The notes under the pieces were generated by a model that saw only the letters and a program-made list of their open reading frames with translations, was not told where the DNA came from and searched no databases. Shown one piece after another: positions 1 to 64,000 of a stretch of 64,000 nt of DNA. The stretch is from Rossellomorea aquimaris (GTDB taxonomy: Bacteria > Bacillota > Bacilli > Bacillales > Bacillaceae_B): contig NZ_JXZC01000001.1 of the NCBI RefSeq assembly GCF_000935355.1, positions 1,054,001 through 1,118,000 on the forward strand, given 5' to 3'. The position numbers and the translations under genes were made by a program. Numbering within the stretch: the stretch's first letter is position 1; each line of letters starts with the position of its first letter.

Positions 1-212
1 GGCAATACGTCGGGTGTGAATTGTATTCGCTTAAAATCTCCTTCAATACAATGTGAAAAAGTCTTAGCCAATAGTGTTTTACCGGTACCTGGTACGCTCT
101 CGAGCAAGACGTGGCCTTCCTGAAGTAAGGCAATCAATAGAAGCTCGATTTCTTTCTCCCTTCCAATCAGGACTTTGCTCATTTCTTTTTTTATGTCTTG
201 TATAGTTGACAT
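1..212 (-). CDS. MoxR-family AAA+ ATPase (partial, N-terminus only)
   Basis: Only the first 70 or so residues lie in the window; the gene runs off the left edge. The visible part reads as the start of a MoxR-type AAA+ ATPase. It has a short leader with VLIGREKEIELLLIALL, then LLESVPGTGKTLLAKTF, whose GTGKT is the Walker A P-loop (about residues 40-47). MoxR ATPases usually act as chaperones for metal insertion or complex assembly together with VWA-domain partners; no partner is visible here. The ATG at 212 is preceded by a strong AAGGGGGAG ribosome site seven bases upstream, which fixes the start. Family call is secure; specific role is unknown. Confidence 0.88.
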   Translation of the reverse strand, partial: MSTIQDIKKEMSKVLIGREKEIELLLIALLQEGHVLLESVPGTGKTLLAKTFSHCIEGDFKRIQFTPDVL

Positions 213-421
213 CTTTGCTCCCCCTTTATGTTCACAACAGTAAATATTCAGCTAATATTCTAAAAATAGATCCTTTCTCATCATACCATATTTCGTTGTT
301 AAAATATCCCTTTTGGGGGACAGTAAAAAGCCGGTCACCATCCCTGTCTTGGATTCGTAACCGGTAGTTCTTCAGTATTCATTTAAATATCAAGAATACC
401 TAAGCCATCACCCGAAAAGTG

Positions 422-1159
422 TTAATGCTCATAGATCATCTTCCTCGTCATTCCACCATCCACCACTAGGTTTTCTCCTGTTATGAAATCATTATCCGGA
501 TGAGCAAGAAATAAGCATGCCCTTGCTATGTCTTCAGGTTTCCCCACCCTGCCGGATGGATGCTGGTCATGATCCTTGTCCCGTAATGAATCATACTCTT
601 CGGTTTGAATCCAGCCTGGACTTATTGAGTTCACCCGGATCCCTACCTCACTCAATGTAATGGCCATTGAATGAGTCAAACTCACAATGCCCCCTTTAGT
701 TGCAGAGTAGGCTTCCGTATCCGGTTCAGACATTGAAGCCCTGGTAGAGGCCATATTAATGATGCAACCACCTCGGTTCTTCATTAAAGCTGCCCCTTCT
801 CTACTGCAATAGAAGACACTGCTTAAGTTTGACGAAAGAATGCTGTCCCAGTCCTCGGGATCCATCTTCCAGAAGGACATGAACTTCGAAACACCTGCAT
901 TGTTAATTAGTACGTCCACCACGCCATGGTCTTCTTTCATCTTTGAAAAAACATCTTTTACCTGTTGATAGACTCCTACATTGACTTCATGAAACCGTGT
1001 TGAATATCCTTCAGAGTTGAGCTTCAGGGATAATTCCTCCCCTTTATCCCCATCCATGTCCATAAATTCAACGACTGCGCCCTGCTTCGCAAATTCTTCA
1101 ACCAGCGTTTTACCGATTCCATTCGCCCCACCTGTTATGCAGACAATTTTATCTTTCAC
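422..1159 (-). CDS. SDR-family NAD(P)-dependent oxidoreductase
   Basis: A classical short-chain dehydrogenase/reductase of about 245 residues. The N-terminus carries the cofactor-binding TGGANGIGK motif, followed by the structural NNAG motif. The catalytic YSATK (Tyr-x-x-x-Lys) is near residue 150, and SPGWIQT follows it. The C-terminal ENLVVDGGMT is typical of the family. An acidic MDMDGD after beta-strand 2 suggests preference for NAD(H) over NADP(H), by analogy. Substrate cannot be told. An ATG at 1168 directly abuts its AAGGGAG ribosome site with no spacing, so the GTG at 1159 is the more likely start. It appears to be a single-gene unit. Confidence 0.88.
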   Translation of the reverse strand: MKDKIVCITGGANGIGKTLVEEFAKQGAVVEFMDMDGDKGEELSLKLNSEGYSTRFHEVNVGVYQQVKDVFSKMKEDHGVVDVLINNAGVSKFMSFWKMDPEDWDSILSSNLSSVFYCSREGAALMKNRGGCIINMASTRASMSEPDTEAYSATKGGIVSLTHSMAITLSEVGIRVNSISPGWIQTEEYDSLRDKDHDQHPSGRVGKPEDIARACLFLAHPDNDFITGENLVVDGGMTRKMIYEH

Positions 1160-1265
1160 TCCTGTCATCTCCCTTTGTCTTCAATTATTTTCATATTCGC
1201 CTATTCATTCTTCCTAAAAAGGATACCCTTTTCAACTGGCCCTCAACCTTCTCTAAGACATATAG

Positions 1266-1315
1266 AAAAGGATTAACCTGAGGAAATGACGGGACATTCC
1301 AAGGTTAATCCTTTT
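1266..1315 (-). terminator. Rho-independent terminator after the Spo0E-like gene
   Basis: Fourteen-bp arms AAAAGGATTAACCT (1266-1279) and AGGTTAATCCTTTT (1302-1315) flank a 22-nt loop, directly downstream of the minus-strand gene ending at 1318. A run of T follows the stem in the minus direction. Confidence 0.8.
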
Positions 1316-1317
1316 AT

Positions 1318-1497
1318 TTATTGTACGATCTTATTTTTTGTCGTTTTATTTATATCATTACGCTGATGAATATTGATTAAGGCATCCAACTCTTTACTGA
1401 GTTGAATGGTGACTGGACTGCTCAGCCCAAAACGAATACCTGATTGTATCATCTTCCATCGTACCGTTTCAATTCGAGCCACTATGGTCCCATTCAT
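1318..1497 (-). CDS. Spo0E-like aspartyl-phosphate phosphatase
   Basis: A 59-residue protein matching the Spo0E family pattern: IARIETVRWKMIQSG, then GLSSPVTIQLSKELDALIN. The family signature SQELD appears here as SKELD. Spo0E-family proteins are small two-helix hairpins that dephosphorylate Spo0A~P and thereby delay sporulation. Whether this paralogue acts on Spo0A or another response regulator is not visible. In-frame GTG and ATG codons lie upstream, but the GAGGTG ribosome site fits best with the ATG at 1497. A second family member lies at 9857-10102. The call rests on motif and length. Confidence 0.8.
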   Translation of the reverse strand: MNGTIVARIETVRWKMIQSGIRFGLSSPVTIQLSKELDALINIHQRNDINKTTKNKIVQ

Positions 1498-1605
1498 CAA
1501 CATCACCTCTTCTTCTTTACTCTATTTTACTATTAATTCCACGTAGAGAAAAGAAAAAAGTATCCGAACGCTATTTTTGTTATTTAAAAAAATCCTGTGT
1601 AATGA

Positions 1606-2196
1606 TTATTTTGCGAAGCGGTGTTTTCCAATGGTTAACAATGTTTCTCTACTGGTAATCCAATCGCTTGTGGATGTTACAGGATTATAGAAGAAGAGAG
1701 AACCTTTTCCCTGGCCTCTGAAAGCCAATGCCTCTTGAACAGCATCTCTCGCTTCCTGGGAAGGCGCTTGGTTGATTTCACCATTTTGAACAGGTGAAAA
1801 GGCATAATGACCGTTCGCTACCTGGTAGATTACTTCTTTAATAGAGTCTGGGAATTCAGTTGAATCCACCCGGTTTAAAACAACCGTTGCGACAGCCACT
1901 TTACCTGCATATGATTCTCCTTTAGCTTCTGCATGAACCAGTTTTGCCAGTAACTCACGATCTTCAACTGTTACTTCATTTTCTGGTACAATTAACGTTT
2001 GACCTGGATGAATTTCATTCGATTTCAAATCGTTCTCTTTTTTTAGTTGAAGGACAGATACAGATTTCTCCTTACCTATATCCCAAAGAGACTCACCATT
2101 TTCTACAGTGTGTACTCCTTCAGCTGCTATAGTTTGAGTAGAGAATGAAACAATTGAAAGTGCCGCAATCCCTACTAGTAAGCTTTTCTTAATCAT
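1606..2196 (-). CDS. Secreted LysM plus SleB-type cell wall hydrolase (YkvT-like)
   Basis: A 196-residue exported protein. Residues 1-24 form a signal peptide (lysines, hydrophobic core, TIAA before the probable cleavage). A single LysM peptidoglycan-binding repeat follows (HTVENGESLWDIGKE to HPGQTLIVPE, about 28-72). The rest is a Hydrolase_2/SleB catalytic domain beginning LLAKLVHAEAKGESYAGK and ending in FFYNP. SleB/CwlJ-type domains are associated with lytic cleavage of spore cortex peptidoglycan. Domain order and the nearby YkvS gene match Bacillus subtilis YkvT. Unlike SleB, which has the other domain order, the LysM is N-terminal. Substrate (cortex or vegetative wall) is inferred only. 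Confidence 0.88.
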   Translation of the reverse strand: MIKKSLLVGIAALSIVSFSTQTIAAEGVHTVENGESLWDIGKEKSVSVLQLKKENDLKSNEIHPGQTLIVPENEVTVEDRELLAKLVHAEAKGESYAGKVAVATVVLNRVDSTEFPDSIKEVIYQVANGHYAFSPVQNGEINQAPSQEARDAVQEALAFRGQGKGSLFFYNPVTSTSDWITSRETLLTIGKHRFAK

Positions 2197-2340
2197 CTTT
2201 CTACCTCCTCATTAGCGCTCACCACTAAGATAACAACGAATAAACAGAAATTCATCAGGTAATGGTTACCACCCTTCGTTGTTTGTAGAATGGCAATGCA
2301 TTCTAAACACCCAGAGTGTTTCATATATTGGATATGAACC

Positions 2341-2368
2341 AAAAAAAAACGGAGGATCCTATCCCCCG
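2341..2368 (-). terminator. Terminator after the 64-residue hypothetical gene
   Basis: Read on the minus strand, CGGGGGAT and ATCCTCCG form an 8-bp stem (one G-T pair) followed by nine T. It lies just past the stop at 2375. Confidence 0.8.
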
Positions 2369-2374
2369 CTTACT

Positions 2375-2569
2375 CTAACTTCTTGGTGTATCTAAATAGT
2401 GATAAAGAATATTTCCGCCATGCTGAGCCACCCCACGGAACTGTTTAAAATCCTCTTGTTTAACGAGTACAGATCGAAAAGTAAGAAAGTCTTCTTTCAT
2501 CACCCTTACTTCTTCAATTTCTCTTGTACGCAATAGTTGTAATTGTTCAAGAATTTCTGTTTCACTCAT
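2375..2569 (-). CDS. Conserved small hypothetical protein
   Basis: A 64-residue protein starting MSETEILEQLQLLR and ending GGNILYHYLDTPRS. It is charged, with no membrane segment, signal peptide or metal motif. I do not recognise a named domain, although the compact layout (KEDFLTFRSVLVKQEDFKQF) looks like a folded small protein conserved in Bacillus. The ATG at 2569 is chosen because GGAGG sits seven bases upstream; the open frame extends further up but without a ribosome site. It has its own terminator and is divergent from ykvS. Function unknown. Confidence 0.7.
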   Translation of the reverse strand: MSETEILEQLQLLRTREIEEVRVMKEDFLTFRSVLVKQEDFKQFRGVAQHGGNILYHYLDTPRS

Positions 2570-2734
2570 ATCCAAACCTCCATCCTGAATGTCTCTATTG
2601 TAGATATAAAAGGATGAAAAGCTCAAGAATAATTTTTTTGATGAAATTTTTAGAAAACTCTTTACCTTTTCTTGAGTTTACGTCAAAATATTAGTAATTG
2701 TTTGTAGAATTTTGGCAAAAAGGAGCGACTTCTC

Positions 2735-2914
2735 ATGAAAAAGGCAGAAATCGGAAATGTGATTGAATTTAGAGAAGGATTAAAAGGAATCGTAGAAAAA
2801 GTAAATGAAAACTCGGTTATCGTTGATCTGACGTATATGAAGAATTATCGTGACCTTGAACTGGAAGAAAAAACAGTTGTTAATCATAAAAACTATAAAA
2901 TAGTTGAAGCATAG
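2735..2914 (+). CDS. ykvS: DUF2187 family protein YkvS
   Basis: A 59-residue protein beginning MKKAEIGNVIEFREGLKG and ending VVNHKNYKIVEA. It closely resembles Bacillus subtilis YkvS (DUF2187), a short beta-rich protein of unknown function in the KOW/SH3-like size class; the core VEKVNENSVIVDLT reads like a small beta barrel. An AAAGGAGC ribosome site precedes the ATG. The neighbouring YkvT-like hydrolase gene on the other strand mirrors the B. subtilis ykvS-ykvT vicinity. A terminator follows directly, so it is probably a single-gene unit. Confidence 0.88.
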   Translation: MKKAEIGNVIEFREGLKGIVEKVNENSVIVDLTYMKNYRDLELEEKTVVNHKNYKIVEA

Positions 2915-2925
2915 TACAAACTTCT

Positions 2926-2955
2926 AAAAGGTGGAGAACGATACTCCACCTTTTT
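2926..2955 (+). terminator. Terminator after ykvS
   Basis: AAAGGTGGAG, a 7-nt loop, then CTCCACCTTTTT, starting 12 bases after the ykvS stop. Confidence 0.88.
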
Positions 2956-3045
2956 ATATTGAGATTCATAAGAAGAGAAAAGGTTTACAGAAACAGCTTT
3001 GAGGATATTCTTATAGCATACTGTTTCGTAAGGTGGAGCCCCGTC

Positions 3046-4431
3046 ATGAACTTAAATATACATATTGTTAACAAAGCACGAAAAAGCTTTTGGTTTGTAC
3101 CATTTTTATTTTCACTCATCTCATTAGCGCTTTCCCTACTCACCTTTTATTTTGATTGGTGGTTAAGTCAGCATGATTATCCTTTGTTCCCTAAAGTTTT
3201 GTTCTCGAATTTCGATTTATCCATGACCATCATCAGTACGATTGCATCATCGATCATGACCATGACGACGATTACCTTTTCAACGATTATGGTCGTGTTA
3301 ACCACTTTTTTATCCCAATATTCACCGAGGACCCTTCAAAATTTCATTAATGACCGTCCTACTCAGCGGGTTCTAGCCATTTTTGTGTCAGGTGTGGTGT
3401 ACTGCATCACATTATTGGTTCTCCTTCAAGATGAAGCTGGACAAAAATTATATATTTCATCTGCATTTGCCGGCATAGTTGCGATTATCTGTTTATTTGT
3501 TTTCGTCTACTTTGTGCATCACGTTTCCAATTGGGTGAAGGTAAGTAATTTAATACATAACATAACAATCAAAACCAATAAAAAAATTGATAATAGTTAT
3601 TTATATAGAAAAAATGCCGTTAATGACGAACCTCCAACCTTTAATGAATCCCTGTTTGATGATACCGAACCCCTATATGTGTATAGTGAGCAATCCGGGT
3701 ATCTACAGCAGATAAATATAGAAGGGATGATCAGTAAAGCTGCTAAAGATAAAGCGATCATCCGGATGGTGAAAACACCGGGTGAATACTTACTTGAAGG
3801 TACTCCTGTCATGACTGCATGGACGACGAATAAAGACATCGATGTAGAGGATTACTTGGGATACCTCGTACTCGGACCAGATAAAGAACCCATCGAAGAT
3901 ATTGAGCTCGGTATCAGGAAACTGGTTGAAATAGCCTTGAGGGCCATTTCCCCAGCAATCAATGATCCGAATACGGCAAAAAATTGTATAGAAGAAATCG
4001 GGATCATTCTATCGAAGCTTGCTAAACACAAGCTTCCAAGCTCTTATTTATCGGATGAAGAAAACAATGTGCGTATCATATTGGAACAGCCTACCTTTTC
4101 TGATTACTTATACAGAAGCTTTTACCAGTTAAGGCATTACGGGAAGCAGGACATATCCGTTATTTCAGAAATTCTGCGTTCATTGAGAATGATAGGGGAA
4201 AACAATAGCGAAGATACGAAGCGCATGGTGTGGACGTTTAAAGACTATATATTGGAAGGGATCGACTATGAAAGCCTCCAAAACCTCGACATGCAATTCA
4301 TCATGAGACATTTGGATGAACTCGCGACAGCTTGCAGACAAAGGAATTGGGATAAGGATGAAGTACGGAATAAGTATTTCCCTGAACAATATAAAACAAG
4401 TGACGCTTATGATCATGGGAATGAAGAGTAA
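3046..4431 (+). CDS. DUF2254 family membrane protein
   Basis: A 461-residue protein with an N-terminal block of about four transmembrane helices (residues about 15-180, including TIASSIMTMTTITFSTIMVVLTTF) followed by a cytosolic C-terminal half. It contains ALRAISPAINDPNTAKNCIEEIG, the signature stretch of the DUF2254 predicted membrane protein family. No biochemical function is established. The open frame extends about 30 codons upstream, but the ATG at 3046 has AAGGTGGAG positioned correctly and leads straight into the first hydrophobic helix. The stop is followed by a terminator stem that has been split by an insertion sequence. Confidence 0.85.
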   Translation: MNLNIHIVNKARKSFWFVPFLFSLISLALSLLTFYFDWWLSQHDYPLFPKVLFSNFDLSMTIISTIASSIMTMTTITFSTIMVVLTTFLSQYSPRTLQNFINDRPTQRVLAIFVSGVVYCITLLVLLQDEAGQKLYISSAFAGIVAIICLFVFVYFVHHVSNWVKVSNLIHNITIKTNKKIDNSYLYRKNAVNDEPPTFNESLFDDTEPLYVYSEQSGYLQQINIEGMISKAAKDKAIIRMVKTPGEYLLEGTPVMTAWTTNKDIDVEDYLGYLVLGPDKEPIEDIELGIRKLVEIALRAISPAINDPNTAKNCIEEIGIILSKLAKHKLPSSYLSDEENNVRIILEQPTFSDYLYRSFYQLRHYGKQDISVISEILRSLRMIGENNSEDTKRMVWTFKDYILEGIDYESLQNLDMQFIMRHLDELATACRQRNWDKDEVRNKYFPEQYKTSDAYDHGNEE

Positions 4432-4446
4432 CTTACCCAACGGACG

Positions 4447-4460
4447 AAAAAACGGATGCT
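4447..4460. terminator. Left arm of a bidirectional terminator split by the IS
   Basis: AAAAAACGGATGCT is the exact reverse complement of AGCATCCGTTTTTT at 5943-5956 on the far side of the insertion sequence. Together they would form a 14-bp stem with T-runs on both strands, serving the DUF2254 gene (plus) and the DUF6254 gene (minus). Confidence 0.8.
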
Positions 4461-4493
4461 AGAAGGTGCTTACCCCCGGAAGTTAGAGTTTTA

Positions 4494-5360
4494 TTATGCA
4501 GCTGAATGGCTGGAGTGAGTTCGGTATTCGACAGGACTCATCCCAGCCAATTTTTCTTTTGACCGGTCATGATTGTACCAGTGAATATATTCTTCAATCC
4601 GTCCTTTTAAATCCTCATAGGTTACTAGTTCTTCACCATAATACATTTCTTGCTTTAAAATCCCAAAGAAATTCTCCATCGAAGCGTTGTCTGCGCAGGT
4701 TGCTTTCCGAGACATGCTTTGAAAAATCTTGTTCCGTTTTAACGTTTTCACCCACTTGTTGTGCTGATAATGCCAGCCTTGGTCTGAATGGATTGTGGTT
4801 CGATAGGTCGCCCGATCTTTTAATACTTCTAAAGACTCTTTTAAAGGTTCCATGACAAGATCTAAAGTTGGACGTTCCTTGATCCCAAACGCAATAATTT
4901 CTCCGTTATAAAGATCAAGAATTGGATTCAAATATAATTTCTTTTCTTCAAGACATTTAAATTCAGTAACGTCAGTTACCAATTTTTGAAGAGGAATAGG
5001 GGTTCTAAACCGACGAGATAATCGGTTTTTCGCTACCTTTCCAATAGTTCCCTTATAACTATTATATTTACGGGATTTTCGCATGAATTTAATACATCTA
5101 ATTCCTAGCTCTCGCATGATACGATAGACTTTTTTATGATTGATACGCTGCCCTAATTTCTTTAATTCTTTTGTGATACGTTTATAACCATAGCGTTCCT
5201 GGAACTTATTAAATAAGTTTGTAATGGTTTCTTTTAATTCTTTATCCGGGTCTTCCTTACCGAGATTTTTCACATGATAGTGATAAGTTGCTTCCGGAAT
5301 TCCTACCACAATGAGGATATCTTTTAATCGAAATCCTTCTTCTTTAAGCTCGAATGCCAT
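4494..5360 (-). CDS. IS3-family transposase OrfB (DDE integrase)
   Basis: A 288-residue reading from its internal ATG, or the C-terminal part of an OrfAB fusion made by -1 frameshifting. An N-terminal HTH_21-like region (EATYHYHVKNLG, GYKRITKELKKLG) precedes the rve integrase core. The acidic triad is visible as the Asp in VTDVTEFK, the Asp in TIHSDQGWHYQ and the Glu in SMENFFGILKQE, with the Lys seven residues after that Glu also kept. It ends with WYNHDRSKEKLAGMSPVEYR, the usual IS3 C-terminal signature. The reading frame is intact and all catalytic residues are present. Confidence 0.93.
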   Translation of the reverse strand: MAFELKEEGFRLKDILIVVGIPEATYHYHVKNLGKEDPDKELKETITNLFNKFQERYGYKRITKELKKLGQRINHKKVYRIMRELGIRCIKFMRKSRKYNSYKGTIGKVAKNRLSRRFRTPIPLQKLVTDVTEFKCLEEKKLYLNPILDLYNGEIIAFGIKERPTLDLVMEPLKESLEVLKDRATYRTTIHSDQGWHYQHNKWVKTLKRNKIFQSMSRKATCADNASMENFFGILKQEMYYGEELVTYEDLKGRIEEYIHWYNHDRSKEKLAGMSPVEYRTHSSHSAA

Positions 5361-5887
5361 TTTTGTTTGTGCTTTTCGTGAAAGGCGTTCGGATTCTCGC
5401 GAAAAGCTCTCAGCTTTTTTAAATATGCATTCTCCAGTCTTAGTAGTGCATTCTCGCGTTCTAATTCTTCCTCGCGTGTTAGCTTTTTTTCTTCCTTTTT
5501 CTTCTGATTATTAGATTTCTTAGACATAGAAGGCCGCCCCTTTAAATTTAATTCCAGGCCTTCTACTCCTTGTTCACGAAATGTCTTCATCCAGCGTTTA
5601 ATTAAGGAAGGGTTGTTCAAGTTAAACTGAACAGCCGTTTCTAAATAAGAAGCACCTGTATTTAACATGAATTGTATCGTATCTAATTTAAATTGAACAG
5701 AATACTCCTTCTTCGTCTTTCTTCGTTTTAACCCTTCTATCCCCTGAGACTTATAGGTATTTACCCACTCAACTATCTGCGTTTGGCTACCCATATTATA
5801 TTTTTTGGCCAATGACCTGTATCCTAGATTTCCAGATAAATACCCGATGACAAGTTTTATTTTAAATTCATCACTATATTTAGCCAA
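5324..5887 (-). CDS. IS3-family transposase OrfA (helix-turn-helix)
   Basis: A 187-residue DNA-binding protein with two helix-turn-helix repeats (LVIGYLSGNLGYRSLAKKYN and the second unit ending NNPSLIKRWMKTF), then a basic lysine-rich linker and a leucine-zipper-like stretch ELERENALLRLENAYLKKL. The open frame extends beyond the IS end, so the true start must lie inside. A TTG at 5887 with GGGGGTG five bases upstream is the best candidate (leading AKYSDEFKIK). It overlaps orfB in the -1 frame, as usual for IS3 elements. Confidence 0.88.
   Translation of the reverse strand: MAKYSDEFKIKLVIGYLSGNLGYRSLAKKYNMGSQTQIVEWVNTYKSQGIEGLKRRKTKKEYSVQFKLDTIQFMLNTGASYLETAVQFNLNNPSLIKRWMKTFREQGVEGLELNLKGRPSMSKKSNNQKKKEEKKLTREEELERENALLRLENAYLKKLRAFRENPNAFHEKHKQKWHSSLKKKDFD
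5371..5420 (-). other. Probable programmed -1 ribosomal frameshift site of the transposase
   Basis: On the minus strand the OrfA codons TTA AAA AAG contain the slippery heptamer A-AAA-AAG (5414-5420). Downstream an 8-bp perfect stem GCTTTTCG/CGAAAAGC (5400-5407 with 5371-5378) could act as the stimulator. The -1 frame after the slip is open without stops straight into OrfB. Confidence 0.75.
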
Positions 5888-5893
5888 AAAAAC

Positions 5894-5933
5894 ACCCCCG
5901 AAAGTTAGTTTTTTCACTCTAACTTTCGGGGGT
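5894..5933 (-). repeat. 15-bp hairpin at the IS right end covering the orfA ribosome site
   Basis: ACCCCCGAAAGTTAG (5894-5908) and CTAACTTTCGGGGGT (5919-5933) are perfect inverted repeats with a 10-nt loop. The outer arm is the terminal repeat; the inner arm, in RNA, contains the GGGGGTG ribosome site of orfA. Confidence 0.82.
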
Positions 5934-5942
5934 CGGTACCGA

Positions 5943-5956
5943 AGCATCCGTTTTTT
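5943..5956. terminator. Right arm of the IS-split bidirectional terminator
   Basis: AGCATCCGTTTTTT pairs with 4447-4460. It lies just past the stop of the minus-strand DUF6254 gene at 5959. Confidence 0.8.
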
Positions 5957-5958
5957 TA

Positions 5959-6078
5959 TTATTCTTTTCCTTTTTTCCCTTCTGAAAGCTCCTTGAAGGA
6001 AGATACTTTACCATGGGGATGCTGTTCCTGTTTCCTTACATTCCACTGTCTTTCTTTTTCGTGTTTTGATTGTGTCAT
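5959..6078 (-). CDS. DUF6254-like 39-residue protein
   Basis: A 39-residue, very hydrophilic protein beginning MTQSKHEKERQWNVRKQEQ and containing the HPHGKVSSFKELSEG core seen in the tiny DUF6254 proteins of Bacillaceae. AAAGGAGTGG lies upstream of the ATG. It is convergent with the DUF2254 gene; the terminator they once shared is interrupted by the IS, so this gene's transcripts may now run into the element. Function unknown. Confidence 0.75.
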   Translation of the reverse strand: MTQSKHEKERQWNVRKQEQHPHGKVSSFKELSEGKKGKE

Positions 6079-6149
6079 ATTCGCCACTCCTTTTTCATTA
6101 GTCTCTATTAACATGAGCAGCAGACTCGCTTTTTACTCTCCTCCAACAT

Positions 6150-7181
6150 TTATTTATTTGGTTTCATCCAGAGAAGAATAATAAATAGTAAGCTCATGTA
6201 TCCAAAGAGTGGATATAAATAAGACAATAGTTCGCTGTATTCAAAAAAGCTTAAAGAATAAATCACGAGGAAGATACCCGCAAAGGTCAATAAAGAGGTG
6301 CCTTTCCAGTAATTCGATAATTGTTTCTCCAGGCCGAAGACGCCCCCAATGACGGAGGTGAATATTTCACCATAAATGATGATGATGTAAATGAAATAAA
6401 AGCCCGCTACAAAGGATTTCATAACCATAGCCATTGGAATCTGGTATTGTGTCACATTCGGGATCATGACCAAAGTAATATGACTGGAGATTAGAATCAG
6501 GGTAAGGAAAAAGCCGCCAAGATATCCTCCATACTTAATAGTTTCCCGATCTTTTACTTCACCGGCAACAGGAACGAGAACAGCCTGTGCCATGGCAAGG
6601 TTAAAAGCTACGTATGAAAAAGGGGCCACCACCGATTTCCACCCATCCTCAGCATGAGGGATCATAAGAAATGCGTCTAAAAATCCAGCGTCCCGAACAG
6701 AATGAATCATTAAGAATAGATTAAAGACGATCATAAGAGGAACAACGAATGTATTTACAGCAAAAAGTCCTTTAATCCCCACCATCATCGTGATAAATCC
6801 CAATCCAATCGTCAGCAAAATACCTAATTGCTTAGGTAGCAAAAGCTGCTCCTGAAAAACAGCACCCGCTCCTGAAAGCATGACCGCGGATACCCCGATT
6901 AGCATAATCATCATGACGATATTCATAAACTTAGAGAACCATTTCCCAAATAGATACTCATTAAATTCTTCAAAGGACTTTGCTTTAATATCATGGGACT
7001 TCAGCATGATCTTCGTTCCCATTGTGATAAATAAGTACCCGCTTAATAAAATCGCAATAAACCCGATAAAGCCAAACCGGGTGAAAAACTCTACAATTTC
7101 CCTTCCTGTTGCAAACCCTGCTCCTATTACGGTACCAACATAAACAGCAGCTATTTGAAACGAACCAGCTAACTTTTTCAT
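6150..7181 (-). CDS. ykvI: YkvI family membrane transporter-like protein
   Basis: A 343-residue polytopic membrane protein with about ten hydrophobic helices. The N-terminus AAVYVGTVIGAGFATGREIVEFF closely resembles Bacillus subtilis YkvI. The early unwound-helix glycine motif GTVIGAGFATG recalls APC/LeuT-fold transporters, so a transporter role is likely but the substrate is unknown. The ATG at 7181 follows AGAGGTGAT. It is monocistronic, between the DUF6254 gene and the M3 peptidase gene, which has its own terminator. Confidence 0.85.
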   Translation of the reverse strand: MKKLAGSFQIAAVYVGTVIGAGFATGREIVEFFTRFGFIGFIAILLSGYLFITMGTKIMLKSHDIKAKSFEEFNEYLFGKWFSKFMNIVMMIMLIGVSAVMLSGAGAVFQEQLLLPKQLGILLTIGLGFITMMVGIKGLFAVNTFVVPLMIVFNLFLMIHSVRDAGFLDAFLMIPHAEDGWKSVVAPFSYVAFNLAMAQAVLVPVAGEVKDRETIKYGGYLGGFFLTLILISSHITLVMIPNVTQYQIPMAMVMKSFVAGFYFIYIIIIYGEIFTSVIGGVFGLEKQLSNYWKGTSLLTFAGIFLVIYSLSFFEYSELLSYLYPLFGYMSLLFIILLWMKPNK

Positions 7182-7280
7182 CCTATCACCTCTGACAACC
7201 TTCTACTTCACCTTATGTACAAGCAGAGAAAATCAGAAGCAAAAGAACATAATTCTTCCGGAATTATAGAAGGCCCTAAG

Positions 7281-7318
7281 AAAGAGGGCAGCCGTAAAAA
7301 AATGCGGCTGCCCTCTTT
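7281..7318 (-). terminator. Terminator after the M3 oligoendopeptidase gene
   Basis: Fourteen-bp perfect stem AAAGAGGGCAGCCG / CGGCTGCCCTCTTT with a 10-nt loop, four bases past the stop at 7322. Confidence 0.82.
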
Positions 7319-7321
7319 CCT

Positions 7322-9016
7322 TTATAAGGATTGATCATCAATCCCATTTAACCATTGTCTTATCGGTTCAATGACTTTCTCAACTGTCCCCTCCCGGAAT
7401 GGAGACTCGAGTTTGGCTGCTTCTACAAGCCCAGTGAATGAAAGGCTTCCCCCCAATTTACAAAGATCAACATAATCACTCCACGCTTCTTCACGATTCA
7501 GATTCATCTTTTTCCAGAATTGGAATGCGCAAATTTGAGCCAATGTGTAATCAATATAATAGAAAGGAGAATTATAAATATGGGATTGGCGCTGCCAGAA
7601 CCCTCCATTTTCCAGGTACGAAACATGGTCATAGTCCCTATGGGGAAGATATTCCTTCTCAATTCTTCTCCAGGCAGCATTCCGTTCAGCAGGAGAAACT
7701 TCAGGGTTTTCGTACACAAAATGCTGGAACTCATCAACTGCCACACCGTAAGGAAGGAACTGCAGCGCTTCACTTAGATGTGTAAATCGATACTTATCTG
7801 TATCCTCTTTGAAGAAATAATCCATCCAGGGCCATGTGAAGAATTCCATACTCATTGAATGAATTTCACACGCTTCATATGTTGGCCAGATATATTCAGG
7901 GATATCAAACCCTCTGCTTGAGTAAACCTGGAACGCATGACCTGCTTCATGGGTCAATACATCAATATCTCCTGAGGTGCCATTGAAATTCGAGAAAATG
8001 TAAGGAGACTCATGGTTTGCAATATACGTGCAGTATCCGCCTCCAGCTTTTCCTTTCTTCGCTTCTAAATCCATAAGATCATGTTCGATCATGAAATCAA
8101 AGAATTCCTTTGTTTCAGGAGACAACTCCTCGTACATCTTTTTGCCATTATTGATAATCCATTGAGGACTGCCTTTAGGAACCGCGTTTCCAGAAGTAAA
8201 CTTGAATCCTTCATCAAAAAACTTCATGGAATCAATCCCGATACGTTTACCTTGTCTGTCTTTAAGTTCTGTAGCAAGAGGAACGATATGCCTTTTCACT
8301 TGTTCACGGAAAACCTTGACCATGTCAGGAGTGTAATCCGTTCTCGTCATGCGATGGTAACCTAGTTCAACAAAGTTCTTATACCCTAATGTAGTGGCAA
8401 TGAGGTGACGCAGCTTGACTAACTCATCAAACAAACGATCCAATTCTTCTTGATTTTCTTCAAAGAAGGCAACGGTCGCTTGAGCGGCCTCTTTTCTTGT
8501 TTCACGGTTCACAGATTGTGCGAACGGCCCCATCTGAGCTAACGTTCTTTCTTCTCCCTCAAATGGAATCTTTGCTGACGCCATTAGCTTTGTATATTGG
8601 GAAGATAACTTATTTTCCTGTTGCAGAAGGGTGACGATCTCAGGAGAAAATGTCTTCATTTCACTCTCTGCCAAAGCGAATAGCTGCTTTCCCCACTTCT
8701 CTTCTAATTCTTCACGATAAGGAGAATTTACAAGTTCCCGATAATATTCCGTTACCATCCCGTGGACCTCTGGCATCATTTCATCAATATAATCTTGTTC
8801 TTCTTTGTAAAACTCATCATTGGTATCAATAGAATGCCGAATATAGCATATATTTTGCATGGTATCGATGTTGAGACGTATTTCGTTGAGTTTCTTCATC
8901 GCATCCATTTGTTCTTGTACACTGGACGCAGCCTTGAATTTACCGAGCAACTGTTGATAAACAGGTTTAATCTCTCCTAAATTCGGCCTTTCATATGTAA
9001 ATTGCTCAAACTTCAT
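7322..9016 (-). CDS. M3 family oligoendopeptidase
   Basis: A 564-residue metallopeptidase of the M3 family (PepF-related clade). The zinc motif HEAGH lies at about residue 356 (DVLTHEAGHAFQVY). The glutamate ligand is expected about 25 residues on, in YEACEIHSMSMEFF. The protein is mostly helical with no signal peptide, so it is cytosolic; M3 oligopeptidases trim short peptides. Length is normal for the clade. GAGGAGG precedes the ATG. It is transcribed alone. Confidence 0.92.
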   Translation of the reverse strand: MKFEQFTYERPNLGEIKPVYQQLLGKFKAASSVQEQMDAMKKLNEIRLNIDTMQNICYIRHSIDTNDEFYKEEQDYIDEMMPEVHGMVTEYYRELVNSPYREELEEKWGKQLFALAESEMKTFSPEIVTLLQQENKLSSQYTKLMASAKIPFEGEERTLAQMGPFAQSVNRETRKEAAQATVAFFEENQEELDRLFDELVKLRHLIATTLGYKNFVELGYHRMTRTDYTPDMVKVFREQVKRHIVPLATELKDRQGKRIGIDSMKFFDEGFKFTSGNAVPKGSPQWIINNGKKMYEELSPETKEFFDFMIEHDLMDLEAKKGKAGGGYCTYIANHESPYIFSNFNGTSGDIDVLTHEAGHAFQVYSSRGFDIPEYIWPTYEACEIHSMSMEFFTWPWMDYFFKEDTDKYRFTHLSEALQFLPYGVAVDEFQHFVYENPEVSPAERNAAWRRIEKEYLPHRDYDHVSYLENGGFWQRQSHIYNSPFYYIDYTLAQICAFQFWKKMNLNREEAWSDYVDLCKLGGSLSFTGLVEAAKLESPFREGTVEKVIEPIRQWLNGIDDQSL

Positions 9017-9124
9017 AATGTTGCCTCCTCATAAAATATTCCCGATTATAGTTATTCGACTTATAATAGAGAATCTCCTTTTATCACAAGGGTTGAATTC
9101 AAGATACAGCTATCAGAATAAAGT

Positions 9125-9150
9125 AAAACCCCGTCTAGTAATAGACGGGG
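9125..9150 (-). terminator. Terminator after the MarR gene
   Basis: CCCCGTCTA / TAGACGGGG, 4-nt loop, followed on the minus strand by TTTTACTTT. Located 15 bases past the stop at 9165. Confidence 0.88.
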
Positions 9151-9164
9151 CACAGGAATGGGAT

Positions 9165-9614
9165 TTAATACGACAAGTCTTTAATCGATAAGCCTAGTTT
9201 CTTCAACATTTCAATCGTTTCTTTCTTCTCATCAGGGGATAGAGCTGACATCAATTCATGAATTCGATTTTCGTGATTAGGAAAAATCTCGTCAATTAAC
9301 TGTCTGCCGTTCTCAGTTATTTGAGCATAAGTAACTCGACGGTCCTTTGGACAAGCATTACGCTTAAGATAGCCCTTTTGTTCAAGCTTATCCACTACAT
9401 ACGTAATACTGCCGGATGCTAATAGAATCTTTCCGCCAATTTGCTGCAGGGGCTGATCTCCTTTATGATAAAGAAGCTCTAGAACAGCAAATTCGGTAGG
9501 GTTTAAACCGTTTTCCTGAATGTTTTTATTTATCTCTTCATTTAAGGCTTTGAAAGCTCTTGAAAGGACAATGAAAAGTTTTAATGATTGTTTTGTATCT
9601 TGAATTTCGTTCAT
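9165..9614 (-). CDS. mhqR: MarR-family transcriptional regulator, MhqR-like
   Basis: A 149-residue winged-helix regulator. The recognition region is GGKILLASGSITYVVDKLEQKGYL, followed by the wing RNACPKDRRVTYAQIT with the conserved D-R. The N-terminal half (LNPTEFAVLELLYHKGDQPLQQIG) looks very close to Bacillus subtilis MhqR (YkvE), which represses hydroquinone and azo-compound detoxification genes; no such target gene is in this window. An ATG at 9623 abuts its ribosome site, so the ATG at 9614 with AAGGA nine bases upstream is preferred. The assignment as MhqR orthologue is from sequence resemblance only. Confidence 0.8.
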   Translation of the reverse strand: MNEIQDTKQSLKLFIVLSRAFKALNEEINKNIQENGLNPTEFAVLELLYHKGDQPLQQIGGKILLASGSITYVVDKLEQKGYLKRNACPKDRRVTYAQITENGRQLIDEIFPNHENRIHELMSALSPDEKKETIEMLKKLGLSIKDLSY

Positions 9615-9703
9615 GGCATTCATTCCTTAAAAAAATTTAAATATCTCAGTTTCAAAATATTATACAAATAAACCCTGTTATTGTCAAACAAATCGCCCGC
9701 TAG

Positions 9704-9756
9704 TTCAAAAAGAGAAGGACGGTACGCTTGTAGCGTACCGTCCTTCTCTTTTTGAA
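9704..9756 (-). terminator. 24-bp perfect hairpin, probable terminator
   Basis: A perfect 24-bp inverted repeat (9704-9727 with 9733-9756) with a 5-nt loop; the stem ends in A/T runs so it could terminate in either direction. It lies 100 bp past the Spo0E-like gene ending at 9857 and 90 bp upstream of mhqR. Confidence 0.75.
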
Positions 9757-9856
9757 ATTACGACAAATTAGATTGATTGCCAGGTTTAAATGTGGAAATT
9801 ATTGGAGATCGTTCTCTCTTTATAACTTGAATGGTGAGGAAATTCTTGTTGAATCG

Positions 9857-10102
9857 TCACGAAGCAGTTCGTTTTAATAAGGTCTTGATGTAATGCCCAA
9901 ATTCACTTGATGATTCCTGGAAGGTAAATGATACAACTTTATTTGTGCATTTTTCATAGTCGTTCAATAGCTGATCCAATTCCTGGCTGCACCGAACGGT
10001 TTCCGCTGCGCATAGGCCCAAATTCTCTCCAAGGGAAATCATTTCTGAACGTTTCTGATTGATTCTCAATAATAACCACTTCTTTTTTAATAGATGACCC
10101 AT
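9857..10102 (-). CDS. Spo0E-like aspartyl-phosphate phosphatase
   Basis: An 81-residue protein whose N-terminal 50 residues match the Spo0E family: LRINQKRSEMISLGENLG then ETVRCSQELDQLLNDYE, with the full SQELD signature. The C-terminal 30 residues (SSSEFGHYIKTLLKRTAS) extend beyond the usual helical hairpin. Such proteins remove phosphate from response regulators of the sporulation phosphorelay. AAGGAG lies ten bases upstream of the ATG. It is the second such gene in the window. Confidence 0.85.
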   Translation of the reverse strand: MGHLLKKKWLLLRINQKRSEMISLGENLGLCAAETVRCSQELDQLLNDYEKCTNKVVSFTFQESSSEFGHYIKTLLKRTAS

Positions 10103-10271
10103 TTCTTGTAAACTCCTTTTTAGCTCCTAGTCTTTATTTAGTAAAATCGTTACTTGAGCATTATCCCAAGTATTATCAGAAAAGTAAATAGATTCGCGAA
10201 ACAAGACAAAATAACTAGTAATGTTGCTTAATTAGACATCTTTCGCCAAAAATTCCTCTCCACTAAAATAA

Positions 10272-10308
10272 GAGGATAGACAAAAGATTTTATTCTTTGT
10301 CTATCCTC
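10272..10308 (-). terminator. Terminator of the mtnWXBD operon
   Basis: GAGGATAGACAAAAGA / TCTTTGTCTATCCTC, one bulged A, directly after the mtnD stop (10316). Confidence 0.8.
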
Positions 10309-10315
10309 CAGCGTG

Positions 10316-10828
10316 TTAATATATTGGTACCCAGCCTTCCTGAGTGACGAAAATACGTACAGCCACTACCTTCTTATCTTCACTTAATGTAAAATAATGG
10401 CGAATGTTTTCAGGAACTGAAATCAAGTCCCCCGGGTTTAGGTGTACTTCAAAGAAATCACCATCACTACCTTGTATGACAAACACACCATGGCCGTTTA
10501 CGATAAAGCGGACTTCATCATCCGTGTGGTGGTGTTCCTGTTGGAAATTCTTTAGTAGTTCTTCAAGATTCGGGGTACTCTCCGAAAGGGAGATTACATC
10601 CCAGGCTTGATACCCTCTTCTCTCTGAAATATCTTCAATCTCCTCTTTGAAAGTAGACAGGATTTCCCCTTTATCCTCTTCCGTTAAAGCGTACCGATCT
10701 CTTAGTGATTCGCTCAGCTTTTCGATATTCCAATGCTCATAGATGACTCCTTGTTCTTTTAAATACTTCACTACCTCATCCTGATGATCAATGACCTGAT
10801 TTTTACCCTGAAATTTAATGGTTGTCAT
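10316..10828 (-). CDS. mtnD: Acireductone dioxygenase (methionine salvage)
   Basis: A 170-residue cupin enzyme that oxidises 1,2-dihydroxy-5-(methylthio)pent-1-en-3-one to the methionine 2-oxo precursor plus formate (Fe form). The metal site is visible: [17 protein letters not shown] supplies two His and the Glu, and NIRHYF the third His. It is the last gene of mtnWXBD; its ATG overlaps the mtnB stop by four bases (ATGA), indicating translational coupling. A terminator follows at once. Length is normal. Confidence 0.95.
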
Positions 10829-11472
10829 AAGCTGACTCCTCCTTTAAGAATGGATTCCTTGGTTGATAAAGATAATAGAGTGAGTTGGTATTGGAACATA
10901 AACTCACAAGCTTCCAATAGTTTCTTAGCCTCAAAGCCGTTACGCCCCCATACCGTAATCCCATGATTGCGAATGAGTACGGCCCCTTTGTCTTCTTTAA
11001 TGAATGGTTGAAAGGCATCTGCCAAGGTTGGGATATGGGCATGATTATGAATGATCGGAATGGATAGGGAATCATGTTCCCCCCATTTATCCCAAGCTTT
11101 AATCAGTTCCTGGTTTCTAAACGTGACGACACCTTCATCCCCATACAGTTCACTGATCACATTATTCGCAACGGTGTGGACATGTAAGCTGCATCCCGCT
11201 GAACTCCGTGTAAAAACATGACTGTGGAGCAGTGTTTCTGCCGATGGTCGTGATTGAGTATCCTCCATGGCCTCACCATGAGCATTGACAAGGAGGAAAT
11301 CTTCTTTTGTGTGCTTTCGTTTATCCTTTCCACTTGCCGTAACAAGGAAAGTGGCTGGGGATGAACTCACTCGTATCGCGAGGTTCCCGCTCGTGCCCAT
11401 GAACCAATCTCTGTCTGCTAATTCCCTTTTAATATCGGCGAGCTCATCCCACTCAGTTTGATAGGATTTCAT
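10825..11472 (-). CDS. mtnB: Methylthioribulose-1-phosphate dehydratase
   Basis: A 215-residue class II aldolase/adducin-fold enzyme that dehydrates 5-methylthioribulose-1-phosphate to the diketo phosphate. Visible features are [11 protein letters not shown] (phosphate loop), the zinc-binding HVHT and a second HNHAHIPT histidine cluster. Start ATG overlaps the mtnX stop (ATGA) and has AAAAAAGGAG upstream. It is the third gene in the operon. Confidence 0.95.
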
Positions 11473-12131
11473 AAAGTCACTCCTTTTTTAATTGCATCCA
11501 TGCAATCATGAAACGTTTCAAAGGGAATATGGGGGATTCCCTTTTCTTCACATATGCGCGCGAGATAGTCTCTGGCAAAAACAGTATCACCAAGCTTTGC
11601 CATCTCGATATCTGTGACAGAATCCCCTATCACAATGACTTCCGTATCTTCTTTTAAAGACAATGCTCTCAGGATGGAAGGCTTGCAGCATCCACAGCCT
11701 TTACTGTCACAATGATCGTCACATGGATGCGGCCAATGAATCGTTACGGTAGAATCATCGAAGTTTGCTTCATTACAAAAAACTCCGTTAAAGGGCCCAT
11801 ACTCTTTCAGTAAAGGGTGAACAAAGAAGTCAATTCCTCCGCTGACGATATACAATGGAATCTCGTTGTCTTTCGTATATTCAACAAATTCCTTAAAACC
11901 TTCACGTATGACGGCTGTATCCAATAAATACTGAATCATTTCGTCTTTCTGTGATGAAGGAATAAGCGAAAACAGCTTGCTTACACCTTCTTTAATGGAC
12001 ATAGACTGACTTAAAATGTCATCCTTGATACCTTCCCATTTTGGAGGAGCAAAGGATTTCATCAACGAGATGATATTATCCGTTTCTGTAATCGTTCCAT
12101 CGAAATCACAAAAAATGATTGGATGACCCAC
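11469..12131 (-). CDS. mtnX: 2-hydroxy-3-keto-5-methylthiopentenyl-1-phosphate phosphatase
   Basis: A 220-residue HAD-family phosphatase forming acireductone. HAD motif I is FCDFDGTIT near the N-terminus, motif II YIVSGG, motif [19 protein letters not shown] Cys-rich insertion ([16 protein letters not shown]) is typical of MtnX. The longer ATG-initiated frame would overlap mtnW by 24 bases; the GTG at 12131 has AGGAGG ten bases upstream, overlaps the mtnW TAG by one base, and gives an N-terminus that matches MtnX proteins, so it is chosen. Confidence 0.93.
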
Positions 12132-13345
12132 TACACCTTTACCTCCTCTCCCCATAGGGATAGTGCTTTACGAAGTTCACCATGGTTTTGTGCTGCCTCA
12201 TTGAGAGACATTCCTTTTAAAACTGCATCGATTGCTTGAACGAATGCTTTCCCTCCACCACTTGCACCGTCAGGGTGACCATGAATGCCTCCCCCCGCAT
12301 TGATGACACAATCTATACCGAAATCCTTCACCAAAAGCGGGACAAGAGCGGGATGAATGCCGGCAGATGGTACTGGCAATGCCCTTTTCAAATGGGCATC
12401 TTCCTTCGTTAACTCATGGCTCACGGCTAGAACTTTTTTCTTTTCTAATGCGACACTTCCGTATGGTGATGGAAATAATGAGAAATCAGCTCCGACCATT
12501 CGTAAAAATTTCCCTAACCATAAAGAATAGCTCACTCCATGAACAGGAGATGCCGCAGCAGCCCCGGCAAATGCAGGATGGGCCATGATCGGCAACGCGA
12601 TATCATCGTCCTCTCTCAATTCCTGAAGAACATCCAGACCATAAGAAAATACATTGAATAATAGAGCATCTGCCCCTAGCTCCCTTGCTTTTCTTGCTTT
12701 ATCCCGCAATTGTGATGTTCTTCCTGTCAGGTTCACTGCATACAAGGTTCTCTTCCCTGTTTCCTCAAACACCTCGTTCAGCACCTTCTCCCCTAATCTG
12801 ACTCTCTCAGAAAAGGGTGTCAGCGGATTATCGAATAAAATTTCATCGTCTTTTACTACATCGATTCCTCCGAGAGCCTGGGCTCTTAACTGTTTTTCAA
12901 GGAAAGTGAGATCCCTGCCGATTACACCTTTAAAGATGCTCATTAACAACGGTCTATCATGTACATCTGTTAACTCCCTGATCCCTTCAATTCCAAATCT
13001 CGGACCAGGATATGTTTCTTTTAAGTCTTTCGAAAACTCTAAATCTATCAATTTCACTTCTCCATCAAGGGAAAGCTTACCGAACACCGTTGTTAGGATG
13101 GCTGGAATATCATTTGAATAATTATGACGGGGATATCCAACCTTCACTTCACCCCGTGGGCCATCATCGCCTTCCCACTCCTTCACGGAAACGACTCTAC
13201 CCTTGTACTTTCTCAATTGTTCCTGTTCCAGTAGGGGCAAGTCCGTCCATGAACCGATCGTTAGACCCAAGGCAATTCCCTCTGCCTTTTTCTCGTATGA
13301 ACCGCTCTTTCCCTTTAGTTGATAGGTTGCTATCACTTCACTCAT
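12131..13345 (-). CDS. mtnW: 2,3-diketo-5-methylthiopentyl-1-phosphate enolase (RuBisCO-like)
   Basis: A 404-residue type IV RuBisCO-like protein that enolises the diketo phosphate in methionine salvage. The carbamylated-lysine loop appears as [10 protein letters not shown], with the barrel motifs [15 protein letters not shown] and [11 protein letters not shown]. It does not fix CO2: loop residues differ from true RuBisCO. First gene of mtnWXBD, about 60 bp downstream of an S-box terminator; AAGGAGG precedes the ATG. Confidence 0.95.
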
Positions 13346-13403
13346 TGTTGAATTACCTCCTTATGAATAAGCTACTAAGCCGCATGTTGGTTTCATAGCG
13401 GCA

Positions 13404-13553
13404 AACAAAAAACCTCTTCCGGATAAGAAGAGGTTTGCATTCGTCACTCTTTCTTATCTGTCAGCCATATAGCTGCAAGAATTAGCACCGTGCTTAATAA
13501 GTCGGTTGCCGGGCTTCATCGGGCTGGTCCCTCCGCCTGCTCTTGATAAGAAT
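13404..13553 (-). promoter_or_regulatory. SAM-I (S-box) riboswitch of mtnWXBD
   Basis: On the minus strand the P1 strands CTTATC (13545-13550) and GATAAG (13453-13458) enclose AGAGCAGGCGGAGGGAC, GATGAAGCCCGGCAACC and GCACGGTGCTAATTC, the S-box core. An intrinsic terminator follows (AACCTCTTC / GAAGAGGTT then T-run, 13404-13436). Its loop contains CTTATC, able to pair with the 3' P1 strand as antiterminator. SAM binding should stop transcription. Confidence 0.95.
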
Positions 13554-13577
13554 TTCATTATTCATTATTTCAGTTGG

Positions 13578-13606
13578 ATTATTGCACCAATTTTGGCTTA
13601 TGTCAA
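13578..13606 (-). promoter_or_regulatory. SigA-type promoter of mtnWXBD
   Basis: TTGACA (13601-13606), 17-bp spacer, AATAAT (13578-13583), 28 bases ahead of the S-box P1. The -35 box overlaps the stop codon of mtnE. Confidence 0.8.
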
Positions 13607-14787
13607 TCCCTTTTGTGGAATAATTCTAAACTTTCAATACGTGAAATCGCTTCTTTTATCCGTTCGTTTGTGGTTAACAGTCCTACACGTACATACCCTT
13701 CACCGAATTCTCCAAAGCCTACCCCCGGAGCAACAGCGACTTTGATTTTTTCTAGTAAATAGTTTGAGAACTCTACAGATGTAAATCCTTCAGGTACCTT
13801 TAACCAGGCGAAGAAGGAACCTTGTGGAGCCTTTACATCCCATCCTATTTCCTGAAGCCCGGAGATTAATAGTTTTCTTCTTTCGTCATATGTTGAAACC
13901 AATGCATTCACGCATTCCTGCGAGCTTAAGAGGGCTGTTGTCGCCGCTTCTTGAATGGCACCGAACAAGCTCACATAAAGGTGATCTTGAAGGACGTTGA
14001 TCGCTTCTATGACACTTTTATTCCCAACTGCAAACCCGACTCTCCAGCCAGCCATATTATATGTTTTCGATAGAGTATAGATTTCAATGCCGACATCCTT
14101 AGCTCCTTCTGTTTCCAAGAAGCTAATAGGTTTCTGTCCATCAAACCCAATCGCTCCATAGGCAAAGTCATGCACAACACAAATATCATGCTTATCGGCA
14201 AGTTCCACTGTTTCTTCAAAGAATGATTTTGTGGCGATCGCACCAGTTGGATTATTGGGGTAGTTAAGAAACATTAGCTTTGCACTATATAACCTTTCAC
14301 CGGACAGTTCTTGATAATCAGGTAGAAATCCATTTTCCTCACGGAGAGGCATTTTAATCATGCGGGCTTCTGCTAATGCTACCCCGGATAAATAATCAGG
14401 ATAACCGGGATCAGGCACTAATACACCATCACCAGGGTTCAATAAACATTGAGGAATTTCAACTAATCCTGCCTTTCCTCCAAACAGCACAGCTACCTCT
14501 GTTTCCGGATCCAAACCTACACCGTATTCACGGAGGTAGAAAGCGGCAATCGCCTCTTTAAATGACGATAACCCACGAAATGGGGGATATTTATGATTGG
14601 AAGGTGTAGCAGCTGCTTCTGTCAGTTTTTCCACAATATGAGGAGGAGTCGGCTGATCCGGATTTCCCTGCCCTAAATTAATGACATCATGCCCCTCTTT
14701 CACAACAGCATTCACTTTCCCTGCCAGGGATGCGAAAAATTGTTCAGGTAATAAATCTAAACGTTTTGCCTTACTAAAAGTCTTCAT
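13603..14787 (-). CDS. mtnE: Methionine-salvage aminotransferase
   Basis: A 394-residue fold-type I PLP aminotransferase transaminating 2-oxo-4-methylthiobutanoate to methionine in the last salvage step. The opening RLDLLPEQFFASLAGKVN and GQGNPDQPTP match Bacillus MtnE. Also visible are LNYPNNPTGA, VVHDFAYG, and the Schiff-base lysine in YTLSKTYNMAGWRVGF. The open frame reaches further up, but ATG 14787 with GGGTGAG gives the expected length. It is divergent from mtnU and not behind an S-box. Confidence 0.92.
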   Translation of the reverse strand: MKTFSKAKRLDLLPEQFFASLAGKVNAVVKEGHDVINLGQGNPDQPTPPHIVEKLTEAAATPSNHKYPPFRGLSSFKEAIAAFYLREYGVGLDPETEVAVLFGGKAGLVEIPQCLLNPGDGVLVPDPGYPDYLSGVALAEARMIKMPLREENGFLPDYQELSGERLYSAKLMFLNYPNNPTGAIATKSFFEETVELADKHDICVVHDFAYGAIGFDGQKPISFLETEGAKDVGIEIYTLSKTYNMAGWRVGFAVGNKSVIEAINVLQDHLYVSLFGAIQEAATTALLSSQECVNALVSTYDERRKLLISGLQEIGWDVKAPQGSFFAWLKVPEGFTSVEFSNYLLEKIKVAVAPGVGFGEFGEGYVRVGLLTTNERIKEAISRIESLELFHKRD

Positions 14788-14908
14788 ACACTCACCCACT
14801 ACATTTTTTTGAAAATTTATTACTTTCAAATTCTAGTCACAAATGATATAACGGAAAATAAAGAATGTAAAGCAATAAATTCCAAAAGGCCATAATGAGG
14901 TGAAAGAA

Positions 14909-15691
14909 ATGATTCAAAAGATAGGTATCGCACAAATGGATATTGTGTTCGGCAATCCTTTAGAAAACAAGAAAAGAGTCGAGAAATGGGTTGAAAAAGC
15001 GAGTGACGACGGCTGTGATACAGTTGTACTGCCTGAGCTTTGGACGACTGGATATGATCTTACAAGAATGGATGACATCGCTGATAACGGAGCAAATGAT
15101 TCATCTTCTTTCCTGACCGCCCTGTCCAAAAGATATTCCATTCAGATTGTAGGTGGTTCTGTAGCAAACAAAACACAGAATGGTGTAAGCAATACACTTT
15201 TAGTAGTTGATTCCAATGGCCGGTTGGTGAAACAGTATTCAAAGCTTCACCTTTTCAAGCTAATGGATGAACATCATTATTTACTTCCCGGACAAGAGGA
15301 TGGCATGTTTACACTTCAAGAAACAGAAATGGCAGGATTGATATGTTACGACATCCGCTTTCCGGAATGGTTCAGAAAACATGTACTGATGGGAGCCAAG
15401 GTCGTTTTTGTCGTAGCACAGTGGCCAGCAGCACGGATTGATCACTGGCAGACCCTCTTAAGGGCACGGGCGATTGAAAATCAGTGCTACGTCATCGCCT
15501 GCAACCGTGTAGGCAGTGACCCGAACAATGAATTTGGCGGTTGTTCCCTCATCATTGATCCATGGGGAGAGATTCTTTCAAAGGGATCTCAAACGGAAGA
15601 ATTGGTTTCAGCTGAAATCGATTTACATGAAGTAGAAAGAGTCAGAAAGCAGATTCCGATATTCCAGGACCGAAGACCGGATTTTTATTAG
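14909..15691 (+). CDS. mtnU: Carbon-nitrogen hydrolase (nitrilase superfamily)
   Basis: A 260-residue nitrilase-fold hydrolase. The Glu-Lys-Cys triad is seen as VLPELWT, YSKLHLFK and ICYDIRFPE. In Bacillus this gene sits in the mtn cluster; an omega-amidase role, hydrolysing the 2-oxo-acid amide formed by transamination, is the usual suggestion. A GTG nine bases upstream is in frame, but GAGGTGA fits the ATG at 14909. It is divergent from mtnE, with about 120 bp between them. Confidence 0.9.
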   Translation: MIQKIGIAQMDIVFGNPLENKKRVEKWVEKASDDGCDTVVLPELWTTGYDLTRMDDIADNGANDSSSFLTALSKRYSIQIVGGSVANKTQNGVSNTLLVVDSNGRLVKQYSKLHLFKLMDEHHYLLPGQEDGMFTLQETEMAGLICYDIRFPEWFRKHVLMGAKVVFVVAQWPAARIDHWQTLLRARAIENQCYVIACNRVGSDPNNEFGGCSLIIDPWGEILSKGSQTEELVSAEIDLHEVERVRKQIPIFQDRRPDFY

Positions 15692-15714
15692 AAAGGTTAT
15701 TTTCCAAAAAAACG

Positions 15715-15744
15715 TTGACATGGAAAATACTTAAATGGTACCAT
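15715..15744 (+). promoter_or_regulatory. Promoter of mtnKA
   Basis: TTGACA (15715-15720), 18-bp spacer, TACCAT (15739-15744), upstream of the S-box leader. Confidence 0.65.
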
Positions 15745-15790
15745 TCAATTCAAATGAAACATTCTGAAAGTTTAATTAAATAGCGTACGC

Positions 15791-16000
15791 AACTCTTATC
15801 AAGAGCTGGCTGAGGGATTTGGCCCTATGAAGCCCAGCAACCGACCATAATACCGTATTAAAGCGGGGCGCAGTATGCGCCGGATTGACTAATCCAGTAA
15901 GGCACGGTGCTAATTCCAACAGAAAGATTTTCTTTCTGAGAGATAAGAGGCGACGAAGATGATTCTTCAAGCCTCTTTCGAACATGGAAAGAGGCTTTTC
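15791..16000 (+). promoter_or_regulatory. SAM-I (S-box) riboswitch of mtnKA
   Basis: P1 CTCTTATC (15793-15800) pairs with GATAAGAG (15942-15949). Between them lie AGAGCTGGCTGAGGGA, ATGAAGCCCAGCAACC and GCACGGTGCTAATTCC, the S-box core, with an enlarged P3 (about 15860-15895). The terminator is GCCTCTTTC / GAAAGAGGC (15971-15995) plus TTTTC. Reads into mtnK. Confidence 0.95.
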
Positions 16001-16067
16001 TTATGCCACGGAAAAGCCTCCATAACACCGTCTTTAAATAAGGGGTGTACTAAAAGGAGGAATAAAA

Positions 16068-17249
16068 ATGGCAATTACAAAACTTAATGCGTATCAACCA
16101 CTTACTGAACAGTCGGCAATTGTGCTGGCCATTCGGTTAAGAATTTTTGAAGACGGAACTCTCTTGACATGTAAAGAAATTGGAGACGGTAACCTAAACT
16201 TGGTATTTCATGTAGTGGAGAGTGAAACAGGTAAAGGAATCATCATAAAGCAAGCACTTCCTTATGCAAAGGTTGTAGGGGAAAGCTGGCCATTGACAAT
16301 CGAACGGGCAAGAATCGAAGCGGGTGCTCTAAAGCTTCAACAATCATTTGTGGGGGATCTGGTTCCTGAAGTGTACTACTCAGACCCTGCACTTGCGATT
16401 ACGGTAATGGAGGATTTAAGTGCACTGACGATTGCCCGAACAGGTCTTATCAAAGGGGAAAAGTATCCACAGCTCTCCCAAGACATTGGAACTTTTTTAG
16501 CCAATACACTGTATTTCACATCCGATTATGCCCTTCATCCTTTCAAGAAAAAAGAATACGTGAAAGAATTTTCAAATCCAGAGCTGTGCAAAATCACTGA
16601 AGACCTTGTATTCACGGATCCTTTTTTCAACAGTGAAACCAATGAATTTGAGGAAGAATTATCTGAGGATGTTCAGCGGTTATGGGCTGATTTCACTTTG
16701 AAACTTGAAGTGGCCAAATTGAAAAAGAGCTTTCTAACTGAAGGAGAAGCCCTGCTGCATGGAGACCTTCATACTGGAAGCATCTTTGTCGATCAGACTC
16801 AGACAAAAGTGATCGATCCCGAGTTCGCCTTTTATGGACCGATAGGCTTTGACATTGGACAATTCATCGCAAACCTTATTTTCCAGGCGGTTTCAAACCC
16901 TGAAGAGAAAGAAACGATTCTCTATCACATCCAGAATACCTGGAACGTCTTCTCCACTACATTTTCCAACCATTGGAAAGTAAGCGGTGATGCCTACACG
17001 AAGGTAAATGGCTACCTTGAATATGTATTGGAGAAAAGCTTTCAAGACAGCATCGGTTTTGCAGGCTGTGAATGTATCAGAAGAACGATAGGTCTTGCTC
17101 ATGTTGAAGACTTGGAAATCATCGCTGATAAAGAACAAAGAATACAGGCCAAACGTGCTTGCTTAGCCCTTGGGAAAGAACTGATCGTGAAACGTAAACA
17201 GATTTATTCCATCGAGGAACTCATATCCTTAATACAGTCTTATTCCTAA
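16068..17249 (+). CDS. mtnK: S-methyl-5-thioribose kinase
   Basis: A 393-residue APH/ChoK-fold kinase phosphorylating methylthioribose, the entry step of the salvage route. The catalytic Brenner loop is LLHGDLHTGSIFV and the metal-binding aspartate lies in KVIDPEFAFYGPIGFDIG; GDGNLNLVFHV near the N-terminus is the nucleotide loop. A strong AAAGGAGG precedes the ATG. It follows an S-box terminator and forms an operon with mtnA (18-base gap). Confidence 0.95.
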   Translation: MAITKLNAYQPLTEQSAIVLAIRLRIFEDGTLLTCKEIGDGNLNLVFHVVESETGKGIIIKQALPYAKVVGESWPLTIERARIEAGALKLQQSFVGDLVPEVYYSDPALAITVMEDLSALTIARTGLIKGEKYPQLSQDIGTFLANTLYFTSDYALHPFKKKEYVKEFSNPELCKITEDLVFTDPFFNSETNEFEEELSEDVQRLWADFTLKLEVAKLKKSFLTEGEALLHGDLHTGSIFVDQTQTKVIDPEFAFYGPIGFDIGQFIANLIFQAVSNPEEKETILYHIQNTWNVFSTTFSNHWKVSGDAYTKVNGYLEYVLEKSFQDSIGFAGCECIRRTIGLAHVEDLEIIADKEQRIQAKRACLALGKELIVKRKQIYSIEELISLIQSYS

Positions 17250-17267
17250 AGAATAAAGGAGATTATC

Positions 17268-18314
17268 ATGACACAAACACTTACAATTCCAACTTCACTG
17301 GAGTGGCATGAAGATTATTTACTGATTCTAAATCAACAAAAATTGCCTAACACAGTGGAATACATCAAACTGACGACCATTGAAGAATATTACGATGCAA
17401 TTATTACGCTAAAAGTGAGAGGTGCTCCCGCCATTGGCATTACAGCTGCTTACGGATTAGCCCATGCAGCCCGTCAATATGAAACGAATGACTTAGCAGA
17501 ATTCATGGACCTCTTTCAACGAGACAAGAAATATCTCGCCGGTTCACGTCCTACAGCGGTCAACTTGGTTTGGGCTTTAAATCGCTTAGAAAATGTATTA
17601 GAGCATATATCTTCGGTTAATGAAGCCAAAACCAATTTACTTCATGCCGCAATCCAACTTCATGCAGAAGACGAGGCAGTATGTCGTTTAATAGGAGAAT
17701 ATGGATTAAGTGTATTGAAGGACAAACAAATCGTGATGACCATTTGTAACGCCGGTTCCATTGCAACGAGTAAGTATGGAACGGCATTAGCCCCATTTCA
17801 TTTAGGAAGGGAAAAAGGAAAAGCATTCCAGGTTTACGCATGTGAAACACGGCCCGTACTGCAAGGAGCAAGACTGACTGCTTGGGAATTACAACAATCA
17901 GGAGTTGACGTCACCCTCATCACCGATAGCATGGCGGCTCATACCATGAAAGAAAGAGGGGTGGAAGCTGTCATCGTTGGTGCTGATCGCATCTCTGCCA
18001 ACGGGGATACCGCAAATAAAATCGGAACGTCCATGCTTGCCATTCTGTGTAAACACTTCAATATTCCTTTTTATGTGGCCGCTCCGGCCTCCACATTCGA
18101 TCTATCAATTCGAAATGGTAATGAGATTCCGATTGAAGAAAGAACCAGGGAAGAGATCACAACAGTAGGTGGAACATTGATTTCACCAGAAAATGTACCT
18201 GTTTATAATCCTGCTTTCGATGTTACTCCGCATGAGTTGATTACAGGCATTATAACGGAAAAAGGTGTACTCTACCCTAGCTTTGAAGAAAGTATCCAAC
18301 AAAGCATCGTTTAA
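17268..18314 (+). CDS. mtnA: S-methyl-5-thioribose-1-phosphate isomerase
   Basis: A 348-residue eIF2B-alpha-like isomerase converting methylthioribose-1-phosphate to the ribulose form. Family motifs are [15 protein letters not shown], the [12 protein letters not shown] loop, the catalytic cysteine in [10 protein letters not shown] and the aspartate in [19 protein letters not shown]. Second gene of mtnKA, AAAGGAG upstream, and followed by a terminator. Confidence 0.95.
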
Positions 18315-18324
18315 AGCCAAGAGA

Positions 18325-18354
18325 AAGAGCAGGAGATTTCTCCTGCTCTTCTTT
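18325..18354 (+). terminator. Terminator after mtnA
   Basis: AAGAGCAGGAGA / TCTCCTGCTCTT followed by CTTT; shared intergenic space with the convergent ArsR gene. Confidence 0.8.
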
Positions 18355-18368
18355 AGACTTCCTCGCTA

Positions 18369-18962
18369 TTATTCATATAGTTTTGATGACGCCCACATTT
18401 CCCTCGGGTTCACTTCGTATATGCCATTTTCCCGGTACATAAACTGATGAATAATAAATTCTCTTCTTAGGGTTGCATAGTCTTCATGAAATTGCTGAAT
18501 GTATTCGTTCAAATCTTTTTCCGGATATTTTTCACCCACCTTTAACCCTTCCACCATATGTTCCAATATAAATAATTTCTTTTTTTGTTGAGAAGGAATA
18601 TTTTTGATTCGTCCATTTTTCTCCAGAAAATTATTCTTTACCTTCTGTTTTTCTTTCAATAACTTCTCTGACATCACACTTTCCCCTTTCTCTTCCTGAG
18701 CAAACTGATTAAGAACATTCCCATGATGTCTTAAAACCTTTTTATTTAAATAGTAGTAAACCGTGTTCTTCTCTCTTCTTGAATAAACAAGATTGCACTC
18801 TTTCAGTTTCGTAAGATGATGGGAGATTGTCGGGGCAGTGAGTCCCAGCTTTCCGGCAATTGCTCCCACGTGCAAACTTTCTGATGCCAGTAAATAGACA
18901 ATCTTGATCCGGGTCGGATCCCCCATCGTTTTATGAAAAGCCACCTGCTTACTTAATTGCAA
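18369..18962 (-). CDS. ArsR-family HTH regulator with DUF2087 domain
   Basis: A 197-residue two-domain protein. Residues about 5-85 are an ArsR winged helix (GAIAGKLGLTAPTISHHLTKL, wing EKNTVYYYLN). The C-terminal part (about 120-190: IKNIPSQQKKKLFILEHMVEG, EKYPEKDLNEYIQQFHEDYATLRREFI) is a DUF2087 domain, often found in transcription regulators of unknown ligand. No metal-binding Cys pair is visible, so metal sensing is unlikely. A 40-bp palindrome sits 16 bp upstream of its start, suggesting autoregulation. No target operon adjoins it. Confidence 0.88.
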   Translation of the reverse strand: MQLSKQVAFHKTMGDPTRIKIVYLLASESLHVGAIAGKLGLTAPTISHHLTKLKECNLVYSRREKNTVYYYLNKKVLRHHGNVLNQFAQEEKGESVMSEKLLKEKQKVKNNFLEKNGRIKNIPSQQKKKLFILEHMVEGLKVGEKYPEKDLNEYIQQFHEDYATLRREFIIHQFMYRENGIYEVNPREMWASSKLYE

Positions 18963-18977
18963 AATGTCTCCCTCTTT

Positions 18978-19017
18978 CTATTTAGATTAACATCTAATTA
19001 GATGTTAATCTAAATAG
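18978..19017. promoter_or_regulatory. 40-bp perfect palindrome, likely operator of the ArsR-type regulator
   Basis: A perfectly symmetric 40-bp sequence centred at 18997/18998; the half-site contains TTTAGATTAACATCTAA. It lies in the leader of the regulator gene, which is where an ArsR autorepressor binds. Confidence 0.75.
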
Positions 19018-19114
19018 GATGATAATTCAATCACTAATTTTAAAAGGCTCTTTTCGCAAAGGTTGTTGTTTATTGAATGGGATCTGATTTGGCTTTGTAA
19101 ACCAGTGTGTGCTG

Positions 19115-19234
19115 GATGGTGAGGGGAACCGCTTCGCTTTCCGCGGACGTTCGACCGAGCCTCCTCAGCTTAGCCGAACGGGGTCTCGGCACGCCCGTAC
19201 TTCCGCAGGAGTCTACGCAGTTTCCCTCACCATC
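19115..19234 (-). repeat. GC-rich foldback unit A (minus orientation)
   Basis: A 120-bp unit with outer arms GATGGTGAGGGGAA and TTTCCCTCACCATC. On the minus strand it shares GACTCCTGCGG, GAGACCCCG, GAGGAGGCTC and CCGCGGAAAGCGA with unit B. Confidence 0.72.
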
Positions 19235-19398
19235 TATAAGAGTTTTTCGTGACAGAGCTTATTTATGCCAATAAACAATTGAAAGAAACAGTATTACTAC
19301 TATACAAGCTAAGATCGACTGTACATTTTGAAAAATGTTGTATTCTAAACGTGTATGGTATATATATTAGTCTATAGTAAGAAACTCACATTTAGAAA

Positions 19399-19524
19399 GT
19401 TGATTGGAGCGGAAGGTGCTCGACTCCTGCGGGAATAGCGGGAAAGTTGAGACCCCGCAGGGCATAGCCCGAGGAGGCTCAACTCACGCCCCGCGGAAAG
19501 CGAGCACCTGGAGCGGAAATCAAC
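19399..19524 (+). repeat. GC-rich foldback unit B (plus orientation)
   Basis: A 126-bp unit. AGGTGCTCG and CGAGCACCT close the inner stem and GTTGAT / ATCAAC the outer one; GGAGCGGAA appears as a direct repeat on both sides. Internal blocks are shared with unit A in the same order. Confidence 0.75.
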
Positions 19525-19574
19525 CACTACTCGCTTTTTCAAAAGCAACAAAGTTTACGAAAAGAGCCTTATAA

Positions 19575-19612
19575 AAAAACAGGCATCCTCTATATGGAGG
19601 ATGCCTGTTTTT
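19575..19612 (-). terminator. Terminator after ogt
   Basis: Thirteen-bp stem AACAGGCATCCTC / GAGGATGCCTGTT with T-runs on both strands, just past the ogt stop. Confidence 0.88.
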
Positions 19613-19616
19613 CATT

Positions 19617-20078
19617 CTATTTTTCTAACAACAATAAGGTTTCTTTCTTATCCACCTGCTTACCGGCATAGCCAGTAAGTGTTTTATTCTTACCTATGAC
19701 ACGGTGGCATGGGATGATGATGGGGAAACGATTGGCTTTATTCGCTTGCCCTACTGCCCTTACAGCTTTAGGTCTTTGAATCGCTTGGGCTACATCTTGA
19801 TAAGACCATGTTTCACCGAATGGGATCTGTTGCAGGGTGTTCCATACTTCTTTCTGAAAAGCAGTTCCTTCTATCTTTAAAGGAAGATCAAATTCTCTTC
19901 TCTCTCCTTTAAAGAATTGTCTGATTTGTTCTTGTGCACTCTTTAATATTGGATGATCCTTGTCAGAACACGCCTTCTCTTCACCTTCTACAAATTGTAC
20001 CGAAATAAGATGGCTATGATCTGCTTGAAGCTCTAAATTTCCAATCGGGCTCTCCATCACAATAGCATGAATTGACAT
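19617..20078 (-). CDS. ogt: Methylated-DNA-[protein]-cysteine S-methyltransferase
   Basis: A 153-residue suicide DNA repair enzyme that transfers the alkyl group from O6-alkylguanine to its own cysteine. The active site is IIPCHRVIG; the HTH region (GETWSYQDVAQAI) and the arginine finger region KAVRAVGQANKANRFP are intact. It has no Ada-type N-terminal domain. Starts with AAAGGAG upstream and lies 14 bp downstream of the histidine kinase gene, so the two are probably co-transcribed. Confidence 0.93.
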   Translation of the reverse strand: MSIHAIVMESPIGNLELQADHSHLISVQFVEGEEKACSDKDHPILKSAQEQIRQFFKGERREFDLPLKIEGTAFQKEVWNTLQQIPFGETWSYQDVAQAIQRPKAVRAVGQANKANRFPIIIPCHRVIGKNKTLTGYAGKQVDKKETLLLLEK

Positions 20079-20092
20079 TTTGCACGACTCCT

Positions 20093-22246
20093 TTAAGATT
20101 TAGGCAGATAAATATGGAAGGTGGTTCCTTCTCCGACAATACTCTCAACCTGAACGCTTCCTTTATGCTCTTTAATAATTTTAAAGCTTACCATCAGCCC
20201 TAGTCCAGTCCCCCGTTCCTTTGTAGTATAGAACGGTTCACCAAGCTTTTTAATCTTATCCTTTGAAATTCCGCCTCCCTGGTCTTTTATTCTAATATGA
20301 ATCATTTCATCCTCTGTCTCCTGGATACCGATGGAAATGAACCCCCCGTCCGTCATAACTTCAATTGCATTCTTGATGACATTAATGAATACCTGCTTTA
20401 ACTGATTTGGCTCTGCAATGATGGTTGGGAGATTCTTTTGGTAACTCTCCTCGTACTGCACATTGTGCATAACTGCCTGAGCGCTTAATAGATCAACGGT
20501 ATCTTTCATGATCTTGATTAAATTCGTTTCTTGATATTGAATGGCCTGTGGCTTTGCTAATACTAGAAACTCAGTGATGATGGATTCAATTCTCTGAAAT
20601 TCAGAAGTAATCACATTAAAGTACATTTCATGATCTTGACCTACACTATTTTCCAACAATTGAATAAAGCCTTTTAGGGCGGTCATCGGGTTCCTGATTT
20701 CATGGGCAATCCCGGCAGCGAGCTCCCCAACTACACTCAATGTATCTGATTTCCTTAACTGTTCCTGCATTTCAATTTGTTCGGTAATGTCACGGATGAT
20801 CGTTAGATTCAAATTAGAGAGCAAATTATACTTGGATGACAGCTCCACGTATTGAACCTTATCCCTGTGAGACGTTAACGTTTTTAAAAACGTTGCCTGT
20901 CCTTCTTCTTTTAATTGTTGTAAATACTCATCATATGTTTCGTCACCAGGTTCGATATTCAATATCTCACGTACATCTTTTCCGATTAAGTGATCTTTCT
21001 CGATCGTAATGATTTTGCTCACTTCAGGATTTGCATCTACGACAACATAATTGTGATTGGTTAGGAGCAGGCCGTCCAATGAGCCTTCAAAAATTTTACG
21101 AAACCTCTCCTCACTCTCCCGTAATTCCTTCTCCATTTGATACCTTTCACTGACGTTACGGAATATCGTCATGTTATAGCCGTCAACGGAATGAAGCTTA
21201 GAAGTGAATTCCAAATGCTTCAACTGATTGTTAGGCATGAGAAACAACACTTCATCCCTTACAGCACCACTTCTGTTTAACTGTTCCATGACCAGATCAA
21301 ACTTTTGGCTTTCCAGAGGGTAAACAAAGTCCCTGATTCTCTTCGAAAGAAGTTCTGAAAGTGAGCATTCAAAGATCTTCAGGGCAGAAGAGTTGGCTTT
21401 TAATACTCTACCATCCTGATCCCATAACACAATGGCATCGATCGCCTCTTCAAATAATCCTTTAAATAACTCTTCGTTTCGCTTTAATTGAATTTCCATC
21501 TGTCTCTTCTCGGTTACATCTCTAAGGATGGCCATATGAAGCTTATGATGCACATAGGGACTTGTCGTAAATTCAACAATCGATATACTGTGTGCTTTTT
21601 TTATCGGAATTTCTCCTCGTGCTTTTTTATTTTGAGAAATCAGTTCTTTTATCTTTTCAATCTTATAATGGGCATTTTCAGGGATAAAAGAGCTTATGTT
21701 CCTGTTTGTGATTTCTTCCTTGTCCAATCCGACTTGTGAACTGAACGCCTGATTCACATCGTTAATATTTCCTTCAATATCAAAGAGAACGATTCCTTCT
21801 GATGCATTCTGGAAAATATTCGATAACAAATGGACATTCATATGATCTTTTCGCTCTTTTTCCTTTAGTTCGGTTACATCCTTGAAGTAGAGATAGGCAT
21901 TAGGAGAAATGGTCGATTTTTTGAGCAAGAGCTCAATATGAAGGATTTTCTTATCGGTAATATTCATTAGGGTTTCATCTTCAAGGGTTTTTCCTGTTTC
22001 CATCACTTCCTTGTAATGAGCAACAATCGGTGCAGGAACAGAAGAGAAAAAACCGCTGAACAGCTTGCCTACAATCGATTCAGAAGTTGTCTCCAGTGTT
22101 TCACATGCTTCGAGATTGGCATAGACAATTTTCAACTCTTCATTGATTACAAACATCGGCATGGGTGATGCTAAGCAAATTTCCCTATCGACGGGATGAC
22201 ATTCTTCCTTATTCAGCTCTTTTTGCAGTTTACTACTATTAGTCAT
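20093..22246 (-). CDS. Multi-PAS sensor histidine kinase (KinA/KinE type)
   Basis: A 717-residue soluble kinase with no transmembrane helix. Four PAS units fill residues about 20-490 (each ending in a ...RDVTE/RNVSE/RDITE motif), followed by a HisKA domain with the phospho-acceptor in ELAAGIAHEIRNPMTALKGF (His about 515) and a HATPase_c domain (N-box FINVIKNAIE, G1 DQGGGIS, G2 GTGLGLMVS). No response regulator gene adjoins it: orphan PAS kinases of this design in Bacillus feed the Spo0F-Spo0A phosphorelay, which is inferred here. Upstream of ogt in a probable operon. GGGGG ribosome site. Confidence 0.92.
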   Translation of the reverse strand: MTNSSKLQKELNKEECHPVDREICLASPMPMFVINEELKIVYANLEACETLETTSESIVGKLFSGFFSSVPAPIVAHYKEVMETGKTLEDETLMNITDKKILHIELLLKKSTISPNAYLYFKDVTELKEKERKDHMNVHLLSNIFQNASEGIVLFDIEGNINDVNQAFSSQVGLDKEEITNRNISSFIPENAHYKIEKIKELISQNKKARGEIPIKKAHSISIVEFTTSPYVHHKLHMAILRDVTEKRQMEIQLKRNEELFKGLFEEAIDAIVLWDQDGRVLKANSSALKIFECSLSELLSKRIRDFVYPLESQKFDLVMEQLNRSGAVRDEVLFLMPNNQLKHLEFTSKLHSVDGYNMTIFRNVSERYQMEKELRESEERFRKIFEGSLDGLLLTNHNYVVVDANPEVSKIITIEKDHLIGKDVREILNIEPGDETYDEYLQQLKEEGQATFLKTLTSHRDKVQYVELSSKYNLLSNLNLTIIRDITEQIEMQEQLRKSDTLSVVGELAAGIAHEIRNPMTALKGFIQLLENSVGQDHEMYFNVITSEFQRIESIITEFLVLAKPQAIQYQETNLIKIMKDTVDLLSAQAVMHNVQYEESYQKNLPTIIAEPNQLKQVFINVIKNAIEVMTDGGFISIGIQETEDEMIHIRIKDQGGGISKDKIKKLGEPFYTTKERGTGLGLMVSFKIIKEHKGSVQVESIVGEGTTFHIYLPKS

Positions 22247-22416
22247 TTTCTCATCCCCCTACTAATTTAAAAGACGACTATTGGCTCAGGCATTTATAGA
22301 ATTCGCATAGCTTCCCATACTTATGGTCATAATTAACAGTGAAATTCATGTTTTACTCATTGTATCCTAGGGTAAGAATGAATTAGGATAAAACTATTCT
22401 AAGAGATGGTGAAGAT

Positions 22417-23442
22417 ATGAAACAGCGTGACTATTACTTCGACAATGCCAAATTCATTTTGATCTTTCTAGTGGTATTTGGACATTTGATCCGATCCTAT
22501 ATCGAAAGCGATCCCTTTATCCTTTCTTTATATAAAACGATTTACACCTTCCACATGCCAGCCTTTATACTTGTGGCGGGATTTTTCGCAAAAGGATTCT
22601 ATAAAAAGGGATATATTCAAAAACTAGCGAAAAAGTTAATACTCCCTTACATTGTGTTCCAATTGATCTACACGGTGTATTACTATTTTCTTTATGAGAA
22701 ATCAACATTTGAATTGGATCCACTTAACCCGCACTGGTCATTGTGGTTCCTAATTAGCTTATTCTGTTGGAATGCATTGCTTTACGCTTTCATAAAGTGG
22801 CTCAAATTCAAACCTGCTATTGGTTTGACAGTGGCTTTTTCCCTTGGGTTGCTTGTTGGATTTGCAGACGTGATTTCAAACTACTTAAGCTTGTCCCGAA
22901 CGTTTGTGTTTTTTCCGATATTCCTGATGGGCTATTACTTGGAGAAGGAGCACTTCGAATATTTCAAAACGAGTAAAGCTCGTATAGTGGCAGGTTCATT
23001 ATTTGTTCTCGTATTTTTAGGAATGTACTTCATCCCTGAATTCTCCGATAAATGGTTACTTGGCTCAAAGCCTTATGGAGATTTCGAATGGAATGATACG
23101 GTCAGTGTGGCAGTTCGTGCATTTGTATACTTGTTAAATGTTGTGATGATCTTTAGTTTCTTCACGTTTGTCCCTACGAAAAGACAGTTTTTCACTAAAT
23201 GGGGCAAAAACACCCTGTATGTCTACTTGCTGCACGGCTTCCTTATCCGGCTATTCCGGGAAAGTCAGCTTAAGGATACAATCGATCCCACTACGAGTTT
23301 AATACTATTACTAGGTGTATCATTAGTTCTGACGATGATTTTCTCGACAAAATTTTTCACAAGCATTACGCAACCGATTGTCGAGTTTAAATCAACCAAA
23401 ATCCAGAAACTTCTTTCAAAAAGAGAAATGAAAACAAGATAA
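22417..23442 (+). CDS. Acyltransferase-3 family membrane protein
   Basis: A 341-residue integral membrane acyltransferase with about ten helices. The N-terminus MKQRDYYFDNAKFILIFLVVFGHL carries the family's D-N-x-K and the helix-1 histidine; FHMPAFILVAGFFAK is the second conserved stretch. These enzymes transfer acyl groups to extracellular sugars or cell-wall polymers; the acceptor is not identifiable. Starts after GATGGTGAAG. Single gene, followed by a terminator. Confidence 0.85.
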   Translation: MKQRDYYFDNAKFILIFLVVFGHLIRSYIESDPFILSLYKTIYTFHMPAFILVAGFFAKGFYKKGYIQKLAKKLILPYIVFQLIYTVYYYFLYEKSTFELDPLNPHWSLWFLISLFCWNALLYAFIKWLKFKPAIGLTVAFSLGLLVGFADVISNYLSLSRTFVFFPIFLMGYYLEKEHFEYFKTSKARIVAGSLFVLVFLGMYFIPEFSDKWLLGSKPYGDFEWNDTVSVAVRAFVYLLNVVMIFSFFTFVPTKRQFFTKWGKNTLYVYLLHGFLIRLFRESQLKDTIDPTTSLILLLGVSLVLTMIFSTKFFTSITQPIVEFKSTKIQKLLSKREMKTR

Positions 23443-23452
23443 ACCTCACTAG

Positions 23453-23492
23453 AAAGGGCTGACCCAATTGCAGACACGGGTCAGTCCCTTTT
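23453..23492 (+). terminator. Terminator after the acyltransferase gene
   Basis: AAAGGGCTGACCC and GGGTCAGTCCCTTTT form a stem with one bulged A, 11 bases past the stop. Confidence 0.75.
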
Positions 23493-23786
23493 CATGAGTA
23501 ACTATTCTCTTAAGGTATATATTAATTCTCCTCACTTCTACACAATTATCAAAAAACTATTTATTTTATTATATTATTCGTAACTTTTCCTGAAATTCCT
23601 TCTAATACTTACAATAAATTTAAATTCATTTTAGACAAACATTGAGCTTTCTCTCTTCCTTAGATAGAATGATAATCAGTACTGCCTGTACGGTTGTACG
23701 AACAACCCATATATATTGGAAAATTTGGTTTACAACGGTTCATTTGGTATACATCCAGGTGAATTTAGTATAAAAGGAGCTTATTT
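23493..23786 (+). other. Intergenic leader of the radical SAM gene
   Basis: No ORF with a ribosome site. A weak promoter candidate is TTGGTT (23725-23730), 17-bp spacer, TATACA (23748-23753), followed by an AAAGGAGC ribosome site. TGATAATCA near 23670 resembles half a Fur box but has no second half. Confidence 0.4.
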
Positions 23787-25517
23787 ATGAAGAAAGTCGT
23801 TTTAAGTACGTTAAATGCAAAGTATATTCACACCAATTTAGCCATTCGTTGCTTAAAGGCCTATGCAGAGCCTGAACATGAGATTGAACTGGCTGAATAC
23901 ACCATTAAAGATCCCACCCTTAACATCGCCACTGACTTGTTCTCGAAAAAACCGGATATCATTGGATTCAGCTGTTACATTTGGAATATCGAAGAGACGA
24001 TCAAAGTGATCAAGATCCTTCGTAAAATCCTGCCTGAAGTAACCATCGTCCTTGGGGGACCAGAAGTCACATATGATGTTCCCTACTGGCTTGAGCGCCT
24101 GCAAGACGTTGACTTTATTGTAATAGGCGAAGGAGAAGAATCCTTTAAGCAGTTATTAGATGAGCTTAATGGAGATAGGGACTTTTCAAAGGTCCATGGA
24201 GTCGCTTATTTGGCAGATGGAAAGCCGGTCATCAAGCCACAGCAGAATAAAATCGATTTAAGAGAAGTGCCTTCACCATTCCGCTTTCAAGAAGACCTGC
24301 CTCAATTGGGAAAAAGGGTCACCTATATTGAAACGAGCAGAGGTTGTCCTTTCCGCTGTCAGTTCTGTCTTTCCTCGATTGAAGTAGGTGTACGCTACTT
24401 TGACAGGGAAAAGGTAAAAGATGATATCCGTTTCTTAATGAAAAATGGTGCGAAAACCATTAAATTTGTTGATCGTACGTTCAATATTAGTCGAAGCTAT
24501 GCCATGGAAATGTTTCAATTTCTAATTGACGAGCATTTACCGGGTACTGTCTTTCAATTTGAAATAACCGCCGATATAATGAGACCGGAAGTAATTGAAT
24601 TCCTGAACGAAAATGCCCCTGCAGGGTTGTTCCGCTTTGAAATTGGAATTCAATCTACGAATGATGAAACGAATGATCTCGTAATGAGAAAACAAAATTA
24701 CACGAAACTGACGAGAACCGTTACCATGGTAAAAGATGGAGGAAAGATAGATCAGCATCTGGATTTAATTGCCGGTTTACCTGAAGAGGATTACAACTCT
24801 TTCCGTAAAACGTTTAATGATGTATTTGAATTGCGACCAGAGGAGCTTCAATTAGGATTCCTGAAGATGCTTCGTGGTACAGGCTTAAGGATCCGTGCAA
24901 ACGATCATCAATACACGTATATGGACCATTCACCTTATGAAATCCTGGGAAACAATGTATTGTCCTTTGATGATATCGTTAGAATCAAACAGGTAGAAGA
25001 TGTATTAGAAAAGTATTGGAATGATCATCGTATGGATCGTACGATTGAATATTTAGTGACAGTATGCTTTGAAACTCCCTTTGATTTCTTCCAACAATTC
25101 GGCTCTTACTGGGAAAACCGTGGTTGGTCAAGAATCGGACATCAACTGGAAGATTTGTTTAAAAGGCTGCATGAGTTTTTATCTACAGAGACAAGCTTCG
25201 ACATTTCGATTATTGAAGGTCTAATGAAACTGGATTATTTAGAGAACCAGAAGTACAAACCGCGTAAGCCCTGGTGGACTCATGAACTGACGAAAGCAGA
25301 TCGATCTGCTATTTATCAATCCTTGCTGGCACAACCATCTATCGCAGGAGAATCATTCGCTCTTCTAAACTTAAATGAAAAGGAATTGTACAAGCATACA
25401 CTCCTGGAAACCATTCAATCGAAGGATGGACAAGATCAGTATGTATTAGCTTACTTTGAACCAGCAACCGGTCAATCTACCGTATTTGAGATTGATCGAC
25501 AATCTGTATCATTATAG
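23787..25517 (+). CDS. B12-binding domain radical SAM protein (DUF4080)
   Basis: A 576-residue protein. Residues 1-140 form a cobalamin-binding-like Rossmann domain (DIIGFSCYIWNIEETIKVIKIL, ITIVLGGPEV-type strand, VIGEGEESFKQLL). The radical SAM core (about 175-390) has the cluster motif RGCPFRCQFCLSS (CxxxCxxC). The C-terminal part (about 400-570) is the DUF4080 region. It is a Bacillus-conserved protein of unknown substrate; methyl transfer or another modification is possible. It does not carry DxHxG, so B12 would bind base-off/His-off, if at all. Confidence 0.9.
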   Translation: MKKVVLSTLNAKYIHTNLAIRCLKAYAEPEHEIELAEYTIKDPTLNIATDLFSKKPDIIGFSCYIWNIEETIKVIKILRKILPEVTIVLGGPEVTYDVPYWLERLQDVDFIVIGEGEESFKQLLDELNGDRDFSKVHGVAYLADGKPVIKPQQNKIDLREVPSPFRFQEDLPQLGKRVTYIETSRGCPFRCQFCLSSIEVGVRYFDREKVKDDIRFLMKNGAKTIKFVDRTFNISRSYAMEMFQFLIDEHLPGTVFQFEITADIMRPEVIEFLNENAPAGLFRFEIGIQSTNDETNDLVMRKQNYTKLTRTVTMVKDGGKIDQHLDLIAGLPEEDYNSFRKTFNDVFELRPEELQLGFLKMLRGTGLRIRANDHQYTYMDHSPYEILGNNVLSFDDIVRIKQVEDVLEKYWNDHRMDRTIEYLVTVCFETPFDFFQQFGSYWENRGWSRIGHQLEDLFKRLHEFLSTETSFDISIIEGLMKLDYLENQKYKPRKPWWTHELTKADRSAIYQSLLAQPSIAGESFALLNLNEKELYKHTLLETIQSKDGQDQYVLAYFEPATGQSTVFEIDRQSVSL

Positions 25518-25564
25518 ACAAGAAAAAAATGTTAAGCGAATCGCTTAACATTTTTTCTTGTCTT
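25517..25564. terminator. Bidirectional terminator between convergent genes
   Basis: A stem of about 22 bp built on TGTTAAGCGA / TCGCTTAACA plus A/T flanks, starting at the stop codon of the radical SAM gene. It includes the last codons of the minus-strand tiny gene ending at 25545. Confidence 0.88.
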
Positions 25565-25670
25565 CTTTTGCTTTTGGCTGTTTTTGAGTTACTTCCAGGA
25601 CCTTGGCTGCATTAACATCTCCGAATTCCTGACCAAATTCTTCGCGAAAAGATTGTTTTTTATCCTTCAT
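25545..25670 (-). CDS. 41-residue protein with gamma-SASP-like motif
   Basis: A 41-residue hydrophilic protein: MKDKKQSFREEFGQEFGDV, then NAAKVLEVTQKQ and a lysine-rich tail. Its ATG overlaps the TGA of the upstream tiny gene (TGATG), so translation is probably coupled. EFGQEFGDVNAAKV resembles the repeat of gamma-type small acid-soluble spore proteins (FGTEFASETNAQQV), but this is a short-motif likeness only. Its stop lies within the terminator stem. Function is not established. Confidence 0.65.
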   Translation of the reverse strand: MKDKKQSFREEFGQEFGDVNAAKVLEVTQKQPKAKEDKKKC

Positions 25671-25828
25671 CAGCTTCTACCCTTCATCCCTTTAGAAGAG
25701 TTTCGATTCTTCCCCTTCGCTGAATCTTCTCCTTGAGAGAATTCGGCTGAGAATTCTGACTCTTGTTTATTCTTTAATGGCGTTTGGTTGTTTTTTTCAG
25801 CAGCATTATACTGTGCTTTTCGTTTCAT
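25670..25828 (-). CDS. 52-residue hydrophilic protein, possibly spore-related
   Basis: A 52-residue, lysine-, glutamine- and glutamate-rich protein starting MKRKAQYNAAEKNNQTPLK and containing SEFSAEFSQGED. The two EF pairs echo the EFGQEF motif of the gene it overlaps. The open frame is longer upstream, but AAAGGAG nine bases ahead of the ATG at 25828 sets the start. The composition fits a small spore protein; this is an inference. Confidence 0.65.
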   Translation of the reverse strand: MKRKAQYNAAEKNNQTPLKNKQESEFSAEFSQGEDSAKGKNRNSSKGMKGRS

Positions 25829-25983
25829 GTAACTCATCTCCTTTGTTACCCTTATTTTCTCCATTCGTTTCTTTTTCCATTCCCTAAGTGGCCGCGTAAG
25901 GTATTCCAATACTAGAAGAAAAAGTCTGAATAAATGAAGGATTTAACCAGAAACTAAGCAAAAATGCTGAATGAGGATATGAA

Positions 25984-26508
25984 ATGATATTTGTCTTCTT
26001 ACTTTGCTATGCTCTACTCGGATGGAAATTTGGAAATTGGAAAGAATTTTACAGCTATTATCCAACTTTACTGTTTTTTATTATCGGCGATTTACTATCC
26101 CAATTCCTTTTGTATGACTATTCCATGTGGGAATTCCATACGGTTACAGCATTTGGAGACCACATCAACCTGAATCATACGATCATATCACTTTGTAAAA
26201 TGGCTGTTCAATACACTGCCACCATTTCAATCTTTATCGGGAAACTGCCTTCGTCTTTCCAGGGAAAAGTCGCATGGATTATGTTGTGGACGGCAATTTA
26301 CGGTGTAGGTGAAGGCTTATCGCATGTTCTTGGGATGATGACCTATCACAACGGCTGGCATTTTGGCTGGGATATCCTATTTAATATCATGATGTTCACC
26401 GTACTCATTGTTCACCATAAAAGCCCGATAATTGGATGGATTGTATCCTTCCCCATAATTTTCTTTCTTTGGCTATATTTCGATGTGCCCTATTCTGCAC
26501 TCAAATAA
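25984..26508 (+). CDS. CBO0543 family membrane protein
   Basis: A 174-residue protein with about five hydrophobic helices and a WEFHTVTAFGDHINLNHT segment. It matches the CBO0543-type membrane proteins common in spore-forming Firmicutes, whose function is unknown. It ends in a bidirectional terminator shared with the convergent potassium transporter gene. AATGAGGATATGAA gives only a modest ribosome site. Confidence 0.72.
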   Translation: MIFVFLLCYALLGWKFGNWKEFYSYYPTLLFFIIGDLLSQFLLYDYSMWEFHTVTAFGDHINLNHTIISLCKMAVQYTATISIFIGKLPSSFQGKVAWIMLWTAIYGVGEGLSHVLGMMTYHNGWHFGWDILFNIMMFTVLIVHHKSPIIGWIVSFPIIFFLWLYFDVPYSALK

Positions 26509-26538
26509 AAAAACGATGCGGCAAAGCATCGTTTTTTT
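26507..26538. terminator. Bidirectional terminator
   Basis: AAACGATGC / GCATCGTTT with long A and T runs on both sides; lies between convergent genes. Confidence 0.9.
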
Positions 26539-27891
26539 CTATCCGATAATAACCCGTTCCTTCGGATAATGATATTTTGTTGTTTTCTCTTTTCCTCCTA
26601 TCATAAACAGGAAAGCAAGTATTCCTACACGCCCTATGAACATTAGTGCGATAATAATGCACTTCCCTATGGTAGATAAATCAGAAGTGATCCCTAATGA
26701 TAAACCCGTTGTTCCGAAGGCCGAGGCCACTTCAAAGATTATTTCTATCAAACTGTGATCTTCTGTGATCGTTAAGATAACAACCGACCCAAAACACATA
26801 AGAACAGCCACCATCGTAACAACAAGTGATTTAATGATGTCTTGTTCATATACCTCTCTTCTAAATACCTTGATTGTTTGATTGCCTCTTGCAAAGTGAA
26901 ATAAGAACAGGATATTTAATGCAAAAGTGGTCGTCCTGATTCCACCACCCACTGAACTGGGGGATGCTCCTATGAACATTAACCCACTCATTACCATCAG
27001 AGTAGGAGTCGAAAACTCAGCAACATTCATGGTTGCAAGTCCCCCACTTCTAGTAGATGCAGACTGAAACAATGAATAAAAGAATGATTCATGCCATGTC
27101 ATCCCGGCAAAAAATTTATCATATTCCATTAACCATATAACCATAGTCCCAAATACCAATAACAAACCAAAAGTAATAGTTGTAATTTTAGTAAACAAGG
27201 AAAAATGGTGTTTACTTCGCTGCTTATTCATTAAATAATCTTTCGTTTCAATTAATACGGGAAATCCGATTGCACCTAACGTAATTAAAATGATAGTGAT
27301 AAATTGGACAAAATAGTCATTTTTATACGGGATAAGCGACTGACCAGTGATATCAAATCCAGCGTTAGTTGTTGCACTTACGGAAGCGAAGAGTCCATGT
27401 ATGAAAGCTTCCTGCCAACTTGGAAAATAACTCATAAAATATACACCTAATATAATTGCACCTACAAGTTCAATAAGAATGATAAGCAAGAGTATTTGTT
27501 TTAATAAAAGAACCAATCCGGACAAATTGGATTGATTTTGATCCAACATAATCAATCGCCGTTCTTTCAACCCTATTTTCTTACCTACCAAAAGCCAAAA
27601 AAAAGTTCCAAGAGTCATGATCCCAATTCCACCGAACTGTAAAACAAATATCAATAAGAAAATCCCTGTTGTATTAAACGTATCGGCGGTACTAACAACC
27701 GTCAAGCCCGTTACACTCACCGCACTGACGGAAGTGAAAATAGCATCAATAAAACTCCACTCTGCCCCGGGTTTATGGGCAAATGGTAAGCTCAAAAGAA
27801 TCGTTGCCACTGTAACGGCAATTAGATAAAAGGTTACAATGACTTGAGCAGGAGTCAATTTATTCAAATTTAATCTTAATTTATACCACAT
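26539..27891 (-). CDS. TrkH/KtrB-family potassium uptake channel subunit
   Basis: A 450-residue membrane protein with the four pore-loop repeats of the SKT superfamily. The selectivity-filter-like loops contain SVSAVSVTGLTVV, SVSATTNAGFDIT, STRSGGLATMNV and SAFGTTGLSLG, each with the conserved glycine. It is the membrane subunit of a Ktr system like Bacillus KtrB or KtrD and needs a cytosolic RCK partner (KtrA/KtrC), not encoded here. I see no c-di-AMP riboswitch in the 190 bp upstream. Confidence 0.92.
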   Translation of the reverse strand: MWYKLRLNLNKLTPAQVIVTFYLIAVTVATILLSLPFAHKPGAEWSFIDAIFTSVSAVSVTGLTVVSTADTFNTTGIFLLIFVLQFGGIGIMTLGTFFWLLVGKKIGLKERRLIMLDQNQSNLSGLVLLLKQILLLIILIELVGAIILGVYFMSYFPSWQEAFIHGLFASVSATTNAGFDITGQSLIPYKNDYFVQFITIILITLGAIGFPVLIETKDYLMNKQRSKHHFSLFTKITTITFGLLLVFGTMVIWLMEYDKFFAGMTWHESFFYSLFQSASTRSGGLATMNVAEFSTPTLMVMSGLMFIGASPSSVGGGIRTTTFALNILFLFHFARGNQTIKVFRREVYEQDIIKSLVVTMVAVLMCFGSVVILTITEDHSLIEIIFEVASAFGTTGLSLGITSDLSTIGKCIIIALMFIGRVGILAFLFMIGGKEKTTKYHYPKERVIIG

Positions 27892-28155
27892 ATATGTATT
27901 TCCCTTTCAAGGTTATTTCCTTTTCTATCTTAATGAATATGAACGAAGAATGAAAGGAAAAATGGATAATTTACTATATGTTTATTCTTTCTATAACGAC
28001 AGCTGCTTAACCATCAAGATAAAATCACTCAATTTGCAGCATACAAACTATACAATTTCGGCGAAATATTACCATTCATGTTCAAAGAAATAAGACAAAT
28101 AATAGTACTACAGAAACATCTTTGTTTCAAGTCCACTAATAAGGAGGAAACGACT

Positions 28156-28356
28156 ATGGCTAGAAGCAGCAATAAATTACTAGTTCCTGGTGTTGAACAG
28201 TACCTTGATCAAGTGAAGTATGAGATTGCTCAAGAATTTGGTGTAACACTTGGATCAGATACAGTAGCCCGCTCTAACGGATCTGTTGGAGGAGAAATTA
28301 CAAAGCGTCTGGTTAAACAAGCTCAATCACAACTTTCTGGACAACAAACTAAATAA
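28156..28356 (+). CDS. Alpha/beta-type small acid-soluble spore protein
   Basis: A 66-residue DNA-binding spore protein. The GPR protease site region ([10 protein letters not shown]) and the second signature [25 protein letters not shown] are intact. SASPs saturate spore DNA and protect it from UV and hydrolysis. The open frame reaches 28078, but AAGGAGG is placed for the ATG at 28156. A possible SigG promoter (GATA at 28018-28021, 18-bp spacer, CATACAA at 28040-28046) lies upstream, at low confidence. Monocistronic. Confidence 0.95.
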
Positions 28357-28407
28357 TAATGGCATGGGGTAGCCGGTTTCCACCAGCTGCCCCTTATAAA
28401 ATAAGAA

Positions 28408-28435
28408 CGACCCATTTCATAAATGGGCCGCTGTT
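28408..28435 (-). terminator. Terminator after rsgI
   Basis: CCCATTT / AAATGGG with flanking partial pairing, immediately past the rsgI stop; GTTCTTATTTTAT follows on the minus strand. Confidence 0.65.
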
Positions 28436-28437
28436 TA

Positions 28438-29517
28438 TTAGTCATTATCTTTTTTTATCTCTTTTCTATCTTGGTGTTCATTTTTCTTTTCTTCGTTTTC
28501 CTTTTTGCGATTATCACGGTTTTCATTGCCTCTGGATTGATCTTTATCACCTTGATTAGAAGAGCCATTATGTTTCCCATGGGACTCATTCCATTTGTGA
28601 TGGTCAGAGGAATCGCCTTTGCCTTGGGATTGTGCTGGTTTTTCTTGAGGCTTATTTTCATTTGGAAGAGGTTTATTATTTTTTGGATGGTTCTCAGGTT
28701 TCGTTGGTATCTGCTTCTTCTCTTCAGATGGTAATTCCACCTTTTGATTCTCAACCTTTGAATTCTCCTCTCTCATCAATTCCTCTTTGAGCACTTCTTG
28801 GTCTTTACTCTCTTCTTCAGGATTCCCTGCTGGTTTCGGTGTTTCAGCTTTTTCGGTTTCACGTAATAAGGAGCCTGCAGTCATTCCTTTATCAGAAGCT
28901 TCTTCTCTTATTTCCTGCGATGTTTCTTTCACCGTGATATTCATATTATGGGAGGTGCTATATTCTTGAACAAACATGCTTATTTCGGCAACCAAATCAT
29001 CTTCAGTCTGATCATTCGAATCCTCAATAAATGAAGAAGTGATGAGAACATTTTGATTCTCTTTTAAATATCCCAGTTCTTCGCATAAAAGGAAGATTTC
29101 CTTTGTCACTTCACTTACATCCATATCTCCCCAGTCACCCAACTCTTTTAGAAGCACTTTGGCATCTTGATTATAAGGGGTGATCTCTATCACCTGTTGT
29201 TTTTTATTCAGTGTCAATTCCATACTTGGGTTGATATCGACAGACACATAGGCATATGCCTGTTTACTCTGTAAGAATGCACTTGAAAACAGGGTGAGGA
29301 TGACGATTATGGTTGTTAATAATGCAGTCGATACTTTCCAATTCCATTTAATAGATGGTTTCGCCATAGCAGGTTCATGATGTAAAGGAAAGAAAGGAAT
29401 TTCTTCTCCTATTGTATAATGTTTATTGGGCTGTCTTCTTCCCGTCAGAAATTCCCCTTCTGACGTCATCATAACGAGGATATCACGTTTGATTTCCATA
29501 ATGATCCCTTTTTTCAT
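28438..29517 (-). CDS. rsgI: Anti-sigma-I factor RsgI-like protein
   Basis: A 359-residue single-pass membrane protein. Residues 1-55 are the cytosolic RsgI N-terminal anti-sigma domain (MKKGIIMEIKRDILVMM, FLTGRR). A transmembrane helix follows (about 65-90, LLTTIIVILTLFSSAFL), then a conserved extracellular segment (AYAYVSVDINPSMELTLNKKQQVIEI). The last about 150 residues are disordered, rich in E, K, P and N, with no carbohydrate-binding module. RsgI sequesters SigI in the membrane. Start overlaps the sigI stop (ATGA) and agrees with the B. subtilis protein's opening. Confidence 0.92.
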   Translation of the reverse strand: MKKGIIMEIKRDILVMMTSEGEFLTGRRQPNKHYTIGEEIPFFPLHHEPAMAKPSIKWNWKVSTALLTTIIVILTLFSSAFLQSKQAYAYVSVDINPSMELTLNKKQQVIEITPYNQDAKVLLKELGDWGDMDVSEVTKEIFLLCEELGYLKENQNVLITSSFIEDSNDQTEDDLVAEISMFVQEYSTSHNMNITVKETSQEIREEASDKGMTAGSLLRETEKAETPKPAGNPEEESKDQEVLKEELMREENSKVENQKVELPSEEKKQIPTKPENHPKNNKPLPNENKPQEKPAQSQGKGDSSDHHKWNESHGKHNGSSNQGDKDQSRGNENRDNRKKENEEKKNEHQDRKEIKKDND

Positions 29518-30269
29518 ATCTCTAACCGCCCTTTTAAGTAATCCCGTAAATATACATAATCTCCAATAAGAATAAGAGCAATGGCAATAATATATTTTCT
29601 ATTTCTCTCGATTGTTTTTCTGCTGACGTTTACCTGTTTCTCTATTTTTTTTATGGGTAACCGTTTCTTTTCAAGGAGGTAATCCAATAGTTCTTTGGAA
29701 TTCACTACCGTTTTTGCAATGTCAATGGCATTCAGTCTGGCATCTTCATGCTTAGGTGACTGTTCGACCAGCTCATGGAAGGATAATTTGAAGTGAGAAA
29801 GATGTTCTTGGAAAGAGATGATCTCTTCCCGCCTCTTTGTTCCTTCCTGCTGCTTCCCATATTCTTCAACTGAGACAATTTGCTCGATTGTTAAATTCGG
29901 GTTCTCTTCATCATCCTCAACCAGACTCATGTCGATGCTCACATCCTGAAACTTCCCGTTTTTTCTGATATAATCAATGACTTTCCGTTTGATGATTACT
30001 TCAGAAAAACTGATGATGGATGACCCTCGCTGATAATTATATTTTAAGATAGCGTCATGAAAGGCAATAAGACCGATGCTAAATTCATCATCACTTTCAT
30101 AAATATATCGTTTACAGACTGAAGATACCGTTTTTTTTATAAATGGCTTATAGTCTTCAAGGACTATGTTCAGTAATTGTTCATCACCATTTTGTATTTG
30201 TATCGCCATGTCTTCGAGCGTTTGTTTCTTCTTTTGTTTGGCTAATAAAAATAGTAATACATTTAGCAT
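29514..30269 (-). CDS. sigI: RNA polymerase sigma factor SigI
   Basis: A 251-residue alternative sigma factor of the heat/cell-envelope stress SigI type. It has a sigma-2-like region (YKPFIKKTVSSVCKRYI, DDEFSIGLIAFHDAI, IIKRKVIDYIRKNG) but no canonical sigma-4; the C-terminal HTH is the SigI-C type (LPIKKIEKQVNVSRKTIERNRKYIIAIALI). The frame opens earlier, but GGAGTGAG is placed for the ATG at 30269. A TATAAT (30294-30299, minus) lies shortly upstream without a good -35. Operon with rsgI. Confidence 0.93.
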   Translation of the reverse strand: MLNVLLFLLAKQKKKQTLEDMAIQIQNGDEQLLNIVLEDYKPFIKKTVSSVCKRYIYESDDEFSIGLIAFHDAILKYNYQRGSSIISFSEVIIKRKVIDYIRKNGKFQDVSIDMSLVEDDEENPNLTIEQIVSVEEYGKQQEGTKRREEIISFQEHLSHFKLSFHELVEQSPKHEDARLNAIDIAKTVVNSKELLDYLLEKKRLPIKKIEKQVNVSRKTIERNRKYIIAIALILIGDYVYLRDYLKGRLEI

Positions 30270-30469
30270 CAGTCTCACTCCATCCTGCACACTATTATAC
30301 TCATATGATGTTGATTTTAAAAGGATAATAGAGAGGAAGGGGTACCGCTTAAGTAATCTTCACAGATGCATTCCACTCAGCAAATGACAAATCACTTCAA
30401 GTCCAGTATCCCCTTCGAGACTGACGGGTCATTAGAAGTCCAGCCTATCCTGAAGCTTTTGCTTAATTC

Positions 30470-31624
30470 TTAGTCTTTATTGTGACCCTTGCCGTTTTCT
30501 TTTCCGCTTTCATCGTTATGACCCTGATGTTTCTTCTGTTTTACATCTGACTGATGCTGTTTCTTTTCTTCTTTAACATCTTGACGAGCTTGTTTTTCCT
30601 CGTTTTTCAATTGTTTGTGCGCTTCTTTTTTCTCTTGCTTTTGCTGTTGCTTTAATTCTTTTTTCGCTTCTTTTTCCACATGCTTAACTTTTACTGGTGC
30701 AGTTTTTTCTGTTTCTTCTTTCACTGTCTCAGTTTTATTTCCATCTGTATTTTCTTCAGTCGTTGTTTCGTTTGGCACTGATTCTTCAACCGAAGTTACA
30801 GAGTCTTCCTTCATCGATGCATCGGATTCTGTTTCTTCTTTAGCTTTTGCTTTCTTCGTCCATTTTTCTTCAAGCTTTGCAAGCTTTTCGGCTAATTTCT
30901 TATAGCTTTTTTCAATGTTGTTTTGAAGAGCTGCTTTCGCTTTTGGATTCTTCACTTTTTCCATATTCGCTTGAAGTGAAATGATATTTTGTGACATTAG
31001 TTCTTCCATTTCAGTCATTTCATCCGATTTCCCTTCGGAAACTGCTTCTTCTACAGTACCTTCTTCATTACTTTCTTTGTTTTTTTCTGTTTCACTGTTT
31101 TTCTCTTCAGTATTCAATTCATCTGCAGTTTCGCCCTCTGACATTGAATCCTCTTCAGAAGATTCTTCGTTCTCACGTTGTGGTAATTCTTCTCCAGAGC
31201 GTTGAATCATTTCAATGGCATGATTGATTGCTTCGATGGCTTCCTCTTCTTTTCCTTCTTCAAATAAAGCTTCTACTTCAGCAAGTCTTTCTGCTGCATA
31301 CTCTGCAAGTAATTTCGCTTCTTTCGCGTCATCCATCGTAAAGGCAAGCTTCACTTTCTCTAGAGCAAGCTTTGCAAAATAGAAGAAATCACCAGGAAGT
31401 AATGATGGGTTTTCTGTCTTTTCAAGTTTTTCAATTTCTGTTTTAGCAGAATCAATCATGGCTTCATCATTCACTGTAACTCCTGTACTGTCCTTTTGCT
31501 CAATTGTAACCGTGTCGAAGGTTTTTTCTTCGTTATTCGCATAAGCCATTGAACCTGAAAAGCTAATAGATCCTGCTACTAATACCGCTAAAGATGATTT
31601 CATTAATTTTGAATGTTTTGTCAT
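30470..31624 (-). CDS. Secreted DUF5667 protein with acidic and basic low-complexity tail
   Basis: A 384-residue protein. A signal peptide spans residues 1-29 (SSLAVLVAGSISFSG, AYA before the cleavage). DUF5667 follows: SLLPGDFFYFAKLALEKVKLAF, then ERLAEVEALFEEGKEEEAIEAIN. The middle is Glu/Ser-rich, and the final 80 residues are strongly basic and glutamine-rich (KEAKKELKQQQKQEKKEAHK) with histidines. Long coiled-coil character is likely. Function unknown; export beyond the membrane is well supported. Adjacent to sigI but separated by 200 bp. Confidence 0.85.
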   Translation of the reverse strand: MTKHSKLMKSSLAVLVAGSISFSGSMAYANNEEKTFDTVTIEQKDSTGVTVNDEAMIDSAKTEIEKLEKTENPSLLPGDFFYFAKLALEKVKLAFTMDDAKEAKLLAEYAAERLAEVEALFEEGKEEEAIEAINHAIEMIQRSGEELPQRENEESSEEDSMSEGETADELNTEEKNSETEKNKESNEEGTVEEAVSEGKSDEMTEMEELMSQNIISLQANMEKVKNPKAKAALQNNIEKSYKKLAEKLAKLEEKWTKKAKAKEETESDASMKEDSVTSVEESVPNETTTEENTDGNKTETVKEETEKTAPVKVKHVEKEAKKELKQQQKQEKKEAHKQLKNEEKQARQDVKEEKKQHQSDVKQKKHQGHNDESGKENGKGHNKD

Positions 31625-31788
31625 ATGTACACCTCGGAAGTTGAATTTTTATTAGTCGATCGATCGCCTTATTAAAGGAGTTACGTTATGAGAATTTTTT
31701 TTGAGGGGGTTTATACAAATAAAAATTGAAAGTTCTTAAAAAGGGACGGATTGGTAAGGGGGAGGGTAGGTATTTGATTCCTCATGTA

Positions 31789-31824
31789 AAAAAGCTAACG
31801 TGAATATTACTCACGTTAGCTTTT
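31789..31824 (-). terminator. Terminator after terC
   Basis: AAAAGCTAACGTGA / TCACGTTAGCTTTT followed by T-run on the minus strand, just beyond the terC stop at 31835. Confidence 0.88.
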
Positions 31825-31834
31825 CGTTTTTTTT

Positions 31835-32626
31835 TTATTCCGCTTTGGCTTCTTTCTTGACTTCTGCCTTGGCTTCTTCCTGTTTTGCTTTCTTTCGTGA
31901 TAATAAATATCCTCCAACTGATAAAAGGATCAATACGGTCCAGAAGACGAGCTTCCATGGCTTTGATTCAGGGAAATGATGATCCAGGATCGCCACGTCG
32001 GGATGAGCGAGTGTAAAGACAGCAAGCTTTACCCCAACCCAACCGACAATCAAAAATGCTGCCGATTCCAAAGTAGGATATTTCTCCAATAATTTAACAA
32101 ACCAAGTAGCAGCAAATCGCATAATCACCAAGCCAATTATTCCTCCAAGGAACATGACGATAAATTGACCACCATCAATTCCACCTACATCAAACCATCC
32201 TGTTGGCTGCAATGTAACCGCTAAAGCAACGGCAGCTAACATGGAGTCAACCGCAAAAGCAATGTCTGCAAGTTCCACTTTCAATACCGTAGTCCAGAAA
32301 CCTGAGCCCTTGTTTGACTCAGACTCTACGATTCCCGTGTCTTTCCTCTTTTTAACGAAATGGTGAATCGAAACATAGAATAAATAGATCGCCCCAATGG
32401 CTTGAACTTGCCAAACATTCACTAAGAACGAGATAAGAAATAGTGCAGCAAATCTAAATACAAATGCTCCTAACAGACCATAAAAGAGTGCTTTCTTTCT
32501 TTGTTCTACAGGCAGATGTTTCACCATGACTGCCATAACGACTGCATTATCAGCAGCCAGGATTCCTTCAAGACCAACCAGGATGAGCAGTACCCAACCG
32601 TATTCCAATAACATTGAAGCATCCAT
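31835..32626 (-). CDS. TerC-family integral membrane protein
   Basis: A 263-residue protein with about seven helices. The opening LVLIGLEGILAADNAVVMAVM and the later VELADIAFAVDSMLAAVAL both carry the acidic residues typical of TerC/Alx metal-binding sites. Homologues behind yybP-ykoY leaders export manganese or supply it to secreted enzymes. The C-terminus is a lysine/glutamate-rich tail. The ATG at 32626 follows GGAGGGAC. A manganese riboswitch precedes it. Confidence 0.92.
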   Translation of the reverse strand: MDASMLLEYGWVLLILVGLEGILAADNAVVMAVMVKHLPVEQRKKALFYGLLGAFVFRFAALFLISFLVNVWQVQAIGAIYLFYVSIHHFVKKRKDTGIVESESNKGSGFWTTVLKVELADIAFAVDSMLAAVALAVTLQPTGWFDVGGIDGGQFIVMFLGGIIGLVIMRFAATWFVKLLEKYPTLESAAFLIVGWVGVKLAVFTLAHPDVAILDHHFPESKPWKLVFWTVLILLSVGGYLLSRKKAKQEEAKAEVKKEAKAE

Positions 32627-32687
32627 AAATATAAGTCCCTCCTATTTACACAGTTAGTTTTCCAATAGGCAAGGATTTTTATAAAAT

Positions 32688-32820
32688 AAAAAGACCCTTG
32701 CCTAAATAAGGCAAAGGTCTTGCTGAGCATAATCATTATGCCAACAAAGCCGATGGAATAATCCATGAACTGACGACTTTGTTTAGGTATGACACCTATA
32801 GCTACTCCCCTTTGACAGGT
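32688..32820 (-). promoter_or_regulatory. yybP-ykoY manganese riboswitch of terC
   Basis: On the minus strand the aptamer runs TCAAAGGGGAGTAGC, then GGTGTCA and GTCGTCAG, to GCAAGACCTTTGCC, the yybP-ykoY consensus with its P1 pairing (CAAAGG / CCTTTG). A terminator-like stem (AAGACC..TTGCCT / AGGCAA..GGTCTT) then T-run overlaps the 3' P1. Manganese is the known ligand of the class. Confidence 0.92.
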
Positions 32821-32885
32821 AGAAAACGTTTAAGTTGTATACCCATATCTTACCTCATGATTGACGTTTCGTAAAGAACTAAAGC

Positions 32886-33347
32886 TTATTGGATCCTAAT
32901 GAGGATCCATCGAATGATTAGCCCAAGTAAAACTCCGGGAATGACAAACAACATAGGCAAAAAGATAGGTCCGATAAATTTACCGAATAAATATACTTTC
33001 GGAGAGTACATCAAGCCAACGGTCACCATATAAGCAGACATGACAAAGGGTAAAAATATATATGGTTCTTCCTTGGTTTGAGCAAGCTTATAAGAATCCC
33101 ACAATGCAAACATATAGAGACAAGGATAAAACATCAACCATTGATAATCAATCACAGAAGCTGCTCTATGGGTTTCCCCTAAAAAGCTATACATAATTCC
33201 TTGATTAAAGTTACTTTGTACATTGATGATAACCTCAAGAATTACAAATAAAGTTCCCTTAAACCAAAGTCCAACCAGTAATTGTGGAAAACCAGGGAGA
33301 GCAATGCTCCATAGAATTCCCTCTAATTTTGTAATGGACGTTTTCAT
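32886..33347 (-). CDS. Hypothetical membrane protein
   Basis: A 153-residue protein with about four hydrophobic segments (including LWSIALPGFPQLLVGLWFKG at the start and FIGPIFLPMLFVIPGVLLGL at the end). I do not recognise the family. LPGFPQLL and the terminal IIRWILIRI suggest a small multi-pass protein conserved in Bacillus. The ribosome site (GGGAT) is weak; ATG 33347 is preferred to 33353. Located just upstream of the terC leader, same strand. Confidence 0.7.
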   Translation of the reverse strand: MKTSITKLEGILWSIALPGFPQLLVGLWFKGTLFVILEVIINVQSNFNQGIMYSFLGETHRAASVIDYQWLMFYPCLYMFALWDSYKLAQTKEEPYIFLPFVMSAYMVTVGLMYSPKVYLFGKFIGPIFLPMLFVIPGVLLGLIIRWILIRIQ

Positions 33348-33529
33348 GGGCATCCCGGCAATAGCCGATGAAGTGTATGAATTATAGGTATATACCGGGT
33401 CGGATCTTGCTTAAGGGAAAATGACATCTCGAGAATCCTCCTAATGATGCTTTCCCATTATTTTTACCATTTTCCTCCCAATTATTACGGCGTTTAAGAC
33501 GCAATCCAACATTCATCATGAAAACATTC

Positions 33530-34618
33530 TTAATTAATCTTCACATGTAATTTCTCGTTAGACGAATGTTCAAGATAAAATTCAACCATCTTTTCAATTT
33601 GGCTAGACAGGGACGGGCATTGAATGTCAGATCCCCTCAGGTCTTCCTGGGCTTGTTCACAATGAAACCTACCTTCAAGTGTAAAATAATCAAGCGCTTC
33701 CCGTTCAACCATCAAAAACTTGCGTACAAATCGAAAACTCAATGCCCAATTGGAAAGGGACAATGGAATCTTTCCCCGGGGATGTTTTTTGTACATATGC
33801 CAAAGAATCTGTTCGTACACTTCCCTTACCGTTATTGGATGTGGATCGGTAAGATGATAGGTTTTTCCTGTACCGGTCCCTTCATGGCCGAGGTGGATGG
33901 AAGCTCGAACGACATATTCGACGGGAACGATATTTATGAGGGCATTGCCATCTCCAAGAAAAGGTATCCAAGGTAAAAAGGATAATCGCTTAAACATATT
34001 CATAATAAAATAGGGTCCATCAAACTTAACGGTCTCACCCGTTTCCGAATTTCCTTTTACAATTCCGGGACGGATGATCGTAATCGGCAGGATCCCCTTC
34101 ATTTCATCAACTAATACCTCTGCTTCATACTTTGTCCGTTCATAGAAATTATTAAAGCTATTCGGACACTCCAGCTCATTCTCATATATCTCTCCTTTAC
34201 GTGTTCCGGCTACAAAGGCCGTAGAGAAATAAACATATCTCTTTAATCGGTGGAGAGTTTGGCAGAAAGAATTAACGTTTCGTGTACCCCCGACATTTAC
34301 TTTATGAGCAAGGTTTTCAGGGACTGCAAGATCATAGATGGCAGCTAAATGCCAGACATACTCAACTTTTTCGCGTATTTCGCCAATTCTGGCTTCCGTC
34401 ATTCCAAGATTGGGTTGTGTAATATCTCCATCTACTAAAATGAGGTCAGCTGTTGTATTCTCTGTCAGCTTCCTAACTATTTCCCCTGCCTCTGCAGTCA
34501 GAGTACCTAAATGGAGCAAGTAGATTGCTGAAGCCTTGTCTTGACTAATTAATTCTTCCACAATGTTAAGGCTTAAAAATCCTGGAAACCCGGTGATTAA
34601 ATATATCCCTTTCTTCAT
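33530..34618 (-). CDS. NAD(P)-dependent SDR, thioester-reductase-like
   Basis: A 362-residue extended SDR related to the NAD_binding_4/thioester-reductase group. The nucleotide loop is TGFPGFLS (a variant of TGxxGFLG), later VWHLAAIYD, YFSTAFVAGT, the catalytic YERTKYEAE and IIRPGIVKG. Family members reduce fatty acyl or polyketide thioesters or epimerise sugars; with no carrier protein or synthetase nearby its substrate is open. Single gene, GGGGGGAA ribosome site. Confidence 0.85.
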   Translation of the reverse strand: MKKGIYLITGFPGFLSLNIVEELISQDKASAIYLLHLGTLTAEAGEIVRKLTENTTADLILVDGDITQPNLGMTEARIGEIREKVEYVWHLAAIYDLAVPENLAHKVNVGGTRNVNSFCQTLHRLKRYVYFSTAFVAGTRKGEIYENELECPNSFNNFYERTKYEAEVLVDEMKGILPITIIRPGIVKGNSETGETVKFDGPYFIMNMFKRLSFLPWIPFLGDGNALINIVPVEYVVRASIHLGHEGTGTGKTYHLTDPHPITVREVYEQILWHMYKKHPRGKIPLSLSNWALSFRFVRKFLMVEREALDYFTLEGRFHCEQAQEDLRGSDIQCPSLSSQIEKMVEFYLEHSSNEKLHVKIN

Positions 34619-34660
34619 ACCGCTTCCCCCCGCCTAGGATTTGTTTCAAAACTGGGTAGT

Positions 34661-34732
34661 AAAAAAGCTAACCTACATCCTAAGGTACCCGTTTGATACA
34701 AAGAGGTGACTACTTAGATGTCAGGTTAGCTC
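34661..34732 (-). terminator. Terminator after the RND pump gene
   Basis: AGCTAACCT and AGGTTAGCT plus GACATC/GATGT pairing, followed on the minus strand by TTTTTT. The loop is long (about 40 nt). Confidence 0.75.
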
Positions 34733-34745
34733 AGTTGGATTTTGG

Positions 34746-37700
34746 CTATTCTTGATTACCGTATGCTTGACGTTTTCTCTTCATTCTTCTCGTTTCTTTA
34801 TCAAAGAAACTGTACACAATCGGAATGACATAAATCGTTAACAGTGTACTGCTTATCAAACCACCGATTACGGCTATACCCATAGGCTGATTGATTTCTG
34901 TACCTTCCCCGAGTCCCAGAGCCAGAGGTAATAAGCCAAGTATAGTAGTCAAAGCTGTCATTAAGATCGGTCTTGCCCGGTCCTGCACCGCCTCAACAAT
35001 ACTATCAAAGCTATTGATTCCTGCTTCTTTACGCTGGTTAATATAATCGACAATCACAATCGCATTGTTTACAACAATACCTGCCAGTACGATAACACCA
35101 ATGATCGCTGAAATGCTTATCGGTGTTTGAGTGACCGCCAGCGCTATCGCAACACCGATGACCATGAGTGGCACAGTAAACATGATGACAAATGGATATT
35201 TAAATGATTCAAACTGTGCAGCCATCACAAGATATACAAGAACAATGGCCAGTCCAAGTGCCAGTGCCATGTCGTCAATGGAATCTTCCAGCAGCTCTCT
35301 GTCACCACTGAACGAGACTAAAGTCTCATCCGGAAGATCCAAAGATTCTATCTCTTCATCCACAGCTTTCGAAATTGCCCCGAGATTGGTGGAAGATGAA
35401 TACTTCAAGGTGAATTGAACTGCGTGCTGCTGATCGATTCTTTGTAGACTGACAGGACCATCTTCTATGGAAAAATCAACGACGGAATTCAATTGAATAT
35501 ACTTTCCTTGTCCATTAGGGATAAGAAGTTTTTTTAATGAGTCAAGATTCTCAGTAATATTACGGTCATATTGTACGAAAACATTTATGACATCAGATGT
35601 CTCTGTGACCATTTGGGTCGTCAATACCCCCCGTGTTACATCCTGTACAAGAGTGCCGATCTGAGCAGGCGCCAGCCCCTGTTCGAGAGCTTTGTCACGG
35701 TTCACTTTCATTTGTATTTCTTTCACTGTTTCCATCTGATCGGTAGTAACTTCTGATACATCATCCATCCCCTTTAGAGAATTGAAAAGTGTATCGACAG
35801 ATTCATTCAATCGATTTGGGTCTGTATCTCTTAAATTGAATGTCAGGGTTTGAGGGCTTGATCCTGATGTAGACTGAAGGTTAAAAGAGATTTCAGCAGA
35901 ATCATTCACCTTTTTAGCAGCTTTGTCGACCTCAGGTTTTACGTCATCTGCAAAAGCGAATATCGATCTCTCCCGATCCTCCAAAGAATTCATTTTCACA
36001 TAAATCTCAGCAATATTCCCTTTCGAACTTCCCCTGAAGGACTCTTCCTGAGTTGTACCGACGAGGCTTACAAATACATCTACGTCTTTTTCCTTTTCCA
36101 GCCTCTCTTCGATTGCATTCACGACTTTGTTCGTTTCTTCCACGGATGCTCCATTTTCCAATTCGACCCTCATATTGAAAAATCCTTCATCTGTCGGAGG
36201 TAAAAACTGTGTACCTACTGTCGTCAAACCGATACCACCTGCAACTAAAGCAACGGCAGTAATAAATAGTACAATGAAACGGTGACGAAGGGCCCACTTA
36301 ACAGACCGGGAAAATGTTTTGCGGCTTTTTGAACGTCTGCGCTTCGCTTCTAAATTCCCTTTAGGCTTTTTCAACAATCTGCTTGCTAGCATCGGGATCA
36401 CCGTTAAAGCTACAATGAGAGATGCTAATAAGCTAAAGGATATGGTCAGTGCAAATTCCGTAAATAGCTCACCAAGCAAGCCTGAAATAAAAACAACTGG
36501 CAAAAACACTGCAACCGTTGTTAAAGTAGATGCCGTTATGGCTCCACCCACTTCTTTGGCCCCTATACTTGCAGCCTCCCTGGGTGTTTTCCCCAAGGAT
36601 AAGTGCCGATAAATATTTTCAATTACGACTATGGCGTTATCCACAAGCATTCCGATTCCGAGTGCAAGTGCACCAAGAGTCATGATATTCAAAGTGAAAT
36701 CAGCAAAGAACATCAAGACGAAGGTTACGACGACAGAGTATGGAATCGCCACACCTATTATTAATGGACTCTTTACGTTCTTCAGGAAGAGAAATAGAAC
36801 GAGCATGGCAAACGCCCCACCAATTATCAGGGAGTTTGCGATATTCCCAATGGCTTGCGTAATGTAGTCTCCTTGATCAAAGAGAATGTCAGCTTTGATT
36901 GATTTGTATTGATCTTGTTGGAGTAAACGGTCAAGTTCCTTTTGAAATGCTTTGGAGACAGAAGCCGTGTTTGCATCTGATTGTTGTAACACACTAAAAA
37001 GGATGGCTGATTCTTGATTAGCACGGGTGATTGTATTTGTATCCTCCTGCTTCTTCTCAACCTTCGCAACTTCTCCAAGGGTAATCTTCTTTCCAGTTTG
37101 AGGATTTACTTGAAGAACCAATTTTTTTAATTCATCGACAGACTGTAATTCACTCATAACACGGGTGGTTAAGGTTTGCCCATCGGTTTCGATGGTATCA
37201 CCCGGTGAGGTTACATTATTTGCCCTGATCGTGTTAATTACGTCAGATTGACTTAGACGATTATCTTTCAGCGTTTGCTGATTCAATTCAATGACAACTT
37301 CATCCTTGAGTGAACCTGAAACGTTTACATTTGCGACCCCCTCAACACGGGTTAATTCCAATTTCAAGTTCTCAGATAACGTTTTTAAATTACTTTCCTT
37401 ACCCTCTTCACGCAACGAAAACTGAATGATCGGAAATTGGGCCGGATCGAACTTAAGAAACCTTGGATTATCCGCACCATCCGGGAGTGGAGTTTGATCC
37501 ATTCTTTGAAGCACATCATTTTCTATGTCATCAATGGAGGTTGTCCATGAAAATTCAAGGAGAATAAAGTTTGAGCCTTCCCTTGAAGTAGATTGGATGT
37601 TTTTCATCCCAGGTAATGTGGACAAGCTTTCTTCCAGTGGCTTCGTCACCTTTTCAACCACTTCCTCAGGGCTGGCTCCTGGATAATTGGTGACGACGAC

Positions 37701-37835
37701 CCCAACAGGGGGATTTAAGTCTGGAATGAGCTTTAATGGGATTCTCGAGAGGGAAACTCCTCCAAGAATAAGTATGAGTAGCATGGTGACGATGGTGAAT
37801 ACAGGGCGGCGTATGGAAAAATCACTAATTTTCAA
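34746..37835 (-). CDS. swrC: RND-family efflux permease, SwrC-like
   Basis: A 1029-residue Hydrophobe/Amphiphile efflux-type RND permease: 12 helices in two repeats, each opening with a large periplasmic-type loop. MKISDFSIRRPVFTIVTMLL is the classic AcrB-type start, and helix 4 carries GALALGIGMLVDNAIVVIENIYR with the proton-relay aspartate. Bacillus SwrC exports surfactin and related lipopeptides. There is no membrane-fusion partner gene nearby, as is usual for SwrC. Length is close to the family's norm. Confidence 0.92.
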   Translation of the reverse strand: MKISDFSIRRPVFTIVTMLLILILGGVSLSRIPLKLIPDLNPPVGVVVTNYPGASPEEVVEKVTKPLEESLSTLPGMKNIQSTSREGSNFILLEFSWTTSIDDIENDVLQRMDQTPLPDGADNPRFLKFDPAQFPIIQFSLREEGKESNLKTLSENLKLELTRVEGVANVNVSGSLKDEVVIELNQQTLKDNRLSQSDVINTIRANNVTSPGDTIETDGQTLTTRVMSELQSVDELKKLVLQVNPQTGKKITLGEVAKVEKKQEDTNTITRANQESAILFSVLQQSDANTASVSKAFQKELDRLLQQDQYKSIKADILFDQGDYITQAIGNIANSLIIGGAFAMLVLFLFLKNVKSPLIIGVAIPYSVVVTFVLMFFADFTLNIMTLGALALGIGMLVDNAIVVIENIYRHLSLGKTPREAASIGAKEVGGAITASTLTTVAVFLPVVFISGLLGELFTEFALTISFSLLASLIVALTVIPMLASRLLKKPKGNLEAKRRRSKSRKTFSRSVKWALRHRFIVLFITAVALVAGGIGLTTVGTQFLPPTDEGFFNMRVELENGASVEETNKVVNAIEERLEKEKDVDVFVSLVGTTQEESFRGSSKGNIAEIYVKMNSLEDRERSIFAFADDVKPEVDKAAKKVNDSAEISFNLQSTSGSSPQTLTFNLRDTDPNRLNESVDTLFNSLKGMDDVSEVTTDQMETVKEIQMKVNRDKALEQGLAPAQIGTLVQDVTRGVLTTQMVTETSDVINVFVQYDRNITENLDSLKKLLIPNGQGKYIQLNSVVDFSIEDGPVSLQRIDQQHAVQFTLKYSSSTNLGAISKAVDEEIESLDLPDETLVSFSGDRELLEDSIDDMALALGLAIVLVYLVMAAQFESFKYPFVIMFTVPLMVIGVAIALAVTQTPISISAIIGVIVLAGIVVNNAIVIVDYINQRKEAGINSFDSIVEAVQDRARPILMTALTTILGLLPLALGLGEGTEINQPMGIAVIGGLISSTLLTIYVIPIVYSFFDKETRRMKRKRQAYGNQE

Positions 37836-38031
37836 ACGTGCGCTCCCCTTTCTTTATGTATATTGATCAATACCGTTCGGAAGCTGTTAATGTTAACTAT
37901 AGTCTCTTCAGGAAGATCCTTCAATATTAAAGCTTCTATGAGGGATAATGTTCACAAATTATTCATCTTGATAAATAAATACCCCTAATCTGTAAACACT
38001 ATTTTTATACTGAAACGTAAGGAGCATTAGC

Positions 38032-38904
38032 ATGGCGAATTGGGTTCCATTTGTTTCCCTTAGTCTTATCAGCATTTTTCTATTAGCCTGCATAGTGGTT
38101 AAGAACCGTCATATTTCTGCTCGGATTATATTATTTTGGCTTTTTATTTCCGGATTAGCCTATGTATTCGAATATATAATCTTTGTTCTGTTTAACAGCT
38201 ATACGTATCATCCCCATATTTTATCGAATAATTACAATGACAGTGTGTTGGGGTCGATTAGTTCACAGGCTTTTTCAGTGCCAATCGCGCTCACATATAT
38301 TGTTGTCTATCATTTAAGAGCAACCAGGATTGCCTTGATCATTGGTTTATTCTTTCTCATTGAAACATGGTTCACCTATTCAAATTTGTACGAACACCAT
38401 TGGTGGCAATCGTATTACACATCATTTTTCCTAGTCCTTTCTGTCATACTGTCTAAAGTGTGGTGGAACCTGCTTGAAAATGATCCCAATCACTATGTAC
38501 TATTCATCACCTTGTTTTTTGCGATTTCGACTGTCACCCTTTCATTTGCCTGGATTCTTTCATCCCTTTTGGAACTATATATCCTCCCATTGCATCATTT
38601 CTCTAATCCTACACGGGACTTGATTGCGGGAAATGCGATGTACATTTGGTTTACCACCTACTTTTATACACTGGTTATCTTCTTTAGAAATATGGATAAG
38701 CAATATGCACTGTTGACCATCCTTTTCCTGTTAACCATAGAAGTATTCATGGTCCAAGAAGGTGTGTTGCTATTAAAGAATCCACTTATGATAATGGTAC
38801 TTCCCCTTTTTCATTTTTCAGTGATTGCAATAGGCGGATATTATTACAATCATCATTTCCCAAATTATGTTGAAATCACACGAAAAGGACTGCCCTCTGG
38901 ATAA
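38032..38904 (+). CDS. Hypothetical polytopic membrane protein
   Basis: A 290-residue protein with about eight predicted helices, very rich in aromatic and aliphatic residues. I see no named motif. Helix FWLFISGLAYVFEYIIFVLF and the terminal GGYYYNHHFPNYVEI recall sporulating-Bacillus membrane proteins of unknown function, like the CBO0543-type gene at 25984, but a family link is uncertain. AAGGAGC precedes the ATG. Confidence 0.75.
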   Translation: MANWVPFVSLSLISIFLLACIVVKNRHISARIILFWLFISGLAYVFEYIIFVLFNSYTYHPHILSNNYNDSVLGSISSQAFSVPIALTYIVVYHLRATRIALIIGLFFLIETWFTYSNLYEHHWWQSYYTSFFLVLSVILSKVWWNLLENDPNHYVLFITLFFAISTVTLSFAWILSSLLELYILPLHHFSNPTRDLIAGNAMYIWFTTYFYTLVIFFRNMDKQYALLTILFLLTIEVFMVQEGVLLLKNPLMIMVLPLFHFSVIAIGGYYYNHHFPNYVEITRKGLPSG

Positions 38905-38951
38905 TTCATCGGTTAGAAAAGATTCGATGAATGACCAGGACAGTCCTTTTT
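38883..38951. terminator. Long bidirectional terminator
   Basis: AAAAGGACTG (38883) pairs with CAGTCCTTTT (38941) and inner arms ATTCATCG / CGATGAAT extend it. The stop of the plus-strand membrane gene lies in the stem; the minus-strand nhaC ends just beyond. Confidence 0.82.
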
Positions 38952-38970
38952 ATTTCCTCTTAATAATATG

Positions 38971-40377
38971 TTAGTTTGATGCAATTGGCTTCGGTTCAGT
39001 TTGTTCTTTTTCTATGGTCCAGCCGGTAAATCCGTAAAGAATAGTTATAACAGGAGAAATGAGACAAAAGATTGCAAACGGTAAATACTCTAATGTTGCG
39101 ACACCTAATACATCGGTTAGGAAGATACCACATACACTCCACGGCACTAACGGGTTAATGACCGTCCCTGCATCCTCTAACGTACGTGATAAGTTTTTAG
39201 GATGCAACCCAAGCTTCTTATACTGAGATTGAAAGGCTTCTCCCGTCAATAGAATGGACAGATACTGTTCCCCTACAACCAGGTTGATACCAATGGCCGA
39301 TAAAGCCGTTGAAAGGATCGTTCTTCTGCCTGATTGTATGATTGTTGAAACTTTATTAAGTAACACAGGAATAATACCAAGCTTAAATAGTAATCCACCC
39401 AAGCTTAAAGAAAGGATAACAAGAGAAATCGTAAACATCATGCTGTTTACCCCTCCTCTTGTTAAAAGTGAGTCGATGGATTCCACCCCTGTTTTGGATT
39501 CAAATCCGGAAAATAACACCTGAAAGAGTTCATTCAGCTTCAAAGATCCATGTAAGAATGATAAGCCGATTGAGACCATTATATTGATTGCCAGTGTTAA
39601 CAAGGCAGGGGTTTTGAATACGATTAGGACAACCAGCAACAATACAGGTGCGAGACTATACCAATGAATGAGGCCAGTTTGACTTAAGCCTTCCTGCAGG
39701 GCTTTCAGCTGTGATAATTTGACACCACTTGTTTCCGGTGATAGAAACCCGAATACGATGAGCGTAATGATAAAAGCAGGGACAGTTGTCCAAGCCATAT
39801 TACGAATATGAGTAAACAAATCCACCTTTACAATGGAAGAAGCAAGATTCGTTGTGTCTGACAATGGGGACATCTTATCTCCAAAAAAGGCTCCTGAAAC
39901 AATCGCTCCCGCTGTAATACTCATGGATAACCCCATCGCCTCACCAATTCCGATAAGTGCTACACCTATGGTTGCGGCGGTCGTCAATGAACTCCCTATC
40001 ACGATGCCGCTTAAGGAAGTAAGCAAAAAGGCAATCGCATAAAAATAGTTGGGAGTAACAAATTCAAATCCATAGAACATCAAGGTAGGAATGGTTCCGC
40101 TGAGTAACCAGCTGCTCACTAGAAGACCAATGAAGAAAAAGAGTAAAATGGCCCCTAAGCCACCTTGTGCCCCAACAATCATTCCTTGTTCAATCTCTTT
40201 GAATTTAACTTTTCGAATAAGCCCATACACCATTAGAAAAAAGAGTGAAAAGATGATCGGAATATGAGGGACTGATTGGAGTCCTATAATACTGCCACTA
40301 ATCATCCCCAGTATAGCGAGTAATATCGCTGAAGCTTCTATTACGGTTGGTTTGTTTACGCTTTGAATGTTTAACAT
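38971..40377 (-). CDS. nhaC: NhaC-family Na+/H+ antiporter-type transporter
   Basis: A 468-residue transporter with about 11 helices and the NhaC signatures GGLGAILLFFFIGLLV, SGAFFGDKMSPLSDTTNLA and LEDAGTVINPLVPWS. Family members are Na+/H+ or amino-acid-linked antiporters. A T-box leader precedes the gene, meaning expression follows uncharged tRNA; that points to an amino acid as substrate or regulator rather than simple sodium export. The start is ATG 40377 with AAGGAAG upstream; a longer frame runs into the T-box. Confidence 0.9.
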   Translation of the reverse strand: MLNIQSVNKPTVIEASAILLAILGMISGSIIGLQSVPHIPIIFSLFFLMVYGLIRKVKFKEIEQGMIVGAQGGLGAILLFFFIGLLVSSWLLSGTIPTLMFYGFEFVTPNYFYAIAFLLTSLSGIVIGSSLTTAATIGVALIGIGEAMGLSMSITAGAIVSGAFFGDKMSPLSDTTNLASSIVKVDLFTHIRNMAWTTVPAFIITLIVFGFLSPETSGVKLSQLKALQEGLSQTGLIHWYSLAPVLLLVVLIVFKTPALLTLAINIMVSIGLSFLHGSLKLNELFQVLFSGFESKTGVESIDSLLTRGGVNSMMFTISLVILSLSLGGLLFKLGIIPVLLNKVSTIIQSGRRTILSTALSAIGINLVVGEQYLSILLTGEAFQSQYKKLGLHPKNLSRTLEDAGTVINPLVPWSVCGIFLTDVLGVATLEYLPFAIFCLISPVITILYGFTGWTIEKEQTEPKPIASN

Positions 40378-40431
40378 AGTAACACTTCCTTCTCTAAGTT
40401 GAAATTGATGAAATGGAATAGAAAGAACAAC

Positions 40432-40785
40432 AAAAAGAACCCTCCATCCCGAATAGGGACGAAGAGTTCTCCGCGTTACCACCCTAATTGGAATAAACCT
40501 ATTGTCATACATTCCCTCTGTCCATTCATTACTATTCATGAATGTATGACAATTTGTTTATTCCCACTTCATAAAGATTTGTCTCTTGATAAAGCCTCCT
40601 TTACTCAGAGGGTTTATAAGCAATGTAATTCAGAAATAATCGACCTAAGCTTTCACCTGCCGCCTAGTCTCTGGTTGCTGTCTACCTATTTCCTACTGCG
40701 TTGCTCAAGACAAAGATATGTGATTAACCGCTAAGAGTCGGAAAGGGCATCACCCTCTTTCGCTCTTAAACGCTTTTAAGCTTTT
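40432..40785 (-). promoter_or_regulatory. T-box riboswitch upstream of nhaC
   Basis: On the minus strand the T-box proper reads TTAGGGTGGTAACGCGGAG, followed by a terminator (AGAAC..GTCCC / GGGA..GGTTCT plus TTTTT). A long stem (stem III) is made by GGAATAAAC..GTCATACATTC pairing with GAATGTATGACAAT..GTTTATTCC. In stem I the stretch GAATTACATTG places TAC before a purine, so tyrosine (UAC) is the best specifier candidate. Antitermination on uncharged tRNA is the known mechanism. Confidence 0.92.
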
Positions 40786-40809
40786 ATGCACTAAAGTAAT
40801 TATACTAGT

Positions 40810-40837
40810 ATTTTAACATCATCTTAAAATATGTCAA
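40810..40837 (-). promoter_or_regulatory. SigA-type promoter of the T-box/nhaC transcript
   Basis: TTGACA (40832-40837), 16-bp spacer, TAAAAT (40810-40815) on the minus strand. Confidence 0.75.
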
Positions 40838-40849
40838 CTACATTTTTAT

Positions 40850-40880
40850 AAAAAAACACCTCTCTTCGTAGAAGCGAGGT
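40850..40880 (-). terminator. Terminator after the EAL gene
   Basis: ACCTCGCTTC / GAAGAGAGGT (minus), followed by GTTTTTTT; just past the stop at 40889. Confidence 0.82.
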
Positions 40881-40888
40881 CATCTTTT

Positions 40889-41917
40889 TTAAACCAGCAG
40901 AGAATCGGCAAAGGGTTTTTCTGCTTGTCGGGCCGGCTTTCCTATGAAATAGCCTTGTGCATAATGAACACCGATTTCTTTACAGAATAACAATTCTTCT
41001 TTCCTCTCAATTCCTTCAGCTAATACATGGATATCTAACTCACCTGCAATCTTCATGACTTTTCGTAAAAACTCCTGATTTTCTGCATCGCTATCACAAT
41101 GATTGATAAAGGAACGATCAATTTTTACATAGTCCGGATTAAGGAGGGTCAGCATTTCCACTGTAGCAAATCCGGATCCAACATCATCCAGCGCGACCTT
41201 CATTCCTTCACGTTTATATACATCAAGGACGGACTTTAAATGCTCCACATCCACAATCTTTTCTGTTTCAACCACTTCGAATACGAGATCCTCTGGATTT
41301 AATCCTAATTCGTTAACGATCTGAAAAGTATGGCGCAAACAAAATTCAGGGTTATAAATCGTAGAAGGTAGGAAATTAATAAAACTTTTAATACCAGGAG
41401 TCACCTGACCCACACGGCATTCGATTGCAGATTTCCTTGCTTTCTGATCCAACATGGAATGAAAGCCTGTGTTGGCAGCAACCTCAAATAATTGTCCGGG
41501 ATTTATTTTTTTTGACTGGTCCCCTGCCCGCAAAAGTGATTCATAACCAAAGAGACTGTAATCGCTTAAATCAACGATTGGTTGAAGGTGACTTGTGAAA
41601 TGCCCATCCTGAATCATCTCTACCATCTCTTTATGCTTCATTAATAACATAAATCTGCCTACTGTCATGAAAGGTCCAGGCTGATTTATACAATTTATGC
41701 TGCACTTCCATCCGTCCTTTTCCATTAATTCCTCTACTCTCATAAGCTTTTCGTATAGGTCTTTCAGGTTTTCATATAGAAAAACATATGTACCATCTTC
41801 TAATCGGGTAGAATATCCCATCACCGGTACGGAATGATTCTGATTATTATGTAGAAAAAAGTACCCTGTGTCGTGATACTTCATAGTTACAGCACAATTT
41901 GCACAAGCGATTTTCAT
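40889..41917 (-). CDS. EAL-domain cyclic-di-GMP phosphodiesterase
   Basis: A 342-residue protein. Residues about 90-335 are an EAL domain with the EAL signature as YESLLR, FINFLPS, the catalytic VFEVVETE, ALDDVGSG, VKIDRSFI, AEGIE and YAQGYFIGKP; every metal and substrate residue I can check is kept, so it is probably active in cleaving c-di-GMP. The first 85 residues form an unrecognised N-terminal module with a CANC motif and a further cysteine pair (CSINC), possibly redox or metal sensing. ATG 41917 follows GGGAGAG. Confidence 0.9.
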   Translation of the reverse strand: MKIACANCAVTMKYHDTGYFFLHNNQNHSVPVMGYSTRLEDGTYVFLYENLKDLYEKLMRVEELMEKDGWKCSINCINQPGPFMTVGRFMLLMKHKEMVEMIQDGHFTSHLQPIVDLSDYSLFGYESLLRAGDQSKKINPGQLFEVAANTGFHSMLDQKARKSAIECRVGQVTPGIKSFINFLPSTIYNPEFCLRHTFQIVNELGLNPEDLVFEVVETEKIVDVEHLKSVLDVYKREGMKVALDDVGSGFATVEMLTLLNPDYVKIDRSFINHCDSDAENQEFLRKVMKIAGELDIHVLAEGIERKEELLFCKEIGVHYAQGYFIGKPARQAEKPFADSLLV

Positions 41918-42070
41918 TTTCAACTCTCTCCCTTTATATGAAAATATATCCTATAAGTATATACTAAGACTTTTTACCTAAACAACGCCACTAATATCCC
42001 TTTATTTTAGGATTAATTCACTTGATAATGCTCACACGATTCCAGGGGACACCCTGAATTCCCGAAACTT

Positions 42071-42109
42071 AAAAAGCACCCCTCCAGATCCGATTCTTGA
42101 GGGGTGCTT
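42071..42109 (-). terminator. Terminator after prfC
   Basis: AAGCACCCCTC / GAGGGGTGCTT, loop 14 nt, just past the stop at 42117. Confidence 0.8.
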
Positions 42110-42116
42110 ACAGACT

Positions 42117-43685
42117 TTACATCAAACTATATAGTCTTATATCAGGATTTTTATCATTGAACCATCTCATGGCAAAATCATTTTCAAACAAGAAGACAAG
42201 GTTGTCATGACGGTCTTTCACCAGCATGCTTCGAGAGCTTGACATTGTTTCCTTAACATCTTCTTCATTTTCAATCCATCTTGCTATTTTTGATCCAATC
42301 GGTTCCATTTTCACATCAACGTTATACTCATTTTTCATTCTGTGCTCAAATACTTCAAACTGAAGCTGACCGACTGCACCAAGAATGATATCTTCCGTGC
42401 GGGTCTTATAATATTGAATGGCCCCTTCTTGAACCAGTTGAAGAATTCCTTTTTGGAAGTGTTTTTGTTTCATTACGTTTTTAGCTGTAACACGAACAAA
42501 AAGTTCTGGAGTAAATTGAGGGAGCTTTTCATATTGGAAGCCTTGCTTTCCTTGAACAAGCGTATCACCGATTTGATACGTACCTGTATCATAAACCCCA
42601 ATAATATCCCCACTCACAGCTTCATTTACAGTGCTTCGATCATCTGCAAGAAATTGTGTAGACTGGGCAAGCTTAATGGATTTACCTGTTCGGGAAAGAT
42701 TAACAGTCATCCCTCTTTCAAATTGACCTGAACAAATACGGACAAATGCAATCCGGTCACGGTGAGCGGGATTCATATTGGCTTGAATCTTAAACACAAA
42801 ACCAGAGAATTCCTCTGCTGTCGGCTCAATCTCACCTGCATCAGAATTCCTTGGCTGCGGAGACGGTGCAAACTGTAAATATGTTTCAAGAAACGTTTGA
42901 ACGCCAAAATTCGTTAATGCACTACCGAAGAAGACAGGAGATAGCTCTCCATTTGCTATGCGTTCGCGGGAAAATTGGTTTCCTGCTTCGTTCAGAAGCA
43001 GAACATCTTCAAGAGTTTGATCATATAGATTGCTTTCCTTAAGAGGGTGCTCGCCTTCAATTTCACCTTCATCGTTTAAGGGTATAAAGCGATCTTCATC
43101 CTCAACACGGAATTGCTCAATTCGATTATGGAATCGATCATAGATTCCTAAAAATTCTTTCCCCATCCCTATTGGCCAATTCATCGGGTAGGATTGAATT
43201 CCCAGTACTTCTTCAAGCTCTTCCAATAATTCTAACGGCTCACGTCCTTGACGATCGAGCTTATTAATGAAGGTGAAGATCGGTATCCCTCTCATGCGGC
43301 AAACTTTAAAAAGCTTTAAGGTTTGCGCCTCGATCCCTTTGGCTGAATCAATGATCATAACCGCGCTATCAACAGCCATCAAGGTTCTATACGTATCTTC
43401 AGAAAAATCTTGGTGACCTGGTGTATCCAGGATATTCACCCGATAATCATTATAGTCGAATGCCATCACAGAAGATGTGACCGAAATCCCTCTTTGCTTC
43501 TCGATTTCCATCCAGTCAGATGTTGCAAACTTCCCTGATTTTTTTCCTTTTACAGTTCCAGCTGCTCGAATCGCTCCTCCAAAAAGAAGAAGTTGCTCTG
43601 TTAATGTTGTTTTCCCAGCATCCGGGTGGGAAATAATAGCGAAAGTCCGTCTTGACTGAACTTCCTGTATAAAGTCTATTTTCAT
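42117..43685 (-). CDS. prfC: Peptide chain release factor 3
   Basis: A 522-residue translational GTPase that removes RF1/RF2 after peptide release. G motifs: [27 protein letters not shown] and NKLDR. The GTPase domain is followed by EF-Tu-like domain II and the RF3 C-terminal domain. Length is that of typical RF3. Single gene, with the terminator directly downstream. Confidence 0.95.
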
Positions 43686-43844
43686 TCATAAAACCCTTTC
43701 TCGTCATTGTCACTTTCTCATCATATTCGTTCTAAAGTAACAATGCAACAAAGAATCAAAACCTTGGTCATTCAGGTCGGTTACACAGATCATCTCCTAT
43801 TAGTATGATCGGGACGACATCCGCATTCATTATCCAGGCTTTTA

Positions 43845-44078
43845 TTACATTTCACGTGTCCACTGAACAATCCTGGAACTTAATGTAGATGCTGTTTCTT
43901 CGGAAACCCTTTCCTGCAATGAATGGAATAATTTTGTTTGTATATCTTCCTCTTCATAGGTAAAAGAATAAGACCATTGAATATCAGGCACTGCAATCAA
44001 TATGAACTCTTCTTTCTTGTTTTCGTAGATATATACTTTTTGTTCCAAGCCTTCCAAAAAATTTTTTCTGATCTTCAT
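43845..44078 (-). CDS. YueH-like small protein
   Basis: A 77-residue protein: MKIRKNFLEGLEQKVYIYEN, then AVPDIQWSYSFTYEEE, ending SRIVQWTREM. This looks like Bacillus YueH, an uncharacterised protein. No membrane segment. GAAAGGGG is upstream of the ATG. Divergent from nupC. Confidence 0.7.
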   Translation of the reverse strand: MKIRKNFLEGLEQKVYIYENKKEEFILIAVPDIQWSYSFTYEEEDIQTKLFHSLQERVSEETASTLSSRIVQWTREM

Positions 44079-44169
44079 AATTTGTATCCCCTTTCATGAA
44101 AACGCTTTATTGGCGCATACTAATGACGATGTTGTCCGTACAACTTTGCTGATATCGTGTAATTGTAGG

Positions 44170-44198
44170 TTGTCAGACGTCTGAAAGAATTGTAAAAT
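44170..44198 (+). promoter_or_regulatory. Promoter of the nucleoside transporter gene with overlapping dyad
   Basis: TTGTCA (44170-44175), 17-bp spacer, TAAAAT (44193-44198). A perfect 12-bp dyad TCAGACGTCTGA (44173-44184) overlaps the -35 box and spacer, as expected for a repressor operator. Confidence 0.65.
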
Positions 44199-44250
44199 AA
44201 AAAACCGAAAGCATCAAGTTACAAACTTACATTTTGAAGAGGTGAAAGAA

Positions 44251-45468
44251 GTGCAATATTTATGGGGTATCATGGGTATCATTGTCGTTCTGGGAATTGC
44301 TTTTGCATTTTCCACGAACAAAAAGCGTATCAATTTCAGAACCGTCCTTGGAGGACTGGCTATACAGCTATTTTTCGCTTTTGTCGTGTTAGAAACTTCT
44401 TGGGGTCAGAGTTCTCTTAAATGGTTGACTCAGGGTGTAAACGCTATAATCAATTATTCAAACGAAGGGATCACATTCCTTTTCGGTGGTCTTTATACGG
44501 AAGAATCCAATATAGCGTTTATTTTTGCATTTAATGTCCTTCCTGTCGTCATTTTCTTTTCTGCGTTAATTTCAGTTCTTTACTATCTTAAGATCATGCA
44601 ATTTTTCATCAAAATTTTAGGTGGCGGATTGGCAAAGCTGTTAGGAACGAGAAAGGCGGAGTCACTGTCTGCTGCAGCGAATATTTTCGTCGGACAAACA
44701 GAAGCTCCGTTAGTAGTAAGACCTTATCTATCTAAAATGACTGAATCGGAACTTTTCGCAGTCATGACAGGCGGACTTGCCTCCGTTGCCGGTTCCGTAT
44801 TAGTCGGGTATTCCTTATTAGGTGTCCCTCTGGAGTATTTATTGGCAGCAAGCTTCATGGCAGCTCCTGCCGGACTTGTAATGGCAAAGTTATTTGTACC
44901 TGAAACAGATCATACGCCTGAACCAAAAGAGCTTGATATGGAAGCGGATTCTGATTCGGCAAATGTGATCGATGCCGCTGCCAAAGGTGCCAGCGTCGGG
45001 CTTCAATTAGCACTTAATATCGGTGCAATGCTACTTGCGTTTATTGCACTCGTTGCCCTCATTAATGGTTTACTAGGGTTTGTAGGTGGTTGGTTCGGTT
45101 TTGACAGCCTTTCACTTGAACTATTACTTGGATATGCTTTTGCTCCACTTGCTTTTGCAATTGGTGTTCCTTGGAGTGAGGCAGTTGTCGCAGGAAACTT
45201 CATTGGACAAAAGCTTGTCATCAACGAATTCGTTGCTTATTCCGCGTTTGCTCCTGAAATCGGTAACTTATCAGATAAAGCGGTAGCCATCATCTCATTC
45301 GCTCTTTGTGGATTTGCGAACCTTTCTTCCTTGGGTATCTTACTTGGTGGACTTGGAAACCTTGCCCCTGACCGCAGAGGAGATATCGCCCGCTTAGGAT
45401 TAAAAGCCGTCATTGCCGGTGCACTCGCTTCGTTACTAAGCGCTGCAATTGCTGGTATGTTTGTATAA
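44251..45468 (+). CDS. nupC: NupC-family (CNT) nucleoside transporter
   Basis: A 405-residue concentrative nucleoside transporter. Eight or more helices; family motifs include [16 protein letters not shown] (substrate loop), [13 protein letters not shown] and [20 protein letters not shown]. It imports nucleosides with Na+ or H+. A GTG at 44242 is in frame, but the GAGGTGA ribosome site places the start at the GTG 44251, giving MQYLWGIMG, similar to Bacillus NupC. Assignment of the paralogue is uncertain. Own promoter and terminator. Confidence 0.9.
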
Positions 45469-45481
45469 TTTATATGATCAA

Positions 45482-45516
45482 AAAAGAAGCTGTCCACTGG
45501 GTGGACAGCTTCTTTT
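45482..45516 (+). terminator. Terminator after nupC
   Basis: AAGAAGCTGTCCAC / GTGGACAGCTTCTT with a 3-nt loop; shared with the convergent GGDEF gene. Confidence 0.88.
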
Positions 45517-45520
45517 CATT

Positions 45521-46573
45521 CTAGACTGCGGATGGAATAAACAACTCATCATCTGAAAGACAGGTTCTTCTTTTCCCGGATTTCTTCGCTGTATAAAGTC
45601 TTTGATCAGCAAGTGTGATAAGCTTTTCAGGGTCATTGGCTTCAGTGGTTTCGGCTTGACCGAAACTCATGGAAATCGGCAGAGGCTGTAAGGACTCCAA
45701 CCTGCCGTATAATTCCCTCAAAAACTGATGGATTACTATGTCATCCATATGAGGCAATAGGATGACAAATTCTTCTCCGCCATATCGAAATGCCTGTCCC
45801 TTATAGCCCTCCGAGAGGGTACGAAAAACTTCCCCTACCTTTCGAATCACTTCATCCCCTGTTAAATGACCATATTCATCATTCACTTTTTTGAAATCAT
45901 CAATGTCACCCAGGAATATGGTGAAGGATTCATTCGCATCCACTTTCTTTCTAAACTTTTCCTGAAATGATAGTTGATTGAATAAGCCGGATAAATAATC
46001 TCTATGGGCGAGATGATGATAGGCTTCCATTTGCGCATAATGTGCACGCTCCCGCAGCATGATCAACGCCCCAAAAAGACCGATGATCCAAAGGAAAAAC
46101 AAATTAAAAGAAAGTGTGAAATAATGTTGAAATTCATTTAAGTTGACGGTCATGATCCCCATTAATAGATATGCGAGGCTGAATACAACAAGGGAAATGA
46201 GGGCCCCTTTCGTTCTCCAGTAAATCGTTGCATGCATGACAAACAAAATTGAAATCGGATAAAGCGGACTATGTATCCCTTCTGATAGAAACATCAGCCA
46301 GATCAATGCCAGGAAATCGAATATGATCCCCGCTTTTAAGATGATTTGAAGACTTCTTTTATCATCCCTTGCCCGTATAAGTGCGATTTGAGTCACAAGC
46401 ATATAGATGACACCGGATATCAATAAATAGGGGAAGATCTCTTTGTTCGTAGAGATATTATCTGAAAAGGGAGGGACGTAAAATAGGAGTATAGCAATCA
46501 CTACAAACAGCCACCTCAAAGTAGAAAACAATTTCTCTGTTTCATAATCATTTAAATACAACGAAAATCTCAT
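45521..46573 (-). CDS. Membrane GGDEF-domain diguanylate cyclase
   Basis: A 350-residue protein with about six N-terminal helices (residues about 15-185) and a C-terminal GGDEF domain. The active site is YGGEEFVILLP (GGEEF), and LGDIDDFKKVNDEYGH carries the metal aspartate, so it is probably active in making c-di-GMP. No RxxD inhibitory site is seen. An ATG nine bases upstream is possible; 46573 is better placed relative to GAGAG. It lies 4 kb from the EAL gene. Confidence 0.88.
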   Translation of the reverse strand: MRFSLYLNDYETEKLFSTLRWLFVVIAILLFYVPPFSDNISTNKEIFPYLLISGVIYMLVTQIALIRARDDKRSLQIILKAGIIFDFLALIWLMFLSEGIHSPLYPISILFVMHATIYWRTKGALISLVVFSLAYLLMGIMTVNLNEFQHYFTLSFNLFFLWIIGLFGALIMLRERAHYAQMEAYHHLAHRDYLSGLFNQLSFQEKFRKKVDANESFTIFLGDIDDFKKVNDEYGHLTGDEVIRKVGEVFRTLSEGYKGQAFRYGGEEFVILLPHMDDIVIHQFLRELYGRLESLQPLPISMSFGQAETTEANDPEKLITLADQRLYTAKKSGKRRTCLSDDELFIPSAV

Positions 46574-46649
46574 AAGCTTCATTCTCTCATTGTTTAATAT
46601 ATAGTTTAAATTTACCAAAGTTTATGAAAGGCGTCTATGTTCATATTCA

Positions 46650-46685
46650 AAAAAAGCAGACCAACATTTATCATATTGGTCTGCT
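46650..46685 (-). terminator. Terminator after the MurE-like gene
   Basis: AGCAGACCAA / TTGGTCTGCT then T-run (minus), between the MurE-like stop (46699) and the GGDEF start. Confidence 0.85.
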
Positions 46686-46698
46686 ACTCAGGAGAAGA

Positions 46699-48174
46699 TT
46701 ATTCGGTTACACCGTACCTCAACTTGCTTTCTTCTATCGCAATATTTTTGTCACTATGAGGATATTTCGTATTTTCGATGATTTGATAATCCTCATGACC
46801 TTTACCTGCAAAGATGATGATATCACCGGGTTCACTTACCTCCACTGCATGCTTAACTGCTTCTGCGCGATCCCCTATTAAAGCATACTGTTCATGCTGC
46901 ATCCCTTTTTCAAGATCTTCTAGAATGCTGTCGTACTCTTCATATCTCGGGTCGTCTGTCGTTAAGATGACATAGTCTGCGAGTGATGCTTTTTCTGCCA
47001 TGGTAGGCCGTTTACTCTTATCACGATTCCCTCCTGTACCGACGAGGAAGATGATTTTGTTTTCTTTAAACGGAAGGACTGATTGAATGGCGTTTTCGAT
47101 TGCATCCGGCGTATGTGCATAATCAATGTAAACGGACAGGGGAGCATCCATTTCTACCTTCTCCATTCTGCCACTTACAGGTGGAAGGTCCCGAACAATT
47201 TCAACCAGTCGGGATACTTCCATACCCCTCGCGTACAGACATGCCATAGCTGTAAGGACATTGTACACATTGAATTTCCCTAATAGCTTCATTTCTACCT
47301 CAAAGCTCCCTTGAGGAGAAATCAGCGTGAACTTCGTTAAATCATTGAAATACTCCACGTTCTCTGCCTTAAAGTCTGCATGCCCTTCAAGACCATAGCT
47401 GATCACTTCATGAGGAGTCATATAGCTGTAGCGGTCATACCAGTCGTCATCTGCGTTGAGAACAACGTACTTTGGATTTTGTAAGTCTTGACCCAGTTGT
47501 GAGAACAATAGCCCTTTCGCATATCCATAATGTTCCATTGTCCCATGATAATCCAAATGATCATGACTTAAATTGGTGAAAGCCACCACATCAAAGTCGA
47601 TCCCCCATAATCTTCCCAAGGCGAGCCCGTGTGAGGATACTTCAAGGGTGAAATTTTCAATATCGCGATTTATTGCTCTTTGAAGCATCTGCTGATTCGT
47701 TAAGTTGTCACAGGTTGTGTTTTCACTCGGTAGCAGCTCTCCGTCTAAATTAAAGCCGATTGTACCCGATAATGCGGAGCTCCGGCTGTCTTTTTTCAGG
47801 ATGGAGTGGATCAGGTTACTTACTGTGGTCTTTCCGTTTGTACCAGTTATACCGAAAACCGTTAACTTTTGTGAAGGGTAATCATAATACTTATTTGATA
47901 ATTGAGCCAAGGCTTTGAAGGAGTCTTTGACAACGACCAATGCCGCTTCATTTAAATCAATGTCCAATTGTTTTTCTGCAACAATCAGGGTGGCTCCTTT
48001 TTCAACGGCCATCTGTGCATAATCATGTCCATCCACTGTGTAGCCTCTTGTGCATACAAACATGCTGCCTTCTGTCACTTTTCTGGAATCTACATGAATC
48101 TCTTTTATTTCTGAAGGTAATTCACCGTAAATGGTTTTTAATTTAATGCTGTCTAACAGGTTATATGTATTCAT
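46699..48174 (-). CDS. MurE-type UDP-MurNAc-tripeptide synthetase (paralogue outside dcw)
   Basis: A 491-residue Mur ligase. The ATP loop is VFGITGTNGKTTVSNLIH, the carbamylated lysine lies in YGYAKGLLF, and VYIDYAHTPDAIENAI is typical of MurE. The substrate motif DNPR of meso-DAP-adding enzymes is here DDPR (TTDDPRYEEYD), keeping the arginine. It is not in a division/cell-wall cluster: it sits alone behind its own terminator, with AATGAGGTAAG ahead of the ATG. Probably an extra MurE-like ligase; which amino acid it adds is undetermined. Confidence 0.85.
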   Translation of the reverse strand: MNTYNLLDSIKLKTIYGELPSEIKEIHVDSRKVTEGSMFVCTRGYTVDGHDYAQMAVEKGATLIVAEKQLDIDLNEAALVVVKDSFKALAQLSNKYYDYPSQKLTVFGITGTNGKTTVSNLIHSILKKDSRSSALSGTIGFNLDGELLPSENTTCDNLTNQQMLQRAINRDIENFTLEVSSHGLALGRLWGIDFDVVAFTNLSHDHLDYHGTMEHYGYAKGLLFSQLGQDLQNPKYVVLNADDDWYDRYSYMTPHEVISYGLEGHADFKAENVEYFNDLTKFTLISPQGSFEVEMKLLGKFNVYNVLTAMACLYARGMEVSRLVEIVRDLPPVSGRMEKVEMDAPLSVYIDYAHTPDAIENAIQSVLPFKENKIIFLVGTGGNRDKSKRPTMAEKASLADYVILTTDDPRYEEYDSILEDLEKGMQHEQYALIGDRAEAVKHAVEVSEPGDIIIFAGKGHEDYQIIENTKYPHSDKNIAIEESKLRYGVTE

Positions 48175-48311
48175 ATTCTTACCTCATTTGAATTAATATT
48201 GTATCTATTTTATCTTATCATCTTAGCTTTGATAAGAGAAATACCTCCTAAAATCAAAACAAACTTTTTTCACACAAATGTCACCTACCCTTAATGATAA
48301 GAATTAAAACA

Positions 48312-48357
48312 AAAAGAAGTCCTTCATCCTCCTATTGGAGGATGAAGGACTTCTTTT
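48312..48357 (-). terminator. Terminator after the M42 peptidase gene
   Basis: A perfect 21-bp stem (48312-48332 with 48337-48357), TATT loop, adjoining the stop at 48358 and followed by TTTTGTTTT on the minus strand. Confidence 0.9.
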
Positions 48358-49413
48358 CTATCCCGCAACCATCTTCGATTGAACATAGTGCCAAAGTAAT
48401 TTTTCTGTATGAAGAATCGATGACTCATGTGTCCGTTCATATGCGTGAGAAGCATCGATACCTGCTCCTATCAGTCCGTGAACAATATCAAATCCTGCCC
48501 GGATTGCTGCTGATGCATCAGATCCATAATACGGATAAATATCTACCTTATAATCGATTCCATTCTCTTCAGCCAATGATACTAAATGCTTACGCAACTC
48601 GTAGTGATAAGGTCCACTCGAGTCCTTCGCACATATAGAAACGGTGTATTCATCCGTTGATTGACCATCACCTATTGCTCCCATATCCACTGCCAGGTAT
48701 TCAATGGTTTCGTCAGGAATATTAGAATTCCCCCCATATCCGATTTCTTCATTATTGGAAATTAAGAAATGGGTCGTATAAGGAAGAGAGATTCCTTCTG
48801 ATTTAATTTGGCGAATCAAGCAGAGAAGCATACCCACACTTGCCTTATCGTCTAAATGGCGGGATTTAATAAAGCCGCTTTCAGTAATTTCAGCACGTGG
48901 ATCGAAGGAAACAAAGTCCCCCACTTCTATACCAAGCCCTCTAACTTCTTCTGCATTGCGGACCTTTTCATCAATACGGACTTCTATATTCGTTTCGTCC
49001 CGTTTTGCTTCACCTGCATTTTTGTAAACATGAACGGAAGTTTGATGCATGAGGATCGTTCCACTGTAGGTTCTGCCCGAAGAGGTTTCAATCTGACAAT
49101 ACTCCCCTTCGACTGCATTCCATCTGAATCCGCCAATCATTGATAAACGCAGACGTCCATCGCCCTTGATTTCCTTTACCATTGCGCCAAGAGCGTCCAC
49201 ATGTGCCGTCAGCATGCGATGCCTTCCTGTGTCTTCGCCAGGTAGCGAAATGATAAGCGCACCTTTTCTGTTTCTTTTCATTTCTACATTTAAGTCTGAA
49301 AGATATTCCTCAACAAAATTCATGATCTTATTCGTGTTTCCTGAAGGACTAGGAATTTCTACAAGCTCCTTAATTAATTGAAGCGTTTTCTTCGTATCTG
49401 GATATGTATTCAT
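48358..49413 (-). CDS. M42-family metallopeptidase (glucanase/aminopeptidase type)
   Basis: A 351-residue cytosolic di-zinc aminopeptidase of the M42 family. Metal and catalytic motifs are AHVDALGAMV, LDDKASVGML and ISNNEEIGYGG. A tetrahedral dodecamer is typical of the family. B. subtilis has three paralogues (YsdC, YtoP, YhfE); I do not assign which. It is on its own, with GGGAGG upstream of the ATG. Confidence 0.92.
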   Translation of the reverse strand: MNTYPDTKKTLQLIKELVEIPSPSGNTNKIMNFVEEYLSDLNVEMKRNRKGALIISLPGEDTGRHRMLTAHVDALGAMVKEIKGDGRLRLSMIGGFRWNAVEGEYCQIETSSGRTYSGTILMHQTSVHVYKNAGEAKRDETNIEVRIDEKVRNAEEVRGLGIEVGDFVSFDPRAEITESGFIKSRHLDDKASVGMLLCLIRQIKSEGISLPYTTHFLISNNEEIGYGGNSNIPDETIEYLAVDMGAIGDGQSTDEYTVSICAKDSSGPYHYELRKHLVSLAEENGIDYKVDIYPYYGSDASAAIRAGFDIVHGLIGAGIDASHAYERTHESSILHTEKLLWHYVQSKMVAG

Positions 49414-49470
49414 TTGACTCCCTCCCTTCCCGTATTATACCGTCATTTGCCAGATTACTACAAATCATGT

Positions 49471-49710
49471 TTATCGAATATTCCATCGAATGTCGTTAAA
49501 TCCCTTAACAGCTTCCTTTTCAAATTTCTTTCTCTTTTCTTTAATGAAAGGATGAACAAATCCACACTTTCCGCAGCTGTAAATGGCCACATTCCCCCCT
49601 AACCTCTGTCCATGGGGATATACCAATTGATCACCATATTCCTCTTTCATGAATAATTCGCTTTCATTTATTGTGGTATGACCGCAATATAAACATCCTT
49701 TAAACATCAT
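49471..49710 (-). CDS. Small zinc-ribbon-like protein
   Basis: A 79-residue protein with two CxxC pairs: GCLYCGHTT near the start and YSCGKCGFVHPFI in the middle, spaced as in a zinc ribbon; the C-terminus is basic (KEKRKKFEKEAVKGF). Not a known named family. ATG 49710 is chosen because GGAGG lies five bases upstream. It is divergent from the peptide transporter gene. Function unknown. Confidence 0.72.
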   Translation of the reverse strand: MMFKGCLYCGHTTINESELFMKEEYGDQLVYPHGQRLGGNVAIYSCGKCGFVHPFIKEKRKKFEKEAVKGFNDIRWNIR

Positions 49711-49838
49711 ATTTTCCTCCATCCCTTTTTGTACATGCCTATGACATGAACGGGAATACTATGAAAGGATTTGGAAGAAAGTTTACTGTTCGTCTTATAC
49801 CTAACAGTATTCAATACACATTACTTGGGAGTGATATA

Positions 49839-51230
49839 GTGAACTCATCTACATTGGACAGTTTACCTCAGGGAAAGAAACATCCTAAAGGACTATACCT
49901 TCTATTTTTCACTGAATTATGGGAGAGGTATAGTTACTACGGAATGAGAGCTCTTCTTGTCCTTTATTTAACAACCGCTTTTGTGAGCGGAGGATTAGGG
50001 GTGGATCCCGCGAAGGCATTATCCATCTATGGTATCTATACAGGTAGTGTATATTTCACCCCAATTTTCGGAGGCTGGCTTACGGATCGCTATATTGGGT
50101 TAAGAAAGGCGATCACCATTGGGGGTATTACAATGGCGTGTGGAGATTTCTTAATCTTCCTGACCCACTCCCAAATAGGTTTATATGCCGGATTAGCCCT
50201 ATTAGTGATTGGAAACGGATTCTTTAAACCGAATATTTCAACCCTCGTCGGGGAGCTCTATCCACGACACGATAAACGAAAGGATGCGGCCTTTACGATT
50301 TTCTATATGGGGATTAACCTGGGAGCGTTATTCGCACCGCTGATTGCAGGTTTTCTTGCAGAGGATTTATTCCTCACAACGCTAGCGGATGGAACGATGC
50401 ACTATGGATTCAAATGGGCATTTCTTGCATCCTCCATCGGAATGGTTACCGGACAAATTATCTTTAGTACATTAAATAATAAGTATCTCGGAACCGTTGG
50501 GCTTAAGCCTAATAAAACGTTAGCTGAAGAAGCGAATGAAAACCAGAATGTTCCTTTAACGAAAAAGGAAAAGCAGCGTACAACAGCCATTCTCATCCTC
50601 GCCTGCTTTGTCGTTTTCTTCTGGGCTGGTTTTGAACAGGCAGGGAGCTCGTTCACTTTGTACACTAAAAACTTCATCGATCGGGAAGTGTTCGGCTACA
50701 CTATACCCGTTGCCTGGTTCCAGTCAGTTAATCCCTTGTTCATTGTGATCCTGGCACCGATTCTCTCAAGTGTCTGGCTTAAGCTTTCAAGATCAAATCG
50801 AGGGGATTTGAACATGACGACAAAAATGGGAATCGGAATGATTCTCCTTGGACTCGGATTTATGATTCTCATTCCAGCAGTGATGCAAACGGGTTCGGAT
50901 GAACAAAATATTACCGTAAAGGCAAACCTGTTATTTATCGTCTTTACTTATCTGCTTCACACACTGGGAGAGTTATTCCTTTCTCCAGTTGGTTTGTCCC
51001 TTGTCAGTAAAGTAGCACCAGTAAAGATTGCCTCCCTGCTAATGGGCGTTTGGATGGCTGCGATAGGTGTGGCGAGCCTTCTTGCGGGACAATTGGCTTC
51101 CCTGACAGCTACGCTGGGATATTTGGAAATCTTCGCTGTCATCGGTGCCACAGCCATCATCCTGGGCTTCGTATTACTTGTCATTTCGAAAAAGCTTGTC
51201 TTAATGATGAGGGAAGAAAACCATACGTAA
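49839..51230 (+). CDS. POT/PTR2-family proton-dependent peptide transporter
   Basis: A 463-residue MFS transporter with 12-14 helices importing di- and tripeptides with protons. The POT signature is FFTELWERYSYYGMRALLVLYL (the ExxERFxYY-type motif), and GRADGT-like later motifs and FYMGINLGALFAPLI are present. The frame opens 31 codons earlier, but the GTG at 49839 has GGGAGTGAT upstream and leads into the expected N-terminus. Resembles Bacillus DtpT. Confidence 0.9.
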   Translation: MNSSTLDSLPQGKKHPKGLYLLFFTELWERYSYYGMRALLVLYLTTAFVSGGLGVDPAKALSIYGIYTGSVYFTPIFGGWLTDRYIGLRKAITIGGITMACGDFLIFLTHSQIGLYAGLALLVIGNGFFKPNISTLVGELYPRHDKRKDAAFTIFYMGINLGALFAPLIAGFLAEDLFLTTLADGTMHYGFKWAFLASSIGMVTGQIIFSTLNNKYLGTVGLKPNKTLAEEANENQNVPLTKKEKQRTTAILILACFVVFFWAGFEQAGSSFTLYTKNFIDREVFGYTIPVAWFQSVNPLFIVILAPILSSVWLKLSRSNRGDLNMTTKMGIGMILLGLGFMILIPAVMQTGSDEQNITVKANLLFIVFTYLLHTLGELFLSPVGLSLVSKVAPVKIASLLMGVWMAAIGVASLLAGQLASLTATLGYLEIFAVIGATAIILGFVLLVISKKLVLMMREENHT

Positions 51231-51232
51231 AA

Positions 51233-51278
51233 AAATAGGAGAACCGCTTGGCATTCAAGCCAAGCGGTTCTCCTATTT
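51233..51278. terminator. Bidirectional terminator between the POT and YihY genes
   Basis: A perfect 20-bp stem (51233-51252 with 51259-51278) with a 6-nt loop; the right arm includes the stop region of the YihY gene. Confidence 0.88.
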
Positions 51279-52085
51279 CACCTTCTTCCCAGCTACACTC
51301 CCGTTCAATAATCCACCAATCAATAAAATCGTGGAAGAAATGTAGAACCATACAACCAACGTAATGACACTGCCCAGCTGACCATAAAACTGGGAATAAT
51401 CGTTCAATTTCACATACGTACCATATAACCAGGAAACCCCCTGCCAGCCAAAGGTAGCGACTAGTGCACCGGGAATGACATGCAGGAAGGAAATTCGTTT
51501 ACTCGGAACAACCATATATAGAAACAGGAAGAGTATGAGCATAAAGAGTGAACTTAAGCCCCATTTTCCTATGACCCATGCTTGACTCCATTCTCCGTTA
51601 ATCCTCCCCTCTGTGAATCGTGCGTGACGGATATATTCCTCAACCACCGGTACGATAAGAGAAAAAGAAATAAGGAACATAAAACCGACTGTCAATAAAA
51701 GATCATACAATAACGCAACCAGAAAGGGCTTCTTCCTCTCAATCTTATATGCTTTATTCAATGATCTCACCATGGATTGGACGGCCATAGAGGAAAGCCA
51801 GAACGTAAAGAAGATGGAAATGGACAACACATCTCCCCGTTGGTCATACAAAATACGATCTATATTATTTTGAATGATGGCGTACGATTTATCAGGTGCA
51901 AATGGTTTAATGAGAAGCAATACATTGGTTTCTGAAATGGGCAGATAACTAATCAACGAGAAGACAAAAATTAAAAACGGAAAAATGGATAATAACAAAT
52001 AATACGCCAACTGTGCAGAATGATCGAAGAAGCGTTCTTTAAAAAAACGAACGGTCACCATCTTGATATGATGTAAGATATTCAT
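51273..52085 (-). CDS. YihY/virulence factor BrkB family protein
   Basis: A 270-residue inner-membrane protein of the YihY/BrkB family with six helices. The opening FFDHSAQLAYYLLLSIFPFLIF and the internal LYGTYVKLNDYSQFYGQLGSVITL match the family. It is not an RNase BN. Function remains unclear. Confidence 0.88.
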   Translation of the reverse strand: MNILHHIKMVTVRFFKERFFDHSAQLAYYLLLSIFPFLIFVFSLISYLPISETNVLLLIKPFAPDKSYAIIQNNIDRILYDQRGDVLSISIFFTFWLSSMAVQSMVRSLNKAYKIERKKPFLVALLYDLLLTVGFMFLISFSLIVPVVEEYIRHARFTEGRINGEWSQAWVIGKWGLSSLFMLILFLFLYMVVPSKRISFLHVIPGALVATFGWQGVSWLYGTYVKLNDYSQFYGQLGSVITLVVWFYISSTILLIGGLLNGSVAGKKVK

Positions 52086-52488
52086 GATTTTAAACTCCTA
52101 TATAGGAATGATATTCTTATTTTCCCCTTTCACTCACAATTCAATCATTATTGATCTGATTTGCATGAGCATTTGTCCCTTCTTCATTTTCCCTTCAATA
52201 TGGTAAGCGTTGACAAATACTTAGAATAATGGAGGAGCCCCTTTTTAACAAATGCCATAAATTTCAATGAGAAAAAAAGATAAATTTTTCCACACCATTC
52301 ACCTTTATGCATTATAAATCATTCGATATTATCGTTATTTTCTATATTGGGGATATATTTTCACATGATGAAATAGAAAACATCCAAAACTAATAAAGGA
52401 TTTCTCCCGTTCATTCAAGAAATGAATAGTAGAACGGAAATTTCTTGCATCACTGTTTAAAACAGACGAAAGGAAAGGGAGAATTGAT
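52086..52488 (+). other. 400-bp gap upstream of kynA
   Basis: No gene is seen. A short hairpin (CCGTTC..ATTC / GAAT..GAACGG, about 52418-52445) lies in the kynA leader; AAAGGGAG at about 52475 is the ribosome site. No S-box, T-box or other known riboswitch core is visible, and no obvious terminator. Confidence 0.55.
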
Positions 52489-53328
52489 ATGGGCAACAAT
52501 AAGGAAATAATGGGGAATGAAGATGTATACACAGACTTTATTAATAAAATGACCTATGGTGAATACCTTGGTCTGGATACACTACTCCATAGTCAGAAAC
52601 GTTTATCCGGTCACCATGATGAAATGTTATTCATTATCATTCATCAGGTAAGCGAGTTATGGATGAAATTGATCCTTCATGAAATCAAGGCTAGTATCAC
52701 TTCCATTCAAAAAGGTGAACTTTCTCCTGCATTTAAAATGTTGGCACGCGTTTCAAAAATCCAATCACAAATCATTCATGCCTGGGATGTACTATCCACA
52801 CTTACTCCTTCAGAGTATGTCGAGTTCAGGGACAGTCTTGGGCAAGCCTCAGGATTTCAATCCTACCAATATAGAATGATCGAATTTGCCCTCGGATACA
52901 AAACGAAACATGTACTGGAAATTTATAAGAAGGATCCTGAGTTATTAGCCCAGCTAAAAGAGGCATACGAAGCCCCTTCCCTCTATGATGTTTCCATCCT
53001 CGCACTGTCAAAAGCAGGCTTACCCATTCACGAGGATGTACTTCTTCGGGACTATAAGAAGCCTTACACGGAAGATCAGTCTGTATTGGAAGCCTGGACA
53101 GAAGTCTATAAGCATACCGATCAATATTGGGATTTATACGAATTAGCCGAAAAATTGATCGATATTGAGGATTGGCTTCAACAATGGCGTTTCCGACATA
53201 TGAAAACCGTTGAACGGATCATCGGGCATAAAATGGGCACGGGAGGATCAAGCGGAGTAGGCTATTTAAAAAAGGTCCTTGACCATCGGTTCTTCCCTGA
53301 GCTGTGGAATGTCCGTACGAATCTTTGA
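52489..53328 (+). CDS. kynA: Tryptophan 2,3-dioxygenase
   Basis: A 279-residue haem dioxygenase that opens the indole ring to N-formylkynurenine. The substrate/haem region [29 protein letters not shown] and the haem-ligand histidine in [35 protein letters not shown] are all kept. The kynB and kynU partners are not adjacent. Length is normal. GGGAG precedes the ATG. Confidence 0.93.
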
Positions 53329-53391
53329 AAATAATTGACGTAATATTCACGCATTCTATCAGCCTATTTTTATTTCCATCATTCGTAAGGG

Positions 53392-53420
53392 TTGCCTTTT
53401 ATATGGTTACCTGATATTAT
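53392..53420 (+). promoter_or_regulatory. Promoter of the cold-shock gene
   Basis: TTGCCT (53392-53397), 17-bp spacer, TATTAT (53415-53420). The resulting 5' leader would be about 115 nt, usual for csp genes. Confidence 0.65.
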
Positions 53421-53543
53421 GTAAGAGAATTATTTTTGTTCGGAATGGAAGGATAGACAAAGTTTTTAAAGCTTTTCGCCTTGAAGTTACATGAGCAAGA
53501 ATAGTAATACAATTGTGTGGAGAACACACGAGGAGGTAACATT

Positions 53544-53744
53544 ATGTTAGAAGGTACAGTTAAATGGTTTAACGCAGAAAAAGGTTTCGGATTCATCGAG
53601 CGCGAAGGTGGAGACGACGTGTTCGTACACTTCTCAGCTATTCAAGGCGAAGGATTCAAAACTTTAGAAGAAGGTCAAAAAGTTTCTTTCGAAATCGTTC
53701 AAGGAAACCGTGGCGACCAAGCTGCTAACGTTACTAAAGCATAA
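53544..53744 (+). CDS. Cold-shock protein (CspA/CspB family)
   Basis: A 66-residue single [18 protein letters not shown] (RNP1) and DVFVHFSAI (RNP2). It binds single-stranded RNA/DNA and acts as RNA chaperone at low temperature. The ATG at 53544 follows AGGAGGTAAC; nine extra codons upstream are unlikely to be translated. A TGTGT/ACACA hairpin sits immediately ahead of the ribosome site. Long leader, own terminator. Confidence 0.95.
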
Positions 53745-53760
53745 TTCATGCTACTGACGA

Positions 53761-53787
53761 AGACCCTACTCTGTAGGGTCTTTTTTC
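53761..53787 (+). terminator. Terminator after the csp gene
   Basis: AAGACCCTAC / GTAGGGTCTT, 3-nt loop, followed by TTTT. Confidence 0.92.
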
Positions 53788-53849
53788 TTTGCCCTCATCC
53801 ATTAAGGCGTTTACAATAGTCATATCACTCAAACTAGGAGGCTGTAATT

Positions 53850-54302
53850 TTGACTCGACACTCTTTTCATATCACGACGGATTGGCCGGGTTTACGAAAC
53901 GATGTAGGAACCTTGAGCTCAGGAAATTTAGAAACAAAAATATCGATTCCACCGGAAATGGACGGCCCTGGGATTGGAACAAACCCTGATGAAATGCTTC
54001 TGGGGGCTGCAGCTACATGTTACATCATTACACTGGCCGCAATGCTTGAACGAAGCCACATCGGGAAAACCGGCTTAACGATGACATCTGAAGGAATTGT
54101 AGAAGTGGAAAAAGGAGTTATTACGTATAAGGAAATCATTCATCGTCCTGTCTTGACATTAGTCCCCTCCCTTACAGAAAAAGACATCTCCCTTGCTAAA
54201 AAACTGTTGTTGAAAGCCGAGCAGTCTTGTATGATCACCCGTGCAATCAAGGGGAATGTCACTGTTAAAGTTGATCCCACCCTTCATCTATCAAAGTCAT
54301 AA
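53850..54302 (+). CDS. OsmC-family peroxiredoxin
   Basis: A 150-residue OsmC/Ohr-family thiol peroxidase. The two redox cysteines are in AAATCYIITLA (about residue 57) and EQSCMITRAI. Resembles the SACOL1771-type subgroup. AGGAGG is eight bases from a TTG start (TTG-ACT-CGA), which is chosen. Reduces organic hydroperoxides in the family; the role here is inferred. Confidence 0.88.
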   Translation: MTRHSFHITTDWPGLRNDVGTLSSGNLETKISIPPEMDGPGIGTNPDEMLLGAAATCYIITLAAMLERSHIGKTGLTMTSEGIVEVEKGVITYKEIIHRPVLTLVPSLTEKDISLAKKLLLKAEQSCMITRAIKGNVTVKVDPTLHLSKS

Positions 54303-54304
54303 AC

Positions 54305-54331
54305 AAAGGGCACCCAAGCGGATGCCCTTAC
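54305..54331. terminator. Probable terminator between convergent OsmC and DUF3243 genes
   Basis: AAGGGCA / TGCCCTT, loop about 10 nt; short stem, T-rich flanks on the plus strand side. Confidence 0.6.
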
Positions 54332-54346
54332 CTTTATTGAAAGCGA

Positions 54347-54676
54347 TTATGATTCAGCGTGAACAAGCTTCACTAACATATGGGCAAGCATATGCTGCTC
54401 ATCCTTGTTACCCGCTTTCCATAATTCATATAATAACTTCTCTTCTCTATTCTTCGGCTCTTCATGTGCTGCAAGATAATCCCCTACCTTCTGGGCTGCC
54501 TTAGCTTGCTGCTCTTCATTCATCCCTAACTTATCAGCCAAGGAAACTTTATTACCTAAGTATTGTTTAAAATGATCAAAGTTTGAAAGAATATCCTCTT
54601 TCTTGTCCTGAGACATATTGTCTAACGCACTGTCTACTTTCGACTCCATTTTTTCCTCTGTAGAATGATTTGCCAT
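54347..54676 (-). CDS. DUF3243 family protein (YmfJ-like)
   Basis: A 109-residue, mostly helical cytosolic protein: SNFDHFKQYLGNKVSLADKLG, then VGDYLAAHEEPKNREEKLLYELWK. These match DUF3243/YmfJ of Bacillus, of unknown function. AGGAGAG precedes the ATG. Single gene. Confidence 0.82.
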   Translation of the reverse strand: MANHSTEEKMESKVDSALDNMSQDKKEDILSNFDHFKQYLGNKVSLADKLGMNEEQQAKAAQKVGDYLAAHEEPKNREEKLLYELWKAGNKDEQHMLAHMLVKLVHAES

Positions 54677-54850
54677 GTAAAATCTCTCCTCTCATTCAAT
54701 CTAGTATGTATATTCCCACCACTGGAAGAGTTAAACATATATATACATATTATTGGTAACGGAAACCCCAACTCTCTCCTTCCTGTTTAATCCTTTGCTC
54801 CAGAGTGTAAACAATATAGTGGACACTAGAAAATGAGGAGGACGAAAAAA

Positions 54851-55594
54851 ATGAAGAATGATAAGAAGAAAGTTGCCATTATTACAGGAGCAAGCAGTGG
54901 GATCGGACAAGCTACCGCGAAGGAATTAGCCTCAAAAGATATAACCGTGATGCTTGCGGCAAGACGCGAAGAACGATTACAAGAATTGAAGGATGAGATT
55001 GAACAATTGGGCGGAACTGCTTATTACCATGTAACAGACGTGACGAATGCAGAAGAAATGGAACAACTGGCTAAAAAGACGGTAGAACTGGCCGGCCATA
55101 TTGACATTCTAGTAAATAATGCAGGACTCATGCCCCTTTCATTAATAAATAAAAGAAAAATTAAAGAATGGGATCAGATGATTGATGTGAATATTAAAGG
55201 AGTACTTTATGGAATATCTGCTGTTCTCCCATATATGGAAGAACAAAAGTCAGGACATATTGTTAATATCTCTTCCGTAGCAGGTCATAAAGTGATGCCC
55301 GGAAGCTCCGTCTATAGCGGGACCAAATATGCCGTTCGTGCGATTACAGAAGGCTTAAGGCAGGAAATGAACGCTTCCCATAACATTCGTACAACAATTA
55401 TCTGTCCAGGTGCAGTTGCAACCGAACTGACAGAAACGATTACGGATGAAGATATATTAGCCGCGTTCAAAGATCGTGACATGAAGCCACTCGACAGTGA
55501 AAATATAGCGAAGTCGATCTCTTACGCCGTCGAGCAGCCGGACCATGTAGATGTAAATGAAATCATCGTACGCCCTACCCGACAAGATATGTAA
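54851..55594 (+). CDS. SDR-family oxidoreductase
   Basis: A 247-residue classical [20 protein letters not shown], cofactor arginines in [10 protein letters not shown] (NADP-preferring), VNNAG, and the catalytic serine and YSGTK ([25 protein letters not shown]). Frequently annotated as an oxidoreductase of the YdfG/serine-3-dehydrogenase kind; substrate unknown. ATG 54851 is nine bases from GAGGAGG; an earlier ATG overlaps that site. 19 bp upstream of the aldehyde dehydrogenase gene, so co-transcribed. Confidence 0.9.
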
Positions 55595-55613
55595 ACAACA
55601 AGGAGGAAGAATC

Positions 55614-57080
55614 ATGAATACACAATTCGATAAACTATTTATTAATGGAGAATGGGTTAATGGAAGCAGTGAGAATATGATCCCCAATAAAAACCCATTC
55701 GATGATAAAGAGCTTGGTTCCATTAAAGCTGCCAGTAAAGAAGATCTCGACACCGCTTATAAATCAGCACAAAAAGCTCAAGAAACCTGGGCGAAGGAAC
55801 TTCCTCAAGTAAAAAGAGAAGTGATGGAAAAAGCCGTCCATGTCGTCGAAAACAATCAGGAATTGATCATTGATTGGCTCATCAAAGAGTCTGGCAGCAC
55901 ATACATGAAAGCGGCAGGCGAAGTGAAGGTCTCCATTAATAGTATGAAGGAGGCGGCAACCTACCCTTACAGAATGGAAGGAAAAATCCTGCCTTCTCAA
56001 GTGCCCGGGAAAGAAAACCGTGTCTATAGAGAACCACTGGGAGTTGTGGGAGTAATCAGCCCCTGGAATTTCCCTTTCCATTTAGCTGTACGCTCAATCG
56101 CAACGGCTTTAGCAACCGGAAATGGTGTGGTGGTTAAACCAGCTACCCACACCCCTGTGACAGGCGGGTTATTATTTGCAAGCATCTTTGAGGAAGCGGG
56201 ACTGCCAAAGGGATTACTGAATGTAGTCGTCGGAAAGGGGTCAGAAATCGGTGATGATATCGTCACTCACCCGATTCCGCGTTTAATCTCCTTCACAGGT
56301 TCCACTGAGGTGGGACGTCGGATAGGTGAGCTTGCAGGAAAAAACCTGAAGAAGACCGCCCTTGAGTTAGGAGGGAATAACGTCTTTATCGTCTTGGATG
56401 ATGCGGATCTTGAACAGGCGGTTGAATCTGCCCTATTCGGTAAGTTCTATCATCAAGGACAAATTTGCATGTCCATAAATCGGATCATGGTTCAAAGAGG
56501 CATATACGATAAATTTATCGAAACCTTTGTATCACGTGTAAAAGAACTAAATGCAGGAGATCCCTCAGATAAAACAACCCATATCGGTCCGTTAATTGAT
56601 CAAGATCAAGCAGACCGAATCCTGAAGGATATTGAGAGCAGCAAGGAACAAGGAGCGGAAGTTGTATTAGGAGGCCACGCAGATAATAACTTATTGCACC
56701 CTACAGTAATGACTCATGTAACCAATTCAATGCCGATTGCGAAGAATGAAATCTTTGGACCCGTAGCAGCCATCATCCCGTTTGAAGATGACGATGAGGC
56801 GATCCGCTTGGCCAATGAACATCCATACGGCCTCAGTGGAGCAGTACACTCTTCCTCCATAGAGAGAGCGACGAATCTTGCCCACCAAGTGCAGACCGGG
56901 ATGATTCATATTAATGATGAACCTGTGAATGATGAACCGCATATGCCATTCGGAGGGGAAAAGGATTCTGGCCTTGGCCGTTTCAATGGCGAATGGGCTC
57001 TTGAAGAATTCACAACGGTTAAATGGGTAGCCGTTCAACATAAGAGAAGAGATTATGGACCATTTATAGAGAAGAAATAA
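55614..57080 (+). CDS. Aldehyde dehydrogenase (NAD(P)-dependent)
   Basis: A 488-residue ALDH-superfamily enzyme. The Cys nucleophile is in GQICMSINRI, the general-base Glu in ALELGGNN, and SFTGSTEVGRRIGELAG binds the cofactor; NFPFHLAVRS is the oxyanion-hole asparagine. The protein looks closest to benzaldehyde/vanillin-type dehydrogenases, but substrate is not settled. Together with the preceding SDR it could act on an alcohol/aldehyde pair. GGAGG precedes the ATG. Confidence 0.92.
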   Translation: MNTQFDKLFINGEWVNGSSENMIPNKNPFDDKELGSIKAASKEDLDTAYKSAQKAQETWAKELPQVKREVMEKAVHVVENNQELIIDWLIKESGSTYMKAAGEVKVSINSMKEAATYPYRMEGKILPSQVPGKENRVYREPLGVVGVISPWNFPFHLAVRSIATALATGNGVVVKPATHTPVTGGLLFASIFEEAGLPKGLLNVVVGKGSEIGDDIVTHPIPRLISFTGSTEVGRRIGELAGKNLKKTALELGGNNVFIVLDDADLEQAVESALFGKFYHQGQICMSINRIMVQRGIYDKFIETFVSRVKELNAGDPSDKTTHIGPLIDQDQADRILKDIESSKEQGAEVVLGGHADNNLLHPTVMTHVTNSMPIAKNEIFGPVAAIIPFEDDDEAIRLANEHPYGLSGAVHSSSIERATNLAHQVQTGMIHINDEPVNDEPHMPFGGEKDSGLGRFNGEWALEEFTTVKWVAVQHKRRDYGPFIEKK

Positions 57081-57085
57081 GTCAA

Positions 57086-57110
57086 AAAGCGAGTCGTGAT
57101 GACTCGCTTT
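57086..57110 (+). terminator. Terminator after the SDR-ALDH operon
   Basis: AAAGCGAGTC / GACTCGCTTT with 5-nt loop, six bases after the ALDH stop. Confidence 0.8.
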
Positions 57111-57288
57111 CCTTATGGGGGTGATTGTATGAAGTTGTATGAAGTCTGAAAATAAAAAACTGCTTCGATGAGAAAAATACAGCATTTAGTTCTGGAAAAA
57201 CGCATTTTGATAGGAAGTTGATCCATTTCAGTAACAAGACACCAAAATTCCACTCACTATTAGTTGATTTTACTAAATGTTGGCTGGA

Positions 57289-57375
57289 TATCGGCGAAAT
57301 TCTGATTTTATCAGCGAAATTCTGATTTTATCGGCGAAATCAGTACTTTTATCGGCGAAATTTCAAATATAACGG
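57289..57375. repeat. Short tandem repeat, about 20-bp period
   Basis: Four good and one weak copies of TATCGGCGAAAT at about 57289, 57309, 57329, 57350 and 57370; the first two periods share CGAAATTCTGATTTTATC exactly. It fills the middle of a 325-bp gap with no gene between the ALDH and nrdB. An ATTTCGGCGAAAT block also occurs once at 28055-28067. Confidence 0.75.
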
Positions 57376-57435
57376 CGAACTGGACTTACGACAAAAGATA
57401 TCTGTGACTGACCCAAAGTACCCGATCTCTAATTT

Positions 57436-58473
57436 TCACAATTCATCAAACCCATTAGCATCCGAAGTCTTCGTATATTGTCTTGATTTCTGTTCAAAGA
57501 AATCGGTCTTCCCTCTATCCACTTCCTGATAGGCAATGATCCATTTTAGAGGATTCGATTTATAACCCTGGAATGGTTCTTCAAATCCCAGCTGCTTGGC
57601 TCTTTTATTCGCCATGAACTTAATATAATCTTCAAGATCGCTCATTAAGAGGCCGTCAACGTGAGATCCGATAATTTCCCTTCCCCACTCAATTTCCAGG
57701 AGAGCTGCCTGTTTGAAAGCAGATTGTCCAAAGTCACGCAGCTCTTCCGTTTCATAAGAAGGGTTCTCGTTCAGCACCTCTTTAAATATTTTTTCAAATA
57801 AGCCGACATGCAGCTGTTCATCCCGATTGATGTAATTGATCATCGTAGAGGTCGCCACCATTTTCTGATTTCTGGCCAAATTGTAGAAAAACGCAAATCC
57901 GGAGTAAAAGAACAATCCTTCCAGAATCACATCATAAACAATCGACTTTAATAGATTCTCAATGGTTGGGGATTCTACAAATCCTTTATATCCATTCGTG
58001 ATAAACTCATTCCGCTTCTTTAGGATTGGATCGTTCTTCCAGAAATCGAACACTTCATCCTGTTTCTTTTTGGACACGATACTGGATAACACATAACTGT
58101 ACGAGTGGTTATGGACGACCTCCTGCTGCGCCAGAATGATCATCAGTGCATTCAGGCTGGAATCAGTGAGGTAGTCTGCCACTTTACCCGCGTAATCTGT
58201 CTGCACACTATCAAGGAGAGCCAGAAGGCCGATGATTTTCAAGAAGGACTCCTGCTCCCTTGATGAAAGAGTAGGGAACTGCTTGATATCCTTTGCCATG
58301 TTGATCTCAAAAGGTGTCCAGAAATTCCCGAGCATTCTCTTATATTTCGGATATGCCCACGAGAACCTGACATCATCCCAGTTTAATATATTCGAGCTTT
58401 TCCCGTTTACGATACCTGTTGATTTATTTGGGGCCTTTGAATCTATTAAGATTCGCTGCTTTAATTCGTTCAC
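57436..58473 (-). CDS. nrdB: Class I ribonucleotide reductase beta subunit
   Basis: A 345-residue diiron radical subunit. Ligands: LLDSVQTDY (Asp), AQQEVVHNHSY (ExxH, with the radical tyrosine four residues past the His), LEGLFFYSG (Glu) and RDEQLHVGLF (ExxH). This spacing matches tyrosyl-radical R2 (class Ia type). The frame opens within nrdA, but a GTG at 58473 with AGGAAGG starts 20 bases after the nrdA stop and gives a normal length. Partner of the nrdA product. Confidence 0.9.
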   Translation of the reverse strand: MNELKQRILIDSKAPNKSTGIVNGKSSNILNWDDVRFSWAYPKYKRMLGNFWTPFEINMAKDIKQFPTLSSREQESFLKIIGLLALLDSVQTDYAGKVADYLTDSSLNALMIILAQQEVVHNHSYSYVLSSIVSKKKQDEVFDFWKNDPILKKRNEFITNGYKGFVESPTIENLLKSIVYDVILEGLFFYSGFAFFYNLARNQKMVATSTMINYINRDEQLHVGLFEKIFKEVLNENPSYETEELRDFGQSAFKQAALLEIEWGREIIGSHVDGLLMSDLEDYIKFMANKRAKQLGFEEPFQGYKSNPLKWIIAYQEVDRGKTDFFEQKSRQYTKTSDANGFDEL

Positions 58474-58492
58474 GTTCTCTTCTTCCTTCCTG

Positions 58493-60739
58493 TTAGCTAT
58501 GGCAGCTTTCGCATTCTTCAAAATTTGAAACAGATGTTGATCGCACATAGTAGGTCGTTTTCAATCCTGACTTCCATGCATCTAAATGAAGAGACAATAA
58601 CTCTATCGCCTTGATATCATTCCGCACATACAAGTTAAACGATATTCCTTGATCTATATGACGCTGTCTCATCTCATTCTGTTTAATACTCCAGTGCTGA
58701 TCTACGTTATAAGCCGTTTTGTAATACCAGGTAGTCTTAGGCGATAAATCAGGGGCTGTCACGGGAATCTTATAATCCTTCTTTTCTTCCGAGTACTCTA
58801 ATCTGAATAAAGGATCTATACTTGCAGTGGATCCCGCTATGATCGAGGTGGATGAATTAGGTGCCACGGCCATTAAATACCCATTTCTAATTCCTTTTGA
58901 AGAAATATCATCCTTGAGTGCATCCCACCTGGGTCCAGAATACCCTTTCTTTGAAAAATACTCTCCCGTGGACCAATCTGAACCGCTGAAATATGGATAA
59001 GAACCTTTCTCTATTGCTAATTCATGACTGGCTTTTATCGTGTAATAGGCAACCTCCTCGTAAAGGGAATCACAATATTCAACGGCTTCATCGCTCTCCC
59101 ATTTCAACCCTTTTAATGCAAGGAGGTGATGCCACCCAAAGGTTCCTAATCCAATTCCCCTATAGCGCCTGTTTGTCAACTGGGCTTGCAGGACTGGAAG
59201 TTTATTCATATCTATGACATTATCAAGTAATCTTACACCTATGGAGACGACTCTTTCCAGTTTATCATCCATGATTGCTTTAGCTAAAGAAACAGATGCC
59301 AGGTTACAGACGACGTAATCTCCGGGAGATTTATAGGTAATGATTTTCCCGTCCTTTATAACCTCTTCTTCCATGACTGTCGCACTCATATTTTGGGCGA
59401 TTTCCGTACATAAATTACTACAGTAAATCATCCCTTTATGCCCATTGGCATTTAGCCGGTTAACTGTGTCACGGTAAAACATGTATGGTGTTCCTGTTTC
59501 GAGCTGGGAAATCATGATCCGCTTAAAAATTTCAATTGCTGGGAGGACTTCCCTTGAGAGACCGGGACATTCCACACACTCCCAATACTTATCCCTGAAA
59601 GAACCTCCTCCATCATGTTCATCATAATAATCTTCCAGTGAATACCCCATGACCACCCTTACTTCATGAGGATCAAATAAATACCATTCCCCTCTCTTCT
59701 CCACTTGCTCCATAAATAAATCAGGTAAACTGACACCTGTGAAAAGGTCATGGGTACGCTGCCTTTCATCTCCATTATTTAATCTTGTATCAAGAAAAGG
59801 AAAAATGTCCTTATGCCATACGTCTAAGTAAACAGCGATCGCTCCTTGACGCTGACCTAATTGATCAACGGATACGGCTGTGTTATTTAACTGCTTCATC
59901 CACGGAATGACACCTGAACTTACTCCCTTGAAACCTTTGATATTACTTCCCCGGCTTCGGACCTTCCCTAAATAGATACCAAGTCCTCCACCGTTTTTAC
60001 TTAATGTGGAAACATCTGTATTGCTGTCGTAAATACTTCTTAAATCATCTGCCACCGTATCAATAAAACAGCTTGATAACTGACCATGACTTTTGCCGGC
60101 GTTGGCGAACGTTGGTGTTGCTACCGTCATGTACAAATTGGAAAGTGCCCAATATGCTTCCTGAATGAGCGCCATCCGCTTATCACGGGGTTCGTTCATA
60201 AAGAGTGTCATGGCGATTATTAGAAATCGCTCCTGGGGTAATTCAAGGATTTCACCATCATGGGATTTAGTTAAATACCGCTCTGACAATGTCACGATCC
60301 CTATGTACGTAAACAGATGGTCTTTAGATGCGTCCATGATCCTCCCTAAAGAGTCAATTTCATCTTTGCTATAGGATTCCAATAGTTCGGTCGTAAATAG
60401 TTTTCTATCAGTCAATTCTTGAATCAATTCATAAAAGGAACTGTAAAGCACGCTTTCTTCAACTCTCCTTGAATAGGCGACGGTACGATAGAGTTTCACT
60501 AAATATAATTCTGCAGCAACATACGTCCAATCAGGTTCATGTGCAGAAATTCGTTCGACTGCCGTGAGGATCATGAAATGATATAGCTTTTCTTTGCTCG
60601 ATTCAGATTGACCTTCTGCATACTTAAAAATCTTTTCATCGAATTCTTTAAAATCTAGGTGTGGAAAGCGACTGTGGAGTTTTGTAAGAATCGCTTTCGC
60701 TTCCATTGTGATCCTTTGATCCTGTGATACGATTGACAT
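58493..60739 (-). CDS. nrdA: Class I ribonucleotide reductase alpha subunit
   Basis: A 748-residue catalytic subunit reducing ribonucleoside diphosphates. Visible: LSSCFIDTV (redox Cys), YCSNLCTEIAQ (Asn-Cys-Glu active site), PNSSTSIIAGSTASIDP and the C-terminal thiol pair FEECESCHS. The short N-terminus lacks a complete ATP-cone, so overall-activity control may be reduced. Three ATGs cluster near the start; the third (60739) is seven bases from GGGAGG. Preceded by a terminator, a cobalamin riboswitch and NrdR-type boxes. Confidence 0.94.
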   Translation of the reverse strand: MSIVSQDQRITMEAKAILTKLHSRFPHLDFKEFDEKIFKYAEGQSESSKEKLYHFMILTAVERISAHEPDWTYVAAELYLVKLYRTVAYSRRVEESVLYSSFYELIQELTDRKLFTTELLESYSKDEIDSLGRIMDASKDHLFTYIGIVTLSERYLTKSHDGEILELPQERFLIIAMTLFMNEPRDKRMALIQEAYWALSNLYMTVATPTFANAGKSHGQLSSCFIDTVADDLRSIYDSNTDVSTLSKNGGGLGIYLGKVRSRGSNIKGFKGVSSGVIPWMKQLNNTAVSVDQLGQRQGAIAVYLDVWHKDIFPFLDTRLNNGDERQRTHDLFTGVSLPDLFMEQVEKRGEWYLFDPHEVRVVMGYSLEDYYDEHDGGGSFRDKYWECVECPGLSREVLPAIEIFKRIMISQLETGTPYMFYRDTVNRLNANGHKGMIYCSNLCTEIAQNMSATVMEEEVIKDGKIITYKSPGDYVVCNLASVSLAKAIMDDKLERVVSIGVRLLDNVIDMNKLPVLQAQLTNRRYRGIGLGTFGWHHLLALKGLKWESDEAVEYCDSLYEEVAYYTIKASHELAIEKGSYPYFSGSDWSTGEYFSKKGYSGPRWDALKDDISSKGIRNGYLMAVAPNSSTSIIAGSTASIDPLFRLEYSEEKKDYKIPVTAPDLSPKTTWYYKTAYNVDQHWSIKQNEMRQRHIDQGISFNLYVRNDIKAIELLSLHLDAWKSGLKTTYYVRSTSVSNFEECESCHS

Positions 60740-60778
60740 CATCATTCCTCCCAAATTTATACAGTGTGGGAAGGAGTC

Positions 60779-60812
60779 AAAAAAAGCCCATCCTTCTTAG
60801 CGGATGGGCTTT
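60779..60812 (-). terminator. Leader terminator of the nrdAB riboswitch
   Basis: AAAGCCCATCC / GGATGGGCTTT (11 bp) followed by seven T on the minus strand, just upstream of the nrdA ribosome site. It is the expression platform candidate. Confidence 0.85.
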
Positions 60813-60899
60813 ATGTACGATAGATATATGCATAGGCTAAAGGGCCTATTCCAATCCTCGCTTTATCCTCCCAATTCCCGAAGAAGATAATACATGATA

Positions 60900-61063
60900 A
60901 ACAAGGCAGGTCTCCTGACTCATGCTTCACCCTACTCTAAGGCCTTCCCATCGTATACGACAGTGGCAGTTCCTTATTTCGTCAGCACTTACAGTTGCGG
61001 GGACAGCTCCGGATTCACACCGGATTCCCTTTTAAGTCCATTCAGACACCCTATTCACAGGTC
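60900..61063 (-). promoter_or_regulatory. Cobalamin (AdoCbl) riboswitch of nrdAB
   Basis: On the minus strand the core reads GAATCCGGTGTGAATCCGG, then CTGTCCCCGCAACTGT (B12 box region) and GTCAGGAGACCTGCC at the 3' end, with the AGGGTGTC element at the 5' end. This is a complete cobalamin riboswitch. B12 binding should favour the downstream terminator. Confidence 0.95.
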
Positions 61064-61065
61064 AT

Positions 61066-61112
61066 TATCAATATATAGTTTAATTAATGAAACAGAACAC
61101 AAAATGTTGTGT
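61066..61112 (-). promoter_or_regulatory. Two NrdR-type boxes, 31 bp apart
   Basis: ACACAAAATGTTGTGT (61097-61112) matches the 16-bp NrdR consensus ACACWATATATWGTGT at 14 of 16. TATCAATATATAGTTT (61066-61081) matches at 12 of 16 with a perfect core. Starts are exactly 31 bp apart, the usual tandem NrdR-box spacing. The first is also part of a 12-bp perfect inverted repeat (61091-61102 with 61107-61118). The likely -10 region lies in the second box. Confidence 0.75.
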
Positions 61113-61403
61113 TCTGTTAAATCATAAACGATTAAAAATAATTTTACAAGTGAAACTATTTATTTTGTTTTGAAGCTAGAATCCTTTACTAGTATCACGC
61201 TATTACACTCGTAAAGTCAAGATATGTAATAAAGAAGGAAGGAAAAATCCTCCCTTTGAAATATGCTTATAATTATTATTTTCCATGAAAAGAATAGGAG
61301 AAGATTGAATAGTATGTTCAAAAGGACACTAGTCCCCCGACACCTTCCTATATGTTAGTTGAGAAAATGATAAGCACTCTCTATAATTCAAATAGAAGGT
61401 TGT

Positions 61404-61433
61404 TTGACAGTATTCTTTGGTCCCCAATATTTT
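61404..61433 (+). promoter_or_regulatory. Promoter-like sequence with no gene
   Basis: TTGACA (61404-61409), 17-18 bp spacer, ATATTT/TATTTT. A terminator starts right after it. Confidence 0.45.
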
Positions 61434-61437
61434 TTAT

Positions 61438-61487
61438 AGGCTGTTTAAATGGAGGAAGATATCTCGATTTAAACAGCCTCTTTTTTT
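61438..61487 (+). terminator. Orphan Rho-independent terminator
   Basis: AGGCTGTTTAAAT / ATTTAAACAGCCT (13 bp, 16-nt loop) plus CTTTTTTT. No coding sequence lies upstream on the plus strand in this gap; a short non-coding transcript is possible. Confidence 0.8.
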
Positions 61488-61525
61488 AGCAGCAGAGTTC
61501 TTACATTTTCATTTCTGCCCGGCAG

Positions 61526-61553
61526 TTGACAGTCGGATGTAACTGCATACATT
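61526..61553 (+). promoter_or_regulatory. Possible promoter of the SurA-N lipoprotein gene
   Basis: TTGACA (61526-61531), 16-bp spacer, TACATT (61548-61553); predicted leader about 150 nt. The rest of 61119-61403 shows no gene. Confidence 0.55.
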
Positions 61554-61710
61554 ATAGTGAAAGAGGGACCATATTAGTAATGCACTGTATTTCAACCTTA
61601 TTACAATCTATACTTTTCGGCTTAAATACTTTCTTTTTACTGGCTTTTCATTTAAAATGCGCATTAAGTGATTGTTTGAAATCACACCTTACTTCTGAAA
61701 GGAGTCTATT

Positions 61711-62487
61711 ATGAAAAAATTATTAACGGCTTTACTATTGACATTATTAACGATTGGACTAGCCGCTTGCGGTTCGAACGAGGAGAGCCAAAAACAAGCT
61801 GACGATAAAGCGAAAACAGAAGAAAAAAGCGATGGACAGGCTCAAGAAGATCAAGCGAAGCAAATGGAAGAAATGCAGAAGAAAATGGATGAACAGAAGG
61901 TTGAAAAAGATAAGATCGTTGCCATTGTAAACGACGAAAAAATTAAAGGTGAAGATTTCAATAACGTATTGACTCAATCACAAATGCAGTATCAACAGAT
62001 GGGACAAGACCCGACAAGTAAAGATGCAGCAAAGAAAATAAAAGAACAAACGATTGATAGTCTAGTTGGACAAACACTCCTAATGCAGCAGGCCGATCAA
62101 AAAGGCTACAAAGCATCTGAAGACGAAATCAATAAACAATTGGAAGAAGTTAAAAAGCAGTATGGTGATGAAAAGAAATTTGAAGACGCAATGAAAAAAG
62201 CCGGATTTACGATGGATGAGTTAAAAACTCAAATCGCTGAAAACATCAAATACACAAACTACGTTGAGAAAGAAATCAAAGTAGAAGAAGTCTCTGAAGA
62301 GGAAATGAAGAAATTTTACGATCAGTATGCAAGTCAGCAAGGTCAAGGTGAATCAAAGGACGCACCAAAATTCGAAGAAGTTAAACCTCAGATCAAGACT
62401 CAGTTAGAACAACAGAAAAAACAAGAAAAACTTGTTCAGCATGTAGAAGATTTAAAGAAAAATGCTAAAGTCGATGTAAAAATCTAA
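61711..62487 (+). CDS. SurA N-terminal domain lipoprotein (PrsA/YoaB-like, no PPIase domain)
   Basis: A 258-residue lipoprotein: the lipobox is GLAACGSN (Cys 20). An acidic low-complexity linker precedes a SurA N-terminal chaperone-like fold (IVAIVNDEKIKGEDFNNVL, DSLVGQTLLMQQAD, DELKTQIAENIKYTNYV). There is no parvulin PPIase domain, unlike PrsA, so it is likely a peptide-binding chaperone or holdase at the outer membrane surface. AAGGAG precedes the ATG. Monocistronic. Confidence 0.85.
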   Translation: MKKLLTALLLTLLTIGLAACGSNEESQKQADDKAKTEEKSDGQAQEDQAKQMEEMQKKMDEQKVEKDKIVAIVNDEKIKGEDFNNVLTQSQMQYQQMGQDPTSKDAAKKIKEQTIDSLVGQTLLMQQADQKGYKASEDEINKQLEEVKKQYGDEKKFEDAMKKAGFTMDELKTQIAENIKYTNYVEKEIKVEEVSEEEMKKFYDQYASQQGQGESKDAPKFEEVKPQIKTQLEQQKKQEKLVQHVEDLKKNAKVDVKI

Positions 62488-62498
62488 AGCATCATTGT

Positions 62499-62530
62499 AG
62501 AAAGCCACCTATACAGATAGGTGGCTTTCT
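62499..62530 (+). terminator. Terminator after the lipoprotein gene
   Basis: AGAAAGCCACCTAT / ATAGGTGGCTTTCT (14 bp), 4-nt loop, 12 bases after the stop. Confidence 0.88.
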
Positions 62531-62613
62531 TATGTTCTATTCCCCCATTATGTTTTTCTCTGATCAAGAAGGGTATGGTACAACAACGACTCATTAAGGG
62601 AGGATGAAAGATT

Positions 62614-62790
62614 ATGACGAAGAGGGCCAATGACAATCCCGAACAAATCAATCAAGATCATGACGGCATTCTCGATCAGCATGAAAGTGAGCAAAATGTG
62701 GATCCAATTCCCCTCGATGACTTAAAAAAAGAGCAGCTGGACGAGAAAAATAAACATCATACGAAAGATGACTCATCAAGCAAAGAATAA
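62614..62790 (+). CDS. Small acidic hydrophilic protein
   Basis: A 58-residue, highly charged protein: MTKRANDNPEQINQDHDGIL, then DQHESEQNVDPIPLDDLKKE, ending KHHTKDDSSSKE. No membrane segment or cysteine. GGGAGG lies ten bases upstream of the ATG, and a terminator follows, so it looks like a real gene. Function unknown; the composition suggests an unfolded protein. Confidence 0.7.
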   Translation: MTKRANDNPEQINQDHDGILDQHESEQNVDPIPLDDLKKEQLDEKNKHHTKDDSSSKE

Positions 62791-62801
62791 TACGTAAATC
62801 A

Positions 62802-62836
62802 AAAGCCCTGTGGGATTCCCACAGGGCACTCTTTTA
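62802..62836. terminator. Bidirectional terminator between the small gene and gndA
   Basis: GCCCTGTGGGA / TCCCACAGGGC, minimal loop, T-rich flank; stop of gndA lies within it. Confidence 0.85.
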
Positions 62837-64000
62837 TTTGGATAACCAATTCGTATGGAATGTTCCTTCCTTATCCACTCGCTGATACGTATGGGCTCCA
62901 AAGTAATCTCGTTGGGCTTGAAGAAGGTTGGCAGGCAGTGACTCAGAGCGATAGCTGTCATAATATGCTAAAGCACTCGCAAGACCTGGTACAGGGATCC
63001 CTAACTTAATGGCTGTAGCCACCACTTCCCTAGCTTCCTCCTGATAGTTTTCTACGATTTCCTTGAAATATGGGTCAAGAAGTAAATTCGTTAATCCCGG
63101 TTCACGATCATAAGCTTTCTTGATTTCTTCCAGGAAGCCTGCACGAATGATGCATCCACCTCTGAAGATCATGGAAATATCGCCGGGCTTCAGGTCCCAG
63201 TTATACTCATCCGAAGCAGATTGAAGCTGGGCGAAACCCTGTGCATATGAACAAATTTTGCTTAAATACAACGCTTTACGAATCATTTCGATAAACTCTT
63301 CTTTGTTACCTGAGAACTCCTTATTTCTTGGTCCTCTTAAGATTTTACTTGCCTTCACTCTTTCTTCCTTCATTGCAGAAATGAAACGGGCAAACACAGA
63401 TTCAGTAATGATCGATAATGGTACACCTAATTCCAGTGCAGAAATACTCGTCCATTTCCCAGTTCCTTTCTGCCCTGCTGTATCCAGGATCACGTCAACA
63501 AGGGGCTTTCCTGTTTCTTCATCCACTTTTGTGAAAATATCCGCCGTGATTTCAATCAGGTAGCTGTCTAGCTCCCCCGCGTTCCATTCTTTGAATATTT
63601 CATGCAGCTCTGTTGCGCTTAAACCCAATACATTCTTCATAAGATAATACGCTTCACAGATAAGCTGCATATCACTGTATTCAATTCCATTATGGACCAT
63701 TTTCACATAATGCCCTGATCCATCCGGACCGATATATGTACTGCATGCATCGCCCTTTACCTTTGCAGCAATTGCTGTCAGGAAAGGCTCGACCAAATCG
63801 TATGCTTCCTTCTGACCGCTCGGCATGATGGCAGGACCGTATAAAGCGCCTTCTTCCCCGCCCGAGACGCCTGCACCGATGAAGTTGATTCCTTTTTCAT
63901 CAAGTTCCTTATTGCGGCGGACCGTATCTTCAAAGTATGTGTTTCCACCATCAATCAGGATATCTCCCTGATCTAAATGAGGAAGCAATGACTCAATCGC
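62834..64000 (-). CDS. gndA: 6-phosphogluconate dehydrogenase (partial, N-terminus missing)
   Basis: The last 388 residues of an NADP-type 6-phosphogluconate dehydrogenase: the frame continues past the window's right end (AIESLLPHL), so the N-terminal Rossmann loop is not seen. Visible are [21 protein letters not shown] (catalytic region), [18 protein letters not shown] (with the catalytic lysine) and the C-terminal all-helical domain. It converts 6-phosphogluconate to ribulose-5-phosphate. Closest to the Bacillus GndA type. Convergent with the small acidic gene. Confidence 0.93.

Follow-up and report, generated by a model that had tools for sequence, protein, structure and literature searches.

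A probable IS1595-type miniature transposable element in Rossellomorea aquimaris carrying two opposed copies of one folded core

A 523-bp block of Rossellomorea aquimaris DNA is very probably (about 0.9, judged from sequence comparison) a non-autonomous transposable element, or MITE, with IS1595-family (ISXO2-like DDE) ends and a transposase supplied in trans. These odds rest on the ends, the target duplications, the empty sites and the transposase family with matching ends. The block lies at 19046-19568 of the window, the 64,000-nucleotide stretch of contig NZ_JXZC01000001.1 analysed here, and runs GGCTC...GAGCC, with GGCTCTTTTCGCAAA... at its left edge and ...TTTACGAAAAGAGCC at its right (Table 1). 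It contains no gene of its own and no transposase. The outer inverted repeats (19038-19071 and 19543-19576) are 34 nt long and imperfect, being 85% complementary, and their span takes in the duplicated target. A sequence-only reading of this DNA had proposed a non-coding block with outer inverted repeats at 19042-19572; block and repeats stand, and the ends prove to have been set 4 bases too wide on each side. A further inverted repeat flanks unit A, around which no clear target duplication was found; its left arm, GGCTTTGTAAACCAG in the window copy, reads GGCTCTGTCAATTAG in many sister copies.

Table 1. Coordinates of the composite element, its parts and related loci (window positions unless a locus is named).
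Feature	Position	Strand	Remarks
Left copy of 8-bp target duplication, TTTTAAAA	19038..19045	.	
Left terminal inverted repeat, type T1, GGCTCTTTTCGCAAAGGTTGTTG...	19046..19072	+	Same end type on autonomous IS1595 elements
Inner inverted repeat, left, GGCTTTGTAAACCAG	19091..19105	+	Resembles IS1595 end type T2
Unit A, GC-rich foldback core, reverse orientation	19112..19238	-	Covariance model 63 bits; arms 72% complementary
Inner inverted repeat, right, TGACAGAGCT	19250..19259	-	
AT-rich spacer between inner right repeat and unit B	19260..19397	.	
Unit B, GC-rich foldback core, forward orientation	19398..19524	+	Covariance model 133 bits (B itself in model); 44 genome matches
Right terminal inverted repeat, type T1, ...AACAAAGTTTACGAAAAGAGCC	19542..19568	-	
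Right copy of target duplication, TTATAAAA, 7/8	19569..19576	.	
Hairpin with T-run, intrinsic-terminator-like, downstream of methyltransferase gene 19617-20078	19575..19612	-	Element sits in T-run
IS1595 element on Niallia plasmid, L142	1529-3293		
IS1595 element on Niallia plasmid, L147	2919-4604		
Composite in G029, L329	1910-2421 (G029:C1:1744882-1745393)		Inverted relative to window copy
Foldback inserted in B, L025	match region		
Foldback inserted in B, L286	from ~500 on		
Foldback inserted in B, L288	~250-450		

The element is repeated as a unit. Whole-element alignment within its own genome (G000; 4.30 Mb in 44 contigs) identified 17 composites including the window copy, among which L014 lacks the middle of A, L018 is ended by a contig edge, and the left end is poor in L002 and L009. 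Searched singly, B gives 44 matches in this genome and A gives 47, many of the latter being weak A-B cross matches. All 36 genomes of the genus contain a match of some length, and in at least 13 of them, counting G000, the element is near full length. Reduced forms also occur: T1 ends enclose B without A at L008, L390 and L391, and at L287 a T1-T1 form of ~132 bp has lost its cores except for a remnant of B. The sequence-only reading had called for a list of copies, ends and target duplications, all three of which were found, and had staked itself on further copies of A and B with outer repeats at other sites, which exist. Outside chromosomes, the whole element gave partial matches in 16 plasmid records, none covering 80%, and no match in the phage records searched. 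Three of the plasmid matches are B-like cores that share one intergenic position on a zwf-gnd stretch. In two genomes, B is interrupted at three loci, always at the same point, by a different foldback of ~115 bp that includes CCCCGACAAGCATAAGC; two of the three insertions may have a 4-6 bp duplication.

Target duplications accompany most of these copies. Among 16 testable composites, allowing at most 3 bases of slack, the duplication is 8/8 in eight, 7/8 in three (the window copy among them) and 6/8 or less in five, whereas only one of 25 random AT-rich pairs reaches 7/8 with the same slack. Without slack, 7/8 is reached in only 3/17 composites, because most of the end coordinates used were 1-2 bases off; in the alignment of the composites the duplications abut the element ends. 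Empty sites are also preserved. In four congeners (G003, G021, G035 and G006) the joined flanks of the window copy are contiguous at 87-88% identity, and the aligned empty sites show one short A/T stretch at the junction; six further congeners aligned at the site have a longer spacer or unrelated sequence.

A different arrangement was found in G029, whose flanks are 93% and 92% identical to those of the window and lie ~514 bases apart with a full composite between them. This composite occupies the same octamer (TTATAAAA / GTATAAAA) as the window element in the opposite orientation, as alignment scores in the two orientations indicate (678 vs 57 for the element, 70 vs 630 for the flank). G029 is therefore not a simple sharer of the window insertion, since its composite is inverted; either the element flipped via its outer inverted repeats, or a separate second insertion took place at the same site.

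The target of the window copy is an AT-rich octamer at the T-run of the hairpin listed in Table 1, and the methyltransferase gene is that of an O6-methylguanine methyltransferase (PF01035). Such settings recur, with the T-run of a terminator-like hairpin reaching the insertion point at 10/17 composite sites, compared with 59/920 intergenic AT-rich octamers near the same copies (p=3e-8). The oriented test with longer loops gave 10/17 vs 110/1688, and an earlier one with short loops 6/17 vs 186/1020. Because the oriented, longer-loop definition was set after inspection of the flanks, the p-value overstates how certain the effect size is.

The identity of the mover is suggested by the ends, which are of the type (T1) found on autonomous IS1595-family elements, both those of congeners and those of Niallia plasmids. 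On two Niallia plasmids, T1 ends enclose an annotated IS1595 transposase and another gene, with perfect 8-bp duplications, TTTAAAAA and TTATTTAT; the extra genes of L142 and L147 encode a DinB-family protein and a hypothetical protein. Within the genus, PF12762 (DDE_Tnp_IS1595) gave six matches in 5/36 genomes. At three of these congener loci (L150-L152) the IS1595 element has T1 ends and is flanked by a perfect 8-bp duplication. At L155 an IS1595 copy with a shortened frame possesses T2 ends, like the left inner repeat of the window element, and a 7/8 duplication, and L153 and L154 show neither a T1 nor a T2 end by the patterns used. PF12762 is above cut-off in the four proteins scanned (L142, L147, L150 and L155), and the open 335-aa frame of L150 additionally matches the zinc ribbon PF12760 below cut-off. 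The accessible part of a published account gives the features of the IS1595 family as 8-bp duplications, which are usual, a zinc finger and a DDE domain (PMC8101967).

No match to PF12762 and no IS1595 transposase was found in the 44 contigs of G000. Together with the match between its ends and those of autonomous IS1595 elements, this identifies the block as a non-autonomous IS1595-type element. The same absence counts against the main reading, in that we can only infer present mobility. An IS1595-type transposase acting in trans would have recognized the outer repeats and mobilized the element in its entirety, its source being perhaps an element since lost from G000 or a copy in an assembly gap. 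A composite of mobile foldbacks served by an enzyme encoded elsewhere, as had been proposed from the letters alone, agrees with the copies, ends, duplications and empty site described here, and with a matching transposase family that is present in congeners and absent from G000.

Units A and B are diverged, oppositely oriented copies of one folded core. The arms of A (19115-19161/19188-19234) are 72% complementary and those of B (19399-19433/19490-19524) 71%. Inverted matches of 13 nt (CCGCGGAAAGCGA) and 10 nt (GAGGAGGCTC), both at 100%, and of 16 nt around GACTCCTGCGG at 88% join the two, and are the short GC-rich blocks that the sequence-only reading had described as common to them. That reading had also described units that fold on themselves and are richer in GC than their surroundings. 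Folding z-scores on the two strands are -7.4 and -7.5 for B and -3.2 and -5.4 for A, with 0/200 shuffles folding as well for either unit on each strand, and G+C is 0.57-0.64 over the units against 0.28 between them. The opposed orientation that it had assigned is seen with the covariance model it had suggested, which was built from 60 core sequences with the window's B included and its A left out; the model finds A at 63 bits on the opposite strand, the 133 bits of B being by construction.

Across the 60 sequences RNAalifold predicts 21 pairs, seven with compensatory changes. In the core search pattern 31 bases were fixed; CC-GCGGAAAGC, a block outside these, is nevertheless at least 90% conserved in most columns of the alignment. 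The central stem has the TGCGGGA form in 71/84 representatives, and the minority forms change in paired fashion (TGTGGG/CCAC, AGTGGG/CCAC, GGAGGG/CCTC and TGGGGG/CCCC). Unit B, a 126-bp imperfect palindrome, has many copies, mostly intergenic. Among 83 cores, five fall within ORFs of 90 aa or longer and 16 sit at the edge of a locus; the other 62 comprise 19 between convergent genes, five between divergent genes, and a tandem set of 25 co-oriented with and 13 opposed to the genes.

The core extends well beyond this element. A scan of named genomes found at least 118 stretches and at least 80 core loci, in genomes that, judging by their names, are presumably almost all Bacillaceae or near relatives; the exceptions are Pisciglobus halotolerans and one record under the name Arthrobacter beigongshangensis. 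With the covariance model, the core was detected in at least 49/200 genomes and at least 23/95 genera of a class sample, and in at least 2/219 genomes of a phylum sample, namely G000 and a second genome from its class; these counts are lower bounds drawn from the best 15-17 first-look candidates per genome under strict filters.

One foldback of ~100 nt, in which blocks are conserved and changes in the stems compensate each other, is common to MITEs with four end types: the IS1595-type T1 and T2 (GGCTCTGTTAAAT), and two others, T3 (GGCTGGGACA) and T4 (GGCACTGAAAAA). By strict end patterns, the 74 cores with enough flank divide into eight with T1, six with T2, three with T3, one with T4 and 56 with none, against 0/122 control places; duplications of at least 7/8 accompany 6/8 of the T1 and 5/6 of the T2 cases. 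The T4 example, L200, has ends matching 14/14 and a duplication of 8/8. Looser, one-sided patterns place 32/78 cores in T1 or T2 (controls 4/355 and 0/355). A search for any inverted repeat with an 8-bp duplication is noisy and, at its loosest setting, returned 18/80 cores vs 4/116 controls. Plasmid queries with T4 ends gave no matches, and a T2-end query gave 43 records, mostly at chance level, two of which were scanned for the core with no match. The core is absent from inside all eight IS1595 loci examined; a weak core match (20 bits) lies at 2771-2870 of L155, ~80 bases outside the right end.

T3 ends recur in G276, where 13 of the 14 copies taken (L352-L365) are near-identical over ~200-250 bases and, on this similarity, are apparently recent. 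Exact T3 ends are found on both sides in 6/14 copies and on one side in 8/14, and in the six two-ended copies GGCTGGGACA...GTCCCAGCC ends lie 254-293 bp apart. No direct duplication was noticed in the flanks of the copies with both ends. In some G276 copies the flanks extend the palindrome.

Several other explanations of these repeats can be weighed against the data. That the block is a set of chance inverted repeats in a non-coding gap has a vanishingly small probability, being already refuted by 17 copies, of which 11/16 testable ones have duplications of at least 7/8, by the empty sites, and by the folding scores. It is very improbable that the outer frame derives from a different IS family that duplicates 8 bp, for instance ISL3. 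The ends of ISL3 elements likewise start with GGCTCTTT, and their insertion duplicates 8 bp, but the elements found with the ends of the window copy encode IS1595 transposases, and ISL3 transposases number zero in G000 and occur in 6/36 genomes of the genus. Under another origin the core would be a REP/RAYT-type element, that is to say a single-strand foldback which a Y1 transposase mobilized and which inserted itself into several MITEs. Opposed foldbacks resemble the REPIN/BIME arrangement, Y1_Tnp genes, mostly of RAYT-like size, are present in 36/36 genomes of the genus (97 matches), and 46/78 cores have no recognised shell. This origin is nonetheless improbable, because 19 of the 20 Y1_Tnp loci (among the 97) checked with their flanks have no core match at E up to 10, and the single strong match, at L411, lies by a Y1_Tnp of the high-scoring IS200-like kind. 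The genome's own two RAYT-like genes, moreover, adjoin other inverted repeats. These genes (L392 1366-1959 and L393 1496-2059) each have their own inverted repeats, of the GAGGGACGGACCTC type in one case and the GTACCWGGTAC type in the other, and may form REP/RAYT pairs with them. Since the core is absent inside the eight IS1595 loci and strongly matched at only one of 20 Y1_Tnp loci, we regard it neither as a part of IS1595 nor as a REP of the local RAYT-like genes.

What the core does is less clear-cut. The alternative put forward in the sequence-only reading was a structured RNA family, which here would be a regulatory RNA or processed sRNA that MITEs happen to carry; it draws on the conserved unpaired blocks, the compensatory changes and the in-step variation of the central stem, and that part of the claim, a conserved fold, stands. 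The orientation with respect to tandem genes leans the same way, as does the apical stem alone, where a first count gave G-U 8 vs A-C 1. Over all stems of the 84 representatives, however, G-U and A-C pairs are balanced at 28:21 (p=0.39), so no strand is favoured; the first count, over the distinct arm pairs of 145 cores, was similar at 37:27. The lean of 25 to 13 is not significant (~p=0.07), and quasi-palindrome repair is also able to create paired changes. Rfam, tried on the window and six loci, gave no family at the gathering score for the core; the best sub-threshold match was tsr24 (26.2 bits vs 50 needed, E 0.0009). We consider an RNA family unlikely. A rather better, still doubtful, case can be made for a ~100-nt folded module, distributed over part of the class and moved between, or kept inside, several independent MITE families that differ in their ends, a mobile-element accessory domain or shared 'engine part' that would help any carrier MITE, for example via a host protein that binds the foldback. 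Our tentative choice, held at less than even odds, is that the core is a selfish structural passenger rather than a host gene, retained for the help it gives the element, perhaps in stopping read-through or, as a foldback, in protecting or presenting the DNA.

How the composite itself arose is an evenly balanced matter. A MITE half carrying A may have joined a MITE carrying B, after which the inner ends would have decayed and only the outer ends would still function; a T2 MITE is a possible source of A, the inner repeat being T2-like. B-type cores within T1 ends and without A are common. A itself was never found alone, which leaves an assembly from halves weak. Nine loci picked for a match to A and the left end only (L274-L281 in congeners and L289 in the own genome) all have a B-type core or remnant after A, often of the GTGGATTG type, which speaks against A in T1 elements lacking a B-type core. 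These nine loci represent a second kind of composite, in which A is followed, after a longer spacer, by a core of the GTGGATTG type that is deleted to a remnant in several copies.

Traces of a former junction are nevertheless suggested by the sequence between the units. At L275-L277 and L279, a right-T1-like sequence (AACAGCC after CATT...GAAA-type letters) lies between A and the second core. In four of the five composites tested, the spacer matches the left end of a B-only MITE better than any of 300 shuffles does; in the window copy it does not, its score of 29 falling below the highest shuffled score, 37. L010 yielded no spacer for this comparison. The stretch to the right of A, inner repeat included, scores above all shuffles in 5/5 composites when compared with L275 and L279, in 4/5 with L276, and in 3/5 with L277.

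As a mobile element, the block is an IS1595-type MITE, which is a known kind. It resembles IS1595 insertion sequences and their MITEs in its end type, its 8-bp target duplication and, among the MITEs, its lack of a gene of its own; it differs from IS1595 elements in having no transposase and in carrying two cores that are missing inside the eight IS1595 loci. ERIC, CIR and similar large intergenic imperfect palindromes recall unit B in size, palindromic form, copy number and mostly intergenic position, but the window shell has an 8-bp duplication and a nameable transposase family, and its core is common to several shells. REP/BIME/REPIN sequences with RAYTs likewise have opposed foldbacks, high copy number and intergenic positions, whereas the core occurs at one of 20 Y1_Tnp loci and lies inside DDE-transposon ends with target duplications.

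Another parallel is offered by the pneumococcal BOX/RUP/SPRITE clusters, intergenic miniature elements inserted into one another (PMC10969869); we liken them by the description in the available part of that source, and they differ in their hosts and in that the window composite has itself multiplied with its outer ends. Bhal-1, a stem-loop repeat family of a related bacterium, Bacillus halodurans, with 74 bp and 36 copies (PMC2267715), may be an earlier sighting of the core; the comparison is by description, and the available part of the source mentions no shells or transposase. Our literature survey covered titles and abstracts, with ISfinder, supplements and subscription journals outside its scope, and returned no description of the composite unit or of a core shared by different shells. 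A literature search by the element's sequence strings gave nothing recognisable by title or abstract as dealing with such bacterial repeats. Many of the GC-rich intergenic foldbacks in these genomes belong to this MITE family, in which a composite is seen to multiply as a single unit. Were the core an exchangeable accessory module, the question would be why different MITEs keep the same folded sequence while ends, flanks and stem letters change.

Other structured features were observed in the window. A 25-bp inverted repeat, 92% complementary, lies at 18973-19022 before an ArsR-type HTH/DUF2087 gene; a similar palindrome is found in all 10 congeners aligned, and it is probably the operator of this regulator itself. 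Rfam identified two SAM riboswitches, a manganese riboswitch, a cspA thermoregulator and a cobalamin riboswitch at 13451-13552, 15793-15949, 32725-32822, 53419-53787 and 60888-61068. A single copy of the GTACCTGGTAC palindrome is present at 85-95, where the shuffling expectation has a mean of 0.00.
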